64,000 bases of DNA from Cyanobium sp. AMD-g (GTDB lineage Bacteria; Cyanobacteriota; Cyanobacteriia; PCC-6307; Cyanobiaceae). Shown piece by piece: positions 1 to 64,000 of this stretch. The stretch lies in the NCBI RefSeq assembly GCF_024346395.1, contig NZ_JAGQCW010000003.1, positions 186,001 to 250,000 on the forward strand, in the 5' to 3' direction. Within the stretch, counting starts at the first letter, position 1; the number at the start of each line of letters is the position of its first letter. The translations under genes were made by a program, and so were the position numbers. The notes beneath the pieces were generated by a model that searched no databases, was not told the origin of the DNA, and saw only the letters and a program-made list of their open reading frames with translations.

Positions 1-776
1 CAGGGCTCATCGAGTTCCTTGCGGTTCTGGAAGGTGGGGCGCAGGCCATTGGCGATGCTGCCGGGATAGCCGATGTTCCACCACCACGGCTCCCCGTCCC
101 AGGAGCTGTTGTAGGTGCGGGTGCCCATCCAGCCGAACAGGTCCCCGATCCGGCTCTCCGTGACCAGCAGGGCATAGTCCTCGTCGTTCTCGAACCAGTC
201 GACGCTGCCGGTGACCTGGGTGTAATACCAGACTTTGGTGATGCTTGTGGAGGCCCGCATCGAACCCGCCACCCGGTGCACTTCCACCGTGCCGCCGCTG
301 TTGCCGGCCCAGTCGACCACGTGGCTGGCGGTGAGCACGTGCCGGGGGCCCACAATCACCCCCGACCCCGCTCCGGCTGCCGTGATCACCCGGCAGATCG
401 TTCCCCAGGGGTAGCGGGTGTCGTCATAGGTGCGGCGATCCTCCGGTGCGAACAACGTCAGTGGATTCAGGTCACGTCCGTTCATCAAGACCCTGGGCCG
501 GCGGGGCAGGCGGGACTTGCGTGGCTGACTGGTGGTGCCGAACCACTTTGGAATCATCGGATCGAGGCGCCGGCTGTCGAACTGCTCCTCCCTGGCTTCG
601 ATCGGCTGCAGTTTGTAGGGCTTCAGCTCAGGTAGAAGCAGCTTGCGCAGATCAGCGGGGATGTCACCGCTCGCCTCCTGGCAGAAGCGTTCGCGTGCTT
701 CTATCTGGGTGAGTGGTAGATCGTCCTGGTTGCAGTCGTCGCTTTCTTTACCTTTCCCTTTGGTGGCTATTGTCAT
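1..776 (-). CDS. Trypsin-like serine protease, N-terminal part (runs off window)
   Basis: The first 258 residues of a chymotrypsin-fold serine protease are present; the rest lies beyond the left edge. The catalytic His is seen in the motif HVLTASHVVDW (His152) and the catalytic Asp in DEDYALLVTE (Asp200). The Ser-containing GNSGG block has not been reached at the window edge. The ATG at 776 has a GGAG seven bases upstream. There is no clear signal peptide: the N-terminus is charged (MTIATKGKGKESDD), followed by about 120 residues that look like a propeptide or linker. The His and Asp spacing resembles V8-like or secreted trypsin-like proteases. Substrate is unknown, and the missing Ser cannot be checked here. 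Confidence 0.8.
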   Translation of the reverse strand, partial: MTIATKGKGKESDDCNQDDLPLTQIEARERFCQEASGDIPADLRKLLLPELKPYKLQPIEAREEQFDSRRLDPMIPKWFGTTSQPRKSRLPRRPRVLMNGRDLNPLTLFAPEDRRTYDDTRYPWGTICRVITAAGAGSGVIVGPRHVLTASHVVDWAGNSGGTVEVHRVAGSMRASTSITKVWYYTQVTGSVDWFENDEDYALLVTESRIGDLFGWMGTRTYNSSWDGEPWWWNIGYPGSIANGLRPTFQNRKELDEP

Positions 777-854
777 TCCTGGCTCCATTGAAGAGGGTTG
801 ACGCCCGTCCAAGCTAGGCTTGAAGTATGTCAATGGCCCAAGGAAACCACGGCA

Positions 855-950
855 ATGAGCAATAATATGCCCAAAGATTTGTCTCTTTCTGTGGCTTTGA
901 TGGGAGGGTCTTCGTCAGTCCGTCCAGCTCCTGTGTCGCCACCGGCCTGA
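855..950 (+). CDS. Possible 31-residue small protein with a Gly-Gly motif
   Basis: This short reading frame starts with ATG and has an AAGGAA element about nine bases upstream. The peptide begins MSNNMPKDLSLSVALMGG and ends in a Ser/Pro-rich tail (SSSVRPAPVSPPA). The layout, a short hydrophobic leader closing in Gly-Gly and then a small polar tail, recalls double-glycine leader peptides. No peptidase-transporter or modification gene is nearby, and it lies in a 279-bp gap between divergent genes. Codon evidence is too short to decide. Treat it as a tentative gene. Confidence 0.2.
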   Translation: MSNNMPKDLSLSVALMGGSSSVRPAPVSPPA

Positions 951-1055
951 GAGGTGTGTCCGGTCGGTCCTGGCCGGCTATCCGTCACCAGGCGGGTGAG
1001 TTTGCCGTCACCCCTGCCGGCGCGTGAGGGGCAGATTGAAACCATTCAGCCGCCC

Positions 1056-1649
1056 ATGTCCATGGCACGCCTTGCTACCAACCTCAGGCAATGGCTGGCA
1101 CGGCGCCTGCGGGCGGCGGCCGCCGCCCTGTGGCAGGAGCCATCCCCGCCCCCGCTGGCCGTCAGCAGCCCACCCCTGGCGCCGGCGCCTGTCCGCCCGC
1201 CCGCTCCACCGGCTCCACCGGTCGATCGCGTCGCGGCCCTCTGCCCCGGGGTGCGGGAGCCCCTGTCGGTGGAGGCCGCCGTGCTCAGCCGGGACATGAC
1301 CGTGCTCAAGCGCGAAGCTGCCGATTCCCTGGCGGCCCTGGGTGCCGCCCATGCCCTGATCAGCTCCGCCCGGCTGGCCCAGGTTCAGGAGTTGCGGCCC
1401 AGGGTGATCGAAGGCCAGGCCTCAGGGGAGTCCCTGATGGCGCTCGCCGCCGAGTACCAGGGCTGGCAGGGTGACCAGGTGCGCATCTTCGACGCCCTGG
1501 CGCTGGTGATGCGGATGGGGGTGCCCCGGGGTCTGGTGCTCGACCAGCTGGATCCAGGCCTGCAGGAGCAGGCCCGCTCCCACCTGGAGGCGCTGTCGCT
1601 GGAATATCAGCGCCGCCTGCTGGCGGATCAGTTCCACACGACCACCTGA
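1056..1649 (+). CDS. Hypothetical protein, Pro/Ala-rich N-terminus and helical C-terminus
   Basis: I do not recognise this 197-residue protein. The chosen start (MSMARLATNLRQW) opens a basic amphipathic stretch, followed by a Pro/Ala-rich low-complexity segment (about residues 30-65) and then a helical domain of about 120 residues rich in Leu, Glu and Arg. The reading frame is also open upstream, but that part is Arg/Pro-rich and lacks a credible start. There is no signal peptide or membrane segment. It stands alone between the divergent protease and the Mrp operon on the same strand, 90 bp before mrpC. A linker plus helical-domain layout would fit a small adaptor or regulatory protein, but nothing shows this directly. 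Confidence 0.55.
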   Translation: MSMARLATNLRQWLARRLRAAAAALWQEPSPPPLAVSSPPLAPAPVRPPAPPAPPVDRVAALCPGVREPLSVEAAVLSRDMTVLKREAADSLAALGAAHALISSARLAQVQELRPRVIEGQASGESLMALAAEYQGWQGDQVRIFDALALVMRMGVPRGLVLDQLDPGLQEQARSHLEALSLEYQRRLLADQFHTTT

Positions 1650-1739
1650 AGCTGGCGGTGATCCAGGCCCGTCGGCCTCTGGACGCAACGGCTACCATCC
1701 CGCTCCGTGATCCGGCCGTCCTCCGGGTTGCTTTGTCCC

Positions 1740-2126
1740 ATGGATGCGGTCCGGCTGCTCGCGCTCCTGATTCTGGTGACGGTGCTGGTGGGTTTTGTGG
1801 GGCTGCTCCTGCGCCGCAACCTCTTTCTGAAGGTCATGGCCATGGACGTGATGGGGTCGGCCGTGGTGGCCCTGTTCGTGCTCGTGGCGGCGCGCACCGG
1901 GCTGCGGAGCCCGATCCTGTTGGCCCCTGCTGCCTCTGAGACGGCGACGGCCAGCGTTCCACTGGCTGACCCGATCCCCCAGGCCGTGATTCTCACGGCG
2001 ATCGTGATCGGCCTTTCCATCCAGGCCCTGCTGCTGGTGGTGATCACCCGCCTGTCCCGCGTGGATCCCAGCCTGGATCTGGGCAGCTTCGAGATGGGGA
2101 GCGGCGAAGCGGGGGGCCTGCGCTGA
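1740..2126 (+). CDS. mrpC: Mrp-type Na+/H+ antiporter subunit C (NuoK-like)
   Basis: This is a small membrane subunit (128 residues) of the multisubunit Mrp cation/proton antiporter, homologous to NuoK of complex I. Three hydrophobic helices are visible, with the NuoK-type segment RRNLFLKVMAMDVMGSAV in the first loop and second helix and the AVILTAIVIG pattern typical of MrpC before helix 3. An in-frame start 33 bases upstream is possible, but MDAVRLLALL begins directly at helix 1. It is the first gene of a seven-gene operon and its stop overlaps the mrpD start (TGATG). The complex works in the cytoplasmic membrane in Na+ extrusion and pH homeostasis. Confidence 0.85.
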   Translation: MDAVRLLALLILVTVLVGFVGLLLRRNLFLKVMAMDVMGSAVVALFVLVAARTGLRSPILLAPAASETATASVPLADPIPQAVILTAIVIGLSIQALLLVVITRLSRVDPSLDLGSFEMGSGEAGGLR

Positions 2127-3604
2127 TGCCGCCCATCTCCGCTGAAAGCCTGCTGATCGGCTGGCTGCTGCTGCCGTTCATGGCGGCCTTCCTGGCCGCC
2201 CTGCTGCCCCCCCTGGCCCGCTGGCTGGCCCTGTCCTGTTGCCTGGCCACCGCTGCCGTGGCCGCAGCGATCCAGGCCGGTGCCCTGCCGGCCAGCCTCC
2301 ACCTGTTGGGGCCCTACGGCGTGGCGCTGCAGCCCGACGCCCTGGCAGCCCCCTTCCTGCTTCTCAATGCCCTGGTGTCTGGTGCTGTGGTGCTCGACGG
2401 CTGGCGCCGGCCGATGCCGGGCCCGTTCCTGCTGCTGCTGATGGTGTTGCACGGGGGCCTGGCCTCGGCCTTCGTGGCGGTGGATCTGATCAGCCTCTAC
2501 GTGACCCTGGAGGTGGTGGGGATCAGTGCCTTCCTGTTGATCCTGATCACCCGATCGGAGCGCTCCCTCTGGCTGGCGTTGCGTTACTTGCTGATCAGCA
2601 ACACGGTGATGACCTTTTATCTGGTCGGCGCCGCCGTGGTTTATCTGGAGCAGGGCAGTTTCCAGCTGGCGGTCGTCGGCGCGGCTGGAGCCGCCGCCCT
2701 GGCCCTGTTGCTGGTGGGTCTGCTCACCAAGGCCGGTCTGTTCCTCTCCGGGCTTTGGCTGCCCCGCACCCACGCCGAGGCGCCGGCGGAGGTCTCGGCG
2801 CTGCTCTCCGGTGTGGTCGTCGTCGCCGGAATCGTCCCCCTGCTGCGGCTCGCCGGCGCCGTGCACGCCCTGGCGGAGGTGCTGCCGGTGATCGGTGTGG
2901 CCAGCGCCGGCCTGGGTCTGATGTTCGCCCTGGTGGAGATGGATGCTAAATGGCTGCTGGCCTGGAGCACCCTCTCCCAGATGGGCCTGGTGGTGCTGGC
3001 ACCCGCCGCCGGAGGGCTGTACGCCCTTGGCCATGGTCTGGCCAAGGCCGCCCTGTTCCTGCTGGCCCGGCGCTTTCCTGGCCGCGACCTGGCGGGCTGG
3101 ACCGGCCGGCCCCTGGCCGCCGGGGTGCTGGTCCCCCTGTGGATCGCCTCTCTGTCGATCGTGGGGGTGCCGCCGCTGCTCGGCTTCTTCGCCAAGTCGG
3201 GCCTTGATCGCGCCCTGCCGGGGCCGTCGGGCCTGCTGCCCAGCCTGTTGAGCGTGGGCACGGCGGCGGTGTTCGCCCGTCTCTGGAGCGCGCCCTTGCA
3301 GCCAGCGGCGCTACCGCCTTCAGCCAGCGTGCAAGCCGATCCGGCCTGGTCGCCTGGGGTGGTGCTGCTGCTGGCGGCGCTCGTGCTGCTGGGTGCCGGC
3401 GAGGCCAGCCGCAGCTGGGGTCCCGCCCTGGGAGCGGAGGCGGCCAAGGCGGGGTTGGTGCTGGCGGCTGGGATGGGGCTGCACCGGTTGCTGCAGCCGC
3501 TGCGGCGCAGCCCCTGGTTCCGGCTGCCGGACCTGGAGGGCTTCCCCGATCTGATCGGTGGCATCGGTGTGGTGGGGGCCGGACTGCTGGTGTGGGTGCG
3601 ATGA
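2126..3604 (+). CDS. mrpD: Mrp-type Na+/H+ antiporter subunit D (NuoM/N-like)
   Basis: This 492-residue polytopic subunit has about 13-14 hydrophobic helices and belongs to the proton-conducting antiporter family shared with NuoL/M/N. The conserved membrane glutamate is in TLEVVGISAFLLI (helix 5), and the lysine helix reads LLTKAGLFLSGLWLPRTHAEAP, close to the family pattern of Lys followed by WLP-x-(S/T)H-x-x-AP. A second lysine appears in EMDAKWLLAWSTLSQMG. These are the residues thought to carry protons in this family. The gene is translationally coupled to mrpC and mrpE by overlaps. Only one D-type subunit is encoded here, whereas some cyanobacteria carry two. Confidence 0.9.
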   Translation: MPPISAESLLIGWLLLPFMAAFLAALLPPLARWLALSCCLATAAVAAAIQAGALPASLHLLGPYGVALQPDALAAPFLLLNALVSGAVVLDGWRRPMPGPFLLLLMVLHGGLASAFVAVDLISLYVTLEVVGISAFLLILITRSERSLWLALRYLLISNTVMTFYLVGAAVVYLEQGSFQLAVVGAAGAAALALLLVGLLTKAGLFLSGLWLPRTHAEAPAEVSALLSGVVVVAGIVPLLRLAGAVHALAEVLPVIGVASAGLGLMFALVEMDAKWLLAWSTLSQMGLVVLAPAAGGLYALGHGLAKAALFLLARRFPGRDLAGWTGRPLAAGVLVPLWIASLSIVGVPPLLGFFAKSGLDRALPGPSGLLPSLLSVGTAAVFARLWSAPLQPAALPPSASVQADPAWSPGVVLLLAALVLLGAGEASRSWGPALGAEAAKAGLVLAAGMGLHRLLQPLRRSPWFRLPDLEGFPDLIGGIGVVGAGLLVWVR

Positions 3605-4020
3605 GACGCCTCCTCCCCCTGCTGCTGACCACCGGCTTCCGCCTGGCGGTCTGGTGCCTGCTCACCGCTGACCTGAGCCGCCTCAACCTGATGATCGGGC
3701 TTGTGGTGGCCCTCCTCCTGCCCCGCGCCCACTCCCGGCCCCTGCCCCTGCGCGCCTTGCTGCGGGCCCTGGGGCGCAGTCTGCTGGCCGTTCCCCAGGC
3801 CTACGTGGAGGCCCTGCGGCTCATCTTTGGCCACGAGTCGGTGGAGGCTGAGATCAGCGAGTCCGCCACCGAAGGCACCATCCCCCTGCTGGTGTTCCTG
3901 GACGTGTTCCGCATCACCCTCACCCCCTTCACGATCGTGCTCGGCCTGGAGGACGGCGGCCGCCGGTACCGCATCCATGCCATGAAGCCTGGCCCCCGCC
4001 ATGGAGGCCAGACCCCATGA
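3601..4020 (+). CDS. mrpE: Mrp-type Na+/H+ antiporter subunit E
   Basis: This 139-residue protein matches the MrpE/MnhE family. It has two N-terminal hydrophobic segments separated by LSRLN, then the cytoplasmic domain, in which TLTPFTIVLGLEDGGRRYRIHAM corresponds to the family's conserved (S/T)xTPGT-type motif. The start ATG overlaps the mrpD stop (ATGA), which supports the internal start over an upstream in-frame codon. MrpE is not homologous to complex I subunits and is thought to help assembly or activity of the antiporter. Sits mid-operon, overlapping mrpF by four bases. Confidence 0.85.
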   Translation: MRRLLPLLLTTGFRLAVWCLLTADLSRLNLMIGLVVALLLPRAHSRPLPLRALLRALGRSLLAVPQAYVEALRLIFGHESVEAEISESATEGTIPLLVFLDVFRITLTPFTIVLGLEDGGRRYRIHAMKPGPRHGGQTP

Positions 4021-4265
4021 CGGTGCTGCTCTGGGGGATGGTGCTGGCTCTGCTGATCCCGATCGCCGTGGCCTGCCGGCCCAGCGACGTCTGGCACCGC
4101 CTGGCGGCGTTCGCCAGCGTCGCCACCAAGGTGGCGCTGATCACCCTGGTGGTGTCGGCGGTGCGGGGCGACCGGATGCTGGGCCTGGCCGGCGTCATCG
4201 TTCTGTGCGCCGGCAATGCCGGTCTGCTGCTGCTGGCCAACCTGCTGCGGGGGACGGAGCGATGA
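4017..4265 (+). CDS. mrpF: Mrp-type Na+/H+ antiporter subunit F
   Basis: This 82-residue membrane protein has three hydrophobic segments, the usual size and layout for MrpF/MnhF. The family's RPSDVWHRLAAFASVATKVAL stretch around residues 20-40 corresponds to the typical (G/R)P(S/T)xxDR-x(3)-x-D/N region between helices 1 and 2. ATG and mrpE stop overlap (ATGA), as does its own stop with mrpG. The role is structural within the seven-subunit antiporter; some MrpF proteins have also been linked to solute efflux. Confidence 0.8.
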   Translation: MTVLLWGMVLALLIPIAVACRPSDVWHRLAAFASVATKVALITLVVSAVRGDRMLGLAGVIVLCAGNAGLLLLANLLRGTER

Positions 4266-4573
4266 CCCTCGCTTCCCTGGCCGATCACGCCAGCCTGCTG
4301 CTGCTGGGGGCGGGACTGCTGTTCTGGTTCTGGGGCACCTGGCCCCTGCTCGAAAGCCGCACCTACCTCAGCAAGCTGCACACCCTGTCGGTGGCCGACA
4401 CCCTCGGCTCGACGCTGATGTTGCTGGGCCTGCTGCTGCGGATCCCTGGCCAGTGGCCCCTGCTGGTGCTGGCCCTGGTGGCCCTGATCCTCTGGAACAC
4501 GATCTTCGGCTACGTGCTGGCCAACTGCTGGCTGGACTCCCGTCGGCCAACCCCCCCGGAGCCGAAGCCATGA
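4262..4573 (+). CDS. mrpG: Mrp-type Na+/H+ antiporter subunit G
   Basis: This 103-residue protein fits the MrpG/MnhG family. It has three hydrophobic helices and the hallmark sequence around the helix 1-2 loop (LSKLHTLSVADTLGSTLMLLG), matching the usual R-L-H-(A/P)-(A/S)-x-x-x-D/T-T-L-G pattern. The start overlaps the mrpF stop by four bases, and its stop overlaps the next gene. As in other Mrp operons, it is a small essential subunit of the membrane complex. Confidence 0.85.
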   Translation: MTLASLADHASLLLLGAGLLFWFWGTWPLLESRTYLSKLHTLSVADTLGSTLMLLGLLLRIPGQWPLLVLALVALILWNTIFGYVLANCWLDSRRPTPPEPKP

Positions 4574-5094
4574 GCGGCACCTTTTCTCTGGCGGGGGAGC
4601 TGGACCTGCTGCTGCCGATCACCGCCCTGTTGCCCCTCACCGCCGTGCTGCTGGTGAGCCAGTCGAACCCCTACCAGACCCTGGTGCTGCGGGGCATCCT
4701 GGGGTCGGTGTCCACCTTGCTGTACGCCCTGCTGGGGGCCCCGGACGTGGCGATCACCGAGGCACTGGTGGGCACCCTGCTGTCCACCACCCTCTATGCA
4801 GTGGCGCTGCGGTCTTCGATGGCGCTGCGGTTGTCGTATCCGGCTGACGCCCCCCCCAGCGACGCCTGTCTGGAGCGGTTGCGCGAATGGCTGGAGCCCC
4901 TGTCACTGCGGCTGCGGCTGCTGCCACCGGTATCGGAGCAGACCGGCGAGGCCGACGCGAGCCATGGGTGCCTGGGGCCGGGCCTGCGGCTGGAGCTGGC
5001 CAACCCCCGGCTGGTGGCGCGTCTGCGGGCCCTGGAGGGCTTTCGCCGCTGGCGGCAGGGCGGCGGTGAACTGCTGCTGCGGGAGCTTCCATGA
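4570..5094 (+). CDS. Short MrpA-like subunit (DUF4040/MbhD domain)
   Basis: This 174-residue protein carries the DUF4040 (MbhD) segment that forms part of the C-terminal end of full-length MrpA. The block LRGILGSVSTLLYALLGAPDVAITEALVGTLLSTTLYAVALR contains the conserved A-P-D-V-A-x-T-E-A motif, in which Asp and Glu sit inside membrane helices. It lacks the long NuoL-like half of MrpA. The last 90 residues are soluble and not conserved by eye. Cyanobacterial Mrp operons are known to have such a truncated A subunit. It lies between mrpG and mrpB with 4-base overlaps on both sides. Confidence 0.8.
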   Translation: MSGTFSLAGELDLLLPITALLPLTAVLLVSQSNPYQTLVLRGILGSVSTLLYALLGAPDVAITEALVGTLLSTTLYAVALRSSMALRLSYPADAPPSDACLERLREWLEPLSLRLRLLPPVSEQTGEADASHGCLGPGLRLELANPRLVARLRALEGFRRWRQGGGELLLRELP

Positions 5095-5750
5095 CCTGGC
5101 TCTACCTGCTGGCCGCCACCGCGCTCTGCCTGGCCCCGCTGGACGCGACCCTGCCGCCGGCTCCCCCCATCGGCCCGGTGATCGCGTCCCTCGCCGCCAT
5201 GACCGCTGTGCCCAATCTGGTGTCGGGGGTGATCCTGCACACCCGTCTGTACGACACCGTCGCCGAGGTGGTGGTGTTCACCCTGGCCTCGATCGGGGTG
5301 CGCTTCCTGCTGGGCGGGGAGCCCACCAAGGCGAGCATCCGCGCCATCGACGATTCTCCGTCGGTGGTGCTCTGCCAGCTCGGGGCCACCTTGGCCGCCT
5401 TGATCGGGGTGGAGCTGGCCCTGCGCGGCCACCTGTCTCCGGGGGGCGGCTTTGCGGCGGGCGTGGCCGGTGGCACCGCCATCGGCCTGATGCTGATCAG
5501 CGGCTCGGCCCGGCTCTCCGACCGCCTCTACCGCCGCTGGCGGGCCGACCTCTGGGAGAAGGCCGCCGTGATCGCCTTCGTGCTCCTCTCGGCCTTCGCC
5601 CTTGGGGGTGTCCCCCTGTCCGCCGGCGGCTTCGGCACCCTGGCCTCCGGGGGCTGGATCCCCCTGCTCAACGTGCTGGTGGCCCTCAAGGTGACCCTGG
5701 GCTCCTGGGCGATGGTGCATCTGTTCGTGCGCCATCGGGGCTTGCTTTAG
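5091..5750 (+). CDS. mrpB: Mrp-type Na+/H+ antiporter subunit B (MnhB domain)
   Basis: This 219-residue protein has an N-terminal extension with two hydrophobic helices including a NxVxxILxxxRxxDTxxE-like stretch (NLVSGVILHTRLYDTVAEVVVF), equivalent to the MbhE part of MrpA, followed by the MnhB domain. The MnhB hallmark RGHLSPGGGFAAGVAGG (G-H-x-x-P-G-G-G-F-x-x-G) is present near residue 120. It is the last gene of the operon. The stop codon region overlaps the convergent sbcC end by four bases, so both transcripts probably read a short way into each other. Confidence 0.85.
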   Translation: MTWLYLLAATALCLAPLDATLPPAPPIGPVIASLAAMTAVPNLVSGVILHTRLYDTVAEVVVFTLASIGVRFLLGGEPTKASIRAIDDSPSVVLCQLGATLAALIGVELALRGHLSPGGGFAAGVAGGTAIGLMLISGSARLSDRLYRRWRADLWEKAAVIAFVLLSAFALGGVPLSAGGFGTLASGGWIPLLNVLVALKVTLGSWAMVHLFVRHRGLL

Positions 5751-8700
5751 GCGGTGACCCCCACCAGCAGGCTGGAGCCGCGCTCGCCGGCGATCACCTC
5801 GACGCCACCACGGATGCGTTCACGCAGGGCGCCCACGTGGCTGATCAGGCCGATCATGCGGCCCCCGTCCCGCAGCCGGTCGAGTTCGTCCATGGCCAGC
5901 TGCAGGTTGTCGGGATCGAGGCTGCCGAAGCCTTCGTCGATGAACAGGGCCTCCAGGGGCACGCCACCGGCGTGGGCCTGCACCGTGTCGGCCACCCCCA
6001 GGGCCAGGGCGAGGGAGGCCTGGAAGGTTTCGCCGCCCGAGAGGCTGCTCACCTCCCGCTCCTCGCCGGTGTAGGCATCCAGCACCCGCAGACCCAGGCC
6101 GGCGTTGCGGCCGCCGTGGCCGCCCTCGTCCGTGAGCCGCAGCTGGTAGCGGCCGGAGGTCATCAGGGCGAGCCGCTGGTTGGCGTAGCCGCAGATGTCG
6201 GCGAGGTAGGCCGAGAGCACCCAGCGCTGCAGGGAGATGTAGGGGGCCGCCTTTCCCTGGCAGCGGTTGGCCACGGCGCTGAGGCGCTCGGCCCGCTCCT
6301 GCTTCACCGCCAGGGCGGCGGCGCCGGACCGGTGTTCCGCGGTGAGGCGGGTGATCTCCCGCTGGGCGGCCCGGGCTTCGCTGTGGCGCTCCACCGCCCG
6401 GGTGCGGGCCCCATCGGCGCGGGTCACGGCCTCGCCGGCGGCGGCGGTGTCAGGGCGCTGCTCCGGCAGATCCGCCAGATCGGGGGCGGCCAGCAGGTTG
6501 CGCTGCTCGATCACCGCCGCCTCGTAGGCCGCGGTCCGTTCCACCAGCTTCTGGCGCCAGCTCTGCTCCTGCAGGGCCGCTGCGGCATCCGCCGCCGTGG
6601 CGAAGGGTGAGGCGGCCAGTTCCTGGCCCAGCCGCCGGGCCGCCTGCTCCAGCTCGCTGCTGGCGCGGGTGTGGGCGCCGGCCCCGGCCACCAGGGCCTG
6701 GAGGGCGGCCTCCAGGGGCCCGAAGGCCCGCAGCACCGCGCCGGGCTCCAGCCCCTCCCCCAGCTCCCGGGTCACCTGCTCCGCCAGGGTCCGCTGTCGC
6801 TGGCTGGCCTCGGCGGCGGCCCGGCGCTCCAGGGCGATTGCCGTGGCAGCCGCCTCGATGGCCTTGGCCAGCTGCTGCCGCTGCTGCTCCCGATCGGTGG
6901 TGCCCTGCTCCAGCGCCGGCAGACCGTCGGCCAGGGCCAGGGCCGCCAGCTGGGCGGCAGCGGCGGTGCTGGCGGCCTGGCGGGCGGCGAGTGGATCGCT
7001 GCCCTCGCCAGCCTTCTCCAGCACCGTGCCCAGGGCGGCCTGGGCGTTGGCCAGGGCCACTGCGGCCGCCTGCGCCGCCTGGGTGGCCGCGGCGAGCGTC
7101 CGTTCCGCGGCGGCGATCGCGCCGTCGTCCACCGCGTCAGCGGAGGGCCGGGCCGGCGCCGGGTGTTCCGTGGCGCCGCAGACCGGGCAGGGGGCGCCGG
7201 CGGCCAGACCCCCGGCCAGCCGGGCGGCCATGCCCTCGATCTGGCGCCGCCGCAGGTCGTTGAGGCCGGCGGCCGCCGTGTTGACCTGGCGATCGGCGGC
7301 GTTCCTGGCGGCCTCGGCCGCGTGCTGACGCTCCCGGGCCGGGGCGATGGCTTCGGCGGCCACGGCGCGGCCATCAGCCTCCCGGGCGGCCCGCTGCAGG
7401 CCTTCGAGCTGGTCGCGGGCGCTGCGGGCCTGGGCGAGCAGCACCAGCTCCCGCTCCTGCTCCGCCGCCAGGAGCTCCTGCTGGGCCGTGGCTGTGGCCC
7501 GCCCGGCCTCGGCCTCGCCGGCCCGCTGGCTGGCGGCGGTTGCCGCCCCCCCGGCCTGGGCGGCCTCCTCGGCCTTGCGGGCCAGCTCCCGCACCTCGGC
7601 GCCCCGGGCGGCCAGGTCGGCACCGGCCGCGGCCAGGGCTTCGGCGGAGGGCAGGGCCACCAGATCCAGAGTCAGCACCGACGGCGGCAGCGCCCGCGCC
7701 GCGGCCCGGGCGTGGCGTGCGGTGCGCAGTTGCTCCTGCAGCTCCCGTTCCACCAGGGCGAGGGCGCGGCGGGCCCCCGCTTCGGCCACCAGGCTGGGAC
7801 GCAACGTTTCGGCCCGCTCCGCCTGGCTGAGCTTCTGGCGGTACGCCTCCACCGTCTCCCGTTTGGCGTCCAGTTCACCCAGCCGGGCGGCGGCGGCGGC
7901 GCGCCGGTCCCAGCGCTCCGCCTGCGCCGTGAGAGCCGCCTGGGCCGCCTGGGCCGCCGTCAGGCTGGCGGAGGCCTCCCCCAGGGCGGCTTCGGTGCCC
8001 TGCACCACCGCACCGATCGCCGCCACCAGCACCTCGAGGCCGGCCTGGTCGGCGGGCGGCTCGGGCGGTTCGGTCCCCTCCGGCAACTCGGGAGCCTGGG
8101 GGGCCCAGGCGTCGGCCGCCCGGCGCCGCCGCACCTCCTGCTCCCGGGCCTGGTCCAGCGCCAGGTTCCGCGCCATGCGGGCCTGGTCTTCGAGCCACCA
8201 GCCGGCCCGCTCGTAGATCACGGTGTCGAACAGGGTCTTGAGCAGGGTTTCGCGCTCCTCGGCTTTGGCGCGCAGCACCTCGGCGAAGCGTCCCTGGGGC
8301 AGCAGGATCACCTGGCGGAACTGGGCGGCGCTGAGCCCCACCAGGCCCTCCACTTCCCGGGTCACCTCGGTGGTCTTCGCCGCCACGGCCTGCTCCGGCG
8401 CCCCGGCATCCAGGCGGAACAGGACCGCCTGGGGCGGCTTCTCGGTGGTGCCCTGGCCGCGGGCCTTGGGGGCGGTGTGGGCAGGGGTGCGCTCCACCCG
8501 ATAGCGGGCGGTGCCACAGGAGAACTCCAGGCTCACCCGGGGCACGGCGCCGGGGGCGGCGTGGTCGGAGCGCAGCCCCTTGACGCTGCGGTCGCCCGAC
8601 ACCTCGCCGTACAGGGCGAAGCAGAGGGCATCGAGCAGGAAGGTCTTGCCGGCGCCGGTGGTGCCGTGGATCAGGAACAGCCCCTCGGCGGCCAGCGCGT

Positions 8701-8767
8701 CGAAGTCGACCGCCACCGGATCGGCGTAGGGCCCGAAGGCCTCGATCGTCAGCCGGTGGGGCTTCAC
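5747..8767 (-). CDS. sbcC: Exonuclease subunit SbcC (SMC-like ATPase)
   Basis: This 1006-residue ATPase pairs with SbcD to cut hairpins and protein-blocked DNA ends. Walker A is HGTTGAGKT with Lys41. Long Ala/Glu/Arg-rich coiled coils flank a zinc-hook CPVCG near residue 526. The ABC signature LSGGETF is near residue 907 and Walker B LFIDEGFGSLD near 942. The start is a GTG overlapping the sbcD stop (GTGA); the upstream extension is Arg/Pro-rich and is sbcD read in another frame. It is about 40 residues shorter than E. coli SbcC. It is convergent with mrpB. Confidence 0.93.
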   Translation of the reverse strand: MKPHRLTIEAFGPYADPVAVDFDALAAEGLFLIHGTTGAGKTFLLDALCFALYGEVSGDRSVKGLRSDHAAPGAVPRVSLEFSCGTARYRVERTPAHTAPKARGQGTTEKPPQAVLFRLDAGAPEQAVAAKTTEVTREVEGLVGLSAAQFRQVILLPQGRFAEVLRAKAEERETLLKTLFDTVIYERAGWWLEDQARMARNLALDQAREQEVRRRRAADAWAPQAPELPEGTEPPEPPADQAGLEVLVAAIGAVVQGTEAALGEASASLTAAQAAQAALTAQAERWDRRAAAAARLGELDAKRETVEAYRQKLSQAERAETLRPSLVAEAGARRALALVERELQEQLRTARHARAAARALPPSVLTLDLVALPSAEALAAAGADLAARGAEVRELARKAEEAAQAGGAATAASQRAGEAEAGRATATAQQELLAAEQERELVLLAQARSARDQLEGLQRAAREADGRAVAAEAIAPARERQHAAEAARNAADRQVNTAAAGLNDLRRRQIEGMAARLAGGLAAGAPCPVCGATEHPAPARPSADAVDDGAIAAAERTLAAATQAAQAAAVALANAQAALGTVLEKAGEGSDPLAARQAASTAAAAQLAALALADGLPALEQGTTDREQQRQQLAKAIEAAATAIALERRAAAEASQRQRTLAEQVTRELGEGLEPGAVLRAFGPLEAALQALVAGAGAHTRASSELEQAARRLGQELAASPFATAADAAAALQEQSWRQKLVERTAAYEAAVIEQRNLLAAPDLADLPEQRPDTAAAGEAVTRADGARTRAVERHSEARAAQREITRLTAEHRSGAAALAVKQERAERLSAVANRCQGKAAPYISLQRWVLSAYLADICGYANQRLALMTSGRYQLRLTDEGGHGGRNAGLGLRVLDAYTGEEREVSSLSGGETFQASLALALGVADTVQAHAGGVPLEALFIDEGFGSLDPDNLQLAMDELDRLRDGGRMIGLISHVGALRERIRGGVEVIAGERGSSLLVGVTA

Positions 8768-9927
8768 CGCTCCCCTCCCCGTTCCGCCGCCGCCAGGGCC
8801 GACCGCAGCAGTTCGGCCTCCGGTTCGCCGGGCGGCTGGCCCTGCTGGTCGGCGAAGAAGGCGGTGGCCAGCTCCAGCGGCGAACGGGCCTGGCGCACCT
8901 GGCGGTGGCGCTCGACCTCGCCGGCGCGGGCCACCTCGGGGGGCTCGTGGCGCAGCTCGGCGATGTGGGGAAAGCGGGCCCGCAGCCGGGCCATGGCCTG
9001 CAGGGGCAGGCTGTCGTCGGTGAGGATCGCCCGCACCCGCGCCTCGCTGGCGGCGGCGTGGCGGGGGTCGCCGCAGAGCTCGTCGATGGGTCCCCGCAGG
9101 GTGCACAGGCGCCGGCCCACCCCCAGGGGCACCACCTGCACAGATGGAGTCCCGTCGGCGGCCAGCTCCACGATCCGCACCGACTTGACCTGACGCTCCT
9201 CGGAGAAGGAATAGGCCAGGGGGGTGCCCGAATAGGCCACCCGGGGGCCGTCCAGCTGCTGGGAGGCGTGCAGGTGGCCGAGGGCCACGTAATCGAAGCC
9301 CGCGAAGGCCGCCACGCTCACCCGGTCGACGTTGCCGATGGTGAGTTCCCGCTCCGACTCCGACGTCTCGCCGCCGGCCACGAAGGTGTGGGCCACCAGC
9401 ACCGAACGGTGGGGTGGCCGTTCGCGGCGGTCGGCGTGGATCCGCTCGATGGCCAGGCGGGTCACCTCTTCGTGGCGCAGGCGCACGGGGGCCCCGGCCA
9501 GGGCCGGCCCCACCACCGCCGGCTCCAGGTAGGGCAGCGGATAGATGGCCACCGGCGTGCCGCCGGCCCGGGGCGTCACCAGCACCGGCTCGGTGGCCCG
9601 GCCCACGTCGCCGCGGATTGTGACGCCGAAGGCCGAGAGCAGCGGGTCGTACACCGACACCCGCACATGGGAATCGTGGTTGCCGGCGATGGCCACCACG
9701 GCGGTGCCTTCGCGGCTCAACTGGGCCAGGGCCTTGTTGAACAGCTCCACCGCCTCGGCCGGCGGAATGGCCCGGTCGTAGAGGTCGCCGGCGATCAGCA
9801 CCGCATCAACGGCATGCTCGCTGGCCAGTTCGGCGATCCGCTCGATCGCCGCCGCCTGTTCCTCCAGCAGCGAGGCGCCGTGGAAACTGCGGCCCAGGTG
9901 CCAGTCGGAGGTGTGCAGCAGGCGCAT
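8764..9927 (-). CDS. sbcD: Exonuclease subunit SbcD (Mre11-type nuclease)
   Basis: This 387-residue metallophosphoesterase is the nuclease of the SbcCD complex. The metal-binding motifs are in order: SDWHLG (Asp8, His10), GDLYD (Asp48), GNHD (Asn83, His84) and GHLHASQQ near residue 220. The capping domain with YSGTPLAYSFSE follows. Its stop overlaps the GTG start of sbcC by four bases, so the pair is translationally coupled. It works in double-strand break processing and removal of palindromic structures. Its start is close to the sqr stop, only nine bases away. Confidence 0.93.
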   Translation of the reverse strand: MRLLHTSDWHLGRSFHGASLLEEQAAAIERIAELASEHAVDAVLIAGDLYDRAIPPAEAVELFNKALAQLSREGTAVVAIAGNHDSHVRVSVYDPLLSAFGVTIRGDVGRATEPVLVTPRAGGTPVAIYPLPYLEPAVVGPALAGAPVRLRHEEVTRLAIERIHADRRERPPHRSVLVAHTFVAGGETSESERELTIGNVDRVSVAAFAGFDYVALGHLHASQQLDGPRVAYSGTPLAYSFSEERQVKSVRIVELAADGTPSVQVVPLGVGRRLCTLRGPIDELCGDPRHAAASEARVRAILTDDSLPLQAMARLRARFPHIAELRHEPPEVARAGEVERHRQVRQARSPLELATAFFADQQGQPPGEPEAELLRSALAAAERGGER

Positions 9928-9936
9928 CCGGCCAGG

Positions 9937-11235
9937 CTAGGGAGGCCCGCGGCGTGCCAGCCCCAGGGCGCGCACCAGGGGCCCGAACGGCCTGAGGAAG
10001 CGGCTTTCGTGCAGGCGCCCCTTGAGCACCCGGTGCCAGTACACCCAGGGGAACACCCGCGTTTCCACCAGGAACATGCTCCAGCGCTCCTTGGTGGGGT
10101 CCACCAGGAACGAGCTCACCGGCTGCAGGCTGTAGTCGAACTCCGCCATCACCACGTCGTGGAAGCTGGTGATCAGGGGGCAGGCGGTGTAGCCGTCGTA
10201 CTGGGCGGGCAGCGGGCGACCATCGAGGTGGGCCAGCAGGTTGGCCACCAGCACCGGCGCCTGGCCGCGCACGGCCGCCAGGCTCTTGGCCGTGGGCAGG
10301 GAACTCACGTCGCCGAGGGCGAAGACATCGCTGAAGTGCCTGTGCTGGCACGTGAGTCTGTCGACCTCCACCCAGCCCCCCGGACCGGCGATCGCCAGGG
10401 GGCTGGCGGCGATCACATCCGGTGCCGCCATCGGCGGCACCACATGGAGCAGGTCGTAGGGAATCTCCTCCCGCCTGGGCTCCCGGCCCTCGGCCAGCAC
10501 CTCGAAGACGGCCACCCGCTCCTGGGCGCGCACCTCCACGAGGTTGTGGAGCAGGTGGGTCTCGATCCCCCGGCGTTGCACCACCTGCTCCACGGTGGCG
10601 TTGTAGGCCTCCACCGGATAGAGCTTCGCCTGGGCGCTGGAGAAGATCACCCGGGTGTTCACGCCCACCCCGCTGGTGGCCTGGAAGATGTCGTCGGCCA
10701 GGTACATCACCTTCTGGGGGGCGCCGCCGCATTTGATCGGTGTGGCGGGATGGGTGAACAGGGCCGTTCCACCGCGGAAGTCGCGGATCGCCTTCCAGGT
10801 GGCAGCGATGTGGGGGTGGGAGTAATTGCTGACGACCCCGTGCTGGCCGAGGGCCTCCGGCAGGCCCTGGATGCGGCTCCAGTCGAGCTTCAGGCCCGTG
10901 GCCACCACCAGCACCTCGTAGCTGAGGGCGACCCCGGCCGCGGTGATCACCCGCCGGGCCTCCGGCTCGAAGGAGGCGGCGCTGTCCCGGATCCAGACGG
11001 CACCGGCTGGGATCACGGCGGCCTCGGGCCGCTGGGTCTGGGCGTAGGGGAGCAGGCCGGCACCGGCCAGGATCCAGCCGGACTGGTAGGCGTGGACGGA
11101 GGCGGGCTCCAGGATCGCCACGTCCAGGCCGGAGCGGGCGCGCAGCAACTGGGCGGCGACGGTGATGCCGGCGGAACCGCCACCGACGATCAGAACGCGG
11201 TGGTGACGGGGGGCGTTCGATGCAGCAGCCGCCAT
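9937..11235 (-). CDS. sqr: Sulfide:quinone oxidoreductase (type II-like flavoprotein)
   Basis: This FAD enzyme oxidises sulfide to polysulfide or persulfide and passes electrons to membrane quinone. The N-terminal dinucleotide-binding motif is VLIVGGGSAGITVA, followed by YQSGWILAGAG, typical of SQR. The two redox cysteines expected in type II enzymes are in PIKCGGAPQK (Cys169) and TACPLITS (Cys352), counted from the ATG at 11235. That ATG has a GGGGGAG just upstream; an in-frame GTG at 11298 is less convincing. The last 50 residues contain aromatic stretches (FPWVYWHRVLKG) suited to membrane attachment. It heads the sulfide island and has a palindrome 72 bp upstream of its start. Confidence 0.88.
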   Translation of the reverse strand: MAAAASNAPRHHRVLIVGGGSAGITVAAQLLRARSGLDVAILEPASVHAYQSGWILAGAGLLPYAQTQRPEAAVIPAGAVWIRDSAASFEPEARRVITAAGVALSYEVLVVATGLKLDWSRIQGLPEALGQHGVVSNYSHPHIAATWKAIRDFRGGTALFTHPATPIKCGGAPQKVMYLADDIFQATSGVGVNTRVIFSSAQAKLYPVEAYNATVEQVVQRRGIETHLLHNLVEVRAQERVAVFEVLAEGREPRREEIPYDLLHVVPPMAAPDVIAASPLAIAGPGGWVEVDRLTCQHRHFSDVFALGDVSSLPTAKSLAAVRGQAPVLVANLLAHLDGRPLPAQYDGYTACPLITSFHDVVMAEFDYSLQPVSSFLVDPTKERWSMFLVETRVFPWVYWHRVLKGRLHESRFLRPFGPLVRALGLARRGPP

Positions 11236-11306
11236 CTCCCCCTCACGCCGTGGAGTCCACTCTGGAGGGGGGCGGCGGCGATCCGTAGCGGCACACACAT
11301 AAATTC

Positions 11307-11322
11307 ATGTGTCTAGACGCAT
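11307..11322. promoter_or_regulatory. 16-bp palindrome upstream of sqr, putative operator
   Basis: The sequence ATGTGTCTAGACGCAT is a palindrome with one mismatched pair, centred on TCTAGA, in the gap between divergent sqr and the K+ channel gene. A related 16-mer (11 of 16 identical, same orientation, both followed by AA) lies upstream of the persulfide dioxygenase gene at 15864. The shared form is ATGnGnnTAnnCGCATAA. An ArsR-family or other sulfur-sensing repressor is a plausible ligand, but no regulator gene is in the window. Confidence 0.45.
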
Positions 11323-11361
11323 AAGCGGATAGACTAGAGGCCCACTGTCAGAGTCAGGCCA

Positions 11362-12306
11362 ATGGCTCCAGCTCAACGGCCTGCGCCTCTGCCCCCGGTG
11401 GATGCGCCGGTGCGGCTCCAGAAGCACGGAGGCATTTTCACCGCCGTCAACCCGGCCGACTGGATCCGCCACTGGCGCCATCCCAATCACCTGATGCTGG
11501 CGGTGCCATGGCCGGGCTTCTTCGGGTTGGTCACGGTGGGCTATCTGCTGCTCCATCTCCTGTTCGCCCTGCTCTACCGGATTGACCTCCACGGCATCGC
11601 CGGGGTGGCTGGCGAGACCACCAGTTTCCTCGAGGCCTTCTTCTTCAGCGTTCAGACCCTGGGCTCAATCGGCTATGGCGCTTTCCATCCCAGCAGCCTG
11701 TTCACCCATCTGCTGGTCACTGTCGAATCGTTGCTGGGGTTGATCGTGATCGCCCTGACGACGGGGATGGCCTTCAGTCGCTTCTCCCGTTCCACGGCCA
11801 GGATCCTGTTCTCGGAGGTGGCCACCGTGCACGACTACGACGGCCAGCCCACCTTGATGTTTCGCCTGGCCAACGAACGCCGCAAGACGATCCTGGACGC
11901 CAGGGTCCAGGCCTATCTCGCCATCGATGAGCGCACGACAGAGGGCCATCGGATGCGGCGCCTTCACCCGCTGGCCCTGAACCGCGCACGCTCACCGCTG
12001 TTTCTGCTGTCCTGGACGGTGATGCATCCCATCGACGACGCCAGCCCCCTGCATGGACGCACCGCCAGCGAGCTGGTCGAGCGTCAGGCGGAAATCCTGA
12101 TCGCCTTCAGCGGCATCGACGAAACCCTGGAGCGCCCGATCTACGCCCACCACAATTTTCCGGCTTCCCAGATGCTGTTCGGCCAGGGCTTCGTGGACAT
12201 GATGCGGGACGACGACGGCCAGGGTCCGAGCTTCGATTTCGCCAATTTCAACCGCACCCACCCCTGTCCCTCGGACGGGCCGCTCTCAACGCCCGATGCA
12301 GCATGA
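11362..12306 (+). CDS. Inward-rectifier-type potassium channel (KirBac family)
   Basis: This 314-residue protein has the two-helix Kir architecture: helix 1 around residues 50-72, a pore loop with selectivity filter TLGSIGYGAF (residues 99-108) and helix 2 around 112-137. A large C-terminal immunoglobulin-like cytoplasmic domain follows, with the Kir hallmarks FRLANERRKTILDARVQAYL and SWTVMHPIDDASPL. The filter reads S-I-G-Y-G, close to the canonical T-(V/I)-G-Y-G. It would allow K+ flow across the cytoplasmic membrane. It is divergent from sqr, sharing a 126-bp promoter region that holds the palindrome. Confidence 0.88.
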   Translation: MAPAQRPAPLPPVDAPVRLQKHGGIFTAVNPADWIRHWRHPNHLMLAVPWPGFFGLVTVGYLLLHLLFALLYRIDLHGIAGVAGETTSFLEAFFFSVQTLGSIGYGAFHPSSLFTHLLVTVESLLGLIVIALTTGMAFSRFSRSTARILFSEVATVHDYDGQPTLMFRLANERRKTILDARVQAYLAIDERTTEGHRMRRLHPLALNRARSPLFLLSWTVMHPIDDASPLHGRTASELVERQAEILIAFSGIDETLERPIYAHHNFPASQMLFGQGFVDMMRDDDGQGPSFDFANFNRTHPCPSDGPLSTPDAA

Positions 12307-12362
12307 GCCTCCTGAGGCGACAGACCTGCCGCGGGCAGAAGGCGCCAGTGATGTGGATATAC

Positions 12363-12377
12363 CGTTATCGTTGTATC
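12363..12377 (+). promoter_or_regulatory. Putative regulatory motif upstream of the first DUF3122 gene
   Basis: The 15-mer CGTTATCGTTGTATC starts 34 bases before the DUF3122 start codon. It matches 13 of 15 positions with a 15-mer upstream of psbA (30923-30937, opposite strand), in the same orientation relative to that gene. It contains two TATC units spaced eight bases apart. It could be a promoter core or an activator site. Confidence 0.3.
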
Positions 12378-12396
12378 ACTATTCAGGCTCACCACC

Positions 12397-12903
12397 ATGC
12401 CGCACCCCTTCGGCCGACCGGCTGTGGCGAAGAGATTCTTGCTGGCGGTTCTTCCCTGGCTGTTGGTCCTTCTGATGGGAGCTGCCCCTGCCCTGGCGTC
12501 CGAGAGCTGGTCGCTCAACGATGGGGCGGGCCATCGGCTCAACGCCAGGGTCTTCAAGCAGCCGTTTCCGGAGTTCCCCTCCGGTCTGCGACTCCGCCTC
12601 AATGCCCTCGAGCCCGGCACACGGCTGGATCACCAGGAGGAGTTGGTGCTGAGCGATTCCTCAGGTCAGGAGTGGAGCCTGCCCAACCGCAGCGAGGAGC
12701 TGGTGGAGAAAGGCCGTGGGCCCATCCCCGCCGGATCGGCCCAGTTCGATCTGGAGGCCCTGATGCCACGGCCCAGTGAGGCGCTGCCCTTGCACCTGGC
12801 CGTGCCGTCGTCCGAAGGGGTCCTCGGGTTCGACCTCACACCCGATGAGGCGATGGTCCTGCACGCCATGGCTTCGGCGTCGCAGGACACCGATCAGGCC
12901 TGA
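12397..12903 (+). CDS. Exported DUF3122 family protein
   Basis: This 168-residue protein has a clear signal peptide: basic start, hydrophobic core (FLLAVLPWLLVLLMGAAPALA) and a likely cut after ALA near residue 35. The mature part matches the cyanobacterial DUF3122 family, with SWSLNDGAGHRLNARVF at the start, the LRLNALEPG block, the LPNRSEEL motif and [21 protein letters not shown] paralogue with the same blocks is at 30967 in this window. Function is unknown; it should be periplasmic or in the thylakoid lumen. It converges with the rhodanese gene and overlaps it by ten bases. Confidence 0.75.
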   Translation: MPHPFGRPAVAKRFLLAVLPWLLVLLMGAAPALASESWSLNDGAGHRLNARVFKQPFPEFPSGLRLRLNALEPGTRLDHQEELVLSDSSGQEWSLPNRSEELVEKGRGPIPAGSAQFDLEALMPRPSEALPLHLAVPSSEGVLGFDLTPDEAMVLHAMASASQDTDQA

Positions 12904-13388
12904 GATCTCCCCGACGCCGTCACCCCGCCGCCTGCGACCGGCTCGCCGGCGGCTTGCCAGCCGGCGAGGCTCGGTGGAAAGCCCCGCACGTGGGCGTAGC
13001 CCTGCAGGCGAAGGGCCATCACCCCCATGGCCGATCGATAGCCGGTGGTGCAATAGAGGACGATTTCTTTGTCGGGTGGAATCTCACCCAGATGACGCTC
13101 CAGGTCCTTCAGGGGAATGTTGATGGCTCCGGTGATGTGGCCGCCGCGGAACTCGCCAGGTTGACGGACATCAATGAGCATCGTGTTTCCATCTGCCATC
13201 AGCTCTTTCAGGGCTGGAACGGATCGGAGTGCGTGGAAATCCGATGGCAGGGAATGGAGATACTGATCAAGGCTGCCCTGCAGGGAAGGGTCGCCTTGCG
13301 CCGCCGCCGGCGCGCCGGAAACCCATCCGGTCAGGATCAGAACAGCGAGGAGAAGGCCGCTCAGCGCGACTGACAGGGATGTCTTCAT
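12894..13388 (-). CDS. Exported single-domain rhodanese
   Basis: This 164-residue protein has a signal peptide (residues 1 to about 30, MKTSLSVALSGLLLAVLILTG) and one rhodanese domain. The active-site loop is YCTTGYRS with Cys113, preceded by MLIDVRQPGEFRGGHITGAINIP. It probably handles thiosulfate or persulfide sulfane sulfur outside the cytoplasm. It lies within the sulfide island, between a DUF3122 gene and a methyltransferase gene, but has its own strand and a 90-bp gap upstream that lacks the palindrome seen near sqr. Confidence 0.85.
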   Translation of the reverse strand: MKTSLSVALSGLLLAVLILTGWVSGAPAAAQGDPSLQGSLDQYLHSLPSDFHALRSVPALKELMADGNTMLIDVRQPGEFRGGHITGAINIPLKDLERHLGEIPPDKEIVLYCTTGYRSAMGVMALRLQGYAHVRGFPPSLAGWQAAGEPVAGGGVTASGRSQA

Positions 13389-13478
13389 GGGTTGGTGTCA
13401 GGGATCGTCACGGGGAAGTCGGGGGGTGAGGGTGCGGTTGCCTGCAGACTGTCCTCTCGCTTCGGCCATGCTGGAGCG

Positions 13479-14126
13479 ATGAACCCCTCCACGCCGGCCT
13501 CCACCGCTGAGCCAGGCCACTGGGACCAGCGCTACTGGCAGGGCACGGACGGCTGGGAACTGGGCCGGCCGGCTCCGCCCCTGGAGCGGTTCCTGCGCAG
13601 CCATCCGCTGGCCCCCCGGCCCCCCGGCCAGGTGCTGGTGCCGGGCTGCGGCCGCGGCCATGAGGCCGCCCTGCTCGAGCAGCTCGGCTTCGTGGCTATC
13701 GGCCTGGATTTCAGCAGCGAGGCCCTTGCAGAAGCCCGCGGCCTCCATGGTCCGGAGCGCCCCGGCCTGCGCTGGCTGCAGGCCGACCTGTTCGACCAGC
13801 AGGCCCTGGAGGCGGCGGGTCTGGCGCCCGGCAGCCTCAGCGGGGTCGTGGAGCACACCTGCTTCTGCGCCATCGATCCGGCCAGGCGCCCCGATTACAT
13901 CGCCACCGTCTGTCGGCTGCTGGCGCCGGGGGGCTGGCTGCTGGGGCTGTTCTGGTGTCACGGCAACCCGGGCGGTCCGCCCTGGGGCAGCGACCCTGAG
14001 GTGGTGGCCGCCCAGCTGGGCCAGGCAGGCCTGGTGGCCGAGCTCTGGGAGCCGGCCAGCGGTTCGGTGGACCAGCGCCCGGACGAATGGCTGGGGCTGT
14101 GGCGCCGCAGCTCAGCCCCGGGCTGA
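13479..14126 (+). CDS. TPMT-like SAM-dependent methyltransferase
   Basis: This 215-residue protein belongs to the thiopurine S-methyltransferase-like class I family. It shows HWDQRYWQGTDGWELGRPAPPLERFL at the N-terminus, the SAM motif QVLVPGCGRGHEAALLE, the acidic loop IGLDFSSEAL, and EHTCFCAIDP, which replaces the family's (Y/D)RAALVAL-like block. The ATG at 13479 has GGAG five bases upstream. Members methylate S, Se, halide or thiol acceptors. Its place between rhodaneses in a sulfide island suggests a sulfide, selenide or thiol substrate, but this is inference. Its end overlaps the convergent rhodanese-DUF2892 gene by 15 bases. Confidence 0.8.
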   Translation: MNPSTPASTAEPGHWDQRYWQGTDGWELGRPAPPLERFLRSHPLAPRPPGQVLVPGCGRGHEAALLEQLGFVAIGLDFSSEALAEARGLHGPERPGLRWLQADLFDQQALEAAGLAPGSLSGVVEHTCFCAIDPARRPDYIATVCRLLAPGGWLLGLFWCHGNPGGPPWGSDPEVVAAQLGQAGLVAELWEPASGSVDQRPDEWLGLWRRSSAPG

Positions 14127-14708
14127 GCCGAGCGACACCCGGTTCCAGGGCATGGCGGCCAGCAGGCGGGCCATGCCGCAGAAGCCGGAGACGCCGGCGA
14201 AGGTGAGCCCGGCTCCCACGAAGCCGCTCAGCCAGATCCAGCCCGGGGCCACGGTCTGGCTGAGGATCACCCCCAGCAGCACCAGGCTGCCGGCGACGAT
14301 CTGCACCTGGCGCATCAGGGGCAGGGGCGCCCCCTTGAGCTGGCGCACCGGGAAGCCGGCCTGCTGCCAGGCGGGAAGGCCACCAAGCAGGTCGGCGACG
14401 GGGTGGGGATGGCCCTGGGCGAGCAGCTGGGCGAGGCCTTTGGCGCTGCGGTTGCCGCTCTGGCAGACCAGCACCAGCGGGCCGCGGGGCAGGTCGGCCT
14501 GGGCCAGGCGGGAGAGGGGAACGTTGAGGCTGCCGGCGATGTAGCCGGTGGCGAACTCCATCGGCTCGCGCACATCGATCACGGAGACCTCACCGGCCGC
14601 CATCCGTTCGGCCAGGTCGTGGGCGCCCAGGCGGGTGGGGGTGGTCAAGGTTGTGCAGGTCATGGTTGTGGTGGTCATGGAGGGAGGAACGAATGGGGTG
14701 GAATTCAT
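14112..14708 (-). CDS. Rhodanese-DUF2892 membrane fusion protein
   Basis: The 198-residue protein joins a rhodanese domain (residues 25-125; VSVIDVREPMEFATGYIAGSLNVP and active-site loop VCQSGNRS with Cys82) to a C-terminal DUF2892 membrane part with two helices (IVAGSLVLLGVILSQTV and FVGAGLTFAGVSGFCGMARL). The FCGMARLLAAMPWN ending, with its Cys, is typical of this fusion in sulfur-oxidising bacteria. An internal ATG ten codons later is an alternative start; neither has a good ribosome site. It follows the persulfide dioxygenase gene by 11 bases, so the two form an operon. It probably moves sulfane sulfur at the membrane. Confidence 0.85.
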   Translation of the reverse strand: MNSTPFVPPSMTTTTMTCTTLTTPTRLGAHDLAERMAAGEVSVIDVREPMEFATGYIAGSLNVPLSRLAQADLPRGPLVLVCQSGNRSAKGLAQLLAQGHPHPVADLLGGLPAWQQAGFPVRQLKGAPLPLMRQVQIVAGSLVLLGVILSQTVAPGWIWLSGFVGAGLTFAGVSGFCGMARLLAAMPWNRVSLGSARG

Positions 14709-14719
14709 TGGGCCGTGTT

Positions 14720-15841
14720 TCAGGCCTGGACGACCCCCTCGAGGGGGAAGCCCTCGGCGGCCCAGCGGCTCAGGCCGCCATGGAGGTTGGCCACCTGCTG
14801 GCGGCCCGCCTTGAGCAGCTGCTGGGTGGCCAGGGCCGAGCGGCTGCCCGAGTGGCAGACCACCACCAGCGGGCGATCGGAGGGGATCTCGCCGGCGCGG
14901 CTCTCCAGCTCCGGCAGGGGGATCAGCAGGCTGCCGGCCACGCGCCCGTCGGGCCCGTCGAATTCCTCGACGGAGCGCACATCCAGCACGGTCACATCGC
15001 CGCGATGGGCGGCCACCCAGGCCGGGCTGAGTTCGGGCAGTCCGGCATAGCTGCGGTCCATCGGTGCCCAGGCGGGCGCGGCGCTGGCGTCGCGGGGCTT
15101 GCCGGAGCGCATGTTGCCGGGCAGGGCCTGGGCGATGCGGTGGGGATGGGGCAGCCGCATGTTCTCCATGTGGCCGACGAAGTCCCGCTCGGTGGCGTTG
15201 CCGCCGAGGCGGGCGTTGAAGGCCTTCTCCTCGGTGACGGAGGTGACGCTGCGGCCGGTGTAGTCGTGGCCGGGATAGAGCAGGCAGTGATCCGGCAGGG
15301 TGAGGATCTGGCCGGTGATCGAGGCCCACAGGGTGTGGGCGTTGCCCTGCTGGAAGTCGCAGCGGCCGCAGCCGCGCACCAGCAGGGCGTCGCCGGTGAA
15401 GGCCATCGTGTGGTCGTCGAGGACGAAGCTGAGGCAGCCGTCGGTGTGGCCGGGGGTGGCGCGCACCTCCACGTGGCGGCCGCCGAAGAGGACGCGGTCG
15501 CCGTGCTTCAGGGGACGGGTGACGTTCTCGGCGCCGACGCAGGCGGCCAGGCCGATGGCGCAGCCGGTGGCCCCGTGCATCAGCCAGCTGCCTGTCACGT
15601 GGTCGGCATGGGCGTGGGTGTCGATCGCGGCCACCAGTTCGACGCCCAGCTCGCGGATCAGGGAGAGGTCGCGGTCGTGCTGCTCGAAGACCGAGTCGAT
15701 CAGCAGTGCCTTGCGGCTGGCCACCTCCGCCAGCAGATAGGTGAAGGTGCCGGTGTCGGCGTCGAACAGCTGGCGGAACAGCAGCGGGGCGCCCCCGGCG
15801 GCGGCGGCGAGGGAGACGGAGGGCGCGGGTGCGACGGTCAT
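14720..15841 (-). CDS. Persulfide dioxygenase-rhodanese fusion (ETHE1-like plus rhodanese)
   Basis: This 373-residue cytoplasmic enzyme pairs a metallo-beta-lactamase persulfide dioxygenase with a rhodanese. The dioxygenase part (residues 20-250) has THAHADH (His76, His78, Asp80, His81), PGHTDG (His132), FTGDALL (Asp151) and YPGHDY (His192). The rhodanese part (from about 275) has the active loop VCHSGSRS with Cys329. Such fusions (CstB or Blh type) oxidise persulfides made by SQR to sulfite or thiosulfate. It leads a two-gene operon with the rhodanese-DUF2892 gene and has a palindrome related to the one near sqr upstream, which suggests joint control. Confidence 0.9.
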   Translation of the reverse strand: MTVAPAPSVSLAAAAGGAPLLFRQLFDADTGTFTYLLAEVASRKALLIDSVFEQHDRDLSLIRELGVELVAAIDTHAHADHVTGSWLMHGATGCAIGLAACVGAENVTRPLKHGDRVLFGGRHVEVRATPGHTDGCLSFVLDDHTMAFTGDALLVRGCGRCDFQQGNAHTLWASITGQILTLPDHCLLYPGHDYTGRSVTSVTEEKAFNARLGGNATERDFVGHMENMRLPHPHRIAQALPGNMRSGKPRDASAAPAWAPMDRSYAGLPELSPAWVAAHRGDVTVLDVRSVEEFDGPDGRVAGSLLIPLPELESRAGEIPSDRPLVVVCHSGSRSALATQQLLKAGRQQVANLHGGLSRWAAEGFPLEGVVQA

Positions 15842-15863
15842 CGGTACTTAATCATCAACTGCT

Positions 15864-15879
15864 ATGAGCATAACCGCAT
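15864..15879. promoter_or_regulatory. 16-bp imperfect palindrome upstream of persulfide dioxygenase, putative operator
   Basis: ATGAGCATAACCGCAT lies 23 bases upstream of the dioxygenase start. Its outer arms (ATGAG and CGCAT) form an inverted repeat with one mismatch, and 11 of 16 bases match the palindrome upstream of sqr (11307-11322) in the same orientation. Its close position to the start codon fits a repressor site that covers the promoter. The surrounding AT-rich stretch (TTAATCATC, GCATAATTGC) stands out from the GC-rich coding DNA. Confidence 0.45.
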
Positions 15880-15921
15880 AATTGCTGGACGTGATCCCCG
15901 GTGATGGCGGTCTTCGCGTCC

Positions 15922-16572
15922 TCAGGGCGCCAGCCGCTCGATGGTCCAGGCCCCGCCGTCGGGCCGGTAACGGAAGCGATCGTGCAGGCGGTTGGTGCGG
16001 CCCTGCCAGAACTCGAACTCGAAAGGCACCACCCGCAGGCCGCCCCAGGCCGGCGGCAGCGGCACCTCGCCATCGGCGAAGCGGCGCTTCATGGCGTCCC
16101 ACTGCATCTCCAGGATCGAGCGGGAGCCGATCACGGCGCTCTGCTGCGACACCCAGGCCCCCAGCCGGCTGCCGACCGGGCGCGAGAGGAAGTAGGCCAG
16201 CGATTCGGCGGCGCTGATCCGCTCGGCCCGGCCCAGGATGGCCACCTGCCGCTCCAGCCCGTACCAGGGGAACAGCAGGCTCACCTCCGGATGGGCGCCG
16301 ATCTCGTTGGCCTTGCGGCTTTCGTAGTGGGTGAAGAACACAAAGCCGCGCGCATCAAAGGCCTTGAGCAGCACGGTGCGGGCGCTGGGGCGAACCCCAT
16401 CGCTGGTGCCCAGCACCATGGCGTTGGGTTCGTCCAGAGCGGCGGCCACCGCCTGATCGAACCAGCGGCGGAACTGCGCCACCGGATCGTCGGCCAGATC
16501 CCCCCGCCGCAGGTCCTGGCGCCGGTAGTCGCGGCGCAGCTGGGCGGGGTCGGTGGGCGGCTTGGTGCCCAT
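15922..16572 (-). CDS. pdxH: Pyridoxamine 5'-phosphate oxidase
   Basis: This 216-residue FMN enzyme oxidises pyridoxine or pyridoxamine phosphate to pyridoxal 5'-phosphate, the last step of B6 salvage. Family features include the N-terminal [19 protein letters not shown], the FMN-binding [27 protein letters not shown], the QSAVIGSR segment, and the C-terminal [18 protein letters not shown] with the substrate-binding R-x-H. Length is normal for the family. It seems to be a single gene, divergent from the MNT/HEPN module. Confidence 0.95.
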
Positions 16573-16610
16573 CGGATGGCTGCCTGGATGGCTTCAAACT
16601 AGGTAAGGGA

Positions 16611-16997
16611 ATGGCTGTAGGCAGACGCGGCCCGAGCGAAGCTATGGCCATGGCCACCCTCCAGCAGCTCCGCGCCGAGCGCCGCCGCGAACGTCTTCAG
16701 GCTCTGCAGCACGGGGCCGACACGCTGGTGGCGGGGCGTCCGGGATTGGAGGTGTGGCTGTTCGGTTCCTGGGCCCGGGGCGATTGGGACAGCGGCTCCG
16801 ATGTGGACCTGATCGCCGTGGCGCCGACCCGCCAGGAAGCCGACGCGTTTGCCGATGGCCTCCTCTCGGCCTGCCTGGGGGATGACGTGATCGCCCTGGA
16901 CGCCGCCCAGTGGCAGGAGCGCCTTCATTCTCAGGATCCCCACTGGCGAGGCATCGCCCGTGATGCGATCCGGTTGACGCCGCGGGATGGACGATGA
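16611..16997 (+). CDS. MNT-type nucleotidyltransferase antitoxin
   Basis: This protein (128 residues from this ATG; an internal ATG at 16644 is also possible) is a minimal nucleotidyltransferase. The catalytic motif GSWARGDWDSGSDVDLI has the GS-x10-D-x-D pattern with Asp64 and Asp66. Its stop overlaps the start of the HEPN gene (ATGA), the usual layout of MNT/HEPN toxin-antitoxin modules. In studied pairs the MNT protein neutralises the HEPN RNase by adding AMP to it. Confidence 0.85.
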   Translation: MAVGRRGPSEAMAMATLQQLRAERRRERLQALQHGADTLVAGRPGLEVWLFGSWARGDWDSGSDVDLIAVAPTRQEADAFADGLLSACLGDDVIALDAAQWQERLHSQDPHWRGIARDAIRLTPRDGR

Positions 16998-17383
16998 CAC
17001 CACGGGTGGAGGCCGGGCTGCGGCAGGCCGACAACGACCTGGCGATGGCCGGATACGCCGTGGATGGCGGCTTCCATGCCCAGGCCTGCTACCACGCCAG
17101 CCAGGAGGCAGAAAAAGCCCTGAAGGCCATCCTGATCAGCCTCGATTCTGAGCCGCGCCAGACCCACGCGCTGGAGGCACTGGTCAGTTCGCTGGCCGCT
17201 GCCGGCGTGCCGACAGAGCCCCTGACGGGACTGCGCCTCAATGCCCTGAGCCGGATGAACAGCGCCACCCGCTACCCGGATGGGGACCAGGCGCCCAGTG
17301 ACCTGTTCGACCGGGTGGATGCCGACATGGCGATCGCCACCGCCAAGAATGTGCTGGCCTTCGTGCACTCGCTGATGCCATGA
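16994..17383 (+). CDS. HEPN-domain toxin of an MNT/HEPN module
   Basis: The 129-residue all-helical protein has the HEPN signature ACYHASQEAEKALKAILIS near residue 31-49 and the later SRMNSATRYPDG block, where the Arg-Tyr region carries the conserved residues of the HEPN RNase and AMPylation site. It follows the nucleotidyltransferase with a four-base overlap. HEPN toxins of this class cleave RNA. The pair looks intact, unlike the PIN genes further on. Confidence 0.85.
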   Translation: MTPRVEAGLRQADNDLAMAGYAVDGGFHAQACYHASQEAEKALKAILISLDSEPRQTHALEALVSSLAAAGVPTEPLTGLRLNALSRMNSATRYPDGDQAPSDLFDRVDADMAIATAKNVLAFVHSLMP

Positions 17384-17423
17384 ACCGGGAGCACCCCTTC
17401 AACCTGTCTCCACGTGGCCTCCC

Positions 17424-18116
17424 TCAGAGCCCCGCCGGCAGCATCACGGGTTCCGGATCCCTGAGGATCCACAAGAGGGAGGCGGAGAGCAGGGCACTGA
17501 AGAAGCACCACACCGAGGCGAAGGCATGGCCGAAGGCCAGGTGCGCCACCAGGAACGCGCCGAGCACCCCGGTGGCGAACCAGCGCAGCCGCAGCGAGGC
17601 GCTGAGCAGCAGCGGCGCGATCACGACGACCCCATAGGCCGTGCTGCCGAGCCCCAGGTTGATCCACGGGTCCACCAGCGAGTGGGTTTGGTAGTCGAGG
17701 GAGCCCTGCACCACCGCCGGCTGGAAGAGGGACGGATCGAGCACCAGCGGCAGCCACAGCACCCCGCCGATGAGCAGGCCCAGCACCAGCAGCCCCACCA
17801 GCAGCCGGCGCCGCAGGGGCGGCGGCGCATGCAGGTTCAGCCGCAGCCCGCACCAGGGAAACCAGACCAGCCAGAAGGCATAGGCGAAGAACAGGTAGCC
17901 CAGCGCCGCGGCGTGGGTCAGCCGATCGGAGCCGCCGGGGGCGAGGCCCAGCCAGACCACGCCCTCGAGCGCCTGCTGCAGCGAAAAGAGCAGGGGCGTG
18001 ACGGCCAGGGGCAGCAGATCGTCGCGTTGCCGCTCGCGCACGTCGCGCATGCTGGCCACGCCAAGGGGCAGCAGGGCGGCCGCCAGCACGAGGCTGGCGC
18101 TGCTGGAGAAGCACAT
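17424..18116 (-). CDS. DUF6629-type multi-helix membrane protein
   Basis: This 230-residue membrane protein starts with the family hallmark MCFSSSAS and contains about seven hydrophobic helices. The stretch LFSLQQALEGVVWLGL (helix 2) and the aromatic AFWLVWFPWCGLRLN (helix 3) match this family, which is found in cyanobacteria and actinobacteria. No catalytic motif is obvious. Function is unknown. It is convergent with the HEPN gene, 40 bases away. Confidence 0.7.
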   Translation of the reverse strand: MCFSSSASLVLAAALLPLGVASMRDVRERQRDDLLPLAVTPLLFSLQQALEGVVWLGLAPGGSDRLTHAAALGYLFFAYAFWLVWFPWCGLRLNLHAPPPLRRRLLVGLLVLGLLIGGVLWLPLVLDPSLFQPAVVQGSLDYQTHSLVDPWINLGLGSTAYGVVVIAPLLLSASLRLRWFATGVLGAFLVAHLAFGHAFASVWCFFSALLSASLLWILRDPEPVMLPAGL

Positions 18117-18251
18117 GGGCGTGGAGCCGTCTCCGGCAGCAGCGGGTTCCTCTCAGCCTGGCGCGGCGGGGGGGGGCCATGCATCGGGCGCCGGCGATGC
18201 CCATCGAGCTGTGACACCGGTGGCACTTCCCTGTGTTGCCGCCCCAGCCCC

Positions 18252-18620
18252 TTGGCCACCCGCGCCGTTTACTCGTTCACCGGCTTTCCCGGCGTCCCGG
18301 AGCGCCACCTCTACCTCCACCACGACGGCTACCCAACCGGCGCCGCCTGGCGCTTCGCCTCGGCCCTGCGCCAGCGGCCGGAGCCGGAGGCCTTTGCGGC
18401 GGCGTTCCTGGCCAGCCAGCCCGGCGCCGAACCCCTGGCCGCCCCCGCCCAGGCCGCCGATGCCGAGTACCGCTACCGGGTGCAGTTGCTGGCGGGCGGC
18501 GGCGCGCTGCAGGTGACCTGCTGGCGGCGGCTGCCGGGCGGCGCCACCTGGCAGCCCCGCTGCGGGCCGATGGCCCTGGAGCTGTTCATCCGGCGCTTCC
18601 TGCCGGGGGATCCGCTGTGA
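18252..18620 (+). CDS. Hypothetical protein, probable TTG start
   Basis: This 122-residue soluble protein has no recognised domain. The reading frame is open for more than 1 kb upstream, but only because it runs opposite the DUF6629 gene. The likely start is the TTG giving (M)ATRAVYSFTGFPGVPERHLYLHHDGYPTG, where the protein-like part begins; there is no ATG in a sensible position. The aromatic and His-rich block near residue 20 and an Ala-rich helix (AAFLASQPGAEPLAAPAQAAD) are visible. No signal peptide. I infer a cytoplasmic protein. Confidence 0.55.
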   Translation: MATRAVYSFTGFPGVPERHLYLHHDGYPTGAAWRFASALRQRPEPEAFAAAFLASQPGAEPLAAPAQAADAEYRYRVQLLAGGGALQVTCWRRLPGGATWQPRCGPMALELFIRRFLPGDPL

Positions 18621-18642
18621 GCCGGGGGGATCGGTCTCCAGC

Positions 18643-18662
18643 CGTACAGTAACGCGTACATG
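18643..18662. promoter_or_regulatory. Putative YefM-type autoregulatory site
   Basis: Two GTACA units (18644-18648 and 18656-18660) lie just before the antitoxin gene. YefM/Phd-type antitoxins often bind paired TGTACA-like elements over their own promoter, so this is the expected place for autoregulation. The match is by eye only. Confidence 0.35.
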
Positions 18663-18677
18663 TCGGAAGGTCTGCCG

Positions 18678-18929
18678 ATGGACGCCATCACCTACACCAC
18701 GGCCCGCGCCAACCTGGCCCAGACCATGAACCGGGTCTGTGCCGACCATGAGCCGCTGATCATTACCCGCAACGGGCAGAAATCGGTGGTGATGATGTCT
18801 CTGGAGGACTTCAAAGCCCTCGAGGAAACCGCCTATCTGCTGCGGGTCCCTGAAAATGCCAAGCGTCTGCTGGAGGCGACGGCCAGCCTGGACGCGGGCC
18901 AGGGCCGGGAGAGGAGCCTCAGCGAATGA
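18678..18929 (+). CDS. YefM/Phd-family antitoxin
   Basis: This 83-residue protein starts MDAITYTTARANLAQTMNRVC, the standard YefM N-terminus, then has the DNA-binding ITRNGQKSVVMMSLEDFKALEETAYLL block and a C-terminal toxin-binding tail. An ATG 18 bases upstream is in frame, but GGAAGG sits eight bases before the ATG at 18678 and decides the start. Its stop overlaps the toxin start (ATGA). It should neutralise the YoeB toxin and repress the operon. Confidence 0.9.
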   Translation: MDAITYTTARANLAQTMNRVCADHEPLIITRNGQKSVVMMSLEDFKALEETAYLLRVPENAKRLLEATASLDAGQGRERSLSE

Positions 18930-19180
18930 GGCTGATCTTCGCTGAGCAGGCCTGGCAGGACTATCTCCACTGGCAGGCCACCGACAAGACCCTGCTCAAG
19001 CGCATCAACGCACTGATCAAGGAAGCGTCTCAGACGCCCTATTCAGGCACCGGCAAGCCGGAAGCCCTGAAACACGCCCTGGCTGGCTATTGGTCACGCC
19101 GCACCAACGACGAGCACCGCATGGTCTACAAGGTCGACGGTGACGCCCTGCTGCTGGCCCAGCTGCGGTATCACTACTGA
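18926..19180 (+). CDS. YoeB/Txe-family mRNA interferase toxin
   Basis: This 84-residue RelE-fold toxin matches YoeB in length and motifs: AWQDYLHWQATDKTLLKRINALIKEA, the G-x-G-K-P-E-x-L-K stretch (GTGKPEALKHALAGYWSRR) containing the catalytic Glu, then DEHRMVYKV with the catalytic Arg, and the C-terminal RYHY with the catalytic His and Tyr. All the expected catalytic residues are visible, so it should be active. YoeB cleaves mRNA on the ribosome. It forms an overlapping pair with the antitoxin. Confidence 0.92.
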   Translation: MRLIFAEQAWQDYLHWQATDKTLLKRINALIKEASQTPYSGTGKPEALKHALAGYWSRRTNDEHRMVYKVDGDALLLAQLRYHY

Positions 19181-19237
19181 CCCCGATAACCCCGCTTCCA
19201 GAAGCGCCGCACCTGCTGGGGCCAGTCGCAGCAGGCC

Positions 19238-19461
19238 CTAACTGCCCAGCCAGTCCTGGGGAAGGTGGGCCAGAGAGCGGAATTCAGGATCCTTGTGCAC
19301 CAGCACCGCCCCCTCCAGCTCAGCGGCGGCGGCGATCCAGGCATCGGCCACGGAGAGGGGCAGGGAGCGCTGCAGCAGTTCGGCGACGCGCGCTCCGCGC
19401 CGGCTTCGTTGTCACGCAGGGCCAGCAGGGCGGAGGTGTCAAGCAGCCAGCGGCCGGCCAT
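19238..19461 (-). pseudogene. Broken PIN-domain (VapC-type) toxin
   Basis: The first frame gives MAGRWLLDTSALLALRDNEAG, a normal PIN start with the first acidic residue in LLDTSALL. After AER the frame shifts, and the remaining PIN C-terminus (RVAELLQRSLPLSVADAWIA and then ELEGAVLVHKDPEFRSL) continues in another frame to a stop at 19238. The joined product is only about 74 residues instead of about 130, so there is an internal deletion as well as a frameshift. The conserved SVADAWIAA motif, which carries a metal-binding Asp, is out of frame. The gene should be dead. Confidence 0.75.
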
Positions 19462-19575
19462 CAGGCCTCCTGCTGGCGATCGTGGCGGCGATCGGCGAGC
19501 AGACGGGTGGTGGCGCCTCCGGCGCCGGAGCCGCGGAAGGCGGTGATCGGATCCAGGGCAACGGGAACCACACGG
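19461..19575 (-). pseudogene. C-terminal remnant of the cognate antitoxin
   Basis: Directly upstream of the broken PIN gene, on the same strand, the frame reads RSRVVPVALDPITAFRGSG, then GGATTRLLADRRHDRQQEA and a stop that overlaps the PIN ATG (TGATG). The DPI-x-AFRGSG-x-GG-x-T-x-RLLADR pattern is typical of the C-terminus of AbrB-type antitoxins paired with PIN toxins. The DNA-binding N-terminus is missing: the homology ends where the 247-bp direct repeat begins. This suggests replacement by the repeat insertion or a deletion. Confidence 0.55.
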
Positions 19576-19818
19576 CTGCGCACACGCCTGAGCACCGATG
19601 AGCTGCGCGCCCTCACGCGCGGCAGCGACCCCTGATGGTGCTGGTGGATTCGACTGTGATCCTAGATGTGGCCAGGCAGGATCCGCACTGGCGCCGCTGG
19701 AGCCGCCAGCGATGGAAGGACGCTCTGACTGCCGGGCCGGTGGTGATCAATGTGATCGTCTACGGCGAGATCGCGTCTGCCTGCGAGTGGATCGAGGTGG
19801 TGAATGAGATCCTGCCGG
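19572..19818 (+). repeat. 247-bp direct repeat, copy 1
   Basis: This block is nearly identical to 20781-21027, with about a dozen base differences and the same length. It contains the last 18 codons of an antitoxin-like frame (RTRLSTDELRALTRGSDP and stop) and the first 61 codons of a PIN gene. An intact AbrB/Doc module lies between the copies. Recombination between them would delete that module. Confidence 0.85.
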
Positions 19819-19934
19819 ATGTCCTGATCGGCGCCCATGCCCTGGTGGAGCGGATCCCGGTCCTGGAGCTGGTCACCCCAAAGCGGCGAAGCTCCGTCCA
19901 CCCCCGGGACCATCGGCAGGAACCTCGGGGATGA
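19635..19934 (+). pseudogene. PIN-domain toxin with internal deletion (copy 1)
   Basis: The first 61 residues (starting MVLVDSTVILDVARQD and ending IEVVNEILP) are a normal PIN N-terminus with the Asp of LVDSTVILD and the Glu of VYGEI. The protein then jumps straight to DVLIGAHALVERIPVLE, which is the late PIN motif with a metal-binding Asp, and ends in an unrelated tail. The central 40 or so residues are absent. Copy 2 at 20844 keeps that centre but lacks the DVLIGAHA part. The start overlaps the stop of an antitoxin-like remnant (TGATG). On the opposite strand, 19873-19995 could encode a 40-residue peptide (MLLTGSIDLSIGDLSGSD and on), probably also a fragment. Confidence 0.7.
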
Positions 19935-20021
19935 ATGCGGCGTCGGAGCCGCTCAGGTCGCCGATGCTGAGATCGATGGACCCGGTGAGTAGCATAGAAA
20001 TGTAATTTCGCTTGCCGAGTG

Positions 20022-20249
20022 ATGGTGCGTGAGCTGAAGCTGCGGCAAGTCGGTGGCTCCATCGCCGCCACGCTCCCCAAGGACATGGCTGATCGGCTCC
20101 ATCTGGCCGCCGGCGATCGGCTGCTGGCGATCGAAACCGACCAAGGGATCCTGCTCACGCCCTTCGATCCCACGGTCCAGGAGGCCCTGGTCATTGCGTC
20201 GAACGTGTCCGGCACCTACCGCAACGCCTTGCGGCAACTGGCGCAGTAA
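20022..20249 (+). CDS. AbrB/MazE-type antitoxin of a Doc module
   Basis: This 75-residue protein has a SpoVT-AbrB swapped-hairpin domain: VRELKLRQVGGSIAATLPKDMADRL, followed by LAAGDRLLAIETDQGILLTPFD. It lacks the usual Phd fold, but pairs of AbrB-type antitoxin with Doc toxins are common. A GTG directly before the ATG is an alternative start. It sits seven bases upstream of doc in the same direction, and the two are probably co-transcribed. Confidence 0.85.
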   Translation: MVRELKLRQVGGSIAATLPKDMADRLHLAAGDRLLAIETDQGILLTPFDPTVQEALVIASNVSGTYRNALRQLAQ

Positions 20250-20256
20250 GGGACCC

Positions 20257-20652
20257 ATGGCCGAGCCGCGATGGTTACCGCGGCTCGTGATCGAGGCCGT
20301 CCACCTCGATCAGCTGCGCGAACACGGAGGGCTGCGTGGCCTTCGTGACGAACACGCCCTCGAAGCCGCTCTGGCTCGCCCACGGCAGCGCTGGAATTTT
20401 GAGCCGGAATCCGACCTCGCCACCCTGGCGGCGGCGTATGCCTTCGGATTGGTCAAGGCCCATGCCTTTCACGACGGCAACAAGCGCACTGCTTTCCTCG
20501 CAGCGGTGATCTTTCTTGGCCTCAACGGTGTCGATCTCGTGGCTGAAGAAGAGGCCGTGGTGCAGGTGATGCTGGCGCTGGCAGCGGGTGAATGCTCGGA
20601 ACGCGCGCTGGAAACATGGCTGCGCTCCCACCTGCAGGCTCACAGGGGTTGA
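20257..20652 (+). CDS. doc: Doc-type (Fic fold) toxin
   Basis: The 131-residue protein has the Doc motif HAFHDGNKRTAF (H-x-F-x-D/E-G-N-K-R), which in Doc phosphorylates elongation factor Tu rather than adding AMP. Other Doc features are the N-terminal GLRDEHALEAALARPRQRW and DLATLAAAYAFGLVKAH. Catalytic His and the anion-binding GNKR are intact. It follows its antitoxin by seven bases. It is enclosed by the two 247-bp repeats that carry broken PIN genes. Confidence 0.9.
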   Translation: MAEPRWLPRLVIEAVHLDQLREHGGLRGLRDEHALEAALARPRQRWNFEPESDLATLAAAYAFGLVKAHAFHDGNKRTAFLAAVIFLGLNGVDLVAEEEAVVQVMLALAAGECSERALETWLRSHLQAHRG

Positions 20653-20780
20653 TCTTTTCCTGCCGCCGCGCCCTCAAGAACACGATCGCCTGAATGAATT
20701 CTCTGCGGCAATCGTCATTCAGGTGGTCTGGGAGAGCCAACCCAGCCGGGGGGCTGAGGGGTGCAGCGCCTGCGGCAGAG

Positions 20781-21027
20781 ACGGTTGCGCACACGCCTGA
20801 GCACCGATGAGCTGCGCGCCCTCACGCTCGGCAGCGAACCCTGATGGTGCTGGTGGATTCGACAGTGATCCTCGATGTGGCCAGGCAGGATCCGCACTGG
20901 CGCCGCTGGAGCCGCCAGCAATGGAAGGACGCTCTGACTGCCGGGCCGGTGGTGATCAATGTGATCCTCTACGGCGAGATCGCGTTTGCCTGCGAGCGGA
21001 TCGAGGTGGTGGATGAGATCCTGCCGG
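20781..21027 (+). repeat. 247-bp direct repeat, copy 2
   Basis: This is the partner of 19572-19818. It has the same antitoxin tail (RTRLSTDELRALTLGSEP and stop) and PIN N-terminus. Sequence similarity stops in both copies right after the codons for EILP, at the bases CTGCCGG, where the two PIN genes take different paths. The 130 bp before it (20653-20780) holds nothing I can recognise. Confidence 0.85.
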
Positions 21028-21203
21028 CCCACCTCTACCACTACCGCAGCATTCCCAGGGAAGCGGCCTTTCTGGCGGCCTGTGCCCATGGCGACGACCG
21101 CGAGCGTGGTGGCCAACGGCGGAGGATCCCGCTGCTGACGAGAGTCGCCCGCCGCTATCGCCAGGCGTTTCCTGGCCCTGAGCTGATCACCCTCCAGCGG
21201 TGA
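20844..21203 (+). pseudogene. PIN-domain toxin lacking the late metal-binding motif (copy 2)
   Basis: This 119-residue frame keeps the PIN N-terminus and centre (AHLYHYRSIPREAAFLAACAHGD) and the C-terminus (IPLLTRVARRYRQAFPGPEL), but the segment expected between RRRI and PLLTR, the ILPDxLIGAHA block with a metal-binding Asp, is missing. Copy 1 still has that block. The deletion is in frame, with GGATCC-like bases at the junction. It is likely inactive as a nuclease although the frame is open. It might still bind antitoxin. Confidence 0.65.
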
Positions 21204-21274
21204 TTGAAGGCAAGGCGGTTCGGGCCTCCATGAGCTTTCGATCGTTTGGTCGAAGATGAGGCCATGGCGCTGGT

Positions 21275-21358
21275 TCAGCGGCTGCGCTGCAGACACCGAC
21301 CCAACTGAACCAGCCAGCCCAGCAGCTGCAGGCCGTAGACGAGGTGGTGCAGTTCGCC
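21275..21358 (-). pseudogene. Fragment of a b561-type cytochrome gene
   Basis: In this otherwise empty 350-bp gap the minus strand reads GELHHLVYGLQLLGWLVQLG and then a stop after seven more codons. This matches GQLHHLAYSLHLVAWLLIGL of the intact cytochrome gene at 28067-28600, including the paired His residues that bind haem. No start or other parts are seen. It is a leftover of a second copy. The rest of 21204-21557 shows no gene. Confidence 0.5.
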
Positions 21359-21557
21359 CGCACGCAGCCCGATTCATTGTTCCCATGGCGTTTGTATTGC
21401 ATGGAGTGAAGCTGTGCGGCGAACAGAAAGGCTGCGCGCCGGTCGGTCACATCATGGCCAGTACGATGGCCCATGAGGTTTCCTGTTCCCAGGGGCGAAG
21501 GTCACCCTTGCCGAAGGACGAGAAGGCGATCCCACTGTTCCTGTCTGGTGTCTCTTC

Positions 21558-22289
21558 ATGACGAAACAACTGCAGTTCTATGAGAACGCCGTGCCCGTCA
21601 GTGCCCAGCGGCATGCGGCCTGGTGCCTGGAGCGCCAGAGCGACTATGCGTATGCCAGCCAGTCGAATGTTGTGCCGCTCACGGCGGTGGAGTTTCCCTT
21701 CGCGGCGATGGAGTACTCGATTGTGTTCGTGGGTACCGAAGAGGCTCCCACGCCGGTGGTGCTGCTTGGCGTGAAACCCGAAGAGAATCTCTATCTGGAG
21801 GATGGCCATCGCTGGAAGGCCCGCTACATCCCGGCCTTCGTGCGGCGCTATCCTTTCGTGTTCGCCAAGGGCAACGAGGCCAACACCTACACCCTGTGCA
21901 TCGATGAGAGCTACGGGGGCTGGAATCAGGAGGGGCGTGGCAAGGCCCTGTTTGATGAAAACGGCAGTGGCACGGAGTATCTCAAGGGCATGATGAAGTT
22001 CGTGACGGACTTCCAGCGGGAGATCGCCCGCACCAGCAGCTTCTGCCAGAAGCTGAAGCAGCTGGATCTGTTGGATTCCATGGCGGCTCGCTTCAAGTTG
22101 GCGGATGGCAAGGATGCTGAGGTGAAAGGCTTCATGGCTGTGGATCGGCAGAAGCTGATCACTCTCCCCGGCGATACCCTGGTGGAGCTGGCGGGCAACG
22201 GCATGCTGGAGCTCATCTATGCCCACCTGCTTTCGATGCGGCACTTCGGGGAGCTGACCGAAACGCTTGCTGCTGGCAGCGGCGGCTGA
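21558..22289 (+). CDS. SapC family protein
   Basis: This 243-residue protein matches SapC: PLTAVEFPFAAMEYSIVF near residue 40, LEDGHRWKARYIPAFVRRYPFVFA near 80 and CIDESYGGW near 115. SapC was named for its location with S-layer export genes in Campylobacter and Caulobacter-like bacteria, and its own role is uncertain. There is no signal peptide. Here the neighbour is a very large repetitive surface-type protein on the opposite strand, 306 bp away. This supports a link to surface protein biology, but that is inference from position. Confidence 0.85.
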   Translation: MTKQLQFYENAVPVSAQRHAAWCLERQSDYAYASQSNVVPLTAVEFPFAAMEYSIVFVGTEEAPTPVVLLGVKPEENLYLEDGHRWKARYIPAFVRRYPFVFAKGNEANTYTLCIDESYGGWNQEGRGKALFDENGSGTEYLKGMMKFVTDFQREIARTSSFCQKLKQLDLLDSMAARFKLADGKDAEVKGFMAVDRQKLITLPGDTLVELAGNGMLELIYAHLLSMRHFGELTETLAAGSGG

Positions 22290-22503
22290 GCAAGGATGTC
22301 ACTGCCGATCGGTGTCGATCAAGCCTCATCCCCAGAAGCTCCTCTGCACTGAGAGGCGGCGGTGTGGCTTTGACCGCAAGAGGAGGGAAGATCAGCGCGG
22401 AGACCTGACCGAGACAGTGCCGGAGCATCCGTCAAGCATGCTTGAAGCCACGTCTGGTGTTCATGTGGCCTGTTTTCCATAGGGAAGCATGGAACAGCAA
22501 TGA

Positions 22504-22528
22504 AAAAGGTGGGTAGGGCCCACCTTTT
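22504..22528 (-). terminator. Intrinsic terminator of the large surface protein gene
   Basis: A perfect 10-bp stem (AAAAGGTGGG with CCCACCTTTT) encloses a 5-base loop. Read on the minus strand, it ends in CCCACCTTTTTC, a good U-tract, 67 bases after the stop of the 1242-residue gene. On the plus strand it could also help stop sapC transcription. The remaining 22290-22595 gap shows no gene. Confidence 0.8.
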
Positions 22529-22595
22529 GGTATTGGCTGACGAAGGCATCAGCTTACGGAGGATGGATGCGACTGGAAGGCCATGGGCTCATCGG

Positions 22596-25500
22596 CTAAA
22601 TGCTTGTCTGAACATGATGGAATCCGAAGCCGCTGGCAATCTCCTGGCCAAAGAAGGAGGCTTCGAAGTACTGCTTGGAGCCGCCCCAGGTGAAAGCGAT
22701 GGAAGGATCTGCGGCTGTGATCCTGCCATTGTTGTCGAGATCCCAGACGAGTTGGTAGTCCGCTGGCTTTCTCGGGCCGTCTTTATTCAGGAATGCCCAT
22801 CCGTCTTCATCAGTGAAACCATTGTCGATGATTGTTTTCTTCGTCTTGTCGGTCAGGAAGAATTTCTGGTTGGTGATGGGATCTCCTGACTCTTGGTCAA
22901 ATGCGAAGGTGCCTACGCCGATGAGCTTCTTGAAGTTATTCTTGTTGTAGACGCTGTCGCCTCCCTGGATCACCTCGTCGAACGAATGGAAGAACTCGTA
23001 CTCGGTATTGTCAAGGATGGGATCAAGGGAGGGGCTGGGCTTGCCGTCGGTGTCCACGGCATCCACGACTCCGCCGGTGTTGGCAGGAGTGAGATCAGGT
23101 TCATAGCCAATATTTCCTTTGGCGCTGTAGTCCAGGTGGACGTTGAGGAAGAAGGTCCCGTCGCCGCCGGTGGCAATATCATTAATGATGAGTTTGGTGT
23201 AGCCAGCGTACTCGCCGGTTCCGCCCTCTACGGTGATATCTGATTTGGAATGGCTGGCGAGAGTTCCTTGTGGATCCAGGCAATATTGGCCATTGGAGTC
23301 AGTGATGATATTCGCGTAGTCATACACATGGATGGGCTGACCTAGATCATCCTTGAAGAGATCGAATGGTTTGGGAATGTAGAGAGTGACATCGACAAAC
23401 TCCGTTGTTGTTGGCCCATTCCAGAATACATTGTAGTAAAACTGGCCTGGGTTGCTGGAGGAGAGCTTGTAGTTATTGCTGGCGTAGTTGAAGCGTGGAG
23501 TGAAGTTCAGATTGAATTGTTTTCCGCCGAGGTTGGAGTCTGTATCAAACGTGCACAGGCCGGAATCGGTGACAAGGCCAGGGGTGGTTCCCAGGTAGTG
23601 GGCTTTATCGTCGTCGTCTGTGGTGTGGGTTACCTCGCAGGAGTCTGTCCACTCTCCTTCTGCCGTGGCTGTGTTGCTGTGCTGGCCAGGCTGCCAGGGT
23701 GCGGTGTAGTAGAAGGTGTAGCTGTCCCCATCAATTGGGTTCCCATCGACATCATCTTCGAGCCCATCACCCGCACCAAGCGTTCCAATCTCAATCGTTT
23801 TATCTCCCACGCCGCCTATGTCGAAGACATTGTCGGTGAGTGTGACGTTAGAAAGGTCGACATTGCTCTTGTTGACGACCACGAACTTGAAGTCAGGATC
23901 AATACCTGCCAAGCTGGCCAGTGTCGGGCCCGTTGGGCTGTCGGCATCCCACCAGCTCTTGGATGGATTGTCGTGGTCAAGTCCATCCACTGAGACGTAT
24001 TTCTCCACGTCGATCTTCAGCACCGCGCCGAAGTAGGAGGCGGTGTCGCTGTCCTGTGCGGCGTCCTCGAGGCCGCAGCTGGTTAGATAGCTGGCGTCGA
24101 CGGTGACGGTGTTGGTGTAGAGGTCGCTGCTGTCCTTGCTGGCCAGGGCGATGGTGGAGGCGGTGTAGATCCAGGTTTCCCCTGCCTCGAGCACTCCGTC
24201 GCCGTCGTCCCCGTCGAAGTAGGTGGCCTCGACGGTGTCGTCGAAGACGACGATGTTGGACAGGTCGACATTGCCGCCGGAAGAGCTGACCTCGTACTGG
24301 AAGTAGACCGTCTCGCCGGCGAGCACGTTGATGGGGCCGTCGCCGAAGGTCTCGCCGTCGCAGGAGATCAGCTTGTCGATCGAGAGGGTCGGCAGCACCG
24401 CGCCGAAGTAGTTGGCATCATCCGTATCGAATGACGGTCCTGCAGTTGATAGCCAGTCGATTCTGCCTGTATTGGTATGCTGGTCTAGAATTGCAAATGG
24501 ACCAGTGTAGTAAACAGTCTCTGTGGCTCCAGGGGCGATGCTGGGGATGAGGATTGAACCTCCATCGGCCGCTCCGTTCAGGTCAAAGTCGCTGTCGCTT
24601 AATGTGACATTCTCTGCAATGGCGGTTGCGCTATTGTTTGTGATCTCAAACTTGAAGTATGTTGGAGTGCTGCCCGCGAGGAACTTTGGTCCTGTCGGCG
24701 AATCGGCATCATCCCATTTCACATTATCACAGGAAACAAACTTTTGGATTTCTAGGTCCTCGGGGCCTGGCAAGGGTTTGAAGTAGTTCCCGAAGTTGCC
24801 AACAGAATTAGCGGCATCCTCTGAGCCTGCACCTTGCAGTCCCTTGAATTGGGGCGTGAGCGTGGTTATGGTGAATGGGCCCCAGTAGTTGCTTCCTGTG
24901 GGATTGGGGACGCTATTCGGAGACGTTGGATATGTTTGGTGCCAGCCAGGCTGGATGGCTTCGGTTACGAAGAGGGTGTCATTCCTGAGTAGCGGTTTAT
25001 CCGGTTGGACCGCGGAAGAAAACTCGTAATAACCCAGCGGATCAATCGTGCCATCTCCGTTGATGTCAACAAGTCCAGTCGCTGTCGTGGTTGTTGAGTA
25101 CAGTGTATCTCCCGCTCCCGGTTCAAAAACACCATCCCCGTCATCCTTCCAGAGGTTCATTGTCCAGCCGCTTAGCCCAAGCTCTGTCGACTCCCACTGG
25201 GAGTTGGCGTTTGCGTCGTTCCATTTGAATCCTGAGATCAGGCCACGAACAACGACTCCTGGCTGTAGCTGAACGGCATTGCTGGGAGTGATCCAGGTTG
25301 CTACTGCTGTGCCTGTCCCCTCGATCTTTGTCTGTAGGCTTCCGCCAGTGAAGCCAGCAGCTCCCTTCGTGCCACCGTTTGGATTCGCTGGGGTTTGAAC
25401 TTCATTCGGCAGGGAGAGGCGCTGACCCCAATACAGGATTGATGTTGCTTCTCCATCTCTTTCATTGGCGATGGTCGGCGTAAAGGTGACGTCAGCGTAA

Positions 25501-26324
25501 AGAAAGAGCCCATTGGCTGACAGGCTATAGTCAACTGTAAGTACATCGGCGTTATCGACGTGGAAGTCGAACGCTTTATTGGGTAGGCCATTGGAGTTGA
25601 ATGTAAATCCGTCGCCGTCCTTGGTGATTGGTGTGATATCCCCAAAGTTTGGCGGTATGGCGCCCGGAAAGCTCCTGTCGAATGTATCGAGGTAAGCGAA
25701 GCCTCCTGCATCGGTGTTCGCTTGGTAGTAGTCAAGATTGATGCGAATCCCATAGATTGTTCCCACCGTAAGATTCTCGGCCTCGGTGGAAACGGGCAGC
25801 ACATCCCCTTCAAGGTAGGTTGCTTGATTTGGATTTGCTTGTCCATTGGCCCATTGTTGGGTAATTGTTTCCCACTGATTCAGGGTTATGGCGGGGTTGC
25901 CATCCGTAAAGCTGGTGATCGCCACCTCATCATCCGCCGTTCCCTTGACACCGTCTTCGCCAACGTTGGTGACGGTGAGGCGCAGGGTGGTGTTCAGCGC
26001 ATCGGGATCCACCAGCCATGTCGTCTGGACGCTCCCCTCCGCAGGATCAAGGTCGAAGTCGCCCCCGTCCTGGGCAATCCAGGGAGTTTCGGCCAGCAGG
26101 GCGGTGGCCTCTGCATCGACGACGTCATCGGCCGTGCCGTAGAGACCGTCATCGCCGGGGGCGCTGAGGATTTCGACCAGGAACTCCAGGTAGCTGCCAT
26201 TGGAAAAGCCCGTGGCCGTGATGGTGGCCGTTTCCAGCGGGGCGTAGTCGGCCTGGTCGGTGACGACCATGGGTTGCGTGACGGTCGACATGGCCTGATC
26301 CCCTGATACCTCACTCCCTGGCAT
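22596..26324 (-). CDS. Large repetitive surface/adhesin-like protein (SdrD_B-like and DUF11-type repeats)
   Basis: This 1242-residue acidic, Asp/Thr-rich protein has an N-terminal beta domain (VVTDQADYAPLETATITATG), an SdrD_B-type domain near residue 375 (ISGFKWNDANANSQWESTEL, SGWTMNLWKDDGDGVF), then three related repeats that each start with a K-(F/L/Y)-(V/I)-S-C/V-D motif and end with an NYFGAVL, SYFGAVL or HYLGT seam (residues about 525-905), typical of DUF11-like domains. The C-terminal third is unique. There is no signal peptide, sortase motif or C-terminal anchor, so type I secretion is possible. GC is visibly lower than its neighbours, which suggests transfer. AGGAG precedes the ATG; a second ATG 11 codons on is also well placed. 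Confidence 0.75.
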   Translation of the reverse strand: MPGSEVSGDQAMSTVTQPMVVTDQADYAPLETATITATGFSNGSYLEFLVEILSAPGDDGLYGTADDVVDAEATALLAETPWIAQDGGDFDLDPAEGSVQTTWLVDPDALNTTLRLTVTNVGEDGVKGTADDEVAITSFTDGNPAITLNQWETITQQWANGQANPNQATYLEGDVLPVSTEAENLTVGTIYGIRINLDYYQANTDAGGFAYLDTFDRSFPGAIPPNFGDITPITKDGDGFTFNSNGLPNKAFDFHVDNADVLTVDYSLSANGLFLYADVTFTPTIANERDGEATSILYWGQRLSLPNEVQTPANPNGGTKGAAGFTGGSLQTKIEGTGTAVATWITPSNAVQLQPGVVVRGLISGFKWNDANANSQWESTELGLSGWTMNLWKDDGDGVFEPGAGDTLYSTTTTATGLVDINGDGTIDPLGYYEFSSAVQPDKPLLRNDTLFVTEAIQPGWHQTYPTSPNSVPNPTGSNYWGPFTITTLTPQFKGLQGAGSEDAANSVGNFGNYFKPLPGPEDLEIQKFVSCDNVKWDDADSPTGPKFLAGSTPTYFKFEITNNSATAIAENVTLSDSDFDLNGAADGGSILIPSIAPGATETVYYTGPFAILDQHTNTGRIDWLSTAGPSFDTDDANYFGAVLPTLSIDKLISCDGETFGDGPINVLAGETVYFQYEVSSSGGNVDLSNIVVFDDTVEATYFDGDDGDGVLEAGETWIYTASTIALASKDSSDLYTNTVTVDASYLTSCGLEDAAQDSDTASYFGAVLKIDVEKYVSVDGLDHDNPSKSWWDADSPTGPTLASLAGIDPDFKFVVVNKSNVDLSNVTLTDNVFDIGGVGDKTIEIGTLGAGDGLEDDVDGNPIDGDSYTFYYTAPWQPGQHSNTATAEGEWTDSCEVTHTTDDDDKAHYLGTTPGLVTDSGLCTFDTDSNLGGKQFNLNFTPRFNYASNNYKLSSSNPGQFYYNVFWNGPTTTEFVDVTLYIPKPFDLFKDDLGQPIHVYDYANIITDSNGQYCLDPQGTLASHSKSDITVEGGTGEYAGYTKLIINDIATGGDGTFFLNVHLDYSAKGNIGYEPDLTPANTGGVVDAVDTDGKPSPSLDPILDNTEYEFFHSFDEVIQGGDSVYNKNNFKKLIGVGTFAFDQESGDPITNQKFFLTDKTKKTIIDNGFTDEDGWAFLNKDGPRKPADYQLVWDLDNNGRITAADPSIAFTWGGSKQYFEASFFGQEIASGFGFHHVQTSI

Positions 26325-26344
26325 AGCAGTGCTCCTGGATACAA

Positions 26345-27612
26345 AACCCGCCCTGTTATGAGCTCCCTGTGTGATGTGCTGTTACGCCTCCATACGTTGA
26401 GAAAGCATCACATCGGTGCCAATCACTTCGCTCCTGCAGCGCATTGAGACAAGCTGAGGCGGATCAGCCGCATCCCTGCGGGCGGATGCAGCCCGCCTCA
26501 TGGCTGCGGTCCGAGGTGTTGCTGCCTCGCTTGACGCGTTTTCGCTGCACATGCGCTCCGCTCCAGATTCTCTTTCCCTTGTTACATTTTCTTTCCGGCT
26601 TCATGAAGAAAATCCCCTTTGGTTAAGAGCAAGCCCATCGTTTTCCCCAGTTGTCTCCAGCGGTGAGGCGCGGCCCAGGGGCATGGTGGGTTTGTGTGGC
26701 GTTGGGCATGGAGGATGCCGGCATCGGCTCGCCTGCGGCCCGTTGCTACCCCGCACCGTTCTCAGTTGGCCAGAAGTGGACCCGACACGATCCCCGGGCG
26801 TGCGATCACGAACTCGTGATGGACCGCATGCCGGGGTCACCATGCCTTCGCGGGAATCTGTCCATCGGGTTGCCGCGATCCGGCCAGCACGCCCACCAGG
26901 GTGACGAGCAAGATCCTTTCAGGGATCACTCATGAGGGGATTCCCCTGTCCAGGCCGAGTGGCTGCTGCAGCGGGTCTCACCACCCGGCACGGGAGCATT
27001 CCGTCAGCCCGGCCGTTCGACGTGGCTCTCGACGCAAGGCTGCAGTGGACCCGGCCTTGGCGGGACGCATCGGCAGCCTGCGTTCAGCCGGTTGCTCCCG
27101 CTCGGGCCCGATCAAGGGAAGGCCTTGCTGGGGTGATTCGCTTCACCTGCAGAGATTGTCCCTGTGACATTCTGCGTTGATAGAAGGTGGCAGGAGCTTC
27201 CGACAGTGCTTAAGGCAGTGCAGAAATGAAAAAAAACTGTAGGAAGGAAGGGCTTTGCCACTGGATGCATCGCTGTTGATCAGGCCCCTTCCTTCTCGCC
27301 TTGAGAGGGCTCTCATCCACCGCACGCCGATGGAGGCAGTCCGGATGGTCCGTCTGGTGGCCCCGCCCTTCCGATTTCACTGGGATGGCCATGCCGGGAT
27401 TGCCTTGGTGTGCGGCCTGTCGACCTTCTTCTTCCGCGCATGTCGGCAGCGCTTTTCTGCAGGAGTTCGGGCAGTTCTTCATCGGGACACCAGGCAGACA
27501 TGGCTGCGGGGTGGGGAGGGGGCTGGCATCCCTTAGGCGGTTCGAACGCTGAAGGAAGCTGTTGTCCCATCTCTTCCTCCTGTTTCGAAGTCATCTCCGT
27601 GGAGGTCAATCC
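26345..27612. other. Gene-poor 1.27-kb stretch
   Basis: No convincing gene is seen. Open frames here are short, overlap in several phases and lack protein-like composition or ribosome sites. GC is a little lower than in the flanks. The first 100 bases, next to the large surface protein gene, should hold its promoter. A run of eight A (around 27231) is present. It may be decayed DNA or hold a non-coding RNA, but nothing specific was recognised. Confidence 0.5.
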
Positions 27613-27876
27613 ATGTTCCGTCTTGGCAGGCTACATCCATTTCCTGCCGTGATTGATTCCATCGACCACAAGGTTATCCACTTGCTGTTGGAGGAGAAGG
27701 CAGGAGCAATGTTGCATCTGCAACGCCAGATGGAGGAGCTGCAACACAGCCTTCAGGCCTTTATTCCCGCCGATCCCTCTCCGATCGACGTTAAAGGCCC
27801 ATCTCTCCAAGAGACCACCCAGCCCTATCCCATGGGCGGTGCGATTGCACATCATTTTGAGAACTGGATGCGCTGA
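27613..27876 (+). CDS. Small hypothetical protein
   Basis: This 87-residue protein starts at an ATG with GGAGG seven bases upstream, a strong ribosome site that favours it over an in-frame codon upstream. The central part (DHKVIHLLLEEKAGAMLHLQ and RQMEELQHSLQAF) is likely helical and may form a short coiled coil. No family is recognised and no membrane segment is present. It borders the gene-poor stretch, so it might be a regulatory or accessory protein of unknown role. Confidence 0.45.
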   Translation: MFRLGRLHPFPAVIDSIDHKVIHLLLEEKAGAMLHLQRQMEELQHSLQAFIPADPSPIDVKGPSLQETTQPYPMGGAIAHHFENWMR

Positions 27877-28066
27877 GCAGAGACAGCAGGGCTCTGCCGC
27901 GACGCATCACGGCTTCCCTCAACAATCACGTACATCAGCGGCTCATCGTGCGCATGAAGGCAGAAGGCCGGAGCATCAGCAATCTGGCGGCTTCCCTCCT
28001 TCAGGCCCACCGGAGTCTCCCCATCTGCCCCATGAATCATGGACTATTCCCTGGGGCGCCTGCCCT

Positions 28067-28600
28067 TCAGCGCCCCCGCTTCAGATACCGCCGCACCTGC
28101 CCCGACCAGTCGCCCGGCAGATCACCCGGCCGCAGGGTCGTGCTGGCCATCGAGGCCAGCAGCGGCGTGCCCCCCAGCCGCAGGCTGTCGCCCAAGTGCA
28201 GCACCACCGCCAGGCCGATCAGCAGCCAGGCCACCAGGTGCAGGCTGTAGGCCAGGTGGTGCAGCTGGCCGTCCCGCAGCCAGTCCTCCTGCATCAGCTT
28301 GCCGGTGGCCACCGCCAGAGCCAGGGCGCCCAGAGCCATGGTGTTGGTGATGCGCTTCAGGCGCGGCCGGCCCAGGGTGAGGGCGTAGGCGGCGAAGACC
28401 AGGCCCAGGGGCAGCAGCAGAAAGCCCGCCTGGCCATGCAGGTCGATCCAGCTGCCGGGCGGGGTGAAGGGCAGCCGCCCCCAGCGGCCGTCGTAGCGGC
28501 TGTAGACGATCAGCCCGCTCAGCCAGGCGGCCAGCACCAGCAACGCCGTGACGCCATGGGTCAGCCGCAGCAGGGAGGGCTGGTAAGGGGGGCGCGCCAT
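28067..28600 (-). CDS. Cytochrome b561-like membrane protein
   Basis: This 177-residue protein has four hydrophobic helices and histidines placed for haem b binding: LLRLTHGVTALLVLAAWLSG (helix 1), WIDLHGQAGFLLLP (helix 2), GQLHHLAYSLHLVAWLLIGL (helix 3) and VVLHLGDSLRLGG (helix 4). The layout fits the b561/hydrogenase cytochrome b superfamily, which passes electrons across or within the membrane. The partner is unknown. A fragment of a second copy is at 21275-21358. About 190 bp upstream (27877-28066 on the downstream side) holds no clear gene. Confidence 0.8.
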   Translation of the reverse strand: MARPPYQPSLLRLTHGVTALLVLAAWLSGLIVYSRYDGRWGRLPFTPPGSWIDLHGQAGFLLLPLGLVFAAYALTLGRPRLKRITNTMALGALALAVATGKLMQEDWLRDGQLHHLAYSLHLVAWLLIGLAVVLHLGDSLRLGGTPLLASMASTTLRPGDLPGDWSGQVRRYLKRGR

Positions 28601-28659
28601 CGCGTCAGCCGGATCCGGCCCACCAGCGTGCCACGGGCCGACGCCACCAGCCTCTGGCT

Positions 28660-29541
28660 TCAGCCGCTGTTCCCGAGACGGGGCCGTCTGCCCTTCTGGA
28701 GGCGGGCCCTCAACCTGCGGCTGCAGCGGAAGGCGACGGCAAGACCGAGCGCAGGCAACGGTCCTGGAACACTCGGGTTGTACACCTCGAGGCTGTAGGT
28801 GTTGTCCTGAACGAACTGCCCCCCGTTGAACGTTCCGCCGTACCTGAGTTGATAGGTGCCTGCCGCAAGCGGTTGCAGCATCAACCAGTAGCCATCACTG
28901 GCGAAGCGGTCCGGATTGCTCGTCGCCAGGATCTCGGTAAAGAGTGTGCCTGTGCCTGCACTGGCCTCAAATCCGCCATCAAGGCCGGAAGGTACGGGAG
29001 AGAGGTTGGGCTTCCCATCACAGCTCTGGCGATAGCTCCTGACATCTGGCACGAGATCTGTGCCGTTGAGCGTGGCAAGGAAGACGGAGCTGGAATCGTT
29101 CGCAATGGCGTCGATGTTGCTGACGGCGCTCGCGCAGACGGCGGCCGGAGAATCCTGGAAGCTGGGATCGAAAGACTCCCATTCAAGATAGTTGACCGGC
29201 GAAAAGAAGATGTGCTGGTTGCTGGCGATCCTGGCCGTACGGTTGATCGGCTGCCCATCCAGCGATCCCGTCAGGTAGTACACAGGGCTTTCCGGTGTGC
29301 CATTGATCAGATCCAGCGATGCAGAATCACTGGAGCCGAACAGGGGGTTGGATGCTGCAGGCGCCTGCCCCACAGCCGTCCACCAGCGCGTTGACCATTC
29401 GTACTGGCTGACACCTCCCACCGCGGCTCCTGGGTCGGCAATGGACTGAGCGCTTGCAGCCGTGCTTAGAAGGGGCAGGCAGAGGATTCCGGCCGTCCCC
29501 AGACACAGGCCAAGGAATCGCGATCGATGCTGAATAACCAT
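28660..29541 (-). CDS. Exported PEP-CTERM-type protein
   Basis: From the ATG at 29541 the protein has 293 residues with a signal peptide (MVIQHRSRFLGLCLGTAGIL, cut near SAQS). The C-terminus has a sorting tag of the cyanobacterial PEP-CTERM type: VPGPLPALGLAVAF followed by a basic cluster (RCSRRLRARLQKGRR). Such proteins are processed by an exosortase, which is not in this window. The mature part has no recognised enzyme motif but is rich in Ser, Gly and Asn. It lies downstream of psbA on the same strand, separated by a terminator. Confidence 0.75.
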   Translation of the reverse strand: MVIQHRSRFLGLCLGTAGILCLPLLSTAASAQSIADPGAAVGGVSQYEWSTRWWTAVGQAPAASNPLFGSSDSASLDLINGTPESPVYYLTGSLDGQPINRTARIASNQHIFFSPVNYLEWESFDPSFQDSPAAVCASAVSNIDAIANDSSSVFLATLNGTDLVPDVRSYRQSCDGKPNLSPVPSGLDGGFEASAGTGTLFTEILATSNPDRFASDGYWLMLQPLAAGTYQLRYGGTFNGGQFVQDNTYSLEVYNPSVPGPLPALGLAVAFRCSRRLRARLQKGRRPRLGNSG

Positions 29542-29690
29542 GTCAGTACATCCGATGGGCGAAAAGATGCTGCAGTTCTGTGCTGCTGCATGCCGCTGTA
29601 ACCTATGGATCCAGTGTCTTTCTGCGTTTGAATGTTCACAAAGATCCAGGCAGTGAATATGCTGCACAGGCAGGCACGATCTGCCACGGC

Positions 29691-29716
29691 AAAAGGGCCC
29701 GGATCTCTCCGGGCCC
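29691..29716 (-). terminator. Intrinsic terminator downstream of psbA
   Basis: A perfect 9-bp stem GGGCCCGGA with TCCGGGCCC around a 4-base loop is followed, on the minus strand, by TTTT. It starts 46 bases after the psbA stop codon. It should end the psbA transcript before the PEP-CTERM gene. Confidence 0.85.
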
Positions 29717-29762
29717 GGCAGCAGCTCAGCGAGGCGACGGCTGGGCGGGGTTCAAAGCCCCG

Positions 29763-30842
29763 CTAACCGATCGACGGCGCCGTGAGGGCCACGGGGGTGC
29801 TGGCGGTGGCCGCCAGATCGAGGGGGAAGTTGTGCACGTTGCGCTCGTGCATCGCCTCGATGCCCAGGCCGCCGCGGTTGAGGATGTCGGCCCAGGTGTC
29901 GACCACGCGTCCCTGGTGATCCAGGATCGAGTGGTTGAAGTTCAGCCCGTTGAGGTTGAACGAGAAGCTCACCACCGCCAGGGCGGCGAACCAGATCCCC
30001 ACCACCGGCCAGGCGGCCAGCAGGAAGTGGAGGCTGCGGCTGTTGTTGAAGGAGGCGTACTGGAAGATCAGCCGGCCGAAGTAGCCGTGGGCGGCCACGA
30101 TGTTGTAGGTCTCCTCCTCCTGGCCGAACTTGTAGCCCCGGTTCTGGGACTCGGTCTCGGTGGTCTCCCGCACCAGGGAGCTGGTGACGAGCGAGCCGTG
30201 CATGGCGGAGAACAGGGAGCCGCCGAACACGCCGGCCACGCCGAGCATGTGGAAGGGATGCATGAGCACGTTGTGCTCCGCCTGCAGCACCAGCATGAAG
30301 TTGAAGGTGCCGGAGATGCCGAGCGGCAGGGCGTCGGAGAAGGAGCCCTGGCCGATCGCATAGATCAGCAGCACGGCGGTGGCGGCGGCCACCGGGGCGG
30401 AATACGCCACGGCGATCCAGGGGCGCATGCCCAGGCGGTAGCTGAGTTCCCACTCCCGGCCCATGTAGGCGAAGACGCCGATCAGGAAGTGGAAGATGAT
30501 CAGCTGGTAGGGCCCGCCGTTGTACAGCCACTCATCGAGGCTGGCGGCTTCCCAGATGGGATAGAAGTGCAGGCCGATGGCGTTGCTGGAGGGCACGACG
30601 GCGGCGGTGATGATGTTGTTGCCGTAGAGCAGGCCGCCGGAGACCGGTTCGCGGATGCCGTCGATGTCGACGGGTGGGGCGCCGATGAAGGCGATCACGA
30701 AGCAGACGGTGGCCGTGAGCAGGGTGGGGATCATCAGCACGCCGAACCAGCCCACGTAGAGGCGGTTCTCGGTGCTGGTGACCCAGTTCTTGAAGCGATT
30801 CCAGGGATGGCCCCCGGAACGCGACAGGCTGGTGGTGGTCAT
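29763..30842 (-). CDS. psbA: Photosystem II D1 protein, low-oxygen D1' variant
   Basis: This 359-residue D1 protein binds the special-pair chlorophylls, QB and the Mn4Ca cluster. All key residues are present: Tyr161, Asp170, Glu189, His190, His198, His215, Ser264, His272, His332, Glu333, His337, Asp342 and Ala344 (processing site). Position 130 is Glu. It carries Ala80, Leu158 and Ala286, the three changes (G80A, F158L, T286A) published as the mark of D1', the D1 form induced by low oxygen in several cyanobacteria. Further unusual residues are Ala144 and Ala162 where Cys and Pro are typical. It is an ATG start, with a monocistronic layout and a terminator. Confidence 0.95.
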
Positions 30843-30922
30843 GGCTAAGCATCCGAAGATGGACAGACCGGCAGGGGGGCGGCGACACCGCCTTGCGGAT
30901 GCACCACTTGCCACTGCCGGAC

Positions 30923-30937
30923 GATAAAACGATAGCG
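30923..30937 (-). promoter_or_regulatory. Putative regulatory motif in the psbA/DUF3122 intergenic region
   Basis: Read in the psbA direction, the 15-mer CGCTATCGTTTTATC lies 81 bases upstream of the psbA start, within the 124-bp gap shared with the divergent DUF3122 gene. It matches 13 of 15 bases of the motif upstream of the other DUF3122 gene (12363-12377). It contains TATCGTTTTATC, a near repeat of TATC. It could be the core promoter or a regulator site for both genes. Confidence 0.3.
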
Positions 30938-30966
30938 TTGAATCTTTCGGGTTCGGGACTCCTGCC

Positions 30967-31509
30967 ATGCGTGTTTCTGCTCAACCTGTTACGGCCTCTC
31001 CAGGCGCCCGACGGCGCCCCTGGGCCGCAACTCTGGCGCCCCTGCTCCTGGGGCTGCTGCTGCTGCTGACCCTGGCGCCCGGCCTGGCCAGCGCCGCAGG
31101 GGGCCAGCGCTGGAGCCTGCGGGACCAGGACGACAACCGCTGGTCGCTGCGGATCTTCGCCCAGCCCGATCCCGCCTACCCCAGCGGTGATCGCCTGCGC
31201 CTCAGCGCCCTCACCCCGGGGATCGCCGTCGACCACAGCCGGCCCCTGCTGATCAGTGATGGCATAGGTGGCGCCTGGACCCTGGCCAACCGCAGCGAAG
31301 AGCTGGTGGCCCCAGGGGGCGGTGAGCTGCCGGAGGGGTCGGCCCAGTTCGACATGGCGGCCCTGCTGCCCCGCCCCAGTGAGGCCCTGCCCCTGGAGCT
31401 CACCATGCCCCTGGCGGGAGAGGCGTCAGCGTTGCTGGTGCTCGGTCCGGAGGAAACGGAAGCCCTGCACGCGTTGCGCGACCCCGGGGCCCCGGTTCAG
31501 GAGGGGTGA
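30967..31509 (+). CDS. Exported DUF3122 family protein, second copy
   Basis: This 180-residue protein has a long signal region ([21 protein letters not shown]) with a likely cut after ASA near residue 43. The mature part shows the same blocks as the copy at 12397: [35 protein letters not shown] and [20 protein letters not shown]. By eye, well over half of the aligned core is identical. It is divergent from psbA with a 124-bp gap. The function of the family is unknown; location next to a D1' gene hints at a lumenal or periplasmic role linked to photosynthesis, which is inference. Confidence 0.75.
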
Positions 31510-31669
31510 GGACGGGGCAGCCCGTCGATCGGATCGCTGCATCCAGTTCATTCCTGGTCAGCTGCGACCGGCGAAGCACGTCGCCGTGGATCCTGCCGTT
31601 GTGGACCAGCACCTGGGGCCGAGCCTCCACGAACATCTCGATGGCCCTGCTGGAGCTGGTGGCCGCCAT
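31508..31669 (-). pseudogene. Fragment of a DUF421 (YetF-like) membrane protein gene
   Basis: The minus strand encodes MFVEARPQVLVHNGRIHGD and [22 protein letters not shown], which match the C-terminal cytoplasmic domain of the DUF421/YetF family (E-x-x-P-x-x-L-(V/I)-x-x-G-x-(I/V) and L-x-x-(D/E)-L-x-x-x-(L/I)-R-x-x-G-(C/V)). The membrane helices that should precede it are absent, and after CPVL the frame runs into unrelated sequence opposite the DUF3122 gene. This is a decayed remnant. Confidence 0.55.
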
Positions 31670-31707
31670 TCATGGAGTTCTGAGCGGCGTTGGACAGAGG
31701 CGCCATC

Positions 31708-31899
31708 TCATCGGCCGAGGCGGATGCCGCGCAGTGAATCCATCAGGCCCACCGCATTGAGCAACCAGAGCACCACCGCCACGACGACGACAATGTTCAG
31801 GATGCGTTTGATCTGGCCATCCATGGGGATGTAGTTGTTGACGAGCCATAGCAGGACCCCGACGACAATCAGGGTGACGATCAGTGAAATCAGAGACAT
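31708..31899 (-). CDS. Thivi_2564-family small membrane protein
   Basis: This 63-residue protein has two helices. The N-terminal ISLIVTLIVVGVLLWLVNNYIPMDGQIKR and following ILNIVVVVAVVLWLLNAVGL match a small membrane family found widely in bacteria, with the conserved N-x-Y-I-P-M-D-x-x-I-K turn. Function is unknown. It sits next to a sigma factor and other small stress-type genes (the 48-residue membrane protein and the CsbD protein), so a role in envelope stress is possible. Confidence 0.75.
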   Translation of the reverse strand: MSLISLIVTLIVVGVLLWLVNNYIPMDGQIKRILNIVVVVAVVLWLLNAVGLMDSLRGIRLGR

Positions 31900-32067
31900 G
31901 AATCGTTTTCCTCTGGATGTAAGGCGAATTGCTGGTGCAACGAAAAGACTGTGTCATGCGCTGGCTGAAAAAGCTGGTTGCAGTCCATCTGCCGCAGATC
32001 TGCCTTTCACTTGTCCCCGTTATCGAGGTGGCCCCACGATGAGCGTGGCCCCCTATTTGTTGGTCCG

Positions 32068-32898
32068 ATGTCTGATTGCTTTGGGGACTACTTGCGCAGC
32101 ATCGGTCGCATTCCCCTGCTGACGCCGTCAGAAGAACTGCACCTTGGTGCCCTTGTGCAGGACTGGCGTTCCCATCCGGCTCCGGGTCCGGGCCAGGAGC
32201 GGCGGGGACGGCGGGCCTTTGCGCGCATGGTGACGGGCAATCTGCGCCTGGTGGTGTCGGTCTGCAAGCAGCAGCACAACCGCATCCGTTTGATGCACCT
32301 GGATCCGATGGATGTGGTGCAGGCCGGCAACCTCGGCCTGATCCGTGCGGTGGAGCGTTTCCTGCCCGAGCGGGGTTGCAGGTTTTCCACCTACGGCTCC
32401 TGGTGGATCCGTCAGTCGGTGCATCGCCATCTCCAGGAGACGACGGGGCTGATCCGGGTGCCGCCCCAGATGGCGGCCCTGGCCCGCAAGGTGCAGGCGC
32501 TGCGCATGGCCTCGGCCCAGCCCCTGTCGCTGGCAGAGATCGGTTCCGAACTGGGCGAAAGCGTCAAGCGGCTGGAGTCCGTGCTTCAGGCGTCCCACGA
32601 CCTGCAGACTCTTTCCCTTGATCAGACCCTCGGAAGTGGCGATGGGGAGGTGTCGCTGACCGATCTGATCGGTGATCCCAGCGAGCCCGGTCTGCAGGAC
32701 GACTACCAGTGGCTCCATGATGAAGTCACGCTGCTGAACCCCACGGAAAGGAAGGTGCTGCAGCTTCGTTATGCCGAAGACGGCTCTCCTTCGCTGGCCC
32801 AGATCGGCACGTCCATCGGGATGTCCAAGCACAAGGTGCAGCATGTGGAGCACAAGGCGCTGCTCAAGTTGCGGCAGCGTCTCGCCAAGGACTGCTGA
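32068..32898 (+). CDS. Group-2-like sigma-70 factor
   Basis: This 276-residue sigma factor lacks region 1.1. Region 2 shows NLRLVVSVCKQQHNRIRL, then LDPMDVVQAGNLGLIRAVERFLPERGCRFSTYGSWWIRQSV, with 2.4 intact. Region 3 reads LAEIGSELGESVKRLESVL. Region 4 is LNPTERKVLQLRYAED, with a helix-turn-helix (LAQIGTSIGMSKHKVQHVEHKALLKLRQ). The first in-frame codon lies 90 bases upstream, but MSDCFGDYLRSIGRIPLLT is the normal N-terminus of cyanobacterial group 2 factors. It should redirect RNA polymerase under stress or changed light. Region 4 departs from consensus (SKHKVQHVEH for SREKIRQIE), so promoter choice may differ. Confidence 0.88.
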   Translation: MSDCFGDYLRSIGRIPLLTPSEELHLGALVQDWRSHPAPGPGQERRGRRAFARMVTGNLRLVVSVCKQQHNRIRLMHLDPMDVVQAGNLGLIRAVERFLPERGCRFSTYGSWWIRQSVHRHLQETTGLIRVPPQMAALARKVQALRMASAQPLSLAEIGSELGESVKRLESVLQASHDLQTLSLDQTLGSGDGEVSLTDLIGDPSEPGLQDDYQWLHDEVTLLNPTERKVLQLRYAEDGSPSLAQIGTSIGMSKHKVQHVEHKALLKLRQRLAKDC

Positions 32899-32918
32899 TC
32901 CCCGCCATCGTCTCGCTC

Positions 32919-33065
32919 TCATACCGCCCGGCCGCTGAGCAGCCGGGACACGATCACGACCAGGGCGATGATCAGCAGGACATGGATGAAGCCGCCCAGG
33001 GTGTAAGACGTCACCAGTCCAAGCAGCCAGAGAATCACCAGAATGACGGCGAGTGATTCCAGCAT
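32919..33065 (-). CDS. 48-residue lmo0937-type membrane protein
   Basis: This tiny membrane protein reads MLESLAVILVILWLLGLVTS, then YTLGGFIHVLLIIALVVIVS and a short basic tail. It matches the small lmo0937 family in length and in the L-G-(F)-x-x-x-(G)-x-(F/I)-I-H-x-L-L-(I/V) pattern. A textbook AGGAGG sits seven bases before the ATG. Homologues are general stress genes in some Gram-positive bacteria. It converges with the sigma factor gene and is followed upstream by the CsbD-like gene on the same strand, so those two may be co-transcribed. Confidence 0.8.
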   Translation of the reverse strand: MLESLAVILVILWLLGLVTSYTLGGFIHVLLIIALVVIVSRLLSGRAV

Positions 33066-33108
33066 TGGAGCCTCCTTTTCAGTGGGAATGGATGAAGCGA
33101 ATCAGGGT

Positions 33109-33462
33109 TCACTTGATCTTGTCCGCCAGCTTGTCGGAGGCATCACTGGCCTTGCGGGCCATGGCCTTGGCGCCGTCCTTCACCGCTTCCTTGGCGTTCA
33201 TGGCGGAGGCTTGCACCTGCTTGGCCTTGCCCTTGATCTGGTGGCCCGGATCACCGGTGATTTCGCCATAGGCGGATTCCAGCTTGCCTTCGGCTTCCTT
33301 GGCTTTGGCGCTCATTTTGTCTGTCATGGCGGCGATGACGATGGGGGTCGTGGAGGGTGCTTGGCTGGCCATGGCCGTGGCTGGCCATTGGATCATCAGG
33401 GAGATCACCAGGGCGGCCATGGAGGCCAGCGAGAGCAGGCGTCTTCGGAGGCGAATTCTCAT
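33109..33462 (-). CDS. CsbD-like stress protein with signal peptide
   Basis: This 117-residue protein has an N-terminal signal or anchor (LLSLASMAALVISLMIQWPATAMA) followed by a CsbD-like domain: KMSAKAKEAEGKLESAYGEITGDPGHQIKGKAKQVQ, with the G-K-x-x-x-x-x-G-x-x-T-G/D-x-x-x-x-x-x-G-x-x-x-Q pattern. The rest is a Lys/Ala-rich amphipathic helix. A ribosome site (AGAAGGA) precedes the ATG. CsbD proteins are general stress proteins of unknown mechanism. Export is unusual for the family but common in cyanobacterial forms. It probably forms an operon with the 48-residue gene. Confidence 0.8.
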   Translation of the reverse strand: MRIRLRRRLLSLASMAALVISLMIQWPATAMASQAPSTTPIVIAAMTDKMSAKAKEAEGKLESAYGEITGDPGHQIKGKAKQVQASAMNAKEAVKDGAKAMARKASDASDKLADKIK

Positions 33463-33670
33463 CGGGTTTTCCTTCTAAGGGGTGTCTCCTTTCTCTACCG
33501 AGCTTCGGGTTCCGCGAAGACGTCTGTTGTCGCCACCTGGGCCCGCAGGAGGCAGCGTCCGGGGCTGGTTCAGTGGTGCCAGGCTGTCTGGGTTCTGTAG
33601 CGATTCATTTCTTTTTGATGCACTCTGCCTTGCTTCTGTCATAGGCAGCCTGATCCGCTTGCAGGCCCCC

Positions 33671-34246
33671 ATGAACACCACCCGCCTGGAAGCCTTCAGT
33701 GACGGTGTCCTGGCCATCGTCATCACGATCATGGTGCTGGAGATCAAGGTGCCCCACGACACCGAACCAGCGGCCCTGGTGCCCTTGATCCCTGTCTTCC
33801 TCAGCTATCTGCTGAGCTTCGTCTATATCGGCATCTACTGGAACAACCACCACCACATGCTGCACACGCTGCAGCGCGTCAGCGGTCCGGTGCTGCTGGC
33901 CAACCTGCATCTGTTGTTCTGGCTGTCGCTGGTGCCCTTCGCCACCGGCTGGATGGGCCAGAACCACCGGGCGATCGCACCGGCCGCCCTCTATGGCGCT
34001 GTGATGGTGATGGCGGCCGTGGCCTACTTCATCCTGCAGGGGCGGATCATCGCCAGCCAGGGCCCCGACTCGCTGCTGCGCCGTGCCGTGGGCCGCGACT
34101 GGAAGGGGCATACCTCCCTGACCCTCTATCTGGTGGCGATGCTGGCGAGCCTGCGCTCCCCGGCCCTCGCCCAGGTGATCTATGCGCTGGTGGCCCTGAT
34201 GTGGCTGGTCCCCGATCGCCGCATCGAGCGGGTGCTCTCCGACTAG
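33671..34246 (+). CDS. TMEM175-family (DUF1211) potassium channel-like protein
   Basis: This 191-residue protein has six hydrophobic helices and the family signature RLEAFSDGVLAIVITIMVLEIKVP (R-x-x-x-F-S-D-G-V-x-A-I-x-x-T) in helix 1. Bacterial members form tetrameric K+-selective pores lacking a classical filter. YWNNHHHMLHTL (helix 3 region) is also typical. The start at ATG 33671 puts the signature at residue 5; the upstream frame is not protein-like. It is convergent with the last Nit1 cluster gene, overlapping it by four bases. Confidence 0.85.
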   Translation: MNTTRLEAFSDGVLAIVITIMVLEIKVPHDTEPAALVPLIPVFLSYLLSFVYIGIYWNNHHHMLHTLQRVSGPVLLANLHLLFWLSLVPFATGWMGQNHRAIAPAALYGAVMVMAAVAYFILQGRIIASQGPDSLLRRAVGRDWKGHTSLTLYLVAMLASLRSPALAQVIYALVALMWLVPDRRIERVLSD

Positions 34247-34518
34247 GCGCTCCGGACGCTCACCAGCTCCTCGGCCGCGAAGGCTGCGGCCTGCTCCAGC
34301 AGGCGCCGTTCTTCTTCATCGGCCCGGGTGCAGGCGAAGCCGTAGCGGGCCCGCACCCGCTCGGAGGCCTGCCGCAGGGCCAGGGTGCCCCTGCTCCTCA
34401 GCTCCGCCACCGTCACGGTCTGGCCCGGGGCCAGGTGCTCGAGGATCACGGTGGACGGGGAATAGAGCCGGCTCCTGCCCCCATCCGGCCACTCCAGCGT
34501 CAGCTCCACTTCCGGCAT
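34243..34518 (-). CDS. nitG: MSMEG_0570-family protein of the Nit1 cluster
   Basis: This 91-residue protein starts MPEVELTLEWPDGGRSRLYSPSTVI, then LAPGQTVTVAELRSRGTLAL, ASERVRARYGFACTRA, all hallmarks of the MSMEG_0570 family, a nitrogen-starvation-linked member of Nit1 gene clusters. The internal ATG is chosen because the upstream frame is Arg-rich with no family match. It is the last gene of the minus-strand Nit1 unit, 61 bases after the AIR synthase-like gene. Biochemical role is unknown. Confidence 0.85.
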   Translation of the reverse strand: MPEVELTLEWPDGGRSRLYSPSTVILEHLAPGQTVTVAELRSRGTLALRQASERVRARYGFACTRADEEERRLLEQAAAFAAEELVSVRSA

Positions 34519-34579
34519 GGCGCCCCCCACCACCGATTGCGGCCATTGTGCGCCGGGGCCATCCCGGCTGCGGTGACGA

Positions 34580-35578
34580 TCACGACAGCGCCCCGAAGCC
34601 CGTGAGCGGCGCCTCACCGCGCCAGATCTCCTCCTGCTGTAGTGCCTGGTTCAGCACCAGCCGGCGCTCCGCCGTGAACGTGCCGATCCGCGCCAGCAGC
34701 AGGCCGCCGCAGGCGGCGACCCGCCCCGCCAGCCGCCCCCCCTGATCGGGCCGGGCGGCCAGCAGGAAGCCGAAGCTGGGGAAGCAGGTCAGCCAGGGCT
34801 CCAGCGCCACCCCCGCGGGGGGCTGGATCGCGGCCAGATCCAGGCTCAGGCCGCAGCCGGCCGCCTCGCAGACCATGGCGGCGGTGCCCACCAGGCCGCC
34901 CATGCTGATGTCCTTGGCGGCATGGACGCTGGCGTCGGCCGCCAACTCCGCCATCAGGGCCAGCTGGCGCCGCAGCCGGGCGGGCTCGGCGCCGGTGGCC
35001 GCATCCCAGCAGAGGGAGTCGCCGCGGAAGCCGCCGTTGGGGTCGATCAGCAGGTGGCAGTGGTCGCCGGCTCTGGCCGCACGGGCCGAGAGCACCGGGC
35101 CAGCGGCCGTGCCCAGCACCGCCACCGCCAGGGCGTCGTAGGGGCTGCGCAGGTTGGTGTGGCCCCCCACCACCGGCACCCCGAACACCTCCGAGGCCCG
35201 GCGCAGGCCGGCAAGCACCTGTTCCGCCTGGCTGGCGCTGCGGCACCAGAGGCTGTTCACCACCGCGATCGGCGTGCCGCCCATCGCCGCGATGTCGCTG
35301 AGGTTCACCAGCACCCCGCACCAGCCGGCGAACCAGGGGTCGGCGGCCACCAGGGACGGGTCGATGCCCTCACTGGCCAGCAGCAGCGGCGTGGCCACCG
35401 CCGGCAGCAGGGCGGCATCGTCGCCCAGGGCGGCGGCGGGCCCCAGGGCGGGAAAGGGCTGGTGGGGGAAGGTGGCCGCCGGGGACTGGATGTCGGTCTT
35501 GCCGGTGAGGCCGCTGAGCTGGCGCAGCCGGCTGGCGAGGGCCGCCAGCTCCGGCTCCTGCGCCCCGGGGCGACTCAC
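34580..35578 (-). CDS. nitF: AIR synthase-related protein of the Nit1 cluster (sll0787 family)
   Basis: This 332-residue protein is related to PurM/SelD/ThiL ATP-binding enzymes. It shows ALGDDAALLP (metal/ATP binding), LVNLSDIAAMGGTPIAVVNSLW, VPVVGGHTN and AAKDISMGGLVGTAAM, in the standard order. In Nit1 clusters this protein (Sll0787 in Synechocystis) has an unknown substrate; the fold suggests ATP-dependent phosphorylation or cyclisation. The start is a GTG that overlaps the GNAT gene stop by four bases (GTGA). Confidence 0.9.
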   Translation of the reverse strand: MSRPGAQEPELAALASRLRQLSGLTGKTDIQSPAATFPHQPFPALGPAAALGDDAALLPAVATPLLLASEGIDPSLVAADPWFAGWCGVLVNLSDIAAMGGTPIAVVNSLWCRSASQAEQVLAGLRRASEVFGVPVVGGHTNLRSPYDALAVAVLGTAAGPVLSARAARAGDHCHLLIDPNGGFRGDSLCWDAATGAEPARLRRQLALMAELAADASVHAAKDISMGGLVGTAAMVCEAAGCGLSLDLAAIQPPAGVALEPWLTCFPSFGFLLAARPDQGGRLAGRVAACGGLLLARIGTFTAERRLVLNQALQQEEIWRGEAPLTGFGALS

Positions 35579-36234
35579 GCCGCTGCCACCCCCGCCGCTG
35601 CCGCTTCGCCCATCGCCAGGGGGCGGCGTTCGTGGCCGGGCTGGTAGTAGGCGAGATCGGCTTCCATCAGGTGGTGGGGCAGGCCGCGGATCTCCAGGGT
35701 GTCGATCGATTCCCAGTGCAGGCGCTGGAAGAAGCGCACGTTCTGGAGCTGCACCGTGGCCAGGAAGCGGTCGCAGCCCCAGCCGTTGGCCGTCGTCACC
35801 GCCTTCCAGATCAGGCCCTTGCCGATCTGGTTGTGGCGGCGGTGGTCGAAGTGCACCCCGAGCCGGCCGCCGTACCAGAGGCGGGGCCGCTCCTCCAGGA
35901 TCCGCACCACCCCCACCACGCCGCTGCCGCTGCCGGCGCTGTGGTCGAGGGCGGCGATGGGATAGGCGTGGCCATCCTTCCCATCCCGGTCGGTGGCCTC
36001 GAACAGGTGCTGCTCCTGGCAGAAGATGGCGCTGCGCAGCTGCCAGTAGCCCTCCTCCAGGGGCGTGCCGCGCCGCAGCAGGTGGAAGGAGAAGCGCTGG
36101 GAGCTGGCCGTGGGCGAGAGGCGGAAGTCCTCGGCCTCGATCGCCACCCCCCGCCGCACCGAGGGGGTGAAGGCGGCCGGCGCCGAGCTGGCGCTGCGGC
36201 CGATGTCGTGGCTGGAGGGGTCGATGAAGAACAT
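35575..36234 (-). CDS. nitE: GNAT-family acetyltransferase of the Nit1 cluster (MSMEG_0567 type)
   Basis: The 219-residue protein contains a GNAT fold: LRSAIFCQEQHLFEATDRDGKDGHAYPIAAL, VVGVVRILEERPRLWYGGRLGVHFDHRRHNQIGKGLIWKAV (acetyl-CoA binding) and FLATVQLQNVRFFQRLHW. A start further upstream (36288) would overlap the radical SAM gene; the ATG at 36234 begins with MFFIDPSS and leaves an 8-bp gap. In this cluster family it is always next to the radical SAM gene, and the acyl acceptor is unknown. Confidence 0.88.
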   Translation of the reverse strand: MFFIDPSSHDIGRSASSAPAAFTPSVRRGVAIEAEDFRLSPTASSQRFSFHLLRRGTPLEEGYWQLRSAIFCQEQHLFEATDRDGKDGHAYPIAALDHSAGSGSGVVGVVRILEERPRLWYGGRLGVHFDHRRHNQIGKGLIWKAVTTANGWGCDRFLATVQLQNVRFFQRLHWESIDTLEIRGLPHHLMEADLAYYQPGHERRPLAMGEAAAAGVAAA

Positions 36235-36242
36235 GGCCGCGC

Positions 36243-37349
36243 TCAGGGGGAGGCTTCGAACAGGGACAGGGCTGAGCAGGCGCCGCACTTGGCGCAGCCG
36301 GCCGCCATGGCCTCGGACCTGAGGTCGGAGGCCCGCAACCGGTCGCCCACCGCCGTGTACACCGCCACCATGAAGTCGGTGGAGGGGGCGGGATGGGCCT
36401 CCAGGGGGGTGCCGGCGATCGGCACGAAGGGCACCACGAAGGGGTAGACCCCCAGGGCGATCAGCCGCTCACTCGCCGCGATGATCGAGGCGGCGCTGTC
36501 CCCCAGGCCGGCCAGCAGGTAGGTGGACACCTGGCCCCGGCCGAACACCGCGACGGCCTCGGCGAAGGCCTCCATGTAGCGCTCCAGCCCCAGCTCCGAC
36601 TTGCCCGGCAGGATGCGCCGCCGCACCTCCTCCTCCACCACCTCCAGGTGCATGCCGAGGCTGTCGACGCCGGCGTCCTTCATGCGCCGGTACCAGGCGG
36701 GGTCGTCCGGGGGCTCGCACTGGGCCTGGATCGGCAGGTCCACCCGGGCCTTGACGGCGGCGGCGGTCTCGGCCATCAACCGGGCGCCCCGGTCGTCGCT
36801 GTTGGGGGTGCCGGTGGTGAGCACCAGCTGGCGCACGCCATCGAGGCGCACCGCCGCTTCGGCCACTTCCGCCACCTGCTCCGGCGTCTTTCGCACGAGG
36901 GTGCGGCCATCCTCCAGCGACTGCTCGATGGCGCAGAACTGGCACGACTGGGTGCGGTCGCGGAAACGGATGCAGGTCTGCAGGAGGGTGGTGGCCAGCA
37001 CGTCCCGGCCGTGCAGCAGGGCGATCGAGCGGTAGGGGATGCCCTCGGCGGTGGCCAGGCCGTAGAAGCGCGGCTCCGGTGGGGTCTCGACGGCCAGGGC
37101 CATCGCCTCCGGGCCGCTCACCTCCAGGCCGCCGCCGGCGGCGGTGTCCAGCCGGTAGGGCGAGCTGCCGGCCACGGCGTTGTAGACGGGCACCATCACC
37201 GTGGTGCCGTCGATGCTGAGGGCGCGGTGATCCGAGGGGCCGGCCCCGCCGCGGCGGCCGGGGTTGCCGGGCACGGCCGGGTCGACCACCCCGTGGACCT
37301 GCAGTTCGGTGAGCCGCCGGCCCAGGGCGCGGCGATCGTGCTCAGCCAT
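36243..37349 (-). CDS. nitD: Radical SAM protein of the Nit1 cluster (MSMEG_0568 type)
   Basis: This 368-residue protein has an atypical radical SAM cysteine motif: [18 protein letters not shown], i.e. C-x9-C-x2-C, which is normal for the Nit1 subfamily. Further marks are [34 protein letters not shown] and the C-terminal [11 protein letters not shown], which has three more cysteines that may bind a second cluster. The ATG at 37349 is chosen; a frame upstream is opposite the nitrilase end. It overlaps the nitrilase stop by eight bases. Reaction unknown. Confidence 0.92.
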
Positions 37350-38331
37350 GGTGGAGCTCCTCCAGCAGCGGCAGGCCCGGAGCCGTCTCGCCGGCGGGTT
37401 CGGGGGGCCGCTCATGCAGCTGGCGGGCGGGGCTGCGGTCGATCAGCAGCCCCAGCAGGTCGGGGCGGCTGTAGTGGCCGACGCTGTCCATCATGCGTTT
37501 GCGTTTGGTGATCAGGGTCAGGTCGAGTTCGGCGATGGCCAGCCCCTCCCCATCGGGCAGCGGCCCGGCCAGGTAGCGGCCCTCCGGGCTGATCACCGCC
37601 GTGTGGCAGCCCCCCTGGCAGGCCTTCTGCAGCACCGGGTCGGGCGTGATCCGCTCGATGTCCTCCGGCTCCAGCCAGGCGGTGGAGGACACCACGAAGC
37701 AGCCGGCCTCCAGGGCGTGGTGGCGCAGGGTCACGGCGGTCTGCTCGGCGAAGATCGGCCCCACCAGCGAGCCAGGGAACTGGGCGCAGTGGATCTCCTC
37801 GCCCTGGGCCATCAGGCTGAAGCGGGCCAGGGGGTTGTAGTGCTCCCAGCAGGCCAGGGCGCCGATGCGGCCGAGGGCGGTGGGCACCACCTGCAGCCCG
37901 GCCCCATCCCCCTGGCCCCACACCATCCGCTCGTGATACGTGGGGGTGAGCTTGCGGCGCTTGAGCACCAGCTCACCGGCCGCATCGATCAGCAGCTGGG
38001 CGTTGTAAAGGCTGCCCCCGTCGCGCTCGTTGATGCCCAGGAGCACATGCAGGCCGAGCTGGCGGGCGGCGGCGGCGATGCGGCCCAGGGCCGGGCCGGG
38101 CACCGTCACCGCCTGCTCGTAGAGCTTGAGGTGCGACTTGCCCATCAGCACCGGCGGCTCCACGAAGGAGAAGTAGGGGTAGTAGGGCAGGAACGTCTCG
38201 GGGAAGACGATCAGCTGCACCCCGGCCGCGGCGGCCTCCTCCATGGCCGCGACCAGCCGCGCCACCGATCCCTCCAGGCTGTAAAGCACCGGACGGATCT
38301 GGGCGGCGGCGACGGTGATCGTGGCGGGCAT
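37342..38331 (-). CDS. nitC: Nit1-type nitrilase
   Basis: This 329-residue carbon-nitrogen hydrolase has the full catalytic set: Glu45 in [11 protein letters not shown], Lys127 in [11 protein letters not shown] and Cys161 in [10 protein letters not shown]. The PYYPYFS stretch and [11 protein letters not shown] are typical of true nitrilases. In Synechocystis (Sll0784) and Pseudomonas, this enzyme belongs to the conserved Nit1 cluster; in Pseudomonas the cluster is linked to growth on cyanide. Substrate here is not known. It is the second gene of the minus-strand unit. Confidence 0.95.
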
Positions 38332-38357
38332 GGGCGGCTCGACGGGGGACGGGGAAC

Positions 38358-38840
38358 TCAGAGGGTCCAGGTGTCGAGGATGAAGGCCCCTTCCTTGCGG
38401 TGCAGCAGCACGATGTCGAGCACATCGAGGGGGTTGACCGGGATGATCCCGGGGATCAGGGCGCCTTCGCCGTGGCCGTAGAGGGCCTGGAGGGCGAAGC
38501 GGCAGGCGTAGACCTTGCCGCCCTGGTCCATGAACTTCTGGATGCGGGCGCCGAAGTTGAGGTGGCCGTCGAAGGCGGCGTCGCCCAGCTTGGGGAAGCC
38601 CCGCTGCAGACCCAGGGTCACGCCCGGGCCGTAGAGCAGGATCGAGGTCTCGAAGCCCTTGTTGATCAGACGGCTGGCCTGCAGCAGGTTGACCAGGCCG
38701 ATGGAGCCCTCGAAGGCCACGGTGTGGAAGGTGACCAGGGCCTTCTCACCCGGTTCGGCCTTGACGTCGGGGAAGACCTTCTCCTCGTAATCGACGAGGA
38801 AATCGCCCGTCTGGTTGGCGGGACGGCTGACCTGGGGCAT
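38358..38840 (-). CDS. nitB: MSMEG_0572/Sll0783-family protein of the Nit1 cluster
   Basis: This 160-residue protein has a DsrE-like look: [44 protein letters not shown], then [21 protein letters not shown] with one conserved Cys. It matches the Sll0783 family; Sll0783 of Synechocystis is strongly induced by nitrogen starvation and needed for normal polyhydroxybutyrate build-up. It is the first gene of the minus-strand Nit1 unit. The upstream frame is open, but [21 protein letters not shown] is the family start. No canonical NtcA box (GTA-N8-TAC) was seen in the 196-bp divergent gap. Confidence 0.9.
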
Positions 38841-39036
38841 GGGGAAGTGCGGTCGGTGGAATCGGCATGGGGACCGTGCCATGAATGAACTTTTGTTCTG
38901 TGTCGCCGATGCCACCGAATGCCGGCGCCGGGCACCGGTACCGACGGCCCGGGCGATCCGTGCCGGTCGTTACAGGGCGTAGTCGCGGCGGCGGCCAGCA
39001 TCGGCTCTTGTTCAGGAGCCGGGGCACAGCGTGGCC

Positions 39037-40329
39037 ATGGGATCGGAGTCGGTGCAGCGGCACGCGGTGGTGGTGGTGGGCGGCGGCCAGGCAGGCCTGT
39101 CGGTGGCCCACTGCCTGCAGAAACGGGGGCTGCGGCCCCTGGTGCTGGAGCGTCACCGCATCGGCCACGCCTGGGCCCGCCAGCGCTGGGAGTCCTTCTG
39201 CCTGGTCACGCCCAACTGGCAGTGCCGGCTTCCCGATTTCCCCTATGACGGCGACGATCCCGACGGCTTCATGGGCCGCGAGGAGATCGTCCGCTATGTC
39301 CAGCGCTTCGCCGACCACATCCAGGTGCCCGTACGCGAAGGCGTGGCCGTGAACCGTCTGCAGGCGAGTGGTTCCGGCTTCCGCCTGAGCACCGACGAGG
39401 GTGACATCGAGGCGGATCAGGTGGTGCTGGCCACCGGCGGTTACCACCGTCCGAAGCGCCATCCCCTGGCTGCCCGCCTGCCGGAGGGGATCCTGCAGAT
39501 CGATGCCCGCGACTACACCAGCCCCGCGTCGCTGCCCGCCGGACCGGTGCTGGTGGTGGGCAGCGGCCAGTCGGGCTGCCAGATCGCCGAAGACCTCTTC
39601 CTGGCCGGCCGCCGGGTGCACCTGAGCGTCGGCAGCGCCCCCCGCTCCCCCCGCCGCTACCGCGGCCGCGACGTGGTCGACTGGCTCGATCGCATGGGCT
39701 ACTACGCCATGCCGATCGACCAGCACGCCGACCCGAAGGCGGTGCGGGGCAAGACCAACCACTACCTCACCGGCCGCGACGGTGGCCGCGAGATCGACCT
39801 GCGCCGCCGCGCCCTCGAGGGGATGGTGCTGCACGGCCGGCTGGCCGACCTCGGCCACGACCGCATCAGCTTCGCCGGCGACCTGGCGGCCAACCTCGAT
39901 GGCGCTGACGCCGTCTACAGCCGCATCTGCCGCAGCATCGACGACCACATCGCCGCCCAGGGCCTCAGCGCCCCCGATGAGCCCCCCTACGTCCCCTGCT
40001 GGACGCCGCCACCCGGTTCAGCGGCGCCCCTCGATCTGGTGGCTGAACCGCTGGCGGCCGTGATCTGGTGCACGGGCTACCACCCGGACTTCCGTTGGGT
40101 GGAGGTGCCGGTGTTCGATGGCGCCGGCCATCCGGCCCACGAGCGGGGCATCACCCAGGTGCCGGGTCTTTATGTGTTGGGTCTGCCCTGGCTGCACACC
40201 TGGGGTTCGGCCCGCTTCTGCGGGGTGGCCGAGGACGCCGAGTACCTGGCGGAGGCGATCCGGCTGCGCGCCTCCCGCCGGACCGCCAGCCAGGAGCGGC
40301 TGGAGTGCACCGCCCTGCTCGGCACCTGA
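39037..40329 (+). CDS. nitH: Flavin-dependent oxidoreductase of the Nit1 cluster (MSMEG_0569 type)
   Basis: This 430-residue FAD/NAD(P)H enzyme resembles flavin monooxygenases. FAD motif: AVVVVGGGQAGLSVAHCLQKRG. A second nucleotide-binding motif, VLVVGSGQSGCQIAEDLFLAG, lies near residue 170. A FMO-like GYHPDFRWVEVPVFD and the LPWLHTWGSARFCGVAEDAEYLAE end are present. A GTG two codons before the ATG is possible. In most Nit1 clusters this gene is co-directional; here it is divergent from nitB. It may oxidise an amine or N-containing product of the pathway. Confidence 0.9.
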   Translation: MGSESVQRHAVVVVGGGQAGLSVAHCLQKRGLRPLVLERHRIGHAWARQRWESFCLVTPNWQCRLPDFPYDGDDPDGFMGREEIVRYVQRFADHIQVPVREGVAVNRLQASGSGFRLSTDEGDIEADQVVLATGGYHRPKRHPLAARLPEGILQIDARDYTSPASLPAGPVLVVGSGQSGCQIAEDLFLAGRRVHLSVGSAPRSPRRYRGRDVVDWLDRMGYYAMPIDQHADPKAVRGKTNHYLTGRDGGREIDLRRRALEGMVLHGRLADLGHDRISFAGDLAANLDGADAVYSRICRSIDDHIAAQGLSAPDEPPYVPCWTPPPGSAAPLDLVAEPLAAVIWCTGYHPDFRWVEVPVFDGAGHPAHERGITQVPGLYVLGLPWLHTWGSARFCGVAEDAEYLAEAIRLRASRRTASQERLECTALLGT

Positions 40330-40332
40330 GCC

Positions 40333-40956
40333 TCAGGCCACCAGGGCCGACCAGGTGAAGGCCAGGCCGATGCCCATCAGCAGGCCGGCGGTGAGGCTCA
40401 GCGCACCGCTGGAAGCGTTCTGACGCCAGCGGCGCACGGCGGTGAGGGCCACCAGCAGCAGCAGGGACTGGCTGACCAGCAGACCGGCCAGATAGAAGCC
40501 GATCGGGGCCGGCTCCCAGCCGATCACGGCGCCGCTGAGGGCGTAGCCGTGCAGCAGGAAGGCGGGCGCCAGCACGGCGGGCGGCAGGCGGCGCGCCAGC
40601 ACCAGGCCGGTGAGGGCCACCGACAGGGCCACCAGCGGCTCGACCCAGCTGAGGCCCGGCAGGGCCAGCCCCAGGGCATTGCCCACCAGGCCGCAGCCCA
40701 GCAGGGCCAGCACCCAGCGGAAGGGATGGACGATGCCCACCAGGCCGATCGCCAGCAGGAACAGCAGGTGGTCGGGCCCGAGGATCGGGTGGGCCAGGCC
40801 GCTCAGCACCCCGGTGAGGGGGCCGGGCTTCAGTCCAGTCAGATCCATCAGGTGGTGCGCCGAGGCCGGGGCGGCCAGCAGCAGGGGCAGGGCGCAGACG
40901 ACGGCGAGGGCGATCGGCAGGAGGCCGCGTCGCTCAGCCAGAGAAGGCAGGTTCAT
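40333..40956 (-). CDS. HupE/UreJ-family transporter under cobalamin riboswitch
   Basis: This 207-residue membrane protein has a signal-like N-terminus, then ASAHHLMDLTG (His pair), and the hallmark HPILGPDHLLFLLAIG (H-P-x-x-G-x-D-H), with six to seven helices. HupE/UreJ proteins transport nickel or cobalt. A cobalamin riboswitch lies directly upstream, which points to cobalt for B12 synthesis. Its last bases are four bases from the nitH stop. A related gene, also with its own riboswitch, is divergent. Confidence 0.88.
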   Translation of the reverse strand: MNLPSLAERRGLLPIALAVVCALPLLLAAPASAHHLMDLTGLKPGPLTGVLSGLAHPILGPDHLLFLLAIGLVGIVHPFRWVLALLGCGLVGNALGLALPGLSWVEPLVALSVALTGLVLARRLPPAVLAPAFLLHGYALSGAVIGWEPAPIGFYLAGLLVSQSLLLLVALTAVRRWRQNASSGALSLTAGLLMGIGLAFTWSALVA

Positions 40957-41000
40957 GGGAAATCTCCGGTCCTCGCCGGCAGGAAATGGGTCGAGTGGGG

Positions 41001-41131
41001 GTGAGCGTTCTGACTGAGGACGCCGGGCCGGGAAGCCTGGTGTCCATCACAGCTGCGGGACAGCGGCGGACTCGGGCAAACCCCTCACCGCCTTTCCTCC
41101 TTGCGTCTTCCCCGTGAAGGGGAGGAACCTC
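41001..41131 (-). promoter_or_regulatory. Cobalamin riboswitch (for the minus-strand HupE/UreJ gene)
   Basis: On the minus strand the B12 box CGCTGTCCCGCAGCTGTGAT is present, followed by a GC-rich stem and the conserved tail GTCAGAACGCTCACC. Upstream is a GGGGAAGACGCAAGGAGGAAAGGCGGTG stretch matching the aptamer core. The end lies 44 bases before the ATG. Boundaries are approximate. It should switch off expression when adenosylcobalamin is plentiful. Confidence 0.9.
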
Positions 41132-41205
41132 CTGCGCGCCATCCTCCCCCCTTCCTGGTCAGAAGGTGCGGTCATCGGGCGGCAACGTCACCGGCTGCGG
41201 TCACA

Positions 41206-41341
41206 ATGGGCGGACGGTTCCCGGAGTTCACCTCCGGGAGGAAACGAGGAAAGTCCGGTGCACGGCAGGGTTTCCCCCGTCGTCATTCCGGCGCTGTCCC
41301 GCAGCTGTGATGGGGTCACCCTCAGCCAGAACGCTCGCCGT
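41206..41341 (+). promoter_or_regulatory. Cobalamin riboswitch (for the plus-strand HupE/UreJ gene)
   Basis: The plus strand has GGAAAGTCCGGTGCACGGCA (aptamer core), the B12 box GCGCTGTCCCGCAGCTGTGA and the tail CAGCCAGAACGCTCGCC. The two riboswitches in this gap are back to back, on opposite strands, about 75 bases apart. The end lies 40 bases before the downstream start codon. Boundaries approximate. Confidence 0.92.
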
Positions 41342-41381
41342 GAACCGTTCCTTCCATCCCCGGCGCGGACCGGGCACCTCG

Positions 41382-41990
41382 ATGACCCACTTCTCCGGCC
41401 TCCGCTCCTGGACCCTTCTGGGGGGCGCTGCCGCCCTCGGTTTCGTGCTGATCGGCCAGCCGGCCCAGGCCCATGGCCTGGCCCACGGCGGCCTCGGCCA
41501 CGGCTTCCTCCACCCCATCACCGGGGTCGACCACCTGCTGCTGCTGATCGGTGTCGGGGCGGCCGCCTCCTATGTGTCGGCCCAGCTGCTGCTCTGGGGC
41601 CTGGCCGGAGCGGTGCTCGGGGGCCTGGCAGGGGCCATGGGCTTCGCCCTGCCCTTCGCCGAGGTGCTGGCCGCCCTGGCGATCTCGGCGGTGGCCCTGC
41701 TGATCCTGCGCTCCCACCGGGATGGCCGCAGCCCCGGGCTGGCCTTCGCCGGCACCCTGGTGGCCGGTGCGGTGGCCCTGCACGCCCTGCTGCACGGCGG
41801 CGAGGCCCCCGTCGATGGCTCGGCCCTGGGCTGGTGGGCGGGCGCCCTGGCGGCCTCGCTGCTGGTCAGCGGTGGCTCCTTCCTGGCGCTGCGCCGGCTG
41901 CCCCTGGTCTGGACTGCCCGTCTGGCCCTGCTGCTGGCCGTGCTCGGCGGCGCCCTGGCCCTGGCACCGGTGGGTCTGCTGGCCCGTTAG
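41382..41990 (+). CDS. Second HupE/UreJ-type transporter under cobalamin riboswitch
   Basis: This 202-residue membrane protein has an N-terminal signal (LGGAAALGFVLIGQPAQAHG), a His-rich segment (HGLAHGGLGHGFLHP), and HPITGVDHLLLLIGVG, the metal-site motif of the HupE/UreJ family. About six helices follow. The start is set by the riboswitch: the ATG at 41382 lies just after it, and longer frames would overlap the RNA. Cobalt uptake is the likely role. It differs markedly from the other copy (40333), so this is not a recent duplication. Confidence 0.85.
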   Translation: MTHFSGLRSWTLLGGAAALGFVLIGQPAQAHGLAHGGLGHGFLHPITGVDHLLLLIGVGAAASYVSAQLLLWGLAGAVLGGLAGAMGFALPFAEVLAALAISAVALLILRSHRDGRSPGLAFAGTLVAGAVALHALLHGGEAPVDGSALGWWAGALAASLLVSGGSFLALRRLPLVWTARLALLLAVLGGALALAPVGLLAR

Positions 41991-42008
41991 GGCATCGGGT
42001 TCGCCCGT

Positions 42009-44069
42009 TCAAGGACCTGGGGATGCTGTCCAGGGCTTTGGATGGGCGATCATGTTTCTGACTCGGGCTCCGATGGCGCTGGCACCGATCTGGCTGGCTT
42101 GATATGTCAAATGATTGCCATCGGCGTAGACAAGTTGTTTGCCGAGATAGGCGCCACAGGACTCCGTTGTTTCGCAGTATAACTTTCTCAACGAAAGGTA
42201 GAAGCTGTTTGGGTTGTTTTGCAGTGCTGTCCTGGAGGCTTTGTCCAGTTCGGCCTGTCCCTTGTTGATGCTGGCGAGAGACTGATTGCAGGAAGCGGGA
42301 GGGAAGGGTCTCCAGGGGCTTCTGACGCAGAAAAGTGGGTTGCTGGTCTTGAGTTCGCCGACGTCATCCAGAAGGAGAAGATAGGCATGCCGCTGCGCCG
42401 TCTTCAGGGCCAATCGTTGAAGCGCTTCAGCCTGATGGGGAAAACGACGCTTCTCTTCCCAGCGATGGCCAACGATGAGCAGGTCACCCGCCTGCACAAC
42501 CTTGGCCAGCATCCCATCGACCAGGTCCACATAATCGGCGCAGTTGACAAGGCCTGAGAGTTCATGAATGCCGATATCACGCTTGTCGATCACACCGCAG
42601 GCCCAGCCCACATTGAAGTTCCTCACATCCATCTCGGGAAGGGCCCTGACGATCGCGTTGACATAGTGCCCGGCATGGGAGTCGCCCAGGATGATCACCT
42701 TCGGCGTCCCGTTGCTGCTGGCTCCGTTTCCTAGGCAGCGATCGAACAGTTCCCGTGTCACGTGGCTCCCGGCAGAGCACATGGACTGTTGGTCCTGGCC
42801 CGGTTTGGCCTCAGCTGTGTCGCGGTTATTGGTGAACAGTGAGGGCGAATAACGGCGATCCAGCGACAGGAATTCCGCCGCATTGGCCATTCCGGCCATC
42901 AGTCCGGTCGCCCCCAGCAGGGCCGCGCCGGCATAGGCGATGGTCGCCCAGGCCCGCTTCGACCAGCGCGCGCGGCGCAGGGGCCGCTCCAGCCATCGAT
43001 GGCTGGCGATCGCCAGGGCCAGCATCAGGGCCAGCTGGAACGGGGCCGTCCAGATGTGGATCCCGATCGTCCATCGGCTCAGGCAGAGGACCGTCCAGTG
43101 CCAGAGGTAGAGCGAATAGGAGATCAGGCCCAGGTTCACCAGCGCCGGTCGGCAGAGCAGGGCCTGGCCGGCCGTATCGGCCCGCAGGCTGGCGATCAGC
43201 AGGCAGCTCAGTAGAACCACGATCGTGGTGACCCGCACGGTGGTGTAAGGGAGGTGGGCGCTGAACAGGGTCGCCACCAGGAGGCCCAGCACCGGCAAGG
43301 GGGGGAGGCGCTGGAGCAGAGCCTTCAGGCGGGCATGCTTGAGCAGAAGAAAGATCAGGCAGCCGGCTGCGAGTTCCCAGAAGCGGGCTGGCATCAGGTA
43401 GAAGGCGCTGGCCGGCTGTTCGTGGCCGTTCAGCCAGTGGAACGCCAGCCAGGAGATCAGGGCCAGCGGGGCGATGAGCAGGAAAAGCTTCCTGTGGCCC
43501 CCGATCCTGGCCCTGCCGAAGCCGCTGAACCAGATGAGGAATGGAAAAGCCAGGTAAAACTGCTCCTCCACGCCAAGCGACCAGGTATGGGTGAAGATGT
43601 TGAGGTCGGTGGATTCGGCGAAGTAATCGACGGCTTGTTGCAGCAGAAAGAGGTTGGACAGGCCAAACAGCGACGCTGTACCGGTCCGCAGTGAAACGCC
43701 CGGATCCGGATCGAAGAGACAGATCAGAAAGGCGCTGATGAGCACGAAGACGATCAGTGCCGGCAGCAGCCTCTTCACCCTCCTGGCATAGAACCCCAGA
43801 AAGAAGTCGGCGAACGATTCCTTGGCGTGGGTGGCCAGGGAGGAGGTGATCACAAATCCTGAGATCACGAAGAAGATATCGACGCCCAGATAGCCACTTG
43901 GCAGTAAACGGTCGTTGAAATGGTTGATGATCACGGCGATGATCGCCACGGCCCTCAGGCCATCAATGTCCGGTCGGTAACGGCTGGCGGTTTTCTCTTC
44001 TGGCCGAGATGTCTCGCTGGCACTCACCATTCCCGCTTGAAGAGAATTCATGCATGAAGAGTGTTGCAT
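42009..44069 (-). CDS. Acyltransferase-3/SGNH fusion (OafA-like O-acetyltransferase)
   Basis: This 686-residue protein has an acyltransferase-3 domain (residues about 30-390, ten helices; YRPDIDGLRAVAIIAVIINHF, GYLGVDIFFVISGFVI, RRVKRLLPAL, THTWSLGVEEQFYL) and a C-terminal SGNH domain (VIILGDSHAGHYVN with Ser, and ADGNHLTYQA with the Asp-x-x-His pair). Such proteins O-acetylate surface polysaccharide or peptidoglycan. There are three closely spaced ATG codons (44069, 44051, 44030), none with a good ribosome site. GC is lower than its neighbours, which hints at transfer, as is usual for surface polysaccharide genes. Confidence 0.88.
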   Translation of the reverse strand: MQHSSCMNSLQAGMVSASETSRPEEKTASRYRPDIDGLRAVAIIAVIINHFNDRLLPSGYLGVDIFFVISGFVITSSLATHAKESFADFFLGFYARRVKRLLPALIVFVLISAFLICLFDPDPGVSLRTGTASLFGLSNLFLLQQAVDYFAESTDLNIFTHTWSLGVEEQFYLAFPFLIWFSGFGRARIGGHRKLFLLIAPLALISWLAFHWLNGHEQPASAFYLMPARFWELAAGCLIFLLLKHARLKALLQRLPPLPVLGLLVATLFSAHLPYTTVRVTTIVVLLSCLLIASLRADTAGQALLCRPALVNLGLISYSLYLWHWTVLCLSRWTIGIHIWTAPFQLALMLALAIASHRWLERPLRRARWSKRAWATIAYAGAALLGATGLMAGMANAAEFLSLDRRYSPSLFTNNRDTAEAKPGQDQQSMCSAGSHVTRELFDRCLGNGASSNGTPKVIILGDSHAGHYVNAIVRALPEMDVRNFNVGWACGVIDKRDIGIHELSGLVNCADYVDLVDGMLAKVVQAGDLLIVGHRWEEKRRFPHQAEALQRLALKTAQRHAYLLLLDDVGELKTSNPLFCVRSPWRPFPPASCNQSLASINKGQAELDKASRTALQNNPNSFYLSLRKLYCETTESCGAYLGKQLVYADGNHLTYQASQIGASAIGARVRNMIAHPKPWTASPGP

Positions 44070-44089
44070 GAAGGTTCTGGGCGTTGGCT

Positions 44090-45076
44090 TCAGCCCTGGG
44101 CGGTCAGCTCCGCCGCCATGTCCAGCGCCCCCTGGCAGGCATCGCCGGCGGCCCCCGCCAGCCGGCTGCCCGGCAGGGCCAGGGCCAGGCTCCGGCTGAA
44201 GGGGCGTCGCAACTGTTCCAGGTGGCTCAGCGCCCCGCCCATCGGGCACACCGCCGGCCCCAGCAGACCCAGGCCCCGGGCCACCCCCGCCGCCATGGCC
44301 GCAAGCGCCCCGGCGTTGCGCTCCATCACCGCGATGGCCTCCGCGTCTCCTGCCCTGGCTTGCTGATCGACCACCGGCGCCAGCCGGGCGAAGCCGGCGG
44401 GGCCGAAGCTGGCCGCCACCACCAGCGCCTTGAGCCGCTGCGCTGAACCTGGATCGTCCGGGTCCAGATCCAGGGCCTCCCACAGGGCCCGCCGCAGGGT
44501 TGTCTCGGGGAGCCGGCCATCGCTCATCTGCAGGCTGAGGGCCAGGCCGTCGCGGCCGATGTCCATGGCGGAGCCGGCCCCATCCAGCAGCCAGCCCCAG
44601 CCGGCGCAGCGGTGCTCGCGGCCCTTGCCATCGCGGCCGACGGCGATCGTGCCGGTGCCGCTGATCACGACGATGCCGGGGCCGGCAGGGAAGGCCCCGC
44701 GCAGGGCGGTGCGCTCATCGCCGGTGACCACCATCCGCTCCGGAGCCAGCCCCAGGGCGGCGCCTGCCAGGGCCTGCCCCTGGCCCTGCACCGCCGTGCC
44801 CTGCTCGATGCCGCTGGCCCCCACGGCGGCCGCCACTAGCACGGCCGTGCCGGCGGGCTCGCCGGCGTCGACGAGATGGGCCCGGGCCCGCACCAGGCTT
44901 TCGCGCAGGGCGGCCCCGAAACGTTCGGGACCCTTGGGGGCGGCCAGATGGCACACGCCAGGGCCGTCCCCTTCCCCGACCACCGGGCCCACCCCCGGCG
45001 GGAGGCCATCGCCCACCAGCGCCAGGCGGCAGGTGGTGTGGGTCTGACCGGCGTCGAAGCCGGCGATCAGTCGCAT
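44090..45076 (-). CDS. BadF/NAGK-type sugar kinase
   Basis: This 328-residue actin-fold ATPase resembles N-acetylglucosamine kinases: IAGFDAGQTHTTCRLAL (phosphate 1), VTGDERTALRGAF, VVISGTGTIAVGRDGKG (phosphate 2), RCAGWGWLLDGAGSAMDIGRDGL and VCPMGGALSHLEQLRRPF near the end. Such kinases phosphorylate amino sugars from cell wall turnover. It overlaps the ictB stop by ten bases and lies in a minus-strand run with ictB, trmB and the FIST gene. Confidence 0.85.
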   Translation of the reverse strand: MRLIAGFDAGQTHTTCRLALVGDGLPPGVGPVVGEGDGPGVCHLAAPKGPERFGAALRESLVRARAHLVDAGEPAGTAVLVAAAVGASGIEQGTAVQGQGQALAGAALGLAPERMVVTGDERTALRGAFPAGPGIVVISGTGTIAVGRDGKGREHRCAGWGWLLDGAGSAMDIGRDGLALSLQMSDGRLPETTLRRALWEALDLDPDDPGSAQRLKALVVAASFGPAGFARLAPVVDQQARAGDAEAIAVMERNAGALAAMAAGVARGLGLLGPAVCPMGGALSHLEQLRRPFSRSLALALPGSRLAGAAGDACQGALDMAAELTAQG

Positions 45077-46383
45077 GGCACCGGATCCGCCGCCGCGGCG
45101 GCGAGGGTGGCCAGGCTGAACAGGGCGATCAGCTGCACCTCCGGCCGGAAGAAGATCGTGTCGGTGAGGCCCTGCACCCCCAGGCCGGCGAACACGGCCA
45201 CCGCCGCCAGGCAGGGCAGGGCCAGGGGGGCACTGCTGCGCCACTGGCCCAGGCCCACCTTCACGGCGCTCAGCAGCAGGCCCAGGCCCGCCAGCAGCCC
45301 CGGAATGCCGGCCTCCACCAGCAGCTCCAGGGGGATGGAGTAGGCGCTGAGGGCGTTGAACTTGGGCTGCTGGTACAGGGGATAGATGAGGTTGAAGGCG
45401 CTGTTGCCGGGGCCGATGCCGATCCAGGGGCGGTCCTGGATCATCGCCAGGGCGGAGGTCCAGACGTTCATGCGGAAGTTGTTGGAGCTGTCCTCCCGGC
45501 CGGCCAGCAGGCTCATCACCCGCACCCGCAGGGGCTCCACCTGGGTGACCAGCAGCACCAGCGCCACGGTGGCGCCCACCAGGAGCAGCAGGGGGAACAG
45601 GCGCCGCCACAACGGCGGCCAGTCGCGGGTCTGGCGCAGCACCAGCAGCAGGGCCAGCAGGCCGAGGGAGGCCACCATGCCCATCCAGGCGCCGCGGCTG
45701 TAGGTGAGCACCAGGGCCACCAGGCCCAGCACCAGGCTGGCCAGGGCGAACAGGCGCCGGCCCCGGCCCTGCCAGCGCAGCAGCGCCACCACGGCCAGGG
45801 GCAGGATCGGCAGCAGGTAGCCGCCCAGCAGGTTGGGGTTCTCCAGGGTGCTGTAGATGCGCACCGTGCCTTCGGCCACCGAGTTGTTGTCCGACCAGCG
45901 GGCCAGGGCGCCGGGGGCCTCGTAGAGCTGGCGGATGCCGATCACGCTGGTGATCAGTTCACCGGCCAGCAGGGCGCCCACCAGCCGGTCCCACCACACC
46001 GGGGCGGTGGCCAGCAGCTGGCGCATCAGGGCGTAGACGCTCAGGTAGCTGAGCAGCTTGACCAGCCCCACCAGGGCGGCCTTCGGCACGGGCGAGAAGC
46101 CGGTGGCCACCACGGCCACCGCGATCACCAGCAGCAGCCAGAGGTTGATGGCGCCGAGGCGGCCCGGCGGGGTGCGCAGGGCCCACACCACCCAGAGCAG
46201 GGCGGAGGCGGCGATCAGCAGGCTCAGGCCCGAGCGGGTCACCAGGGGCAGGCCGGCCAGCAGGGCGCAGAGGATCCAGCCCGCCACCAGGGGCAGATGG
46301 GCGCCGAGCCGGCCGGCGGGAAGCCCGGCCAGCAGCCCCTGCCAGCGCAGCAGCAGGGGCACGGGAGCTGGGGCAGGCACCAT
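45067..46383 (-). CDS. ictB: IctB-family membrane protein (O-antigen ligase-like)
   Basis: This 438-residue protein has about ten or more helices and matches IctB, once proposed as a bicarbonate transporter in Synechococcus and now placed in the O-antigen ligase/polymerase superfamily. Markers are TGFSPVPKAALVGLVKLLSYL, YSTLENPNLLGGYLLPI, LTYSRGAWMGM and WIGIGPGNSAFNLIYPLYQQPKFNALSAYS. The ATG overlaps the trmB stop (TGATG); a TTG one codon before is also possible. Function in carbon supply is debated. Confidence 0.88.
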   Translation of the reverse strand: MVPAPAPVPLLLRWQGLLAGLPAGRLGAHLPLVAGWILCALLAGLPLVTRSGLSLLIAASALLWVVWALRTPPGRLGAINLWLLLVIAVAVVATGFSPVPKAALVGLVKLLSYLSVYALMRQLLATAPVWWDRLVGALLAGELITSVIGIRQLYEAPGALARWSDNNSVAEGTVRIYSTLENPNLLGGYLLPILPLAVVALLRWQGRGRRLFALASLVLGLVALVLTYSRGAWMGMVASLGLLALLLVLRQTRDWPPLWRRLFPLLLLVGATVALVLLVTQVEPLRVRVMSLLAGREDSSNNFRMNVWTSALAMIQDRPWIGIGPGNSAFNLIYPLYQQPKFNALSAYSIPLELLVEAGIPGLLAGLGLLLSAVKVGLGQWRSSAPLALPCLAAVAVFAGLGVQGLTDTIFFRPEVQLIALFSLATLAAAAADPVPCD

Positions 46384-47099
46384 CAATCCGCTTCAGCGTC
46401 GAGGCGATTATCGGTGCCGCTGGCGGTGGGCCCCAGCTGGGCTTCCAGATCGGCCAGCGGCGGCAGGGGGGCTGAGCTGCGGCGGTAGAGGCTGCGGTGC
46501 ACCGGCAGGCCCCCCGCCAGCACCTGGCCTTCCCGTTCGGTGGCCACCGGCAGGGGATTCACCTCGGGGCCGCACTCCTCGGGCCCGGCCAGCTCGAAGG
46601 CGCCGCTGGCCTCCACCAGCTGCCGCATCGGGGCGATCAGGGCTTCCACATCGCTCTGCAGAAACAGGGTCCGGCCGGGGGCCAGGGCCGCGGCGATCGC
46701 CAGCAGCAGGGCGGGCTGCAGCACCCGGCGCTTGCGGTGGCGCAGCTTGAACCAGGGATCGGGGAACTGCAGCGTGACGAGCTCCAGCTGCCCGGCCGGA
46801 AGCGGCTCCAGCCACTCCGGCAGGTTCACATTGGCGTTGCCGTAGAGGAAGCGCAGGTTGGTCAGCCCGTCCCGGCGGCGGTCGTCCTCGGCGGCCTCCA
46901 CCAGGGGCCGGCGGATCTCCAGGCCCAGGTGGTTGCGCTGCGGCGCCAGGGGGGCCATGGCCAGCAGGAAGCGGCCCCGGGCCGAGCCGATATCCAGATG
47001 CAGGGGCAGGCAGGGATCGGCGAACAGCTCGATCAGCGGCGGCAGGGGCCGGGCCAGCTGGTGGATCCGGCTGAGCGGGTTGACGTGCTGGCGCACCAT
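46383..47099 (-). CDS. trmB: tRNA (guanine-N7)-methyltransferase
   Basis: This 238-residue class I SAM enzyme methylates G46 of tRNA. Motifs: LHLDIGSARGRFLLAMA (SAM), NHLGLEIRRPLVEAA, LRFLYGNAN, and LVTLQFPDPWFKLRHRKRRVLQPALL, with the family's (F/Y)PDPW-x-K-x-x-H-x-K-R-R. The end region has the usual ERE-like block (VATEREGQVLAGG). It overlaps the FIST gene stop and ictB start by short overlaps, forming one unit. Confidence 0.95.
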   Translation of the reverse strand: MVRQHVNPLSRIHQLARPLPPLIELFADPCLPLHLDIGSARGRFLLAMAPLAPQRNHLGLEIRRPLVEAAEDDRRRDGLTNLRFLYGNANVNLPEWLEPLPAGQLELVTLQFPDPWFKLRHRKRRVLQPALLLAIAAALAPGRTLFLQSDVEALIAPMRQLVEASGAFELAGPEECGPEVNPLPVATEREGQVLAGGLPVHRSLYRRSSAPLPPLADLEAQLGPTASGTDNRLDAEAD

Positions 47100-48424
47100 C
47101 AGAGCGGCGCGGCGCTGCCCCCGGGCGGCTCGTTCGGCACCAGGAACCCCCAGCTGGCGGTGTAGCCGTGCAGGTGGGTGGTGCCGCCCACCGGGCCGAT
47201 CTCGCCGTTGCAGAACAGGCCGGCGATCGGCACGGTGCCGAACACCTCCCGGCAGAGGCTCACGTCGCCGTCGACCTCGCCGTAGAGGCCTTCGCCGCGC
47301 CCCAGGCAGGCGAACAGGAAGGCGGCCAGGGGCTCGCTGCGGCGCCGCGACTGGCCGGCCAGCAGCTGGCGGGATTCATCGCGGGAGGCATCGGCGTCGC
47401 GGAGCTGGAACTGCACCTTCTGGCCGACGCGCATGCGTTCGCCCACCGCCACGGCGCCGTTGCGGGGATCGACGCCGATCAGGTTGCGCACCAGGAAGGA
47501 GCCCGGCGCCTCTGCCACGGGGGTGAGGTCGGCGCTGGGAAGGCTGAAATCGCTGCGGCCGACGCCGAGGAACAGGGAGTGCTTCACCTGCTCCCGCTCG
47601 GCCGGGGTGAGGTCGGTGAGGATCGACTGCAACGCCGCCACGGGGCTGTTGCGGGTGCTGCCGCAGCTCACCTCGATCACCACGTTGCGCTGGGCCTGCT
47701 CCACCTCCAGCACCGGGCCGATGGGGCGGCAGCCCTGGGCCACCAGCGGATCGAGCCGCCAGGAGCCGCTGATCAGGCAGCCCACCGCACCGGTGCGGAC
47801 GGTGTCGGCGGGGTCCGTGTTGCCGCGACCCGTGTCGCCACTGCTGAAAAGCAGCGAGCCGTGGGCGGCGCTGTGGGGGCCGGCGATGCCGCCCACCTTG
47901 GTGGTGTTGGGGTAGGCGTAATCCAGGCCGCTGATCAGGTCGTTGATCGCCGTGCCGGTGGGATCGAGCAGCAGCAGCATCGACTGGCCCTCCTCCAGCT
48001 CGGCCCCCACCCGCTCGCGCCAGGGCTCGGCCGGGCCATCAAGGTCGGGCAGGGAGGTGGTGTCGATGGCGAAGGGGCGCAGGCTGGCGCCCGGGAGCCG
48101 CAGCAGGGTGACGGCCAGGGCCGGCTGGTGCTCGATTTCATGGGGCGCGCCGGCCGGATCGGTGCCCACCACGCCGCCGCCGACGCAGCCCAGCCAGTGG
48201 GCGGCGCTGAGCTTCTGCTGCAGCAGGGGCAGCAGGCGGGGCAGGTCGCTGGCGTAGCTGGCGGAGGCGAACACCAGGGCCAGGTCGGCCTCCGGTGCAC
48301 CGCGGAGCTGCTCGAACACCTGGTTGACCGCGTCCTGGAGCGAGCTGTCCCGGCCGAGGGCGGTGCGGCACCAGGGGCCGCCGGGACGGCGTTGCAACCA
48401 GGGAAAGGAGGGGAGGGAACCCAT
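47099..48424 (-). CDS. FIST domain protein
   Basis: This 441-residue protein has FIST N and C domains, which in other proteins sense small ligands such as amino acids. FIST_N: WLGCVGGGVVGT and RPFAIDTTSLPDLD; later VGGIAGPHSAAHGSLLFSSGD; FIST_C near the end: AAFLFACLGRGEGLYG, VPIAGLFCNGEIGPVGGTTHLHGYTASWGFL. The ATG at 48424 is used (a TTG codon precedes it). No output domain is fused. It is the first gene of the run with trmB, ictB and the kinase. Confidence 0.88.
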   Translation of the reverse strand: MGSLPSFPWLQRRPGGPWCRTALGRDSSLQDAVNQVFEQLRGAPEADLALVFASASYASDLPRLLPLLQQKLSAAHWLGCVGGGVVGTDPAGAPHEIEHQPALAVTLLRLPGASLRPFAIDTTSLPDLDGPAEPWRERVGAELEEGQSMLLLLDPTGTAINDLISGLDYAYPNTTKVGGIAGPHSAAHGSLLFSSGDTGRGNTDPADTVRTGAVGCLISGSWRLDPLVAQGCRPIGPVLEVEQAQRNVVIEVSCGSTRNSPVAALQSILTDLTPAEREQVKHSLFLGVGRSDFSLPSADLTPVAEAPGSFLVRNLIGVDPRNGAVAVGERMRVGQKVQFQLRDADASRDESRQLLAGQSRRRSEPLAAFLFACLGRGEGLYGEVDGDVSLCREVFGTVPIAGLFCNGEIGPVGGTTHLHGYTASWGFLVPNEPPGGSAAPL

Positions 48425-48484
48425 CAACGGACCCTATCGCCTGGGGGGCACACGGATAATGGCGCCTTACCGAACCGAGCGGAC

Positions 48485-49102
48485 GTGCCGGAACAGCTCT
48501 ATCGCTCCCTGGTCTGGCTCGACGTGCGGCTGGGAATGCTGTTCGCCGTGGGGCTGCCGCTGGTGCTGCTCCTCTGGGCGGCCCTCCGCAAGGAGCAGGC
48601 CCTGGTGCGCCTGATGGGCCTCTATTGGAAGGTGGCCAGCCTGCAGCTGATCGCCCTGCTGCTGCTCACGGGCAACCGCCCCACCGGCTTCCTGCTGCTG
48701 GTGGTGGCACCGCTGCTGGTGGTGGTGAGCCTGTGGTTCTGGGTGGATCTCAACGAGGAACTGGCCGACATGCCCCCCTGGCGGGCCCTGCCCCTCACCG
48801 TGCGCATCTGGCGCTGGAGCCTGACGCTGCTGTCCCTGGGCGCGGCGAGCCTGGCCGTCACCGCCCTGCCCTGCATGGGCGGCGCCGGCGCCACCCTGCG
48901 CCTCTGCCGGGCCTGGCAGGAGGCGCCCCAGGGGCTGCACGGTGTGGTGGCCAAGGTGTTCGCCTTCGTCTTCGGCGGCGCGTGGACGACGGGGGTGGCC
49001 GCCTTCGTGGGCTACGCGGCCCTGGTGGCCTACGCCGTGGGGCTGCTGCAGTGGCTGGTGGTGCGCCTGCCGCGGCTGGGCCGGGTGGCCGGCGAGTTCT
49101 GA
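48485..49102 (+). CDS. DUF3177 family membrane protein
   Basis: This 205-residue protein has about five hydrophobic helices and matches the cyanobacterial DUF3177 family: LYRSLVWLDVRLGMLFAVGLPLVLLLWA, GLYWKVASLQLIALLLLTGNRPTGFLLLVVAPLL and the (C)-x-G-G-A-G-x-x-L-R-x-C region (PCMGGAGATLRLCRAWQEAPQG), with two conserved Cys. The start is a GTG just past the divergent FIST gene. Function unknown, likely in the thylakoid or plasma membrane. Confidence 0.8.
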   Translation: MPEQLYRSLVWLDVRLGMLFAVGLPLVLLLWAALRKEQALVRLMGLYWKVASLQLIALLLLTGNRPTGFLLLVVAPLLVVVSLWFWVDLNEELADMPPWRALPLTVRIWRWSLTLLSLGAASLAVTALPCMGGAGATLRLCRAWQEAPQGLHGVVAKVFAFVFGGAWTTGVAAFVGYAALVAYAVGLLQWLVVRLPRLGRVAGEF

Positions 49103-49106
49103 CGCC

Positions 49107-49448
49107 ATGACCGACGCCGCCTCACCCTCCGTTGCCGCCCTGCTGGCGGGGCTGGAGGAGATCAGCCGCCAGCGCCCCGACCGGGTGCTGCGCCTGGTGG
49201 GCACCCTGACGGCCCAGGGGGAGGACGAGCCGTTCGAACTGCTGATCTTCCGGGGCTTCTCCAGCAGCATCACCCACCCCACCGCCTTCGACCCCGACCA
49301 GCCGGCCCTGCCCGAATCGGCCCGCATCACGGCGGCCGAATTGCTGGCCGGACCCCTCAACCCCAGCGACGAGCGGCGCCTGGCGGGACCGCTGCCGGCG
49401 GAGACGTTCCTGGATCCGGGGGCCTGGGAGGGGCGGCCAGGGTCCTGA
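49107..49448 (+). CDS. Small cyanobacterial protein (DUF7734-like)
   Basis: This 113-residue protein has the conserved core ELLIFRGFSSSITHPTAFDPDQPALPESARI, which is characteristic of a small family seen in cyanobacteria and plastid-bearing plants (named DUF7734 in recent annotation; I match this from memory). It is soluble and acidic. It follows the DUF3177 gene by four bases and is probably co-transcribed with it. Function unknown. Confidence 0.7.
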   Translation: MTDAASPSVAALLAGLEEISRQRPDRVLRLVGTLTAQGEDEPFELLIFRGFSSSITHPTAFDPDQPALPESARITAAELLAGPLNPSDERRLAGPLPAETFLDPGAWEGRPGS

Positions 49449-49531
49449 TCGGAATGGCCAGGAGCTCCGGCCGGGAAACAGAGGATCCTGCTGATTTCCG
49501 TAGAGTCCCCGGCGGTGCGTGCCCGCGTCCG

Positions 49532-50383
49532 TTGACCCTGTCTCCCCTGAAGCGCGTGGCCCCCCTGGCGGCTGCTGTCGTTGCGCTCGTGCTGCCGTCC
49601 GCCGCCAGGGGGGCCACCTGCGAAGACAGCTTCGAGCAGAAGGGCAACCCCATCTCCGGGATTCGCTTCCACGCCGAAGTCACCGTTGATGCGTTGTCGG
49701 TGCCGGTGGCGATTCGCCAGCTGCGCGGCATCGCCGCCACCCGGGGCTACGACATCCTCAGCGAAGAGGCCGACGACGGCAGCATGCTGCTCGAGCAGCC
49801 CCGATCGGGCTCCGCCCGGCCGTTCCCGATCATCGCCACCGCCCTTGCCGAGCAGGCCGCCGCCCGGGTGAAGCTGGAGGCGAAGTTGCCGGCCGGCATG
49901 CTGGCGGGGGCCGGTGGGGCGCGCAACGAGCTCTGCGCCATGTTGAACGCCGTCAAAGGTGGCCCGGAAGGCATCGCTGCCGCCGAGCGCAGCCAGGGGG
50001 CGGTGTCCTCGGCCGGCCCGGTCGTGATCGATGCCCTGGTGCTGTCGCAGCAGATCTCCCAGGAAGCCGACACCAACGCCGCTTCCATTCCCACCCGCTA
50101 CCAGGGCAAGACCTTCACCATCAAGGGCCGGGTGGCCCATGTGGCCAAGGACGGTGGCGCCTACCGCATCGACTACGACATTCCCCGCTCCACCAACGAT
50201 CTGGTGCTGAAGTTCGGCAAGTTCCGTTTCCTCACCCAGATCAGCTGCCTGGCCGCCAAGGGCCAGGGCGCCTATGCCCTCTCTCTGCGGAACGGACAGG
50301 GCATCCAGCTGACGGGCCAGTACAAGGATTACGACCCGCCCCGGCACGTCATGTGGTTCGAGGGCTGCCGGCCGGTCGATTGA
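49532..50383 (+). CDS. Exported hypothetical protein, possible OB-fold domain
   Basis: From a TTG start this is a 283-residue protein with a signal peptide (LKRVAPLAAAVVALVLPSAARGA, cut near residue 25). An in-frame upstream start exists at 49454, but that part is Arg/Pro-rich and would bury the signal. The first half has no recognised fold. The second half has ALVLSQQISQEADTNAASIPTRYQGKTFTIKGRVAHVAKDG, and later GQGIQLTGQYKDYD, which resemble the tRNA_anti-like OB-fold domain found in envelope proteins. It ends 15 bases before the glycosyltransferase gene. Confidence 0.6.
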   Translation: MTLSPLKRVAPLAAAVVALVLPSAARGATCEDSFEQKGNPISGIRFHAEVTVDALSVPVAIRQLRGIAATRGYDILSEEADDGSMLLEQPRSGSARPFPIIATALAEQAAARVKLEAKLPAGMLAGAGGARNELCAMLNAVKGGPEGIAAAERSQGAVSSAGPVVIDALVLSQQISQEADTNAASIPTRYQGKTFTIKGRVAHVAKDGGAYRIDYDIPRSTNDLVLKFGKFRFLTQISCLAAKGQGAYALSLRNGQGIQLTGQYKDYDPPRHVMWFEGCRPVD

Positions 50384-50398
50384 GGCCGTGACAACGGC

Positions 50399-51715
50399 GT
50401 GAAGATCCTGTTCTCCATGCATGGCGAGGCGGGCCATCACCTGGGGACGTTCCGGCTGGCCAGGGCCCTGGTGTCCCGAGGTCACCGGGTGACCTATCTC
50501 GGGCTACCCCGGGTGAGGCAGCTCGTCGAAGATCAGGGCTTCGCGTTCATCGCCTTCGCGGAGGATCTCTTCAGCGTTACCGGCGACGCGCAGGAACGCC
50601 CGGTGGCTGGGGAGGCCCTGTTTCGCCGTTACACCACGGCCATCGTCGACGGCAGCCTCGATGCCTGCCTGCTCTCGGCCCGGCCGGACCTGCTGCTGTG
50701 TGATTCCTTTCTCTGGTACGTGGCCCTGCGGGCCCTGCGGCTGGGCCTCCCGACCCTCCAGATCTCCACCTCGCTCTTCCTCTTCGACAACGCCCTCATT
50801 CCCCCGGCGGTGACTTCCCTCAGGCCGGGCCGGGGCGTGCTCTCAGCCCTGCGGATCTCCCTGGCCTGGAAGCTGATGCATCTCCGGTATCTGGTCACCA
50901 AGCGCCTGGCCTCCCGGCTGGCCGGCGCCTACCGCGCCCCCCTGCGCATGCACCATCTCACCGACACCTTTCTGTGGGTGGCCCGCCAGTCCGGCGTCCG
51001 CTGCCGGCGCAACGTCACCTACCGCCTTGACGAGATCGGCCCGCACCTGATCCTGCCCGAGCTTGTGCTGTGTCCGGCCGCCTTCCAGCTGCCGGGTCCG
51101 CGGGCGAAGGAGCGGCGCCATTGCGGCGATTTCATTGATTTTCAACGGCAGGAGCCGCCGCTGCCGTTCGATCCCTCCGGCCGGACGATCATCTTCTGTT
51201 CGCTGGGCACAAGTGCGGGGGCCTACCGGCAGGCCAGACGATTCTTTTCGGCCGTGGCCGAAGCCAGCACCCTGGCTCCGGAGTGGTTCTTCGTGCTCCA
51301 CAGCAGCGATCCAGCCCTCATCGGCGCCTTGGCGTCAACCGCCAACCTGCTGGTGGTGCCCTGGATTTCCCAGCTCACGCTGCTGCGCCATGCGGCCGTC
51401 ATGGTTCACCATGGCGGTCTCAATTCGATCATGGAATGTGTCCAGAATCACGTTCCCATGGTGATCCTTCCCTGCGCCAGGGACCAGCCGGGCAATGCCG
51501 TCCGGGCGGCCCATCATCAGCTGGCCCTCACGGCGGATGTCGGATCGATCACCGCCGACCGGCTGCGGCAGTTGATCGGGGAGGCCATGGGTGATCCAGG
51601 ATTGAAGCGGGGTCTCCGGCGCATGCAGGACCAGATCGAACGGGAGCGTGGCCTGCCGCAGGCGGTGGCGTTCATCGAAGGCTTCACGGTTGGCGGCAAC
51701 AACGAAGAGGCTTAA
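50399..51715 (+). CDS. GT1-family (UDP-glycosyl/macroside-type) glycosyltransferase
   Basis: This 438-residue protein is a GT-B glycosyltransferase. The N-terminal domain has FSMHGEAGHHLGTFRLARAL, with the acceptor-side His. The donor-binding domain has IIFCSLGTSAGAYRQ and VVPWISQLTLLRHAAVMVHHGGLNSIMECVQNHVPMVILPCARDQPGNA, which is the UGT/MGT signature (H-H-G-G-x-x-(S/T)-x-x-E). A GTG starts the gene. In this class, donors are usually UDP or dTDP sugars and acceptors small molecules, lipids or polyketides. It opens the plus-strand half of the biosynthetic locus. Confidence 0.9.
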   Translation: MKILFSMHGEAGHHLGTFRLARALVSRGHRVTYLGLPRVRQLVEDQGFAFIAFAEDLFSVTGDAQERPVAGEALFRRYTTAIVDGSLDACLLSARPDLLLCDSFLWYVALRALRLGLPTLQISTSLFLFDNALIPPAVTSLRPGRGVLSALRISLAWKLMHLRYLVTKRLASRLAGAYRAPLRMHHLTDTFLWVARQSGVRCRRNVTYRLDEIGPHLILPELVLCPAAFQLPGPRAKERRHCGDFIDFQRQEPPLPFDPSGRTIIFCSLGTSAGAYRQARRFFSAVAEASTLAPEWFFVLHSSDPALIGALASTANLLVVPWISQLTLLRHAAVMVHHGGLNSIMECVQNHVPMVILPCARDQPGNAVRAAHHQLALTADVGSITADRLRQLIGEAMGDPGLKRGLRRMQDQIERERGLPQAVAFIEGFTVGGNNEEA

Positions 51716-51775
51716 ATGATTCTGTCGCATCGTGATGTCGTGCTAATTTCAATCAGGCTTCCTTAGGTCTCGGTC

Positions 51776-52648
51776 ATGGCAGCCCATCCGCTGACGCATC
51801 ACAGCTTGCAGGATGGGCGTGTTCCCACGTACATGATGGAGATCACGACGGTGGTGGGCTGCAAGGTCAACTGCACCTTCTGCCCCCAGAAAAGTCTCCT
51901 GAGTCAGTACAGAAGTCCGAAACGCCGGCTCGCCTTCGATGATTTCCGTCTGGCGCTCGACAAGATGCCGGAGGATGTCATCATCATCTTTGCCGGTTTT
52001 TCCGAGCCTTTCCTCAACGAGGACTGCACGCGGATGATCCTCCACGCCCACAGCAAGGGTCACCCCCTGTGTGTCTTCACCACGGCCGTCGGCATGACGC
52101 TGGAGGACGTCGAACAGATCAAGGCGATCCCGTTCAGCGCCTTTCCCCATGGCGGGTTCACCATCCATCTCCCCGATGCCAGACGCCTCGCCAAGATCGA
52201 TGTCACGCCGGAGTATCTGCAGGTGCTCGAGGCCCTGAAGGCGGCCAACATTCAGAACTTCTCGGTCATGGCGATGGATACAATCCATCCTGACGTGGTC
52301 TCCATCTTTCCGCCCTCCAGTGTGGCGCTGCCGACGATGAATTCCCGCTCGGGAAACCTGGAGAAGCAAGGCGTCACCGAGGACTTCGTGGCCTCATCCC
52401 ATGAGGGCCCCGTGATCTGCGGACGGGATGAATCCATCTACAACAATGTGATGCTCCCCAACGGCGACGTTGTTCTCTGCTGCCAGGATTACCACATGGA
52501 TCATGTGCTCGGGAACATCTTCGAGCAATCCTTCGCCGACGTCCTCCCCCGCCCCATCCCCGGTTACGACCTCTGCAAGACGTGCGTCTACGCCATCAAG
52601 CTGCCTCCGAACGTTCCCGTCTTCGAGTTCGCCAAGGCACCGGCCTGA
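51776..52648 (+). CDS. Radical SAM/SPASM-type enzyme 1
   Basis: This 290-residue enzyme has the canonical CKVNCTFC (C-x3-C-x2-C) cluster motif in ITTVVGCKVNCTFCPQK, followed by the substrate/SAM elements FAGFSEPFLNEDC. The C-terminal region has GRDESIYNNVMLPNGDVVLCCQDY, GNIFEQSF and LCKTCVY, which are SPASM/twitch-like elements for extra Fe-S clusters (C-C and C-x2-C). Such enzymes modify sugars, peptides or act as dehydrogenases. GC is lower than its neighbours. It lies 60 bases after the glycosyltransferase and 13 before the carboxylic acid reductase gene. Confidence 0.88.
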   Translation: MAAHPLTHHSLQDGRVPTYMMEITTVVGCKVNCTFCPQKSLLSQYRSPKRRLAFDDFRLALDKMPEDVIIIFAGFSEPFLNEDCTRMILHAHSKGHPLCVFTTAVGMTLEDVEQIKAIPFSAFPHGGFTIHLPDARRLAKIDVTPEYLQVLEALKAANIQNFSVMAMDTIHPDVVSIFPPSSVALPTMNSRSGNLEKQGVTEDFVASSHEGPVICGRDESIYNNVMLPNGDVVLCCQDYHMDHVLGNIFEQSFADVLPRPIPGYDLCKTCVYAIKLPPNVPVFEFAKAPA

Positions 52649-52661
52649 GGCCCGTGTCGTC

Positions 52662-55600
52662 GTGAGCGATCCCAGCGTTGTCCTGCCGTCGTCCCTGGCC
52701 TACGGGACCCTCATCGACAGCGTTCTGGCGGCCCATCCCGAGCGCCCCGCCCTAGCCGAACGTGCCTATGACGTTGCCGCCGACCCCGCCACGGGAGCCA
52801 CCCACCGTCAGATCCTGGCGGAATTCCGTTCCATCACCTACCGGACCCTGCGCGATCGGGTCCGGTGCCTGGCCGCGGCCTGGCAGCGCGATCCCGATGG
52901 CGCCATCCGCCGCGGCGAGCGGGTCGCGCTCATCGGTTTCGCCAGCATCGACTACGCGGTCATCGACCTGGCCCTGGCCTACACCGGGGCCGTGCCGATG
53001 CCCCTCTCGGGACACCATTCGGCCGCCGAGTTCGACGCGATCCTGGAGCGGACCACCCCAGCGGCGCTGGCGGTTTCCATCGCCCAGCTGCCCGCCGTCG
53101 TGGATCTGGTGCGGCGCCATGGCTGCCTCCGGCAGCTGATCGTCTTCGACGCCGACTCCCGGATCACGGCCGAGCGGAATCACCTGGAGGAGGCCGAGAG
53201 AACGCTGCGGGCGGCGGGGTCGACGGTTCCACTGGTGCTCCTGGCGGATCTCATCGTCCGCGGCCAGGGCGACGCTGCCGACCTCCCTCCCCCGGCCGCC
53301 GTCGACCCGGAGGCGATGGCCCTGCTGATCCACACCTCGGGCAGCACCGGCCAGCCGAAGGGGGCCTGCATCTCCGCGGCGGCCCTGGTCAACACCTGGC
53401 GCCAGGTCAGCGGCCCCGACCCGAAGGTGGCGGTGGTGCTCGCTCCCTTCCACCACATGATGGGCAGGGATTCGATGGTCACCGCCCTCAACTCCGGTGG
53501 CCTGGCCTGCTTCACCCAGAAGCCGGATCTCTCCACCGTCTTCGAGGACATCCGCCTGGCCCGACCGACGGGGCTGGTGCTGTTTCCGCGCCTCTGTGAG
53601 TGGATCGATCAGCACGTGCGAACGACCCCGTCCGACGACCTGCGGTTCTTCCTGGGCGACCGGCTGCAATCCATCGTCGTGGCCTCGGCGCCGGTCGCGC
53701 CCCGCGTCAGGGCGCTGATGGAGGAGACCTTCCGGGTGCCGGTGCACGAGGGCTACAGCAGCACCGAGACGGCCAGCGGCGGCCTGGCCATGAACGGCCG
53801 GCTCAACAGCCCCAACGTCATCGCCTACCGGCTGCGGGATGTGCCGGAGTCGGGCTACTTCCGCTCCGATCGCCCCTATCCGAGGGGCGAGCTGTGCGTG
53901 AAGACCCGCTTCGGCATCCGGGGGTACTTCCGGAACCCGGAAGCGACGGCGGACCTGTTCGATGCCGACGGCTTCTGCTGCACCGGGGATGTGGTCGAGG
54001 AGCGCGGCCCCGGCCAGATCGCCCTCATCGACCGGCGCCGGAACGTCATCAAGCTGTCGCAGGGGGAGTACGTCGCCGTCGGCGCGCTGGAGCAGCTGTT
54101 CGCCGATGGCTGCGCCTCGGTGGCCCAGATCCATGTCCACGGCGAGAGCAGCCGTTCCTACCTGCTGGCGGTCGTGGTGCCGGACCCTGAGGCCCTGGCG
54201 CGGCGGCCCCGGCCCCCTGCCGATGACGCCGAGCTGATCGCCCTGGTGCGTGAGGAGATGGTGCAGCTGGCCGGCGAGAAGGGCCTGAAAAGCTTCGAGA
54301 TTCCCCGGGATCTCCTGCTGGCGGACGAACCCTTCTCCCAGGCCAACGGCCTGCTGTCCTCCCTGGGCAAGCCGCTTCGGCCCGCCATCCGCCAGCGCTA
54401 TCAGGCGGCCCTGGCCGAGCTCTACGACAGCCACGAACGTCTCGGTGATGCGGCTCTGGCCTCCTTGCGGCAGCCCGGTGCCGAGCGGAGCCTTGAGGAA
54501 CGGCTGCAGCTGCTGCTGGGCAGCACCCTCGGCGTCCACGACCAGGCGTCCCTTCAGGGCCGCTGCTTCCGCGATCTGGGCGGCGACTCCCTCGCTGCCG
54601 TTCAGCTGTCGGTGCGGATCGAAGCGGAGTTCGGTGTGGCCATCGAGGCCAGCCAGATCCTCGGGCCCGACGGCACGATCGCTGCCTGGGCGCGGATTCT
54701 CCGGGCCGACGGCTCCGGCCCGGCCCGGGAGCCGGCCGCCGAAGTGCTCGCCGCCGCCGACTTCCGGGTGGAGGCCTTCATCGATACGGCCACGCTTCGG
54801 GCCGCGGCGCAGCTGCCAGCGGCTTCAGGACCGGTCCGGTCGGTGCTGCTCACCGGGGCGAACGGGTTTCTGGGCGGCCGGGTCGCCCAGGCCTGGCTGG
54901 AACGCCTCGCCAGCAGCGGCGGCCGGCTGGTTTGCCTGGTCCGGCCCAGCCAAACCCAGTCCGCCCGGGAGCGTCTCGACGCCCGCTTCGCCCACCTCGA
55001 GCCGGCCGTGGCGGCGCGCTGGTGCACCCTGGCGGAGCAGCACCTGGAGGTGGTGGCCGGCGACATCGGCGAGCCGCGGCTGGGGCTGGACGCCGCCACC
55101 TACGACCGGCTGGCCCACGGCATCGAGGCCATCGTCCACGGCGCCGCCCTGGTCAATCACCGGCTCGACTACCGCCACCTCCGCCGACCCAATGTCATCG
55201 GCACCGCCGAGATCGTGCGGCTGGCGCTGACGCAGCGGCGCAAGTCGATCGCCATGGTCTCCACCATCGGCGTGGCCTCCCTGCCGGAGGCCATCCGTCT
55301 CGACGGCTCCTATGCCAACGGCTACATCGCCAGCAAGTGGGCCTGTGAGCAGCTGCTGCGCTCCAGCCACGCCGCCACGGGCCTGCCGATCCGGATCCTG
55401 CGATCGGGGCTGGTGCTGCCCGATCGGCACCTGGCCGGGGAACGCAATCCGGACGACATTCTCGCGCGGCTGATCCACAGCCTCCTGCTCACGGGCCTCG
55501 CCCCTCCGGCCTTCGGCGTCACCGATGCCACCGGCCAGGAGGCGGGCTTCCGGGTCAGCGGCCTGCCGGTGGATCAGCTGGCCCAGGCGATCGTGGCCCT

Positions 55601-55943
55601 GGCGGATGGCGCGCCCGAGGGCTTCCACCTGCTCACCCTCGGTGGCCCCGCCGACGGCGCCTTTCCGCTGGAGGCCCTGGTGGAGCGGATCGAGGCGGCC
55701 GGCTTCCCTCTGCAGCGGACGGCCAGCTACGGGGAGTGGCTGGAGCGGATCGAGCCGGCCCTGCGCCGGCTGCCCGCGGCCCAGCGGTCCCTGTCGCTGC
55801 TGGATGTGCTGGAGGCGTACCGCCCCGCCAGGGCCCCGGAGCTGGCGGGGCCGGGGGGCGGCGCCCTGGCGGCCTTCCCGGGGGACTACCTGGGCAAGGT
55901 CTGCTCCGAGGCCGTCGCGGCGGCAGGGGTCAGTTCGGCCTGA
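52662..55943 (+). CDS. Carboxylic acid reductase (A-PCP-R tridomain)
   Basis: This 1093-residue enzyme has three parts: an adenylation domain (LIHTSGSTGQPKGA near residue 224, GYSSTETASGG, GDVVEERGPGQIALIDRRRNVIKLSQGEYV), a phosphopantetheine carrier (FRDLGGDSLAAVQLS, Ser near residue 643) and a reductase domain (VLLTGANGFLGGRVAQ near 728; YIASKWACE with Tyr about 888 and Lys about 892). This is the Nocardia-type CAR layout, which activates a free acid and releases it as an aldehyde with NADPH. The R domain is near family length. It starts at GTG 52662. A phosphopantetheinyl transferase is needed but not in the window. Its last 58 bases overlap the convergent ThDP enzyme gene. Confidence 0.92.
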   Translation: MSDPSVVLPSSLAYGTLIDSVLAAHPERPALAERAYDVAADPATGATHRQILAEFRSITYRTLRDRVRCLAAAWQRDPDGAIRRGERVALIGFASIDYAVIDLALAYTGAVPMPLSGHHSAAEFDAILERTTPAALAVSIAQLPAVVDLVRRHGCLRQLIVFDADSRITAERNHLEEAERTLRAAGSTVPLVLLADLIVRGQGDAADLPPPAAVDPEAMALLIHTSGSTGQPKGACISAAALVNTWRQVSGPDPKVAVVLAPFHHMMGRDSMVTALNSGGLACFTQKPDLSTVFEDIRLARPTGLVLFPRLCEWIDQHVRTTPSDDLRFFLGDRLQSIVVASAPVAPRVRALMEETFRVPVHEGYSSTETASGGLAMNGRLNSPNVIAYRLRDVPESGYFRSDRPYPRGELCVKTRFGIRGYFRNPEATADLFDADGFCCTGDVVEERGPGQIALIDRRRNVIKLSQGEYVAVGALEQLFADGCASVAQIHVHGESSRSYLLAVVVPDPEALARRPRPPADDAELIALVREEMVQLAGEKGLKSFEIPRDLLLADEPFSQANGLLSSLGKPLRPAIRQRYQAALAELYDSHERLGDAALASLRQPGAERSLEERLQLLLGSTLGVHDQASLQGRCFRDLGGDSLAAVQLSVRIEAEFGVAIEASQILGPDGTIAAWARILRADGSGPAREPAAEVLAAADFRVEAFIDTATLRAAAQLPAASGPVRSVLLTGANGFLGGRVAQAWLERLASSGGRLVCLVRPSQTQSARERLDARFAHLEPAVAARWCTLAEQHLEVVAGDIGEPRLGLDAATYDRLAHGIEAIVHGAALVNHRLDYRHLRRPNVIGTAEIVRLALTQRRKSIAMVSTIGVASLPEAIRLDGSYANGYIASKWACEQLLRSSHAATGLPIRILRSGLVLPDRHLAGERNPDDILARLIHSLLLTGLAPPAFGVTDATGQEAGFRVSGLPVDQLAQAIVALADGAPEGFHLLTLGGPADGAFPLEALVERIEAAGFPLQRTASYGEWLERIEPALRRLPAAQRSLSLLDVLEAYRPARAPELAGPGGGALAAFPGDYLGKVCSEAVAAAGVSSA

Positions 55944-57667
55944 GCCGGGTCCCGCCGGGATTCCATCTCGGAGAGCGGCCGTCCCGCCATCGCCTTGGGA
56001 TAGGCGTTGAGCATGGTGTCGATGACCACCTCCAGCAGGAAGGGGGCCTCGGGCTCCGCCCACATCAGCCGCAGGGCCTCCTCCAGGCCGGCCTCCTCGG
56101 CGACGAGGGCGGAGCGGATGCCATAGGCCGCCGCGACGGCGGTGAAAGCGGGGGCGTCGTAGCCCCAGAGGGTGGACTGGTAGCGGGCGCCGAAGGCCAC
56201 GTCCTGGATCTGCCGCACCATGCCGTGGCAGTGGTTGTTGATGACCAGCATCTTGATGGGCAGCTGGTTGCGCCGGATCGTCTGCAGTTCCTGGATGTTG
56301 ATCTGGAACCCTCCGTCGCCGGCGATCACCACCACCGGTTGCTGCCCCGACGCCAGGCAGGCCCCGATCGCCGCCGGCAGGGCGAAACCCATGGCCCCCA
56401 TGCCGCCGGAGGTCAGAAACCGCTGCGATCCGTGCAGCTGCAGCGACTGGGCCGCCCACATCTGGTGCTGACCGACATCGGCCACGAAAGCGGCGGCCGC
56501 GCCCGAAGCCTCGGAGAGGCGATGCATCAGCCCGTTGGGGTTGATCCCCTCCACCACACCGGCTTCGGCCGTATCCGGCCAGCGGGCTCTCTCGGCATCG
56601 ATGAAATCTTTCCAGGGCCGGTGGTCGCCCGTGGGCGGCCGATGCCGCAGGGCGTGGCGCAGGAAGGTGTCGAGCTCCAGCGTCAGCGTACGGCAGCCCT
56701 TGATGCGGTTGTTGAGTTCATGCCGGTCGCAGTCGACGTGATACAGCGGGCGGGATCCCCGGAACAGCTCGGTGTCACTGCCGGTCTGGCGGCTGTCCAG
56801 ACGGCTCCCGAGCACCAGCAGGAAGTCGCTCTCGCAGAGGGCGATGTTGGCCCAGCGGTTGCCGTAGAGGCCGATCAGGCCGACCCGCAGGGGATCCTCG
56901 AAGGGGAGCACATCCACCCCCATCAGGGAATGGACCACCGGCACGTCCAGGGCCGCGGCGAACGGCCGGAACGTGTCGGCGGCCCCCGAGGTGCGGATGC
57001 CTCCCCCCGCCAGAATCAGCGGCCGCTTCGCGACAGCCAGGTCTTCCAGGGCCGCCGTCCAGAACGTCTCCAGGCTGTCCTCCCCGGGCAAGCCGTCTCC
57101 CCCGCCGGGGGCGGCCGGACTCGCCGGCGGCTCCGGGAGCTCCCAGGGGATCTCCGCCGTCTGCACCTCCATGGAGATGTCGAGCAGCACCGGGCCCGGC
57201 CGGCCACCGAGGGCCAGGGCGAAGGCCTGCTCGAGCGTGCTGGGAAGATCGGCCGGATCGTCGACGAGGAAGGCCCCCTTGGTGATGGGCCTGGCCATGG
57301 CGACGATGTCGGTTTCCTGGAAGCCGAGCTGGCGCAGGGGCAGATCCCCCTTCCTCTCCTCCCGGTTGATCTGGCCGGTGACGAAGATGGCGGGGGTGGA
57401 ATCGAAATGGCAGCTGCCGATCGCGGTGAGCAGATTGGTGGCTCCCGGACCACTGGTGGCCAGGGCGATGCCCGGCAGCCCGGTGAGGCGGGCGTGGGCT
57501 TCGGCGGCAAAGCCGGCCCCCTGCTCGTGGTGCATGCTGACGATGCGGATCGATGTGCGCTGCTGGATGGAATCCAGCAGGTAGGTGATCGTGCCGCCGA
57601 TCAGTTCGAACACGTGGGTGATGCCACGACTCTCGAGATAGGTCGCGAAAAGATCAGAACCCTTCAT
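55886..57667 (-). CDS. ThDP-dependent enzyme (acetolactate synthase-like)
   Basis: This 593-residue protein has the three-domain layout of acetohydroxyacid synthase: N-terminal Pyr domain with catalytic Glu in SMHHEQGAGFAAEAHARLTG, central domain (KRPLILAGGGIRTSGAADTFRPFA) and C-terminal PP domain (VIAGDGGFQINIQELQTIRRNQLPIKMLVINNHCHG; GDG-x(24-27)-NN motif). It lacks a small subunit partner nearby. Such enzymes make acyloin bonds from 2-oxo acids; in natural product and sugar pathways they attach two-carbon units. It is last in a five-gene minus-strand unit. Confidence 0.9.
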   Translation of the reverse strand: MKGSDLFATYLESRGITHVFELIGGTITYLLDSIQQRTSIRIVSMHHEQGAGFAAEAHARLTGLPGIALATSGPGATNLLTAIGSCHFDSTPAIFVTGQINREERKGDLPLRQLGFQETDIVAMARPITKGAFLVDDPADLPSTLEQAFALALGGRPGPVLLDISMEVQTAEIPWELPEPPASPAAPGGGDGLPGEDSLETFWTAALEDLAVAKRPLILAGGGIRTSGAADTFRPFAAALDVPVVHSLMGVDVLPFEDPLRVGLIGLYGNRWANIALCESDFLLVLGSRLDSRQTGSDTELFRGSRPLYHVDCDRHELNNRIKGCRTLTLELDTFLRHALRHRPPTGDHRPWKDFIDAERARWPDTAEAGVVEGINPNGLMHRLSEASGAAAAFVADVGQHQMWAAQSLQLHGSQRFLTSGGMGAMGFALPAAIGACLASGQQPVVVIAGDGGFQINIQELQTIRRNQLPIKMLVINNHCHGMVRQIQDVAFGARYQSTLWGYDAPAFTAVAAAYGIRSALVAEEAGLEEALRLMWAEPEAPFLLEVVIDTMLNAYPKAMAGRPLSEMESRRDPAQAELTPAAATASEQTLPR

Positions 57668-57704
57668 GGAGATCGCTCGGCGTCAAAGACGGCGTCACTG
57701 CCGA

Positions 57705-58481
57705 TCATCGGACTCCCCCGGTGGTGTGGATGGTTTCCCCCGTCAGCCAGCGGCTGGCGGCGGAGGCCAGAAACAGCACCACCGGGGCGATGTCCCCCGG
57801 GGTGGCCACGCGCCCCAGGGCGGTCCTGGCCCTCCACTGGCGTTCCAGTTCGGCGCTGGCGAAACCGGCCGCCTGGGTTCCTTCGGTGATCACCAGCCCT
57901 GGATTGATGGCATTGACGCGGATGTTGCGGGGGGCCAGATCTTCCGAGAGCGTGCGGGTGAGGGCATCGACGGCCCCTTTGGTGGCGCTGTAGATGAGGC
58001 TGCCGCAGGCCCCCTTGGTGGCGGCCAGGCTGCTGATGTTGATGATCGAGCCGCCCTCCCCGGGGAAGCGGCCCACCGCGGCCCGGCAGCAGAGCATCAT
58101 CCCGAGCACATTGATGTGGAAGAGGTGATCGAACACCTCCGGGGTCACCTCCTGCAGATCCGTGGGGTAGTACACGCCGGCGTTGTTGACGAGCACATCC
58201 AGCCGGCCGCCGAAGGCCCGGTCGGCTTCCAGAAACAGCCGCTCCACAGCCTCGGCGCAGCCGACATCGGCCTGCAAGGCCACGGCCCGTCCCCCGCGGT
58301 CTGTGATGGCCCGAACCACCTGTTCGGCCCCGGCCGCATTCGCCGCGTAGTTGACCACGACCGAGGCCCCCGCCTCGGCCAGCTCGATCGCGATGGCCGC
58401 GCCGATGCCGCGCGAAGCCCCGGTGACCAGGGCGATCCGCTGGGCCAGCGGGGGCGACGGGGACGCCGGCATGACGGTCAT
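57705..58481 (-). CDS. Short-chain dehydrogenase/reductase (FabG-like)
   Basis: This 258-residue SDR has the classical Rossmann motif ALVTGASRGIGAAIA, the NNAG block (DVLVNNAGVYYPTDL), Ser in NISSLAATKGACGS, and YSATKGAV (Y-x3-K). The end VLFLASAASRWLTGETIHTTGG is typical. It is probably NADPH-linked and reduces or oxidises a pathway keto/hydroxyl group. The ATG overlaps the stop of the MFS gene by four bases (ATGA), so the two are coupled. Confidence 0.92.
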   Translation of the reverse strand: MTVMPASPSPPLAQRIALVTGASRGIGAAIAIELAEAGASVVVNYAANAAGAEQVVRAITDRGGRAVALQADVGCAEAVERLFLEADRAFGGRLDVLVNNAGVYYPTDLQEVTPEVFDHLFHINVLGMMLCCRAAVGRFPGEGGSIINISSLAATKGACGSLIYSATKGAVDALTRTLSEDLAPRNIRVNAINPGLVITEGTQAAGFASAELERQWRARTALGRVATPGDIAPVVLFLASAASRWLTGETIHTTGGVR

Positions 58482-61165
58482 CGCAGGGCGGCGGGGCTCT
58501 GCCCCGCCAGCCAGTGCTCCTCGATGGCCTCCAGACTCCGGCCCCGGGTCTCCGGCATCACGAAGAACCAGAAGGGCAGGGCCAGGGCGGCGATGGCGGC
58601 ATTGAGGAAGAACACCAACGACAGGCCCAGGGCATCGGCGAGCATGGGGAACAGGAAGGACGCCGCCATGCCGCAGAGCAGCTGGAAGGCGATCACGAAG
58701 CCGATGGCCCGATCCCTCACCGCCTGGGGAAAGATCTCCGACACCACCATGCCGCAGACCGAGGCCAGGCTCAGGGAAAAGGACGACACGAAGAGGATGA
58801 AACAGAGAAGCACCAGAACCTGAACCGCCGGCGCCCCCTGCGGGAACGCGCCGAAGATCAGCCCGAAGCCGATCGAGCTGGTGAGGACGCCGAGGATCCC
58901 CATCAGGAACTGGGTGCGGCGCCCCAGCCGGTCGACGAGCAGGAAGGAGAGGGACGTCATGGCCAGGCCGAAGCCGCCGACGCCGATCGTGGTCAGCAGG
59001 CTGGCGGTGGTGGGATCACTCACGCCGCAGGCCTGAAAGATCGTCGGGCTGTAGTAGGTGACGATGATGATTCCCGTGCACTCCTGGAAGAACACCATCG
59101 CCAGGCCGATCATCAGGGGGGGCCGGATCGTTGTTGAGAACAGGGGGATCATCCGTGTGCCCGCCGGGGTGTGTTCGATGCTGGCCTTGATCTGCGCCAC
59201 CGTCTCGGTGGGGTTGGCGACGCAGAGCTTCCGCAGCATCCGCTCCGCCGTGCTGTAGCGGCACTGGGCAATGAGCCAGCGCGGTGATTCCGGCAGAAAC
59301 AGGGCGCCGATGCCCAGGAGCAGGGCCGGAACGGATCCCAGGTAGAGCATCGCCCGCCATCCCTGCGGCACGGCCATCAGCAGGGTGTTGGTGCCGTAGG
59401 CGATGAGGGCGCCGATGCCCACCGCCAGATTCTGAATCGCGTTCAGCCGGCCCCGGATCGAGGCCGGCGAGATTTCGGTGATGTACAGGGGCACGATGCT
59501 GGCGGTCACCCCGGTGGCCAGGCCGGTGACGAGGCGACCGAGCACCAGGCTCTGCACCGAGTCGGCGAGGCCGGAGACGGCGGTTCCGACGATCAGCACC
59601 ACGGTTGTCGTCATCAGCATGTGGCGCCGGCCGAAGGCCCCCGCCAGATGGCCGCTGACGAACGACCCGATGATCGCCCCGACCAGCACCGAACTCACCA
59701 CCAGCCCGCTGCTGAAGGGGGTGAGCGCGAAGGCCGTGCGGATCTGCAGCAGCGCACCGGCGATGACGGTCAGGTTGTAGCCGAAGAAGATGCCACCGAT
59801 GGTGACCACCGTGGTGGCCAGGGTGGCGGCGATCTCGTTGCGCTCGTTGGCCGTGCCAGACCGGTGCCAGGTGCGGCGGATCTGGGCAAAGCGCAGCCGC
59901 CGGGTCTCGGGGTAGAGGACGATGAACAGCGGAATCGCCAGGACCGTGGTGGCCAGCGAGACCCCGTAGATCACCAGGGTGTCGTCCGGGGAGTCGACCG
60001 ACAGGGCGGCGACCACCATCACGGCATTGATCAGCCAGTTGACGGTGATCGGAATGCTCATCGACAGGCCCCGCACGGGCAGGGGATACATCTCGGCCAC
60101 GAACAGCCAGGGCAGGGGCCCCAGGCCGATGGCGAAGAAGAACACGTAGCCGAGGATCAGCCAGGCGCTGAACGCCTCCGGCAGCGGCGGGGCGCCGGTG
60201 GATTGGAGAATCAGCCCGGCCAGGCAGATCGCCAGACCCACCAGGCCCGTCAGCAGCAGGGGCCGGCGGCCGAGACGATCGACGAGCAGCACGAACAGCA
60301 GGGTGCTGAACAGATTCACCAGCCCCACGACGATCACCGGATCCCAGCCCAGATCGAGGCCCGCAAACAGGGAACCGTCCCCCGCCAGCTGCAGCACGAA
60401 ATTGATGCCGCTCAGCTGCTGGACGGCGAACAGCAGGGTGCCGATCCCCAGCAGTTTTCGGTTCGAGGGCTCCAGCAGCTCCACCCACACGTTCGGATGG
60501 CTCTCCGCCAGGCTCTCCTCGATGGCGGCCACCTCCGGCTCCAAGTTGGGGCCGTGGATCAGCTTCAGCACGGCGCGGGCGGCGTCCCCATCGCCCTGGT
60601 TGATCAGCCAGGCGGGGGAATCCGGCAGGATGATCGCGCCGACGCTGACGATCACGGCCAGGATGCCGCTGATCGTGTACAGCTCGGCCATGTCCTGGCC
60701 GTCCACCAGCTTCGTCTCGATGACGAAGGCCAGCACGATCCCCAGGGTGATGCTCAGCTGGTTGAGGGACACCAGGGCACCCCTGTGCCGGGCCGGGGAG
60801 ATCTCGGCGATGTAGAGCGGGATCGCCAGGGAGGTGACCCCGACGATGATCCCGAGGAAGAAGCGGGCCACCACCAGCTCCTCGAAGTGCTCGGAGATGG
60901 CACAGGCAAAGCCGAAGAAGGCGTAGCAGGCCGCACTGGTGGTGATCACATCGCGGCGGCTCAGGCCATCTCCGAAGCGGCCCATGAACACGGCGCCGAG
61001 GATGGCGCCGAGGAAGAAGGCGCCGCTGAGCAGCACCTGGGAGCTGAGGGTCAGCGACCAGTCGTTGGCCGCCGTTGCCGCCACCAGGCCGAGGGTCGTG
61101 GCGTTGAAGCCGAACAGCAGGCCCCCCAGGGAGGCCACCAGCGCGAAGATCCAGACCCTGGGCAT
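58478..61165 (-). CDS. Tandem double MFS sugar-porter-type transporter
   Basis: This 895-residue protein consists of two complete major facilitator units joined in tandem. Half 1 (residues 1 to about 440): GGLLFGFNATTLG, GRFGDGLSRRDV, IPLYIAEISPARHRG, PDSPAWLI, QQLSGINFV, DRLGRRPLLL, YPETRRL. Half 2 (about 450-895): GGIFFGYNLTVIAG, AGAFGRRHML, VPLYITEISPASIRG, PESPRWLIA, QECTGIIIVTYYSP, DRLGRRTQF, MPETRGRSLE. Each half bears the sugar porter signatures, so 24 helices are expected. The DNA shows no stop or break at the junction. It may export the product or import a precursor. A GTG one codon upstream is an alternative start. Confidence 0.9.
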   Translation of the reverse strand: MPRVWIFALVASLGGLLFGFNATTLGLVAATAANDWSLTLSSQVLLSGAFFLGAILGAVFMGRFGDGLSRRDVITTSAACYAFFGFACAISEHFEELVVARFFLGIIVGVTSLAIPLYIAEISPARHRGALVSLNQLSITLGIVLAFVIETKLVDGQDMAELYTISGILAVIVSVGAIILPDSPAWLINQGDGDAARAVLKLIHGPNLEPEVAAIEESLAESHPNVWVELLEPSNRKLLGIGTLLFAVQQLSGINFVLQLAGDGSLFAGLDLGWDPVIVVGLVNLFSTLLFVLLVDRLGRRPLLLTGLVGLAICLAGLILQSTGAPPLPEAFSAWLILGYVFFFAIGLGPLPWLFVAEMYPLPVRGLSMSIPITVNWLINAVMVVAALSVDSPDDTLVIYGVSLATTVLAIPLFIVLYPETRRLRFAQIRRTWHRSGTANERNEIAATLATTVVTIGGIFFGYNLTVIAGALLQIRTAFALTPFSSGLVVSSVLVGAIIGSFVSGHLAGAFGRRHMLMTTTVVLIVGTAVSGLADSVQSLVLGRLVTGLATGVTASIVPLYITEISPASIRGRLNAIQNLAVGIGALIAYGTNTLLMAVPQGWRAMLYLGSVPALLLGIGALFLPESPRWLIAQCRYSTAERMLRKLCVANPTETVAQIKASIEHTPAGTRMIPLFSTTIRPPLMIGLAMVFFQECTGIIIVTYYSPTIFQACGVSDPTTASLLTTIGVGGFGLAMTSLSFLLVDRLGRRTQFLMGILGVLTSSIGFGLIFGAFPQGAPAVQVLVLLCFILFVSSFSLSLASVCGMVVSEIFPQAVRDRAIGFVIAFQLLCGMAASFLFPMLADALGLSLVFFLNAAIAALALPFWFFVMPETRGRSLEAIEEHWLAGQSPAALR

Positions 61166-61171
61166 CACCGC

Positions 61172-62368
61172 TCAGGCGACCGTGCTGACGGCAGGGGCGG
61201 CGGGCCGGCCGACGCGGCCGGTCTGGGGATTGTGGCGGGCGGTCTCCAGCAGGGCCAGGCGGCTGTCGAAGAGGGTCTGGGGATCCACCTGCTTGCCCTC
61301 GCCGCAGACGCAATTGAGGCTCATCGCCTGCAGATCGCGGTGCTCGCGCAGCAGGCGCAGGTTGCCGTACTCCTCCTTCTGGTGGCAGGTCTCGGCGTAC
61401 TGGCAGGGGGCATAGACCTCCTGCCGCAGGTCCGGAACGAAGCCGGGATCCAGCACCGAGCCCAGCCGGCCCGTGCGGGTGTCGGCATAGCTGGTGCAGG
61501 GGAAGACATCGCCCCAGTTGTCGACGATCAGGTAGTCGTGGCCGGCGGAACACAGCCGCCCCTTGCCGCCGTAGAGGCCCACCAGCAGGGCGGCCAGGAA
61601 GCGGATCTCCCGGCCCAGCGGTCCGCTGTCGGCCATGGTGCGGAACACCTCCAGGCCGGGTTCACCGGCCGCCAGCAGCTCCTCGATCGGGTCCGCACTG
61701 AGGAAATGGCGGGCCCGCTTGTCCACATCGACGGCGTCGCTCATCGCCTCGGTAGGGGGCACATCGAAGCCGGGGAACTTCAGATCCGCCGAGGTGGGGA
61801 TCGCAAGATCGGCGCAGCGCGAGAGGGCCTCGCGGATGATCGCCACGTTGTCGGTGGCGAGCAGGGTGTTGACCACCACGTCGAAGCCCAGATCGGCGGC
61901 CAGGGTGACGTTGGCGAGGAAGTCGTCGAGGGCGATCTCGGTGTGATGGAAGGTGCAGAAGAGTTTGAGCTTGGAGGGCTCGATGGGGCCGGCCAGTTCC
62001 GGCAGCCGCTTCCTGAACAGCGACGCGTTGGTCTGCAGCTCCACGAAGGCCACATTGGGCTGGGCGGTCAGCCAGATCAGATCCTCGATCACATCGGCGT
62101 TGAGGAAGGGCTCCCCGTGCACGTCGTAGCGGACGCCGATGCGGTAGGGGAGGGAGGCGGCCCATTCGATCGCCTGGCGCGCCATGCCGCGGCCCTGCTC
62201 GGTGCCCCACATGTTGCGTTTGGTGCCCCGGCTGTAGTCGATGCCGCTCACCTGGCTCTGGCCCGCCGCCGCCACGCAGTAGCTGCAGCTGAAGTTGCAC
62301 TTCAGCATCCGCACGGAGATGCGGATCTTGAGGAACGTTTCGCCGTCCAGGGGAAAGGGGTTGGCCAT
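61172..62368 (-). CDS. Radical SAM enzyme 2
   Basis: This 398-residue enzyme has the motif CNFSCSYC (C-x3-C-x2-C) in RISVRMLKCNFSCSYCVAAAG. Later features: VRYDVHGEPFLN, LQTNASLF, LFCTFHHTEI, and a C-terminal Cys-rich part (RLCSAGHDYLIVDNWGDVFPCTSYAD, then CQYAETCHQKE and LNCVCGEG) that can hold extra Fe-S clusters (SPASM-like). It is not closely similar to the other radical SAM enzyme in this locus. It sits between the alcohol dehydrogenase and the MFS carrier genes. Confidence 0.88.
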   Translation of the reverse strand: MANPFPLDGETFLKIRISVRMLKCNFSCSYCVAAAGQSQVSGIDYSRGTKRNMWGTEQGRGMARQAIEWAASLPYRIGVRYDVHGEPFLNADVIEDLIWLTAQPNVAFVELQTNASLFRKRLPELAGPIEPSKLKLFCTFHHTEIALDDFLANVTLAADLGFDVVVNTLLATDNVAIIREALSRCADLAIPTSADLKFPGFDVPPTEAMSDAVDVDKRARHFLSADPIEELLAAGEPGLEVFRTMADSGPLGREIRFLAALLVGLYGGKGRLCSAGHDYLIVDNWGDVFPCTSYADTRTGRLGSVLDPGFVPDLRQEVYAPCQYAETCHQKEEYGNLRLLREHRDLQAMSLNCVCGEGKQVDPQTLFDSRLALLETARHNPQTGRVGRPAAPAVSTVA

Positions 62369-62414
62369 GGGGGGGAAGAGAAGGCTTTGGGGGGACGGTC
62401 CATGGGCGAGCTGC

Positions 62415-63560
62415 TCAATCGGCGAGCTTGACGACGATCTTGCAGTCGCCGCCGGCGATGTCGTCCGGGTGCTCGAGCACGGATCGCAACCGTTCCAGCC
62501 CCTCGATGGTGGTGCTGACGATCCGATCCAGTGGCAGGACCCCGGAGAGGCAGAGGTCGATCAGCCGCTCGTAGACCCCGCCGAGGTGGCCGCGCAGTCC
62601 CATGACGCTGATGGCGTTGGTGATCATGTGGTCGACGGCCCCGATCCGCAGCGCCTGTCCGCCCCTGCCGAGGAGGGCCACCCGGCCGCCCGGGGCGATC
62701 CGGCGGAACACGGCATCGACGTTGGCGAGCACACCGGAGGCTTCCACCACCACATCCCAGCCGCCGTCCGGGATCTCCAGCGCCTCGGCCGATGCCGCCA
62801 CCTGGTCGGCCCAGGCCGCGGCGAACTCCCGGCGGTAGGCCGAGGGCTCGACGACGCTCACCTGCGAAGCTCCGTGGAGCCGGCGCGCCATCATGGCGAC
62901 CAGCAAGCCGATCGGTCCGGCGCCGAAGACCAGCACCCTGTCGCCTGGGGCGATCTGCGTCTTGCGGCAGGCCAGCAGGGCCACACCGGCCGGCTCCAGA
63001 CAGGCGGCCATCTGCAGGCCCCGCTCGCTTTCGGCCAGCCGGCCGATGGCCACGGCCGACCGGGCGGGCACATCGGCGATCGCGGCGAACAGCCCATCCT
63101 TTTCCATGCCCAGCAGCCGGGCGTCGAGGCACTGGTTGAAGGCGCCGGACCGGCAGCAGCGGCAGGCCCCGCAGCTGAGCACGGATTCCGGCGCCACGAT
63201 GTCGCCCACCCGGAAGCGGGAGACGCCCGATCCGGTGGCGATCACCCGGCCGATGCCTTCGTGGCCCAGCACCCGGCCATGGGTGGGGATCGAGGCGGGG
63301 GCGGAACTGCGCACGAACCCATGCCGATCCCGCTGGGTCATGTGGAGATCGGTGCCGCAGAGGCCGACCCGCAGCATCTGCAACCGCAGCGAGCCGGGAT
63401 GAAGGGGTTGGAGACGCCGTTCTTCCAGGGCGATTCTGGGATCCCTGTAGCGCCGGTTGGCCTGGCGTGGCTCCTCGCCGTCGCCGGTTTCTGTGGCGTG
63501 ATCTGTGGCGTGCAGCACCAGGCTGCAGGTGGAGGGGGCGCCGGCATTCATGCGTCCCAT
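62415..63560 (-). CDS. Zinc-dependent medium-chain alcohol/polyol dehydrogenase
   Basis: This 381-residue MDR enzyme has the catalytic zinc ligands in VGLCGTDLHM (Cys-x-x-Asp) and GHEGIGRV (His-Glu), the structural zinc site CGACRCCRSGAFNQC (four Cys), and the Rossmann motif VLVFGAGPIGLLVA. It resembles polyol/sorbitol or threonine dehydrogenases that act on sugars and cyclitols. AGGA lies six bases before the ATG at 63560. It is the first gene of the five-gene minus-strand unit. Confidence 0.9.
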   Translation of the reverse strand: MGRMNAGAPSTCSLVLHATDHATETGDGEEPRQANRRYRDPRIALEERRLQPLHPGSLRLQMLRVGLCGTDLHMTQRDRHGFVRSSAPASIPTHGRVLGHEGIGRVIATGSGVSRFRVGDIVAPESVLSCGACRCCRSGAFNQCLDARLLGMEKDGLFAAIADVPARSAVAIGRLAESERGLQMAACLEPAGVALLACRKTQIAPGDRVLVFGAGPIGLLVAMMARRLHGASQVSVVEPSAYRREFAAAWADQVAASAEALEIPDGGWDVVVEASGVLANVDAVFRRIAPGGRVALLGRGGQALRIGAVDHMITNAISVMGLRGHLGGVYERLIDLCLSGVLPLDRIVSTTIEGLERLRSVLEHPDDIAGGDCKIVVKLAD

Positions 63561-63680
63561 CCGGCGTCCTGCATCCGCCGATGGTCGATGCAGTGACGGC
63601 CGCTGTCAACAGGGCGGCCGTGGGCGGCGGCGGACAAAGACGGGCGGGCCGGCCATCATGACGGGGCCGGCAGGAGGGCC

Positions 63681-64000
63681 ATGGCCGCCAGGGATCCGAT
63701 CCGGGACTTCTTCAGCTTCCTGCTGGGGGGTGTGCTCTTCAGCATGGGCGCGTTCCTGTTCTTCAACCAGGTGATGGTCAGCTCCGTGCCCATGGGCCTG
63801 GGGTTCCGCTTCGGCCGGCGCGCCGCGGGTGGCTGGGGTGGGGCCGGAGCGGCCTGGGGCGGCGGCTGGGGTGGCGGTTTCGGGCTGTCCCAGGGCCTGG
63901 GCGGCGGCTTCGGGCTGCTGCTGATCCCGCTGACGATCGGGGTGTGCCTGCTGTTCGCCCTGCGCAACCAGCGCTGGGGCTGGTTCCTGGTGCTGGCCTC
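63681..64000 (+). CDS. Small membrane protein, Gly-rich (runs off window)
   Basis: The first 106 residues of a protein with two hydrophobic helices (FFSFLLGGVLFSMGAFLFF and GLLLIPLTIGVCLLFAL) separated by a Gly/Trp-rich loop (WGGGWGGGFGLSQGLGGGF) are present. AGGAGG is close before the ATG. No family is named with certainty; similar proteins occur in picocyanobacteria. The C-terminus is beyond the window. Confidence 0.6.
   Translation, partial: MAARDPIRDFFSFLLGGVLFSMGAFLFFNQVMVSSVPMGLGFRFGRRAAGGWGGAGAAWGGGWGGGFGLSQGLGGGFGLLLIPLTIGVCLLFALRNQRWGWFLVLA

Follow-up and report, generated by a model that had tools for sequence, protein, structure and literature searches.

The SapC family (PF07277), which we take to be named after sapC of Campylobacter fetus, is present in several phyla, its name deriving from S-layer work in one organism. 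The giant-adhesin substrates of type I secretion are not known to carry an N-terminal signal. One such adhesin is SiiE, a large repeat protein (PMC6272769). In C. fetus sapC is named as a component of the Sap transporter (PMC3887049), and the S-layer section of a report on Chromatium okenii includes a putative SapC without a signal peptide (PMC6374484). A protein of about 8000 residues with LEPR-XLL, RTX and serralysin domains is described from Vibrio; the word SapC is absent from the text of that paper (PMC10868602), and from two papers on huge proteins or giant genes (PMC11573180, PMC12288469). No link between SapC and giant proteins was found in the open-licence papers searched; the link may be published outside that scope.

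The window analyzed here (the whole stretch of 64,000 nucleotides from Cyanobium sp. AMD-g) encodes a SapC that resembles the family in being full-length, single-domain and devoid of a visible signal peptide. No S-layer locus was recognized in the window. The sapC gene faces one for a 1242-residue repeat protein, and in other genomes very large repeat proteins with LEPR-XLL (NF012209) or DUF4347 are likewise encoded beside sapC. The 1242-residue protein differs from these in having no match to LEPR-XLL or DUF4347 in Pfam or NCBIfam and no RTX nonapeptide repeats, and its gene converges on sapC. With the type I giant adhesins it shares the character of a large repeat protein, whereas it differs from them in lacking RTX repeats and an adjacent transporter gene. 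It has DUF7507 in common with an ORF of a Chromatiaceae locus (L048) and with a counterpart in the congener G037 (contigs C83 and C87), to which its C-terminal half is homologous; in contrast to these it has no matrixin-like domain, and the L048 ORF lies upstream of sapC on the same strand. The features of the window are as follows.

21558..22289, plus strand: SapC family protein, 243 aa (PF07277, E 2.3e-70); SapC of the sister species G013 is collinear
22296..29692, no strand: segment with the large gene, absent between SapC and psbA in G013 (the blastn blocks break off at 22257 and start again at 29693)
22503..22528, minus strand: terminator hairpin after the large gene, from pattern and folding; the plus strand is foldable too
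22596..26324, minus strand: 1242-aa repeat protein, called ORF, without visible signal peptide
22653..24275, minus strand: residues 684-1224 of this protein, a C-terminal half with homology to the G037 protein, ending about where the G037 matrixin-like domain starts
24087..24341, minus strand: DUF7507 repeat, the better of two stretches (Pfam)
24915..25289, minus strand: SdrD_B-like stretch by eye, residues ~346-470, with weak matches in seven other cyanobacteria
25884..26285, minus strand: N-terminal "TD-DYAP" domain, residues 14-147, 51-53% identical to ORFs of G217 and G209
26291, minus strand: perhaps the true start (MSTVTQPM) of the 1242-aa protein, inferred from the N-terminal homologues of G217 and G209
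29763..30968, minus strand: psbA-like gene, the synteny anchor, 86% identical to G013 C40:19437-20603

The two genes and their surroundings

The preliminary description had reported a 1242-residue ORF facing sapC, and both frames were found where it placed them, converging with 306 bases between. PF07277 spans residues 15-233 of the SapC protein (profile positions 2-220 of 220) at 237.1 bits against a curated cut-off of 28.9, which makes it a full-length member of the family. It is the single sapC match in the 3.12-Mb genome (G000), consists of one domain with no signal peptide visible by eye, and gave no transporter domain in the Pfam search. Its AlphaFold2 model has a mean pLDDT of 88.5; the model matched no PDB entry at E up to 0.001, and none of 752 re-aligned chains reached a Z of 2 or more. 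A kinship with leucine-rich repeats was considered and dismissed, the five weak profile matches (best E 0.0019) being judged due to chance. The SapC of G013, located in the same place, is 84.6% identical in nucleotides over 700 bases (blastn). The dN of 0.11 and dS of 0.587 between the two (0.079 and 0.289 for psbA, by comparison) mean that SapC is under purifying selection.

The large gene has a GC of 0.551, the lowest among the 43 called ORFs of at least 150 aa in the window, which average 0.690 (sd 0.051), in agreement with the earlier remark that it falls far below its neighbors; SapC, at 0.605, is fourth lowest. Upstream of the first ATG its frame stays open for just 19 codons (1261 versus 1242). 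As described before, inspection by eye shows neither a signal peptide nor an anchor; a signal peptide is likewise not visible at the start of the homologues, which have 1542 aa in G217 and at least 915 aa in G209. Of the two repeat types proposed earlier, the DUF11 type stands, with two stretches of DUF7507 (PF24346, E 2.3e-6, 28 bits where the cut-off is 27), the sole Pfam family above its own cut-off; NCBIfam gave nothing at E up to 1. SdrD_B is absent from the Pfam matches at E up to 1, so the designation SdrD_B-like stands on the appearance of residues ~350-420, a region with weak matches to ORFs in seven other cyanobacteria (E 2.3e-5 to 5.5e-4). At that same threshold Pfam showed no SLH or other S-layer domain. 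A matrixin-like C-terminal domain gave no Pfam match in the protein, no trace was found downstream of its gene, and the G168 domain as query had no match in the genome.

The terminator that the preliminary description placed between the genes is borne out by a stem of 10 bp and a U-run, with a folding energy of -14.5 kcal/mol (z -4.43) for the minus strand and -16.2 kcal/mol for the plus strand. The pattern used occurs at 7 sites in 21300-27300, with 5.0 expected. There were no sigma-70-like promoters in 21300-27300, no RNA families in 19000-32000 and no tRNAs in the whole window. Pseudogene remains of a giant were sought in 26325-28070, 22290-22595 and 21204-21557 with cyanobacterial giants and the ORFs of SapC loci (cut at 1500 aa) as tblastn queries, and were rejected on a best E of 1.4e-4 over 20 residues.

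To the left of SapC, a 247-bp direct repeat (19572-19818 and 20781-21027, 96% identical) overlaps in each copy a frame which we take by eye to be VapC-like, with YefM/YoeB-, AbrB- and Doc/Fic-like frames (also by eye) nearby; together these look like a toxin-antitoxin island. To the right lies a 335-aa protein (28660-29667) whose end (VPGPLPALG...) is presumably PEP-CTERM-like, and a comparable end occurs in an ORF near SapC in G037 (C114:71599-72774). The psbA name, too, was assigned by eye. Outside the window on its left, 22 kb from SapC, the minus strand encodes a 3953-aa RTX protein (G000:C3:173515-185376), and further RTX frames of 1505 aa and 1806 aa lie on contigs C1 and C5. The genome has three HlyB-like ABC genes (597-713 bits, below the model cut-off of 725.55), none of them inside the window at E up to 1e-20, and DUF4347 had no match anywhere in this genome.

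SapC and very large neighbors in other genomes

Linkage of SapC with such proteins elsewhere, which the preliminary description had named as a check, was found for very large repeat proteins in general. The species-genome scan covered the best 80 of at least 587 loci, a best-matching and non-random set mostly from Proteobacteria and Planctomycetota, with ORFs called by a custom script; neighbors were counted at 79 of them, L115 being excluded (SapC not called). A same-strand ORF of at least 1000 aa lay within 1 kb of SapC at 43 of the 79 loci, compared to 1 of 62 control genes drawn from the same loci. With all nine Bradyrhizobium loci removed the proportion was 35/70, and at 37/79 loci the same-strand neighbor had at least 3000 aa, most of the big ORFs running beyond the fetched stretch. 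The other 36 loci, several of which end at a contig end, include eight of the nine named planctomycete loci. Big neighbors lay on the same strand in 44 cases and on the opposite strand in 2 (L092, convergent, and L110); the former comprise 23 upstream and 21 downstream ORFs, with median gaps of 48 and 167, respectively.

In the window, too, SapC has an ORF of at least 1000 aa no further than 1 kb away, but not the same-strand, operon-like layout seen elsewhere, and the convergent arrangement means that the two genes share no operon. This arrangement is unusual: a convergent ORF of at least 1000 aa within 1 kb occurs at one locus of the 79 (L092, which also has a same-strand giant), and one of at least 450 aa at six.

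The big neighbors differ by side. A LEPR-XLL-type motif near the N-terminus (~residues 48-78) was seen in 19 of 21 big downstream ORFs versus 2 of 30 smaller ones, the pattern being loose, the two smaller matches due to chance and HMM confirmation at hand for L067 alone; the two big ORFs without the motif (L054 and L077) are both complete. A matrixin-like motif was present in 15 of 39 same-strand upstream ORFs of at least 450 aa, at most ~160 residues from the end, versus 2 of 141 among the remaining ORFs of this length at these loci. The exact motif is missing from eight Bradyrhizobium upstream ORFs, yet they align to the same domain. The term matrixin-like denotes a motif match outside the proteins scanned with Pfam, and in these the family was seen in four of five, always below its curated cut-off (18.4-23.6 versus 24 bits).

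Other gene families recur near SapC. A set of 91 loci was clustered, made up of the 80 above and 11 stitched cyanobacterial loci (one contig being present twice as L051 and G119). A metalloprotease-HlyD fusion of 716 aa occurred at 31 of them, a GAF-HlyD protein of 620 aa at 30, a truncated SecA-like ATPase at 20 and an adaptor at 16; all four families were absent from the 11 stitched cyanobacterial loci. HlyD-type adaptors and the truncated SecA-like ATPase recur next to SapC in Proteobacteria, with TolC confirmed in one locus. The proteobacterial metalloprotease-HlyD query matched 7 of 16 cyanobacteria (11 with SapC and 5 others), mostly in the HlyD region only; in the 11 SapC-bearing ones the matches were generic to that region, and in the SapC-less G019 the match covered residues 39-389 (E 4.2e-5, 27%). 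At L057:10933-16964 and in its proteobacterial relatives, the GAF-HlyD adaptor, the HExxH metalloprotease-HlyD fusion and the truncated SecA-like ATPase are linked to SapC, a gene set that is a possible secretion system for giant proteins. As a separate observation, two families of ~270 and 292 aa without Pfam match stand in tandem near SapC and giants (L050:12766-14465 and L067:7301-9002); their hosts are Nostoc, Trichormus and Kistimonas, and in Nostoc they accompany a radical SAM protein and an O-methyltransferase.

Among cyanobacteria, the surroundings of 12 full-length SapC genes from 11 genomes were compared; a weak partial match in G402 was left out. Five have a large same-strand ORF within 1 kb (the first five below), and four have no big ORF beside SapC: those of G272 and of G013, whose contig stops 2.7 kb away, and both copies of G444.

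G026: 12,358 aa, same strand
G037: 13,008 aa, same strand
G119: called at 5,150 aa, with its beginning 115 bases off the contig end, same strand
G168: at least 1,427 aa, at a contig end, same strand
G207: at least 6,224 aa within the stretch, with an open frame of 11,117 aa, same strand
G290: 4,159 aa, ~800 bp away, divergent, of another, glycine-rich kind
G023: at least 747 aa, 1.5 kb away, divergent, with a matrixin-like stretch

Against neighbors of 5,000-13,000 aa in some cyanobacteria, the earlier word giant is generous for the 1242-aa protein of the window. DUF4347 opens the giants of G026, G037 and G207, and that of G026 also has RTX repeats with lectin-like and solute-binding domains. 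In the genus, DUF4347 frames were found in 3 of 5 SapC-bearing genomes versus 2 of 15 others tested; G037 has a second one (10,886 aa, C114:43620-44009) ~30 kb from SapC. The two SapC copies of G444 (C55:1507-2235 and C2:62387-63121) are divergent, on a very long branch and without giant neighbors, and their role may differ. Matrixin-like stretches occur also in three SapC-less cyanobacteria outside the genus (G062, G069 and G084), so having the domain does not by itself imply a need for SapC.

Origins of the two genes

SapC was found in 5 of 42 genomes of the genus and in 8 of the 386 that make up the phylum sample, one of the eight being the weak partial match of G402 below the cut-off. A tree was built from 82 SapC proteins, leaving out seven Bradyrhizobium rows and two additional ORFs (L049 and L076). 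In it, the SapC of the window pairs with that of Cyanobium sp. CACIAM 14 (L063; 100/99) and groups with Chromatiaceae SapC (99/95). The SapC proteins of G023, G026 and G037 form a separate clade (100/100) in a weakly supported, mostly betaproteobacterial set (86/80), and a third clade (98/91) holds those of G168, Nostoc, Trichormus, G272, G207 and G290. Forcing the five same-genus SapC proteins together was rejected (p-AU 0.0248, tested after the tree was seen). The separate clades and this test point to more than one probable entry of SapC into the genus, and by its place in the tree the SapC of the window was probably gained apart from that of the three congeners.

The 1242-type protein is present in 2 of 42 genomes of the genus, those of the window and G037, and both are among the five with SapC (p 0.012, post hoc and on two genomes). 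Any stretch of it occurs in 10 of 386 genomes of the phylum sample, namely that of the window, G217 and G209 (N-terminal domain) and seven with a short inner stretch only; G217 and G209 are outside the eight that match SapC. The G037 homologue is located away from SapC. It consists of two ORFs running off contig ends (C83 and C87), one of which matches residues 684-1224 and the other the N-terminal part. The contig ends have 24 identical residues in common, and the two ORFs look like one split gene. The C-terminal piece carries DUF7507, DUF11 and a matrixin-like end, which across 152 residues shares 47% identity with the end of the ORF directly upstream of SapC in the Chromatiaceae locus L048, which also carries DUF7507 and DUF11. 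The SapC of Chromatiaceae, the nearest relative of that in the window, follows such an ORF. On account of DUF7507 and of the homology to the G037 protein, itself resembling the L048 ORF, the 1242-residue protein is, as far as sequence goes, of the same make-up as the neighbor of the nearest-related SapC, minus the protease-like (matrixin-like) end. The type of protein thus fits what the preliminary description had envisaged.

The window is collinear in blocks with a G013 contig over ~19.6-49.4 kb (blastn), and SapC and psbA have the same place and orientation in both. As the segment 22296-29692 has no counterpart in G013, either the two genes were not gained as one unit or G013 lost the large gene. 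We consider that SapC and the 1242-residue gene were probably not transferred together, with loss in G013 the alternative. The earlier proposal of a transferred unit consequently divides: gain of SapC from outside agrees with the tree and the p-AU, whereas a single joint unit does not fit the G013 SapC without a large gene or the G037 homologue located away from SapC.

A possible role for SapC

The tight gaps to giant genes, together with the HlyD-type and SecA-like genes in Proteobacteria, suggest a cytosolic helper acting on very long chains as they are exported. We tentatively favor SapC as a cytosolic factor for the export or maturation of very large repeat proteins, of which the 1242-residue protein would be a reduced client; its cytosolic place, its role in export and the client relation are what we infer, while the linkage, the homology, the synteny, the tree and the selection are observed results. 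SapC would most likely act in the cytosol on giant, exported-looking proteins before or during export, possibly by holding the chain, by maturation or by hand-over. In the window genome it came from outside the genus, is maintained by selection and has its place beside psbA, as in the sister species. The 1242-residue protein, a surface-type repeat protein by appearance, would have arrived at the site separately or have been lost in the sister species. It would probably be a client of SapC, perhaps alongside the 3953-aa RTX protein, and SapC would work in trans through one of the three HlyB-like transporters. Several results count against this reading: the convergent layout, the position of the G037 homologue away from SapC, the SapC genes with no big neighbor (G272, both G444 copies, eight of the nine named planctomycete loci and, overall, 36 of 79 loci), the matrixin-like stretches of SapC-less cyanobacteria, the window free of HlyB-like genes, the metalloprotease-HlyD partner seen in SapC-bearing cyanobacteria only as generic HlyD-region matches, and the SapC model that matches no solved fold.

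It is also quite conceivable that the proximity is coincidental, SapC serving another exported protein (such as the 3953-aa RTX protein) or none, and the 1242-residue gene being an unrelated low-GC insertion. The presence of SapC at the site in G013 without the large gene is consistent with this, as are the convergent orientation, the duplication and toxin-antitoxin-like frames on the other side of SapC, and the absence of G217 and G209, holders of the N-terminal domain, from the SapC-matching genomes of the phylum sample. It is at odds with the same type of protein adjoining the nearest-related SapC and with the co-occurrence of the two in the genus. That SapC exports the 1242-residue protein to form a surface lattice, the two being a transferred S-layer or adhesion unit, appears improbable: the name of SapC, its linkage to very large repeat proteins, its acquisition from outside and the low GC of both genes would suit such a unit, but G013 makes joint transfer improbable, the large protein has no SLH or S-layer domain in Pfam and SapC has no transporter domain. 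Least probable of all, in our judgment, is that truncation of a matrixin-ended protein has left the gene as a remnant with its function lost. The protein does stop about where the matrixin-like domain of G037 begins, and that domain is untraceable downstream or elsewhere in the genome, yet the frame of 1242 codons is intact with a terminator hairpin directly 3' of it. Moreover, the G217 homologue also has no matrixin match in Pfam, so the domain may be optional.

A broader extension of the helper role proposed for SapC, which we regard as rather unlikely, is that SapC marks an uncharacterized export pathway. In Proteobacteria the pathway would comprise SapC, the truncated SecA-like ATPase, an intramembrane-metalloprotease-HlyD fusion, GAF-HlyD and RND-type adaptors and TolC, for giants that are of the LEPR-XLL kind or matrixin-ended. 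In cyanobacteria, the window genome included, SapC would have been taken over without that machinery and become coupled to the type I systems of the host, with the 1242-residue protein among its smallest clients. If the link of the family as a whole to giants is true, it would give SapC a testable role and offer a handle on the export of chains of 5,000-13,000 residues. The window genome would then be a small case of it, with one SapC, one candidate client of 1242 residues and one RTX protein of 3953 residues.
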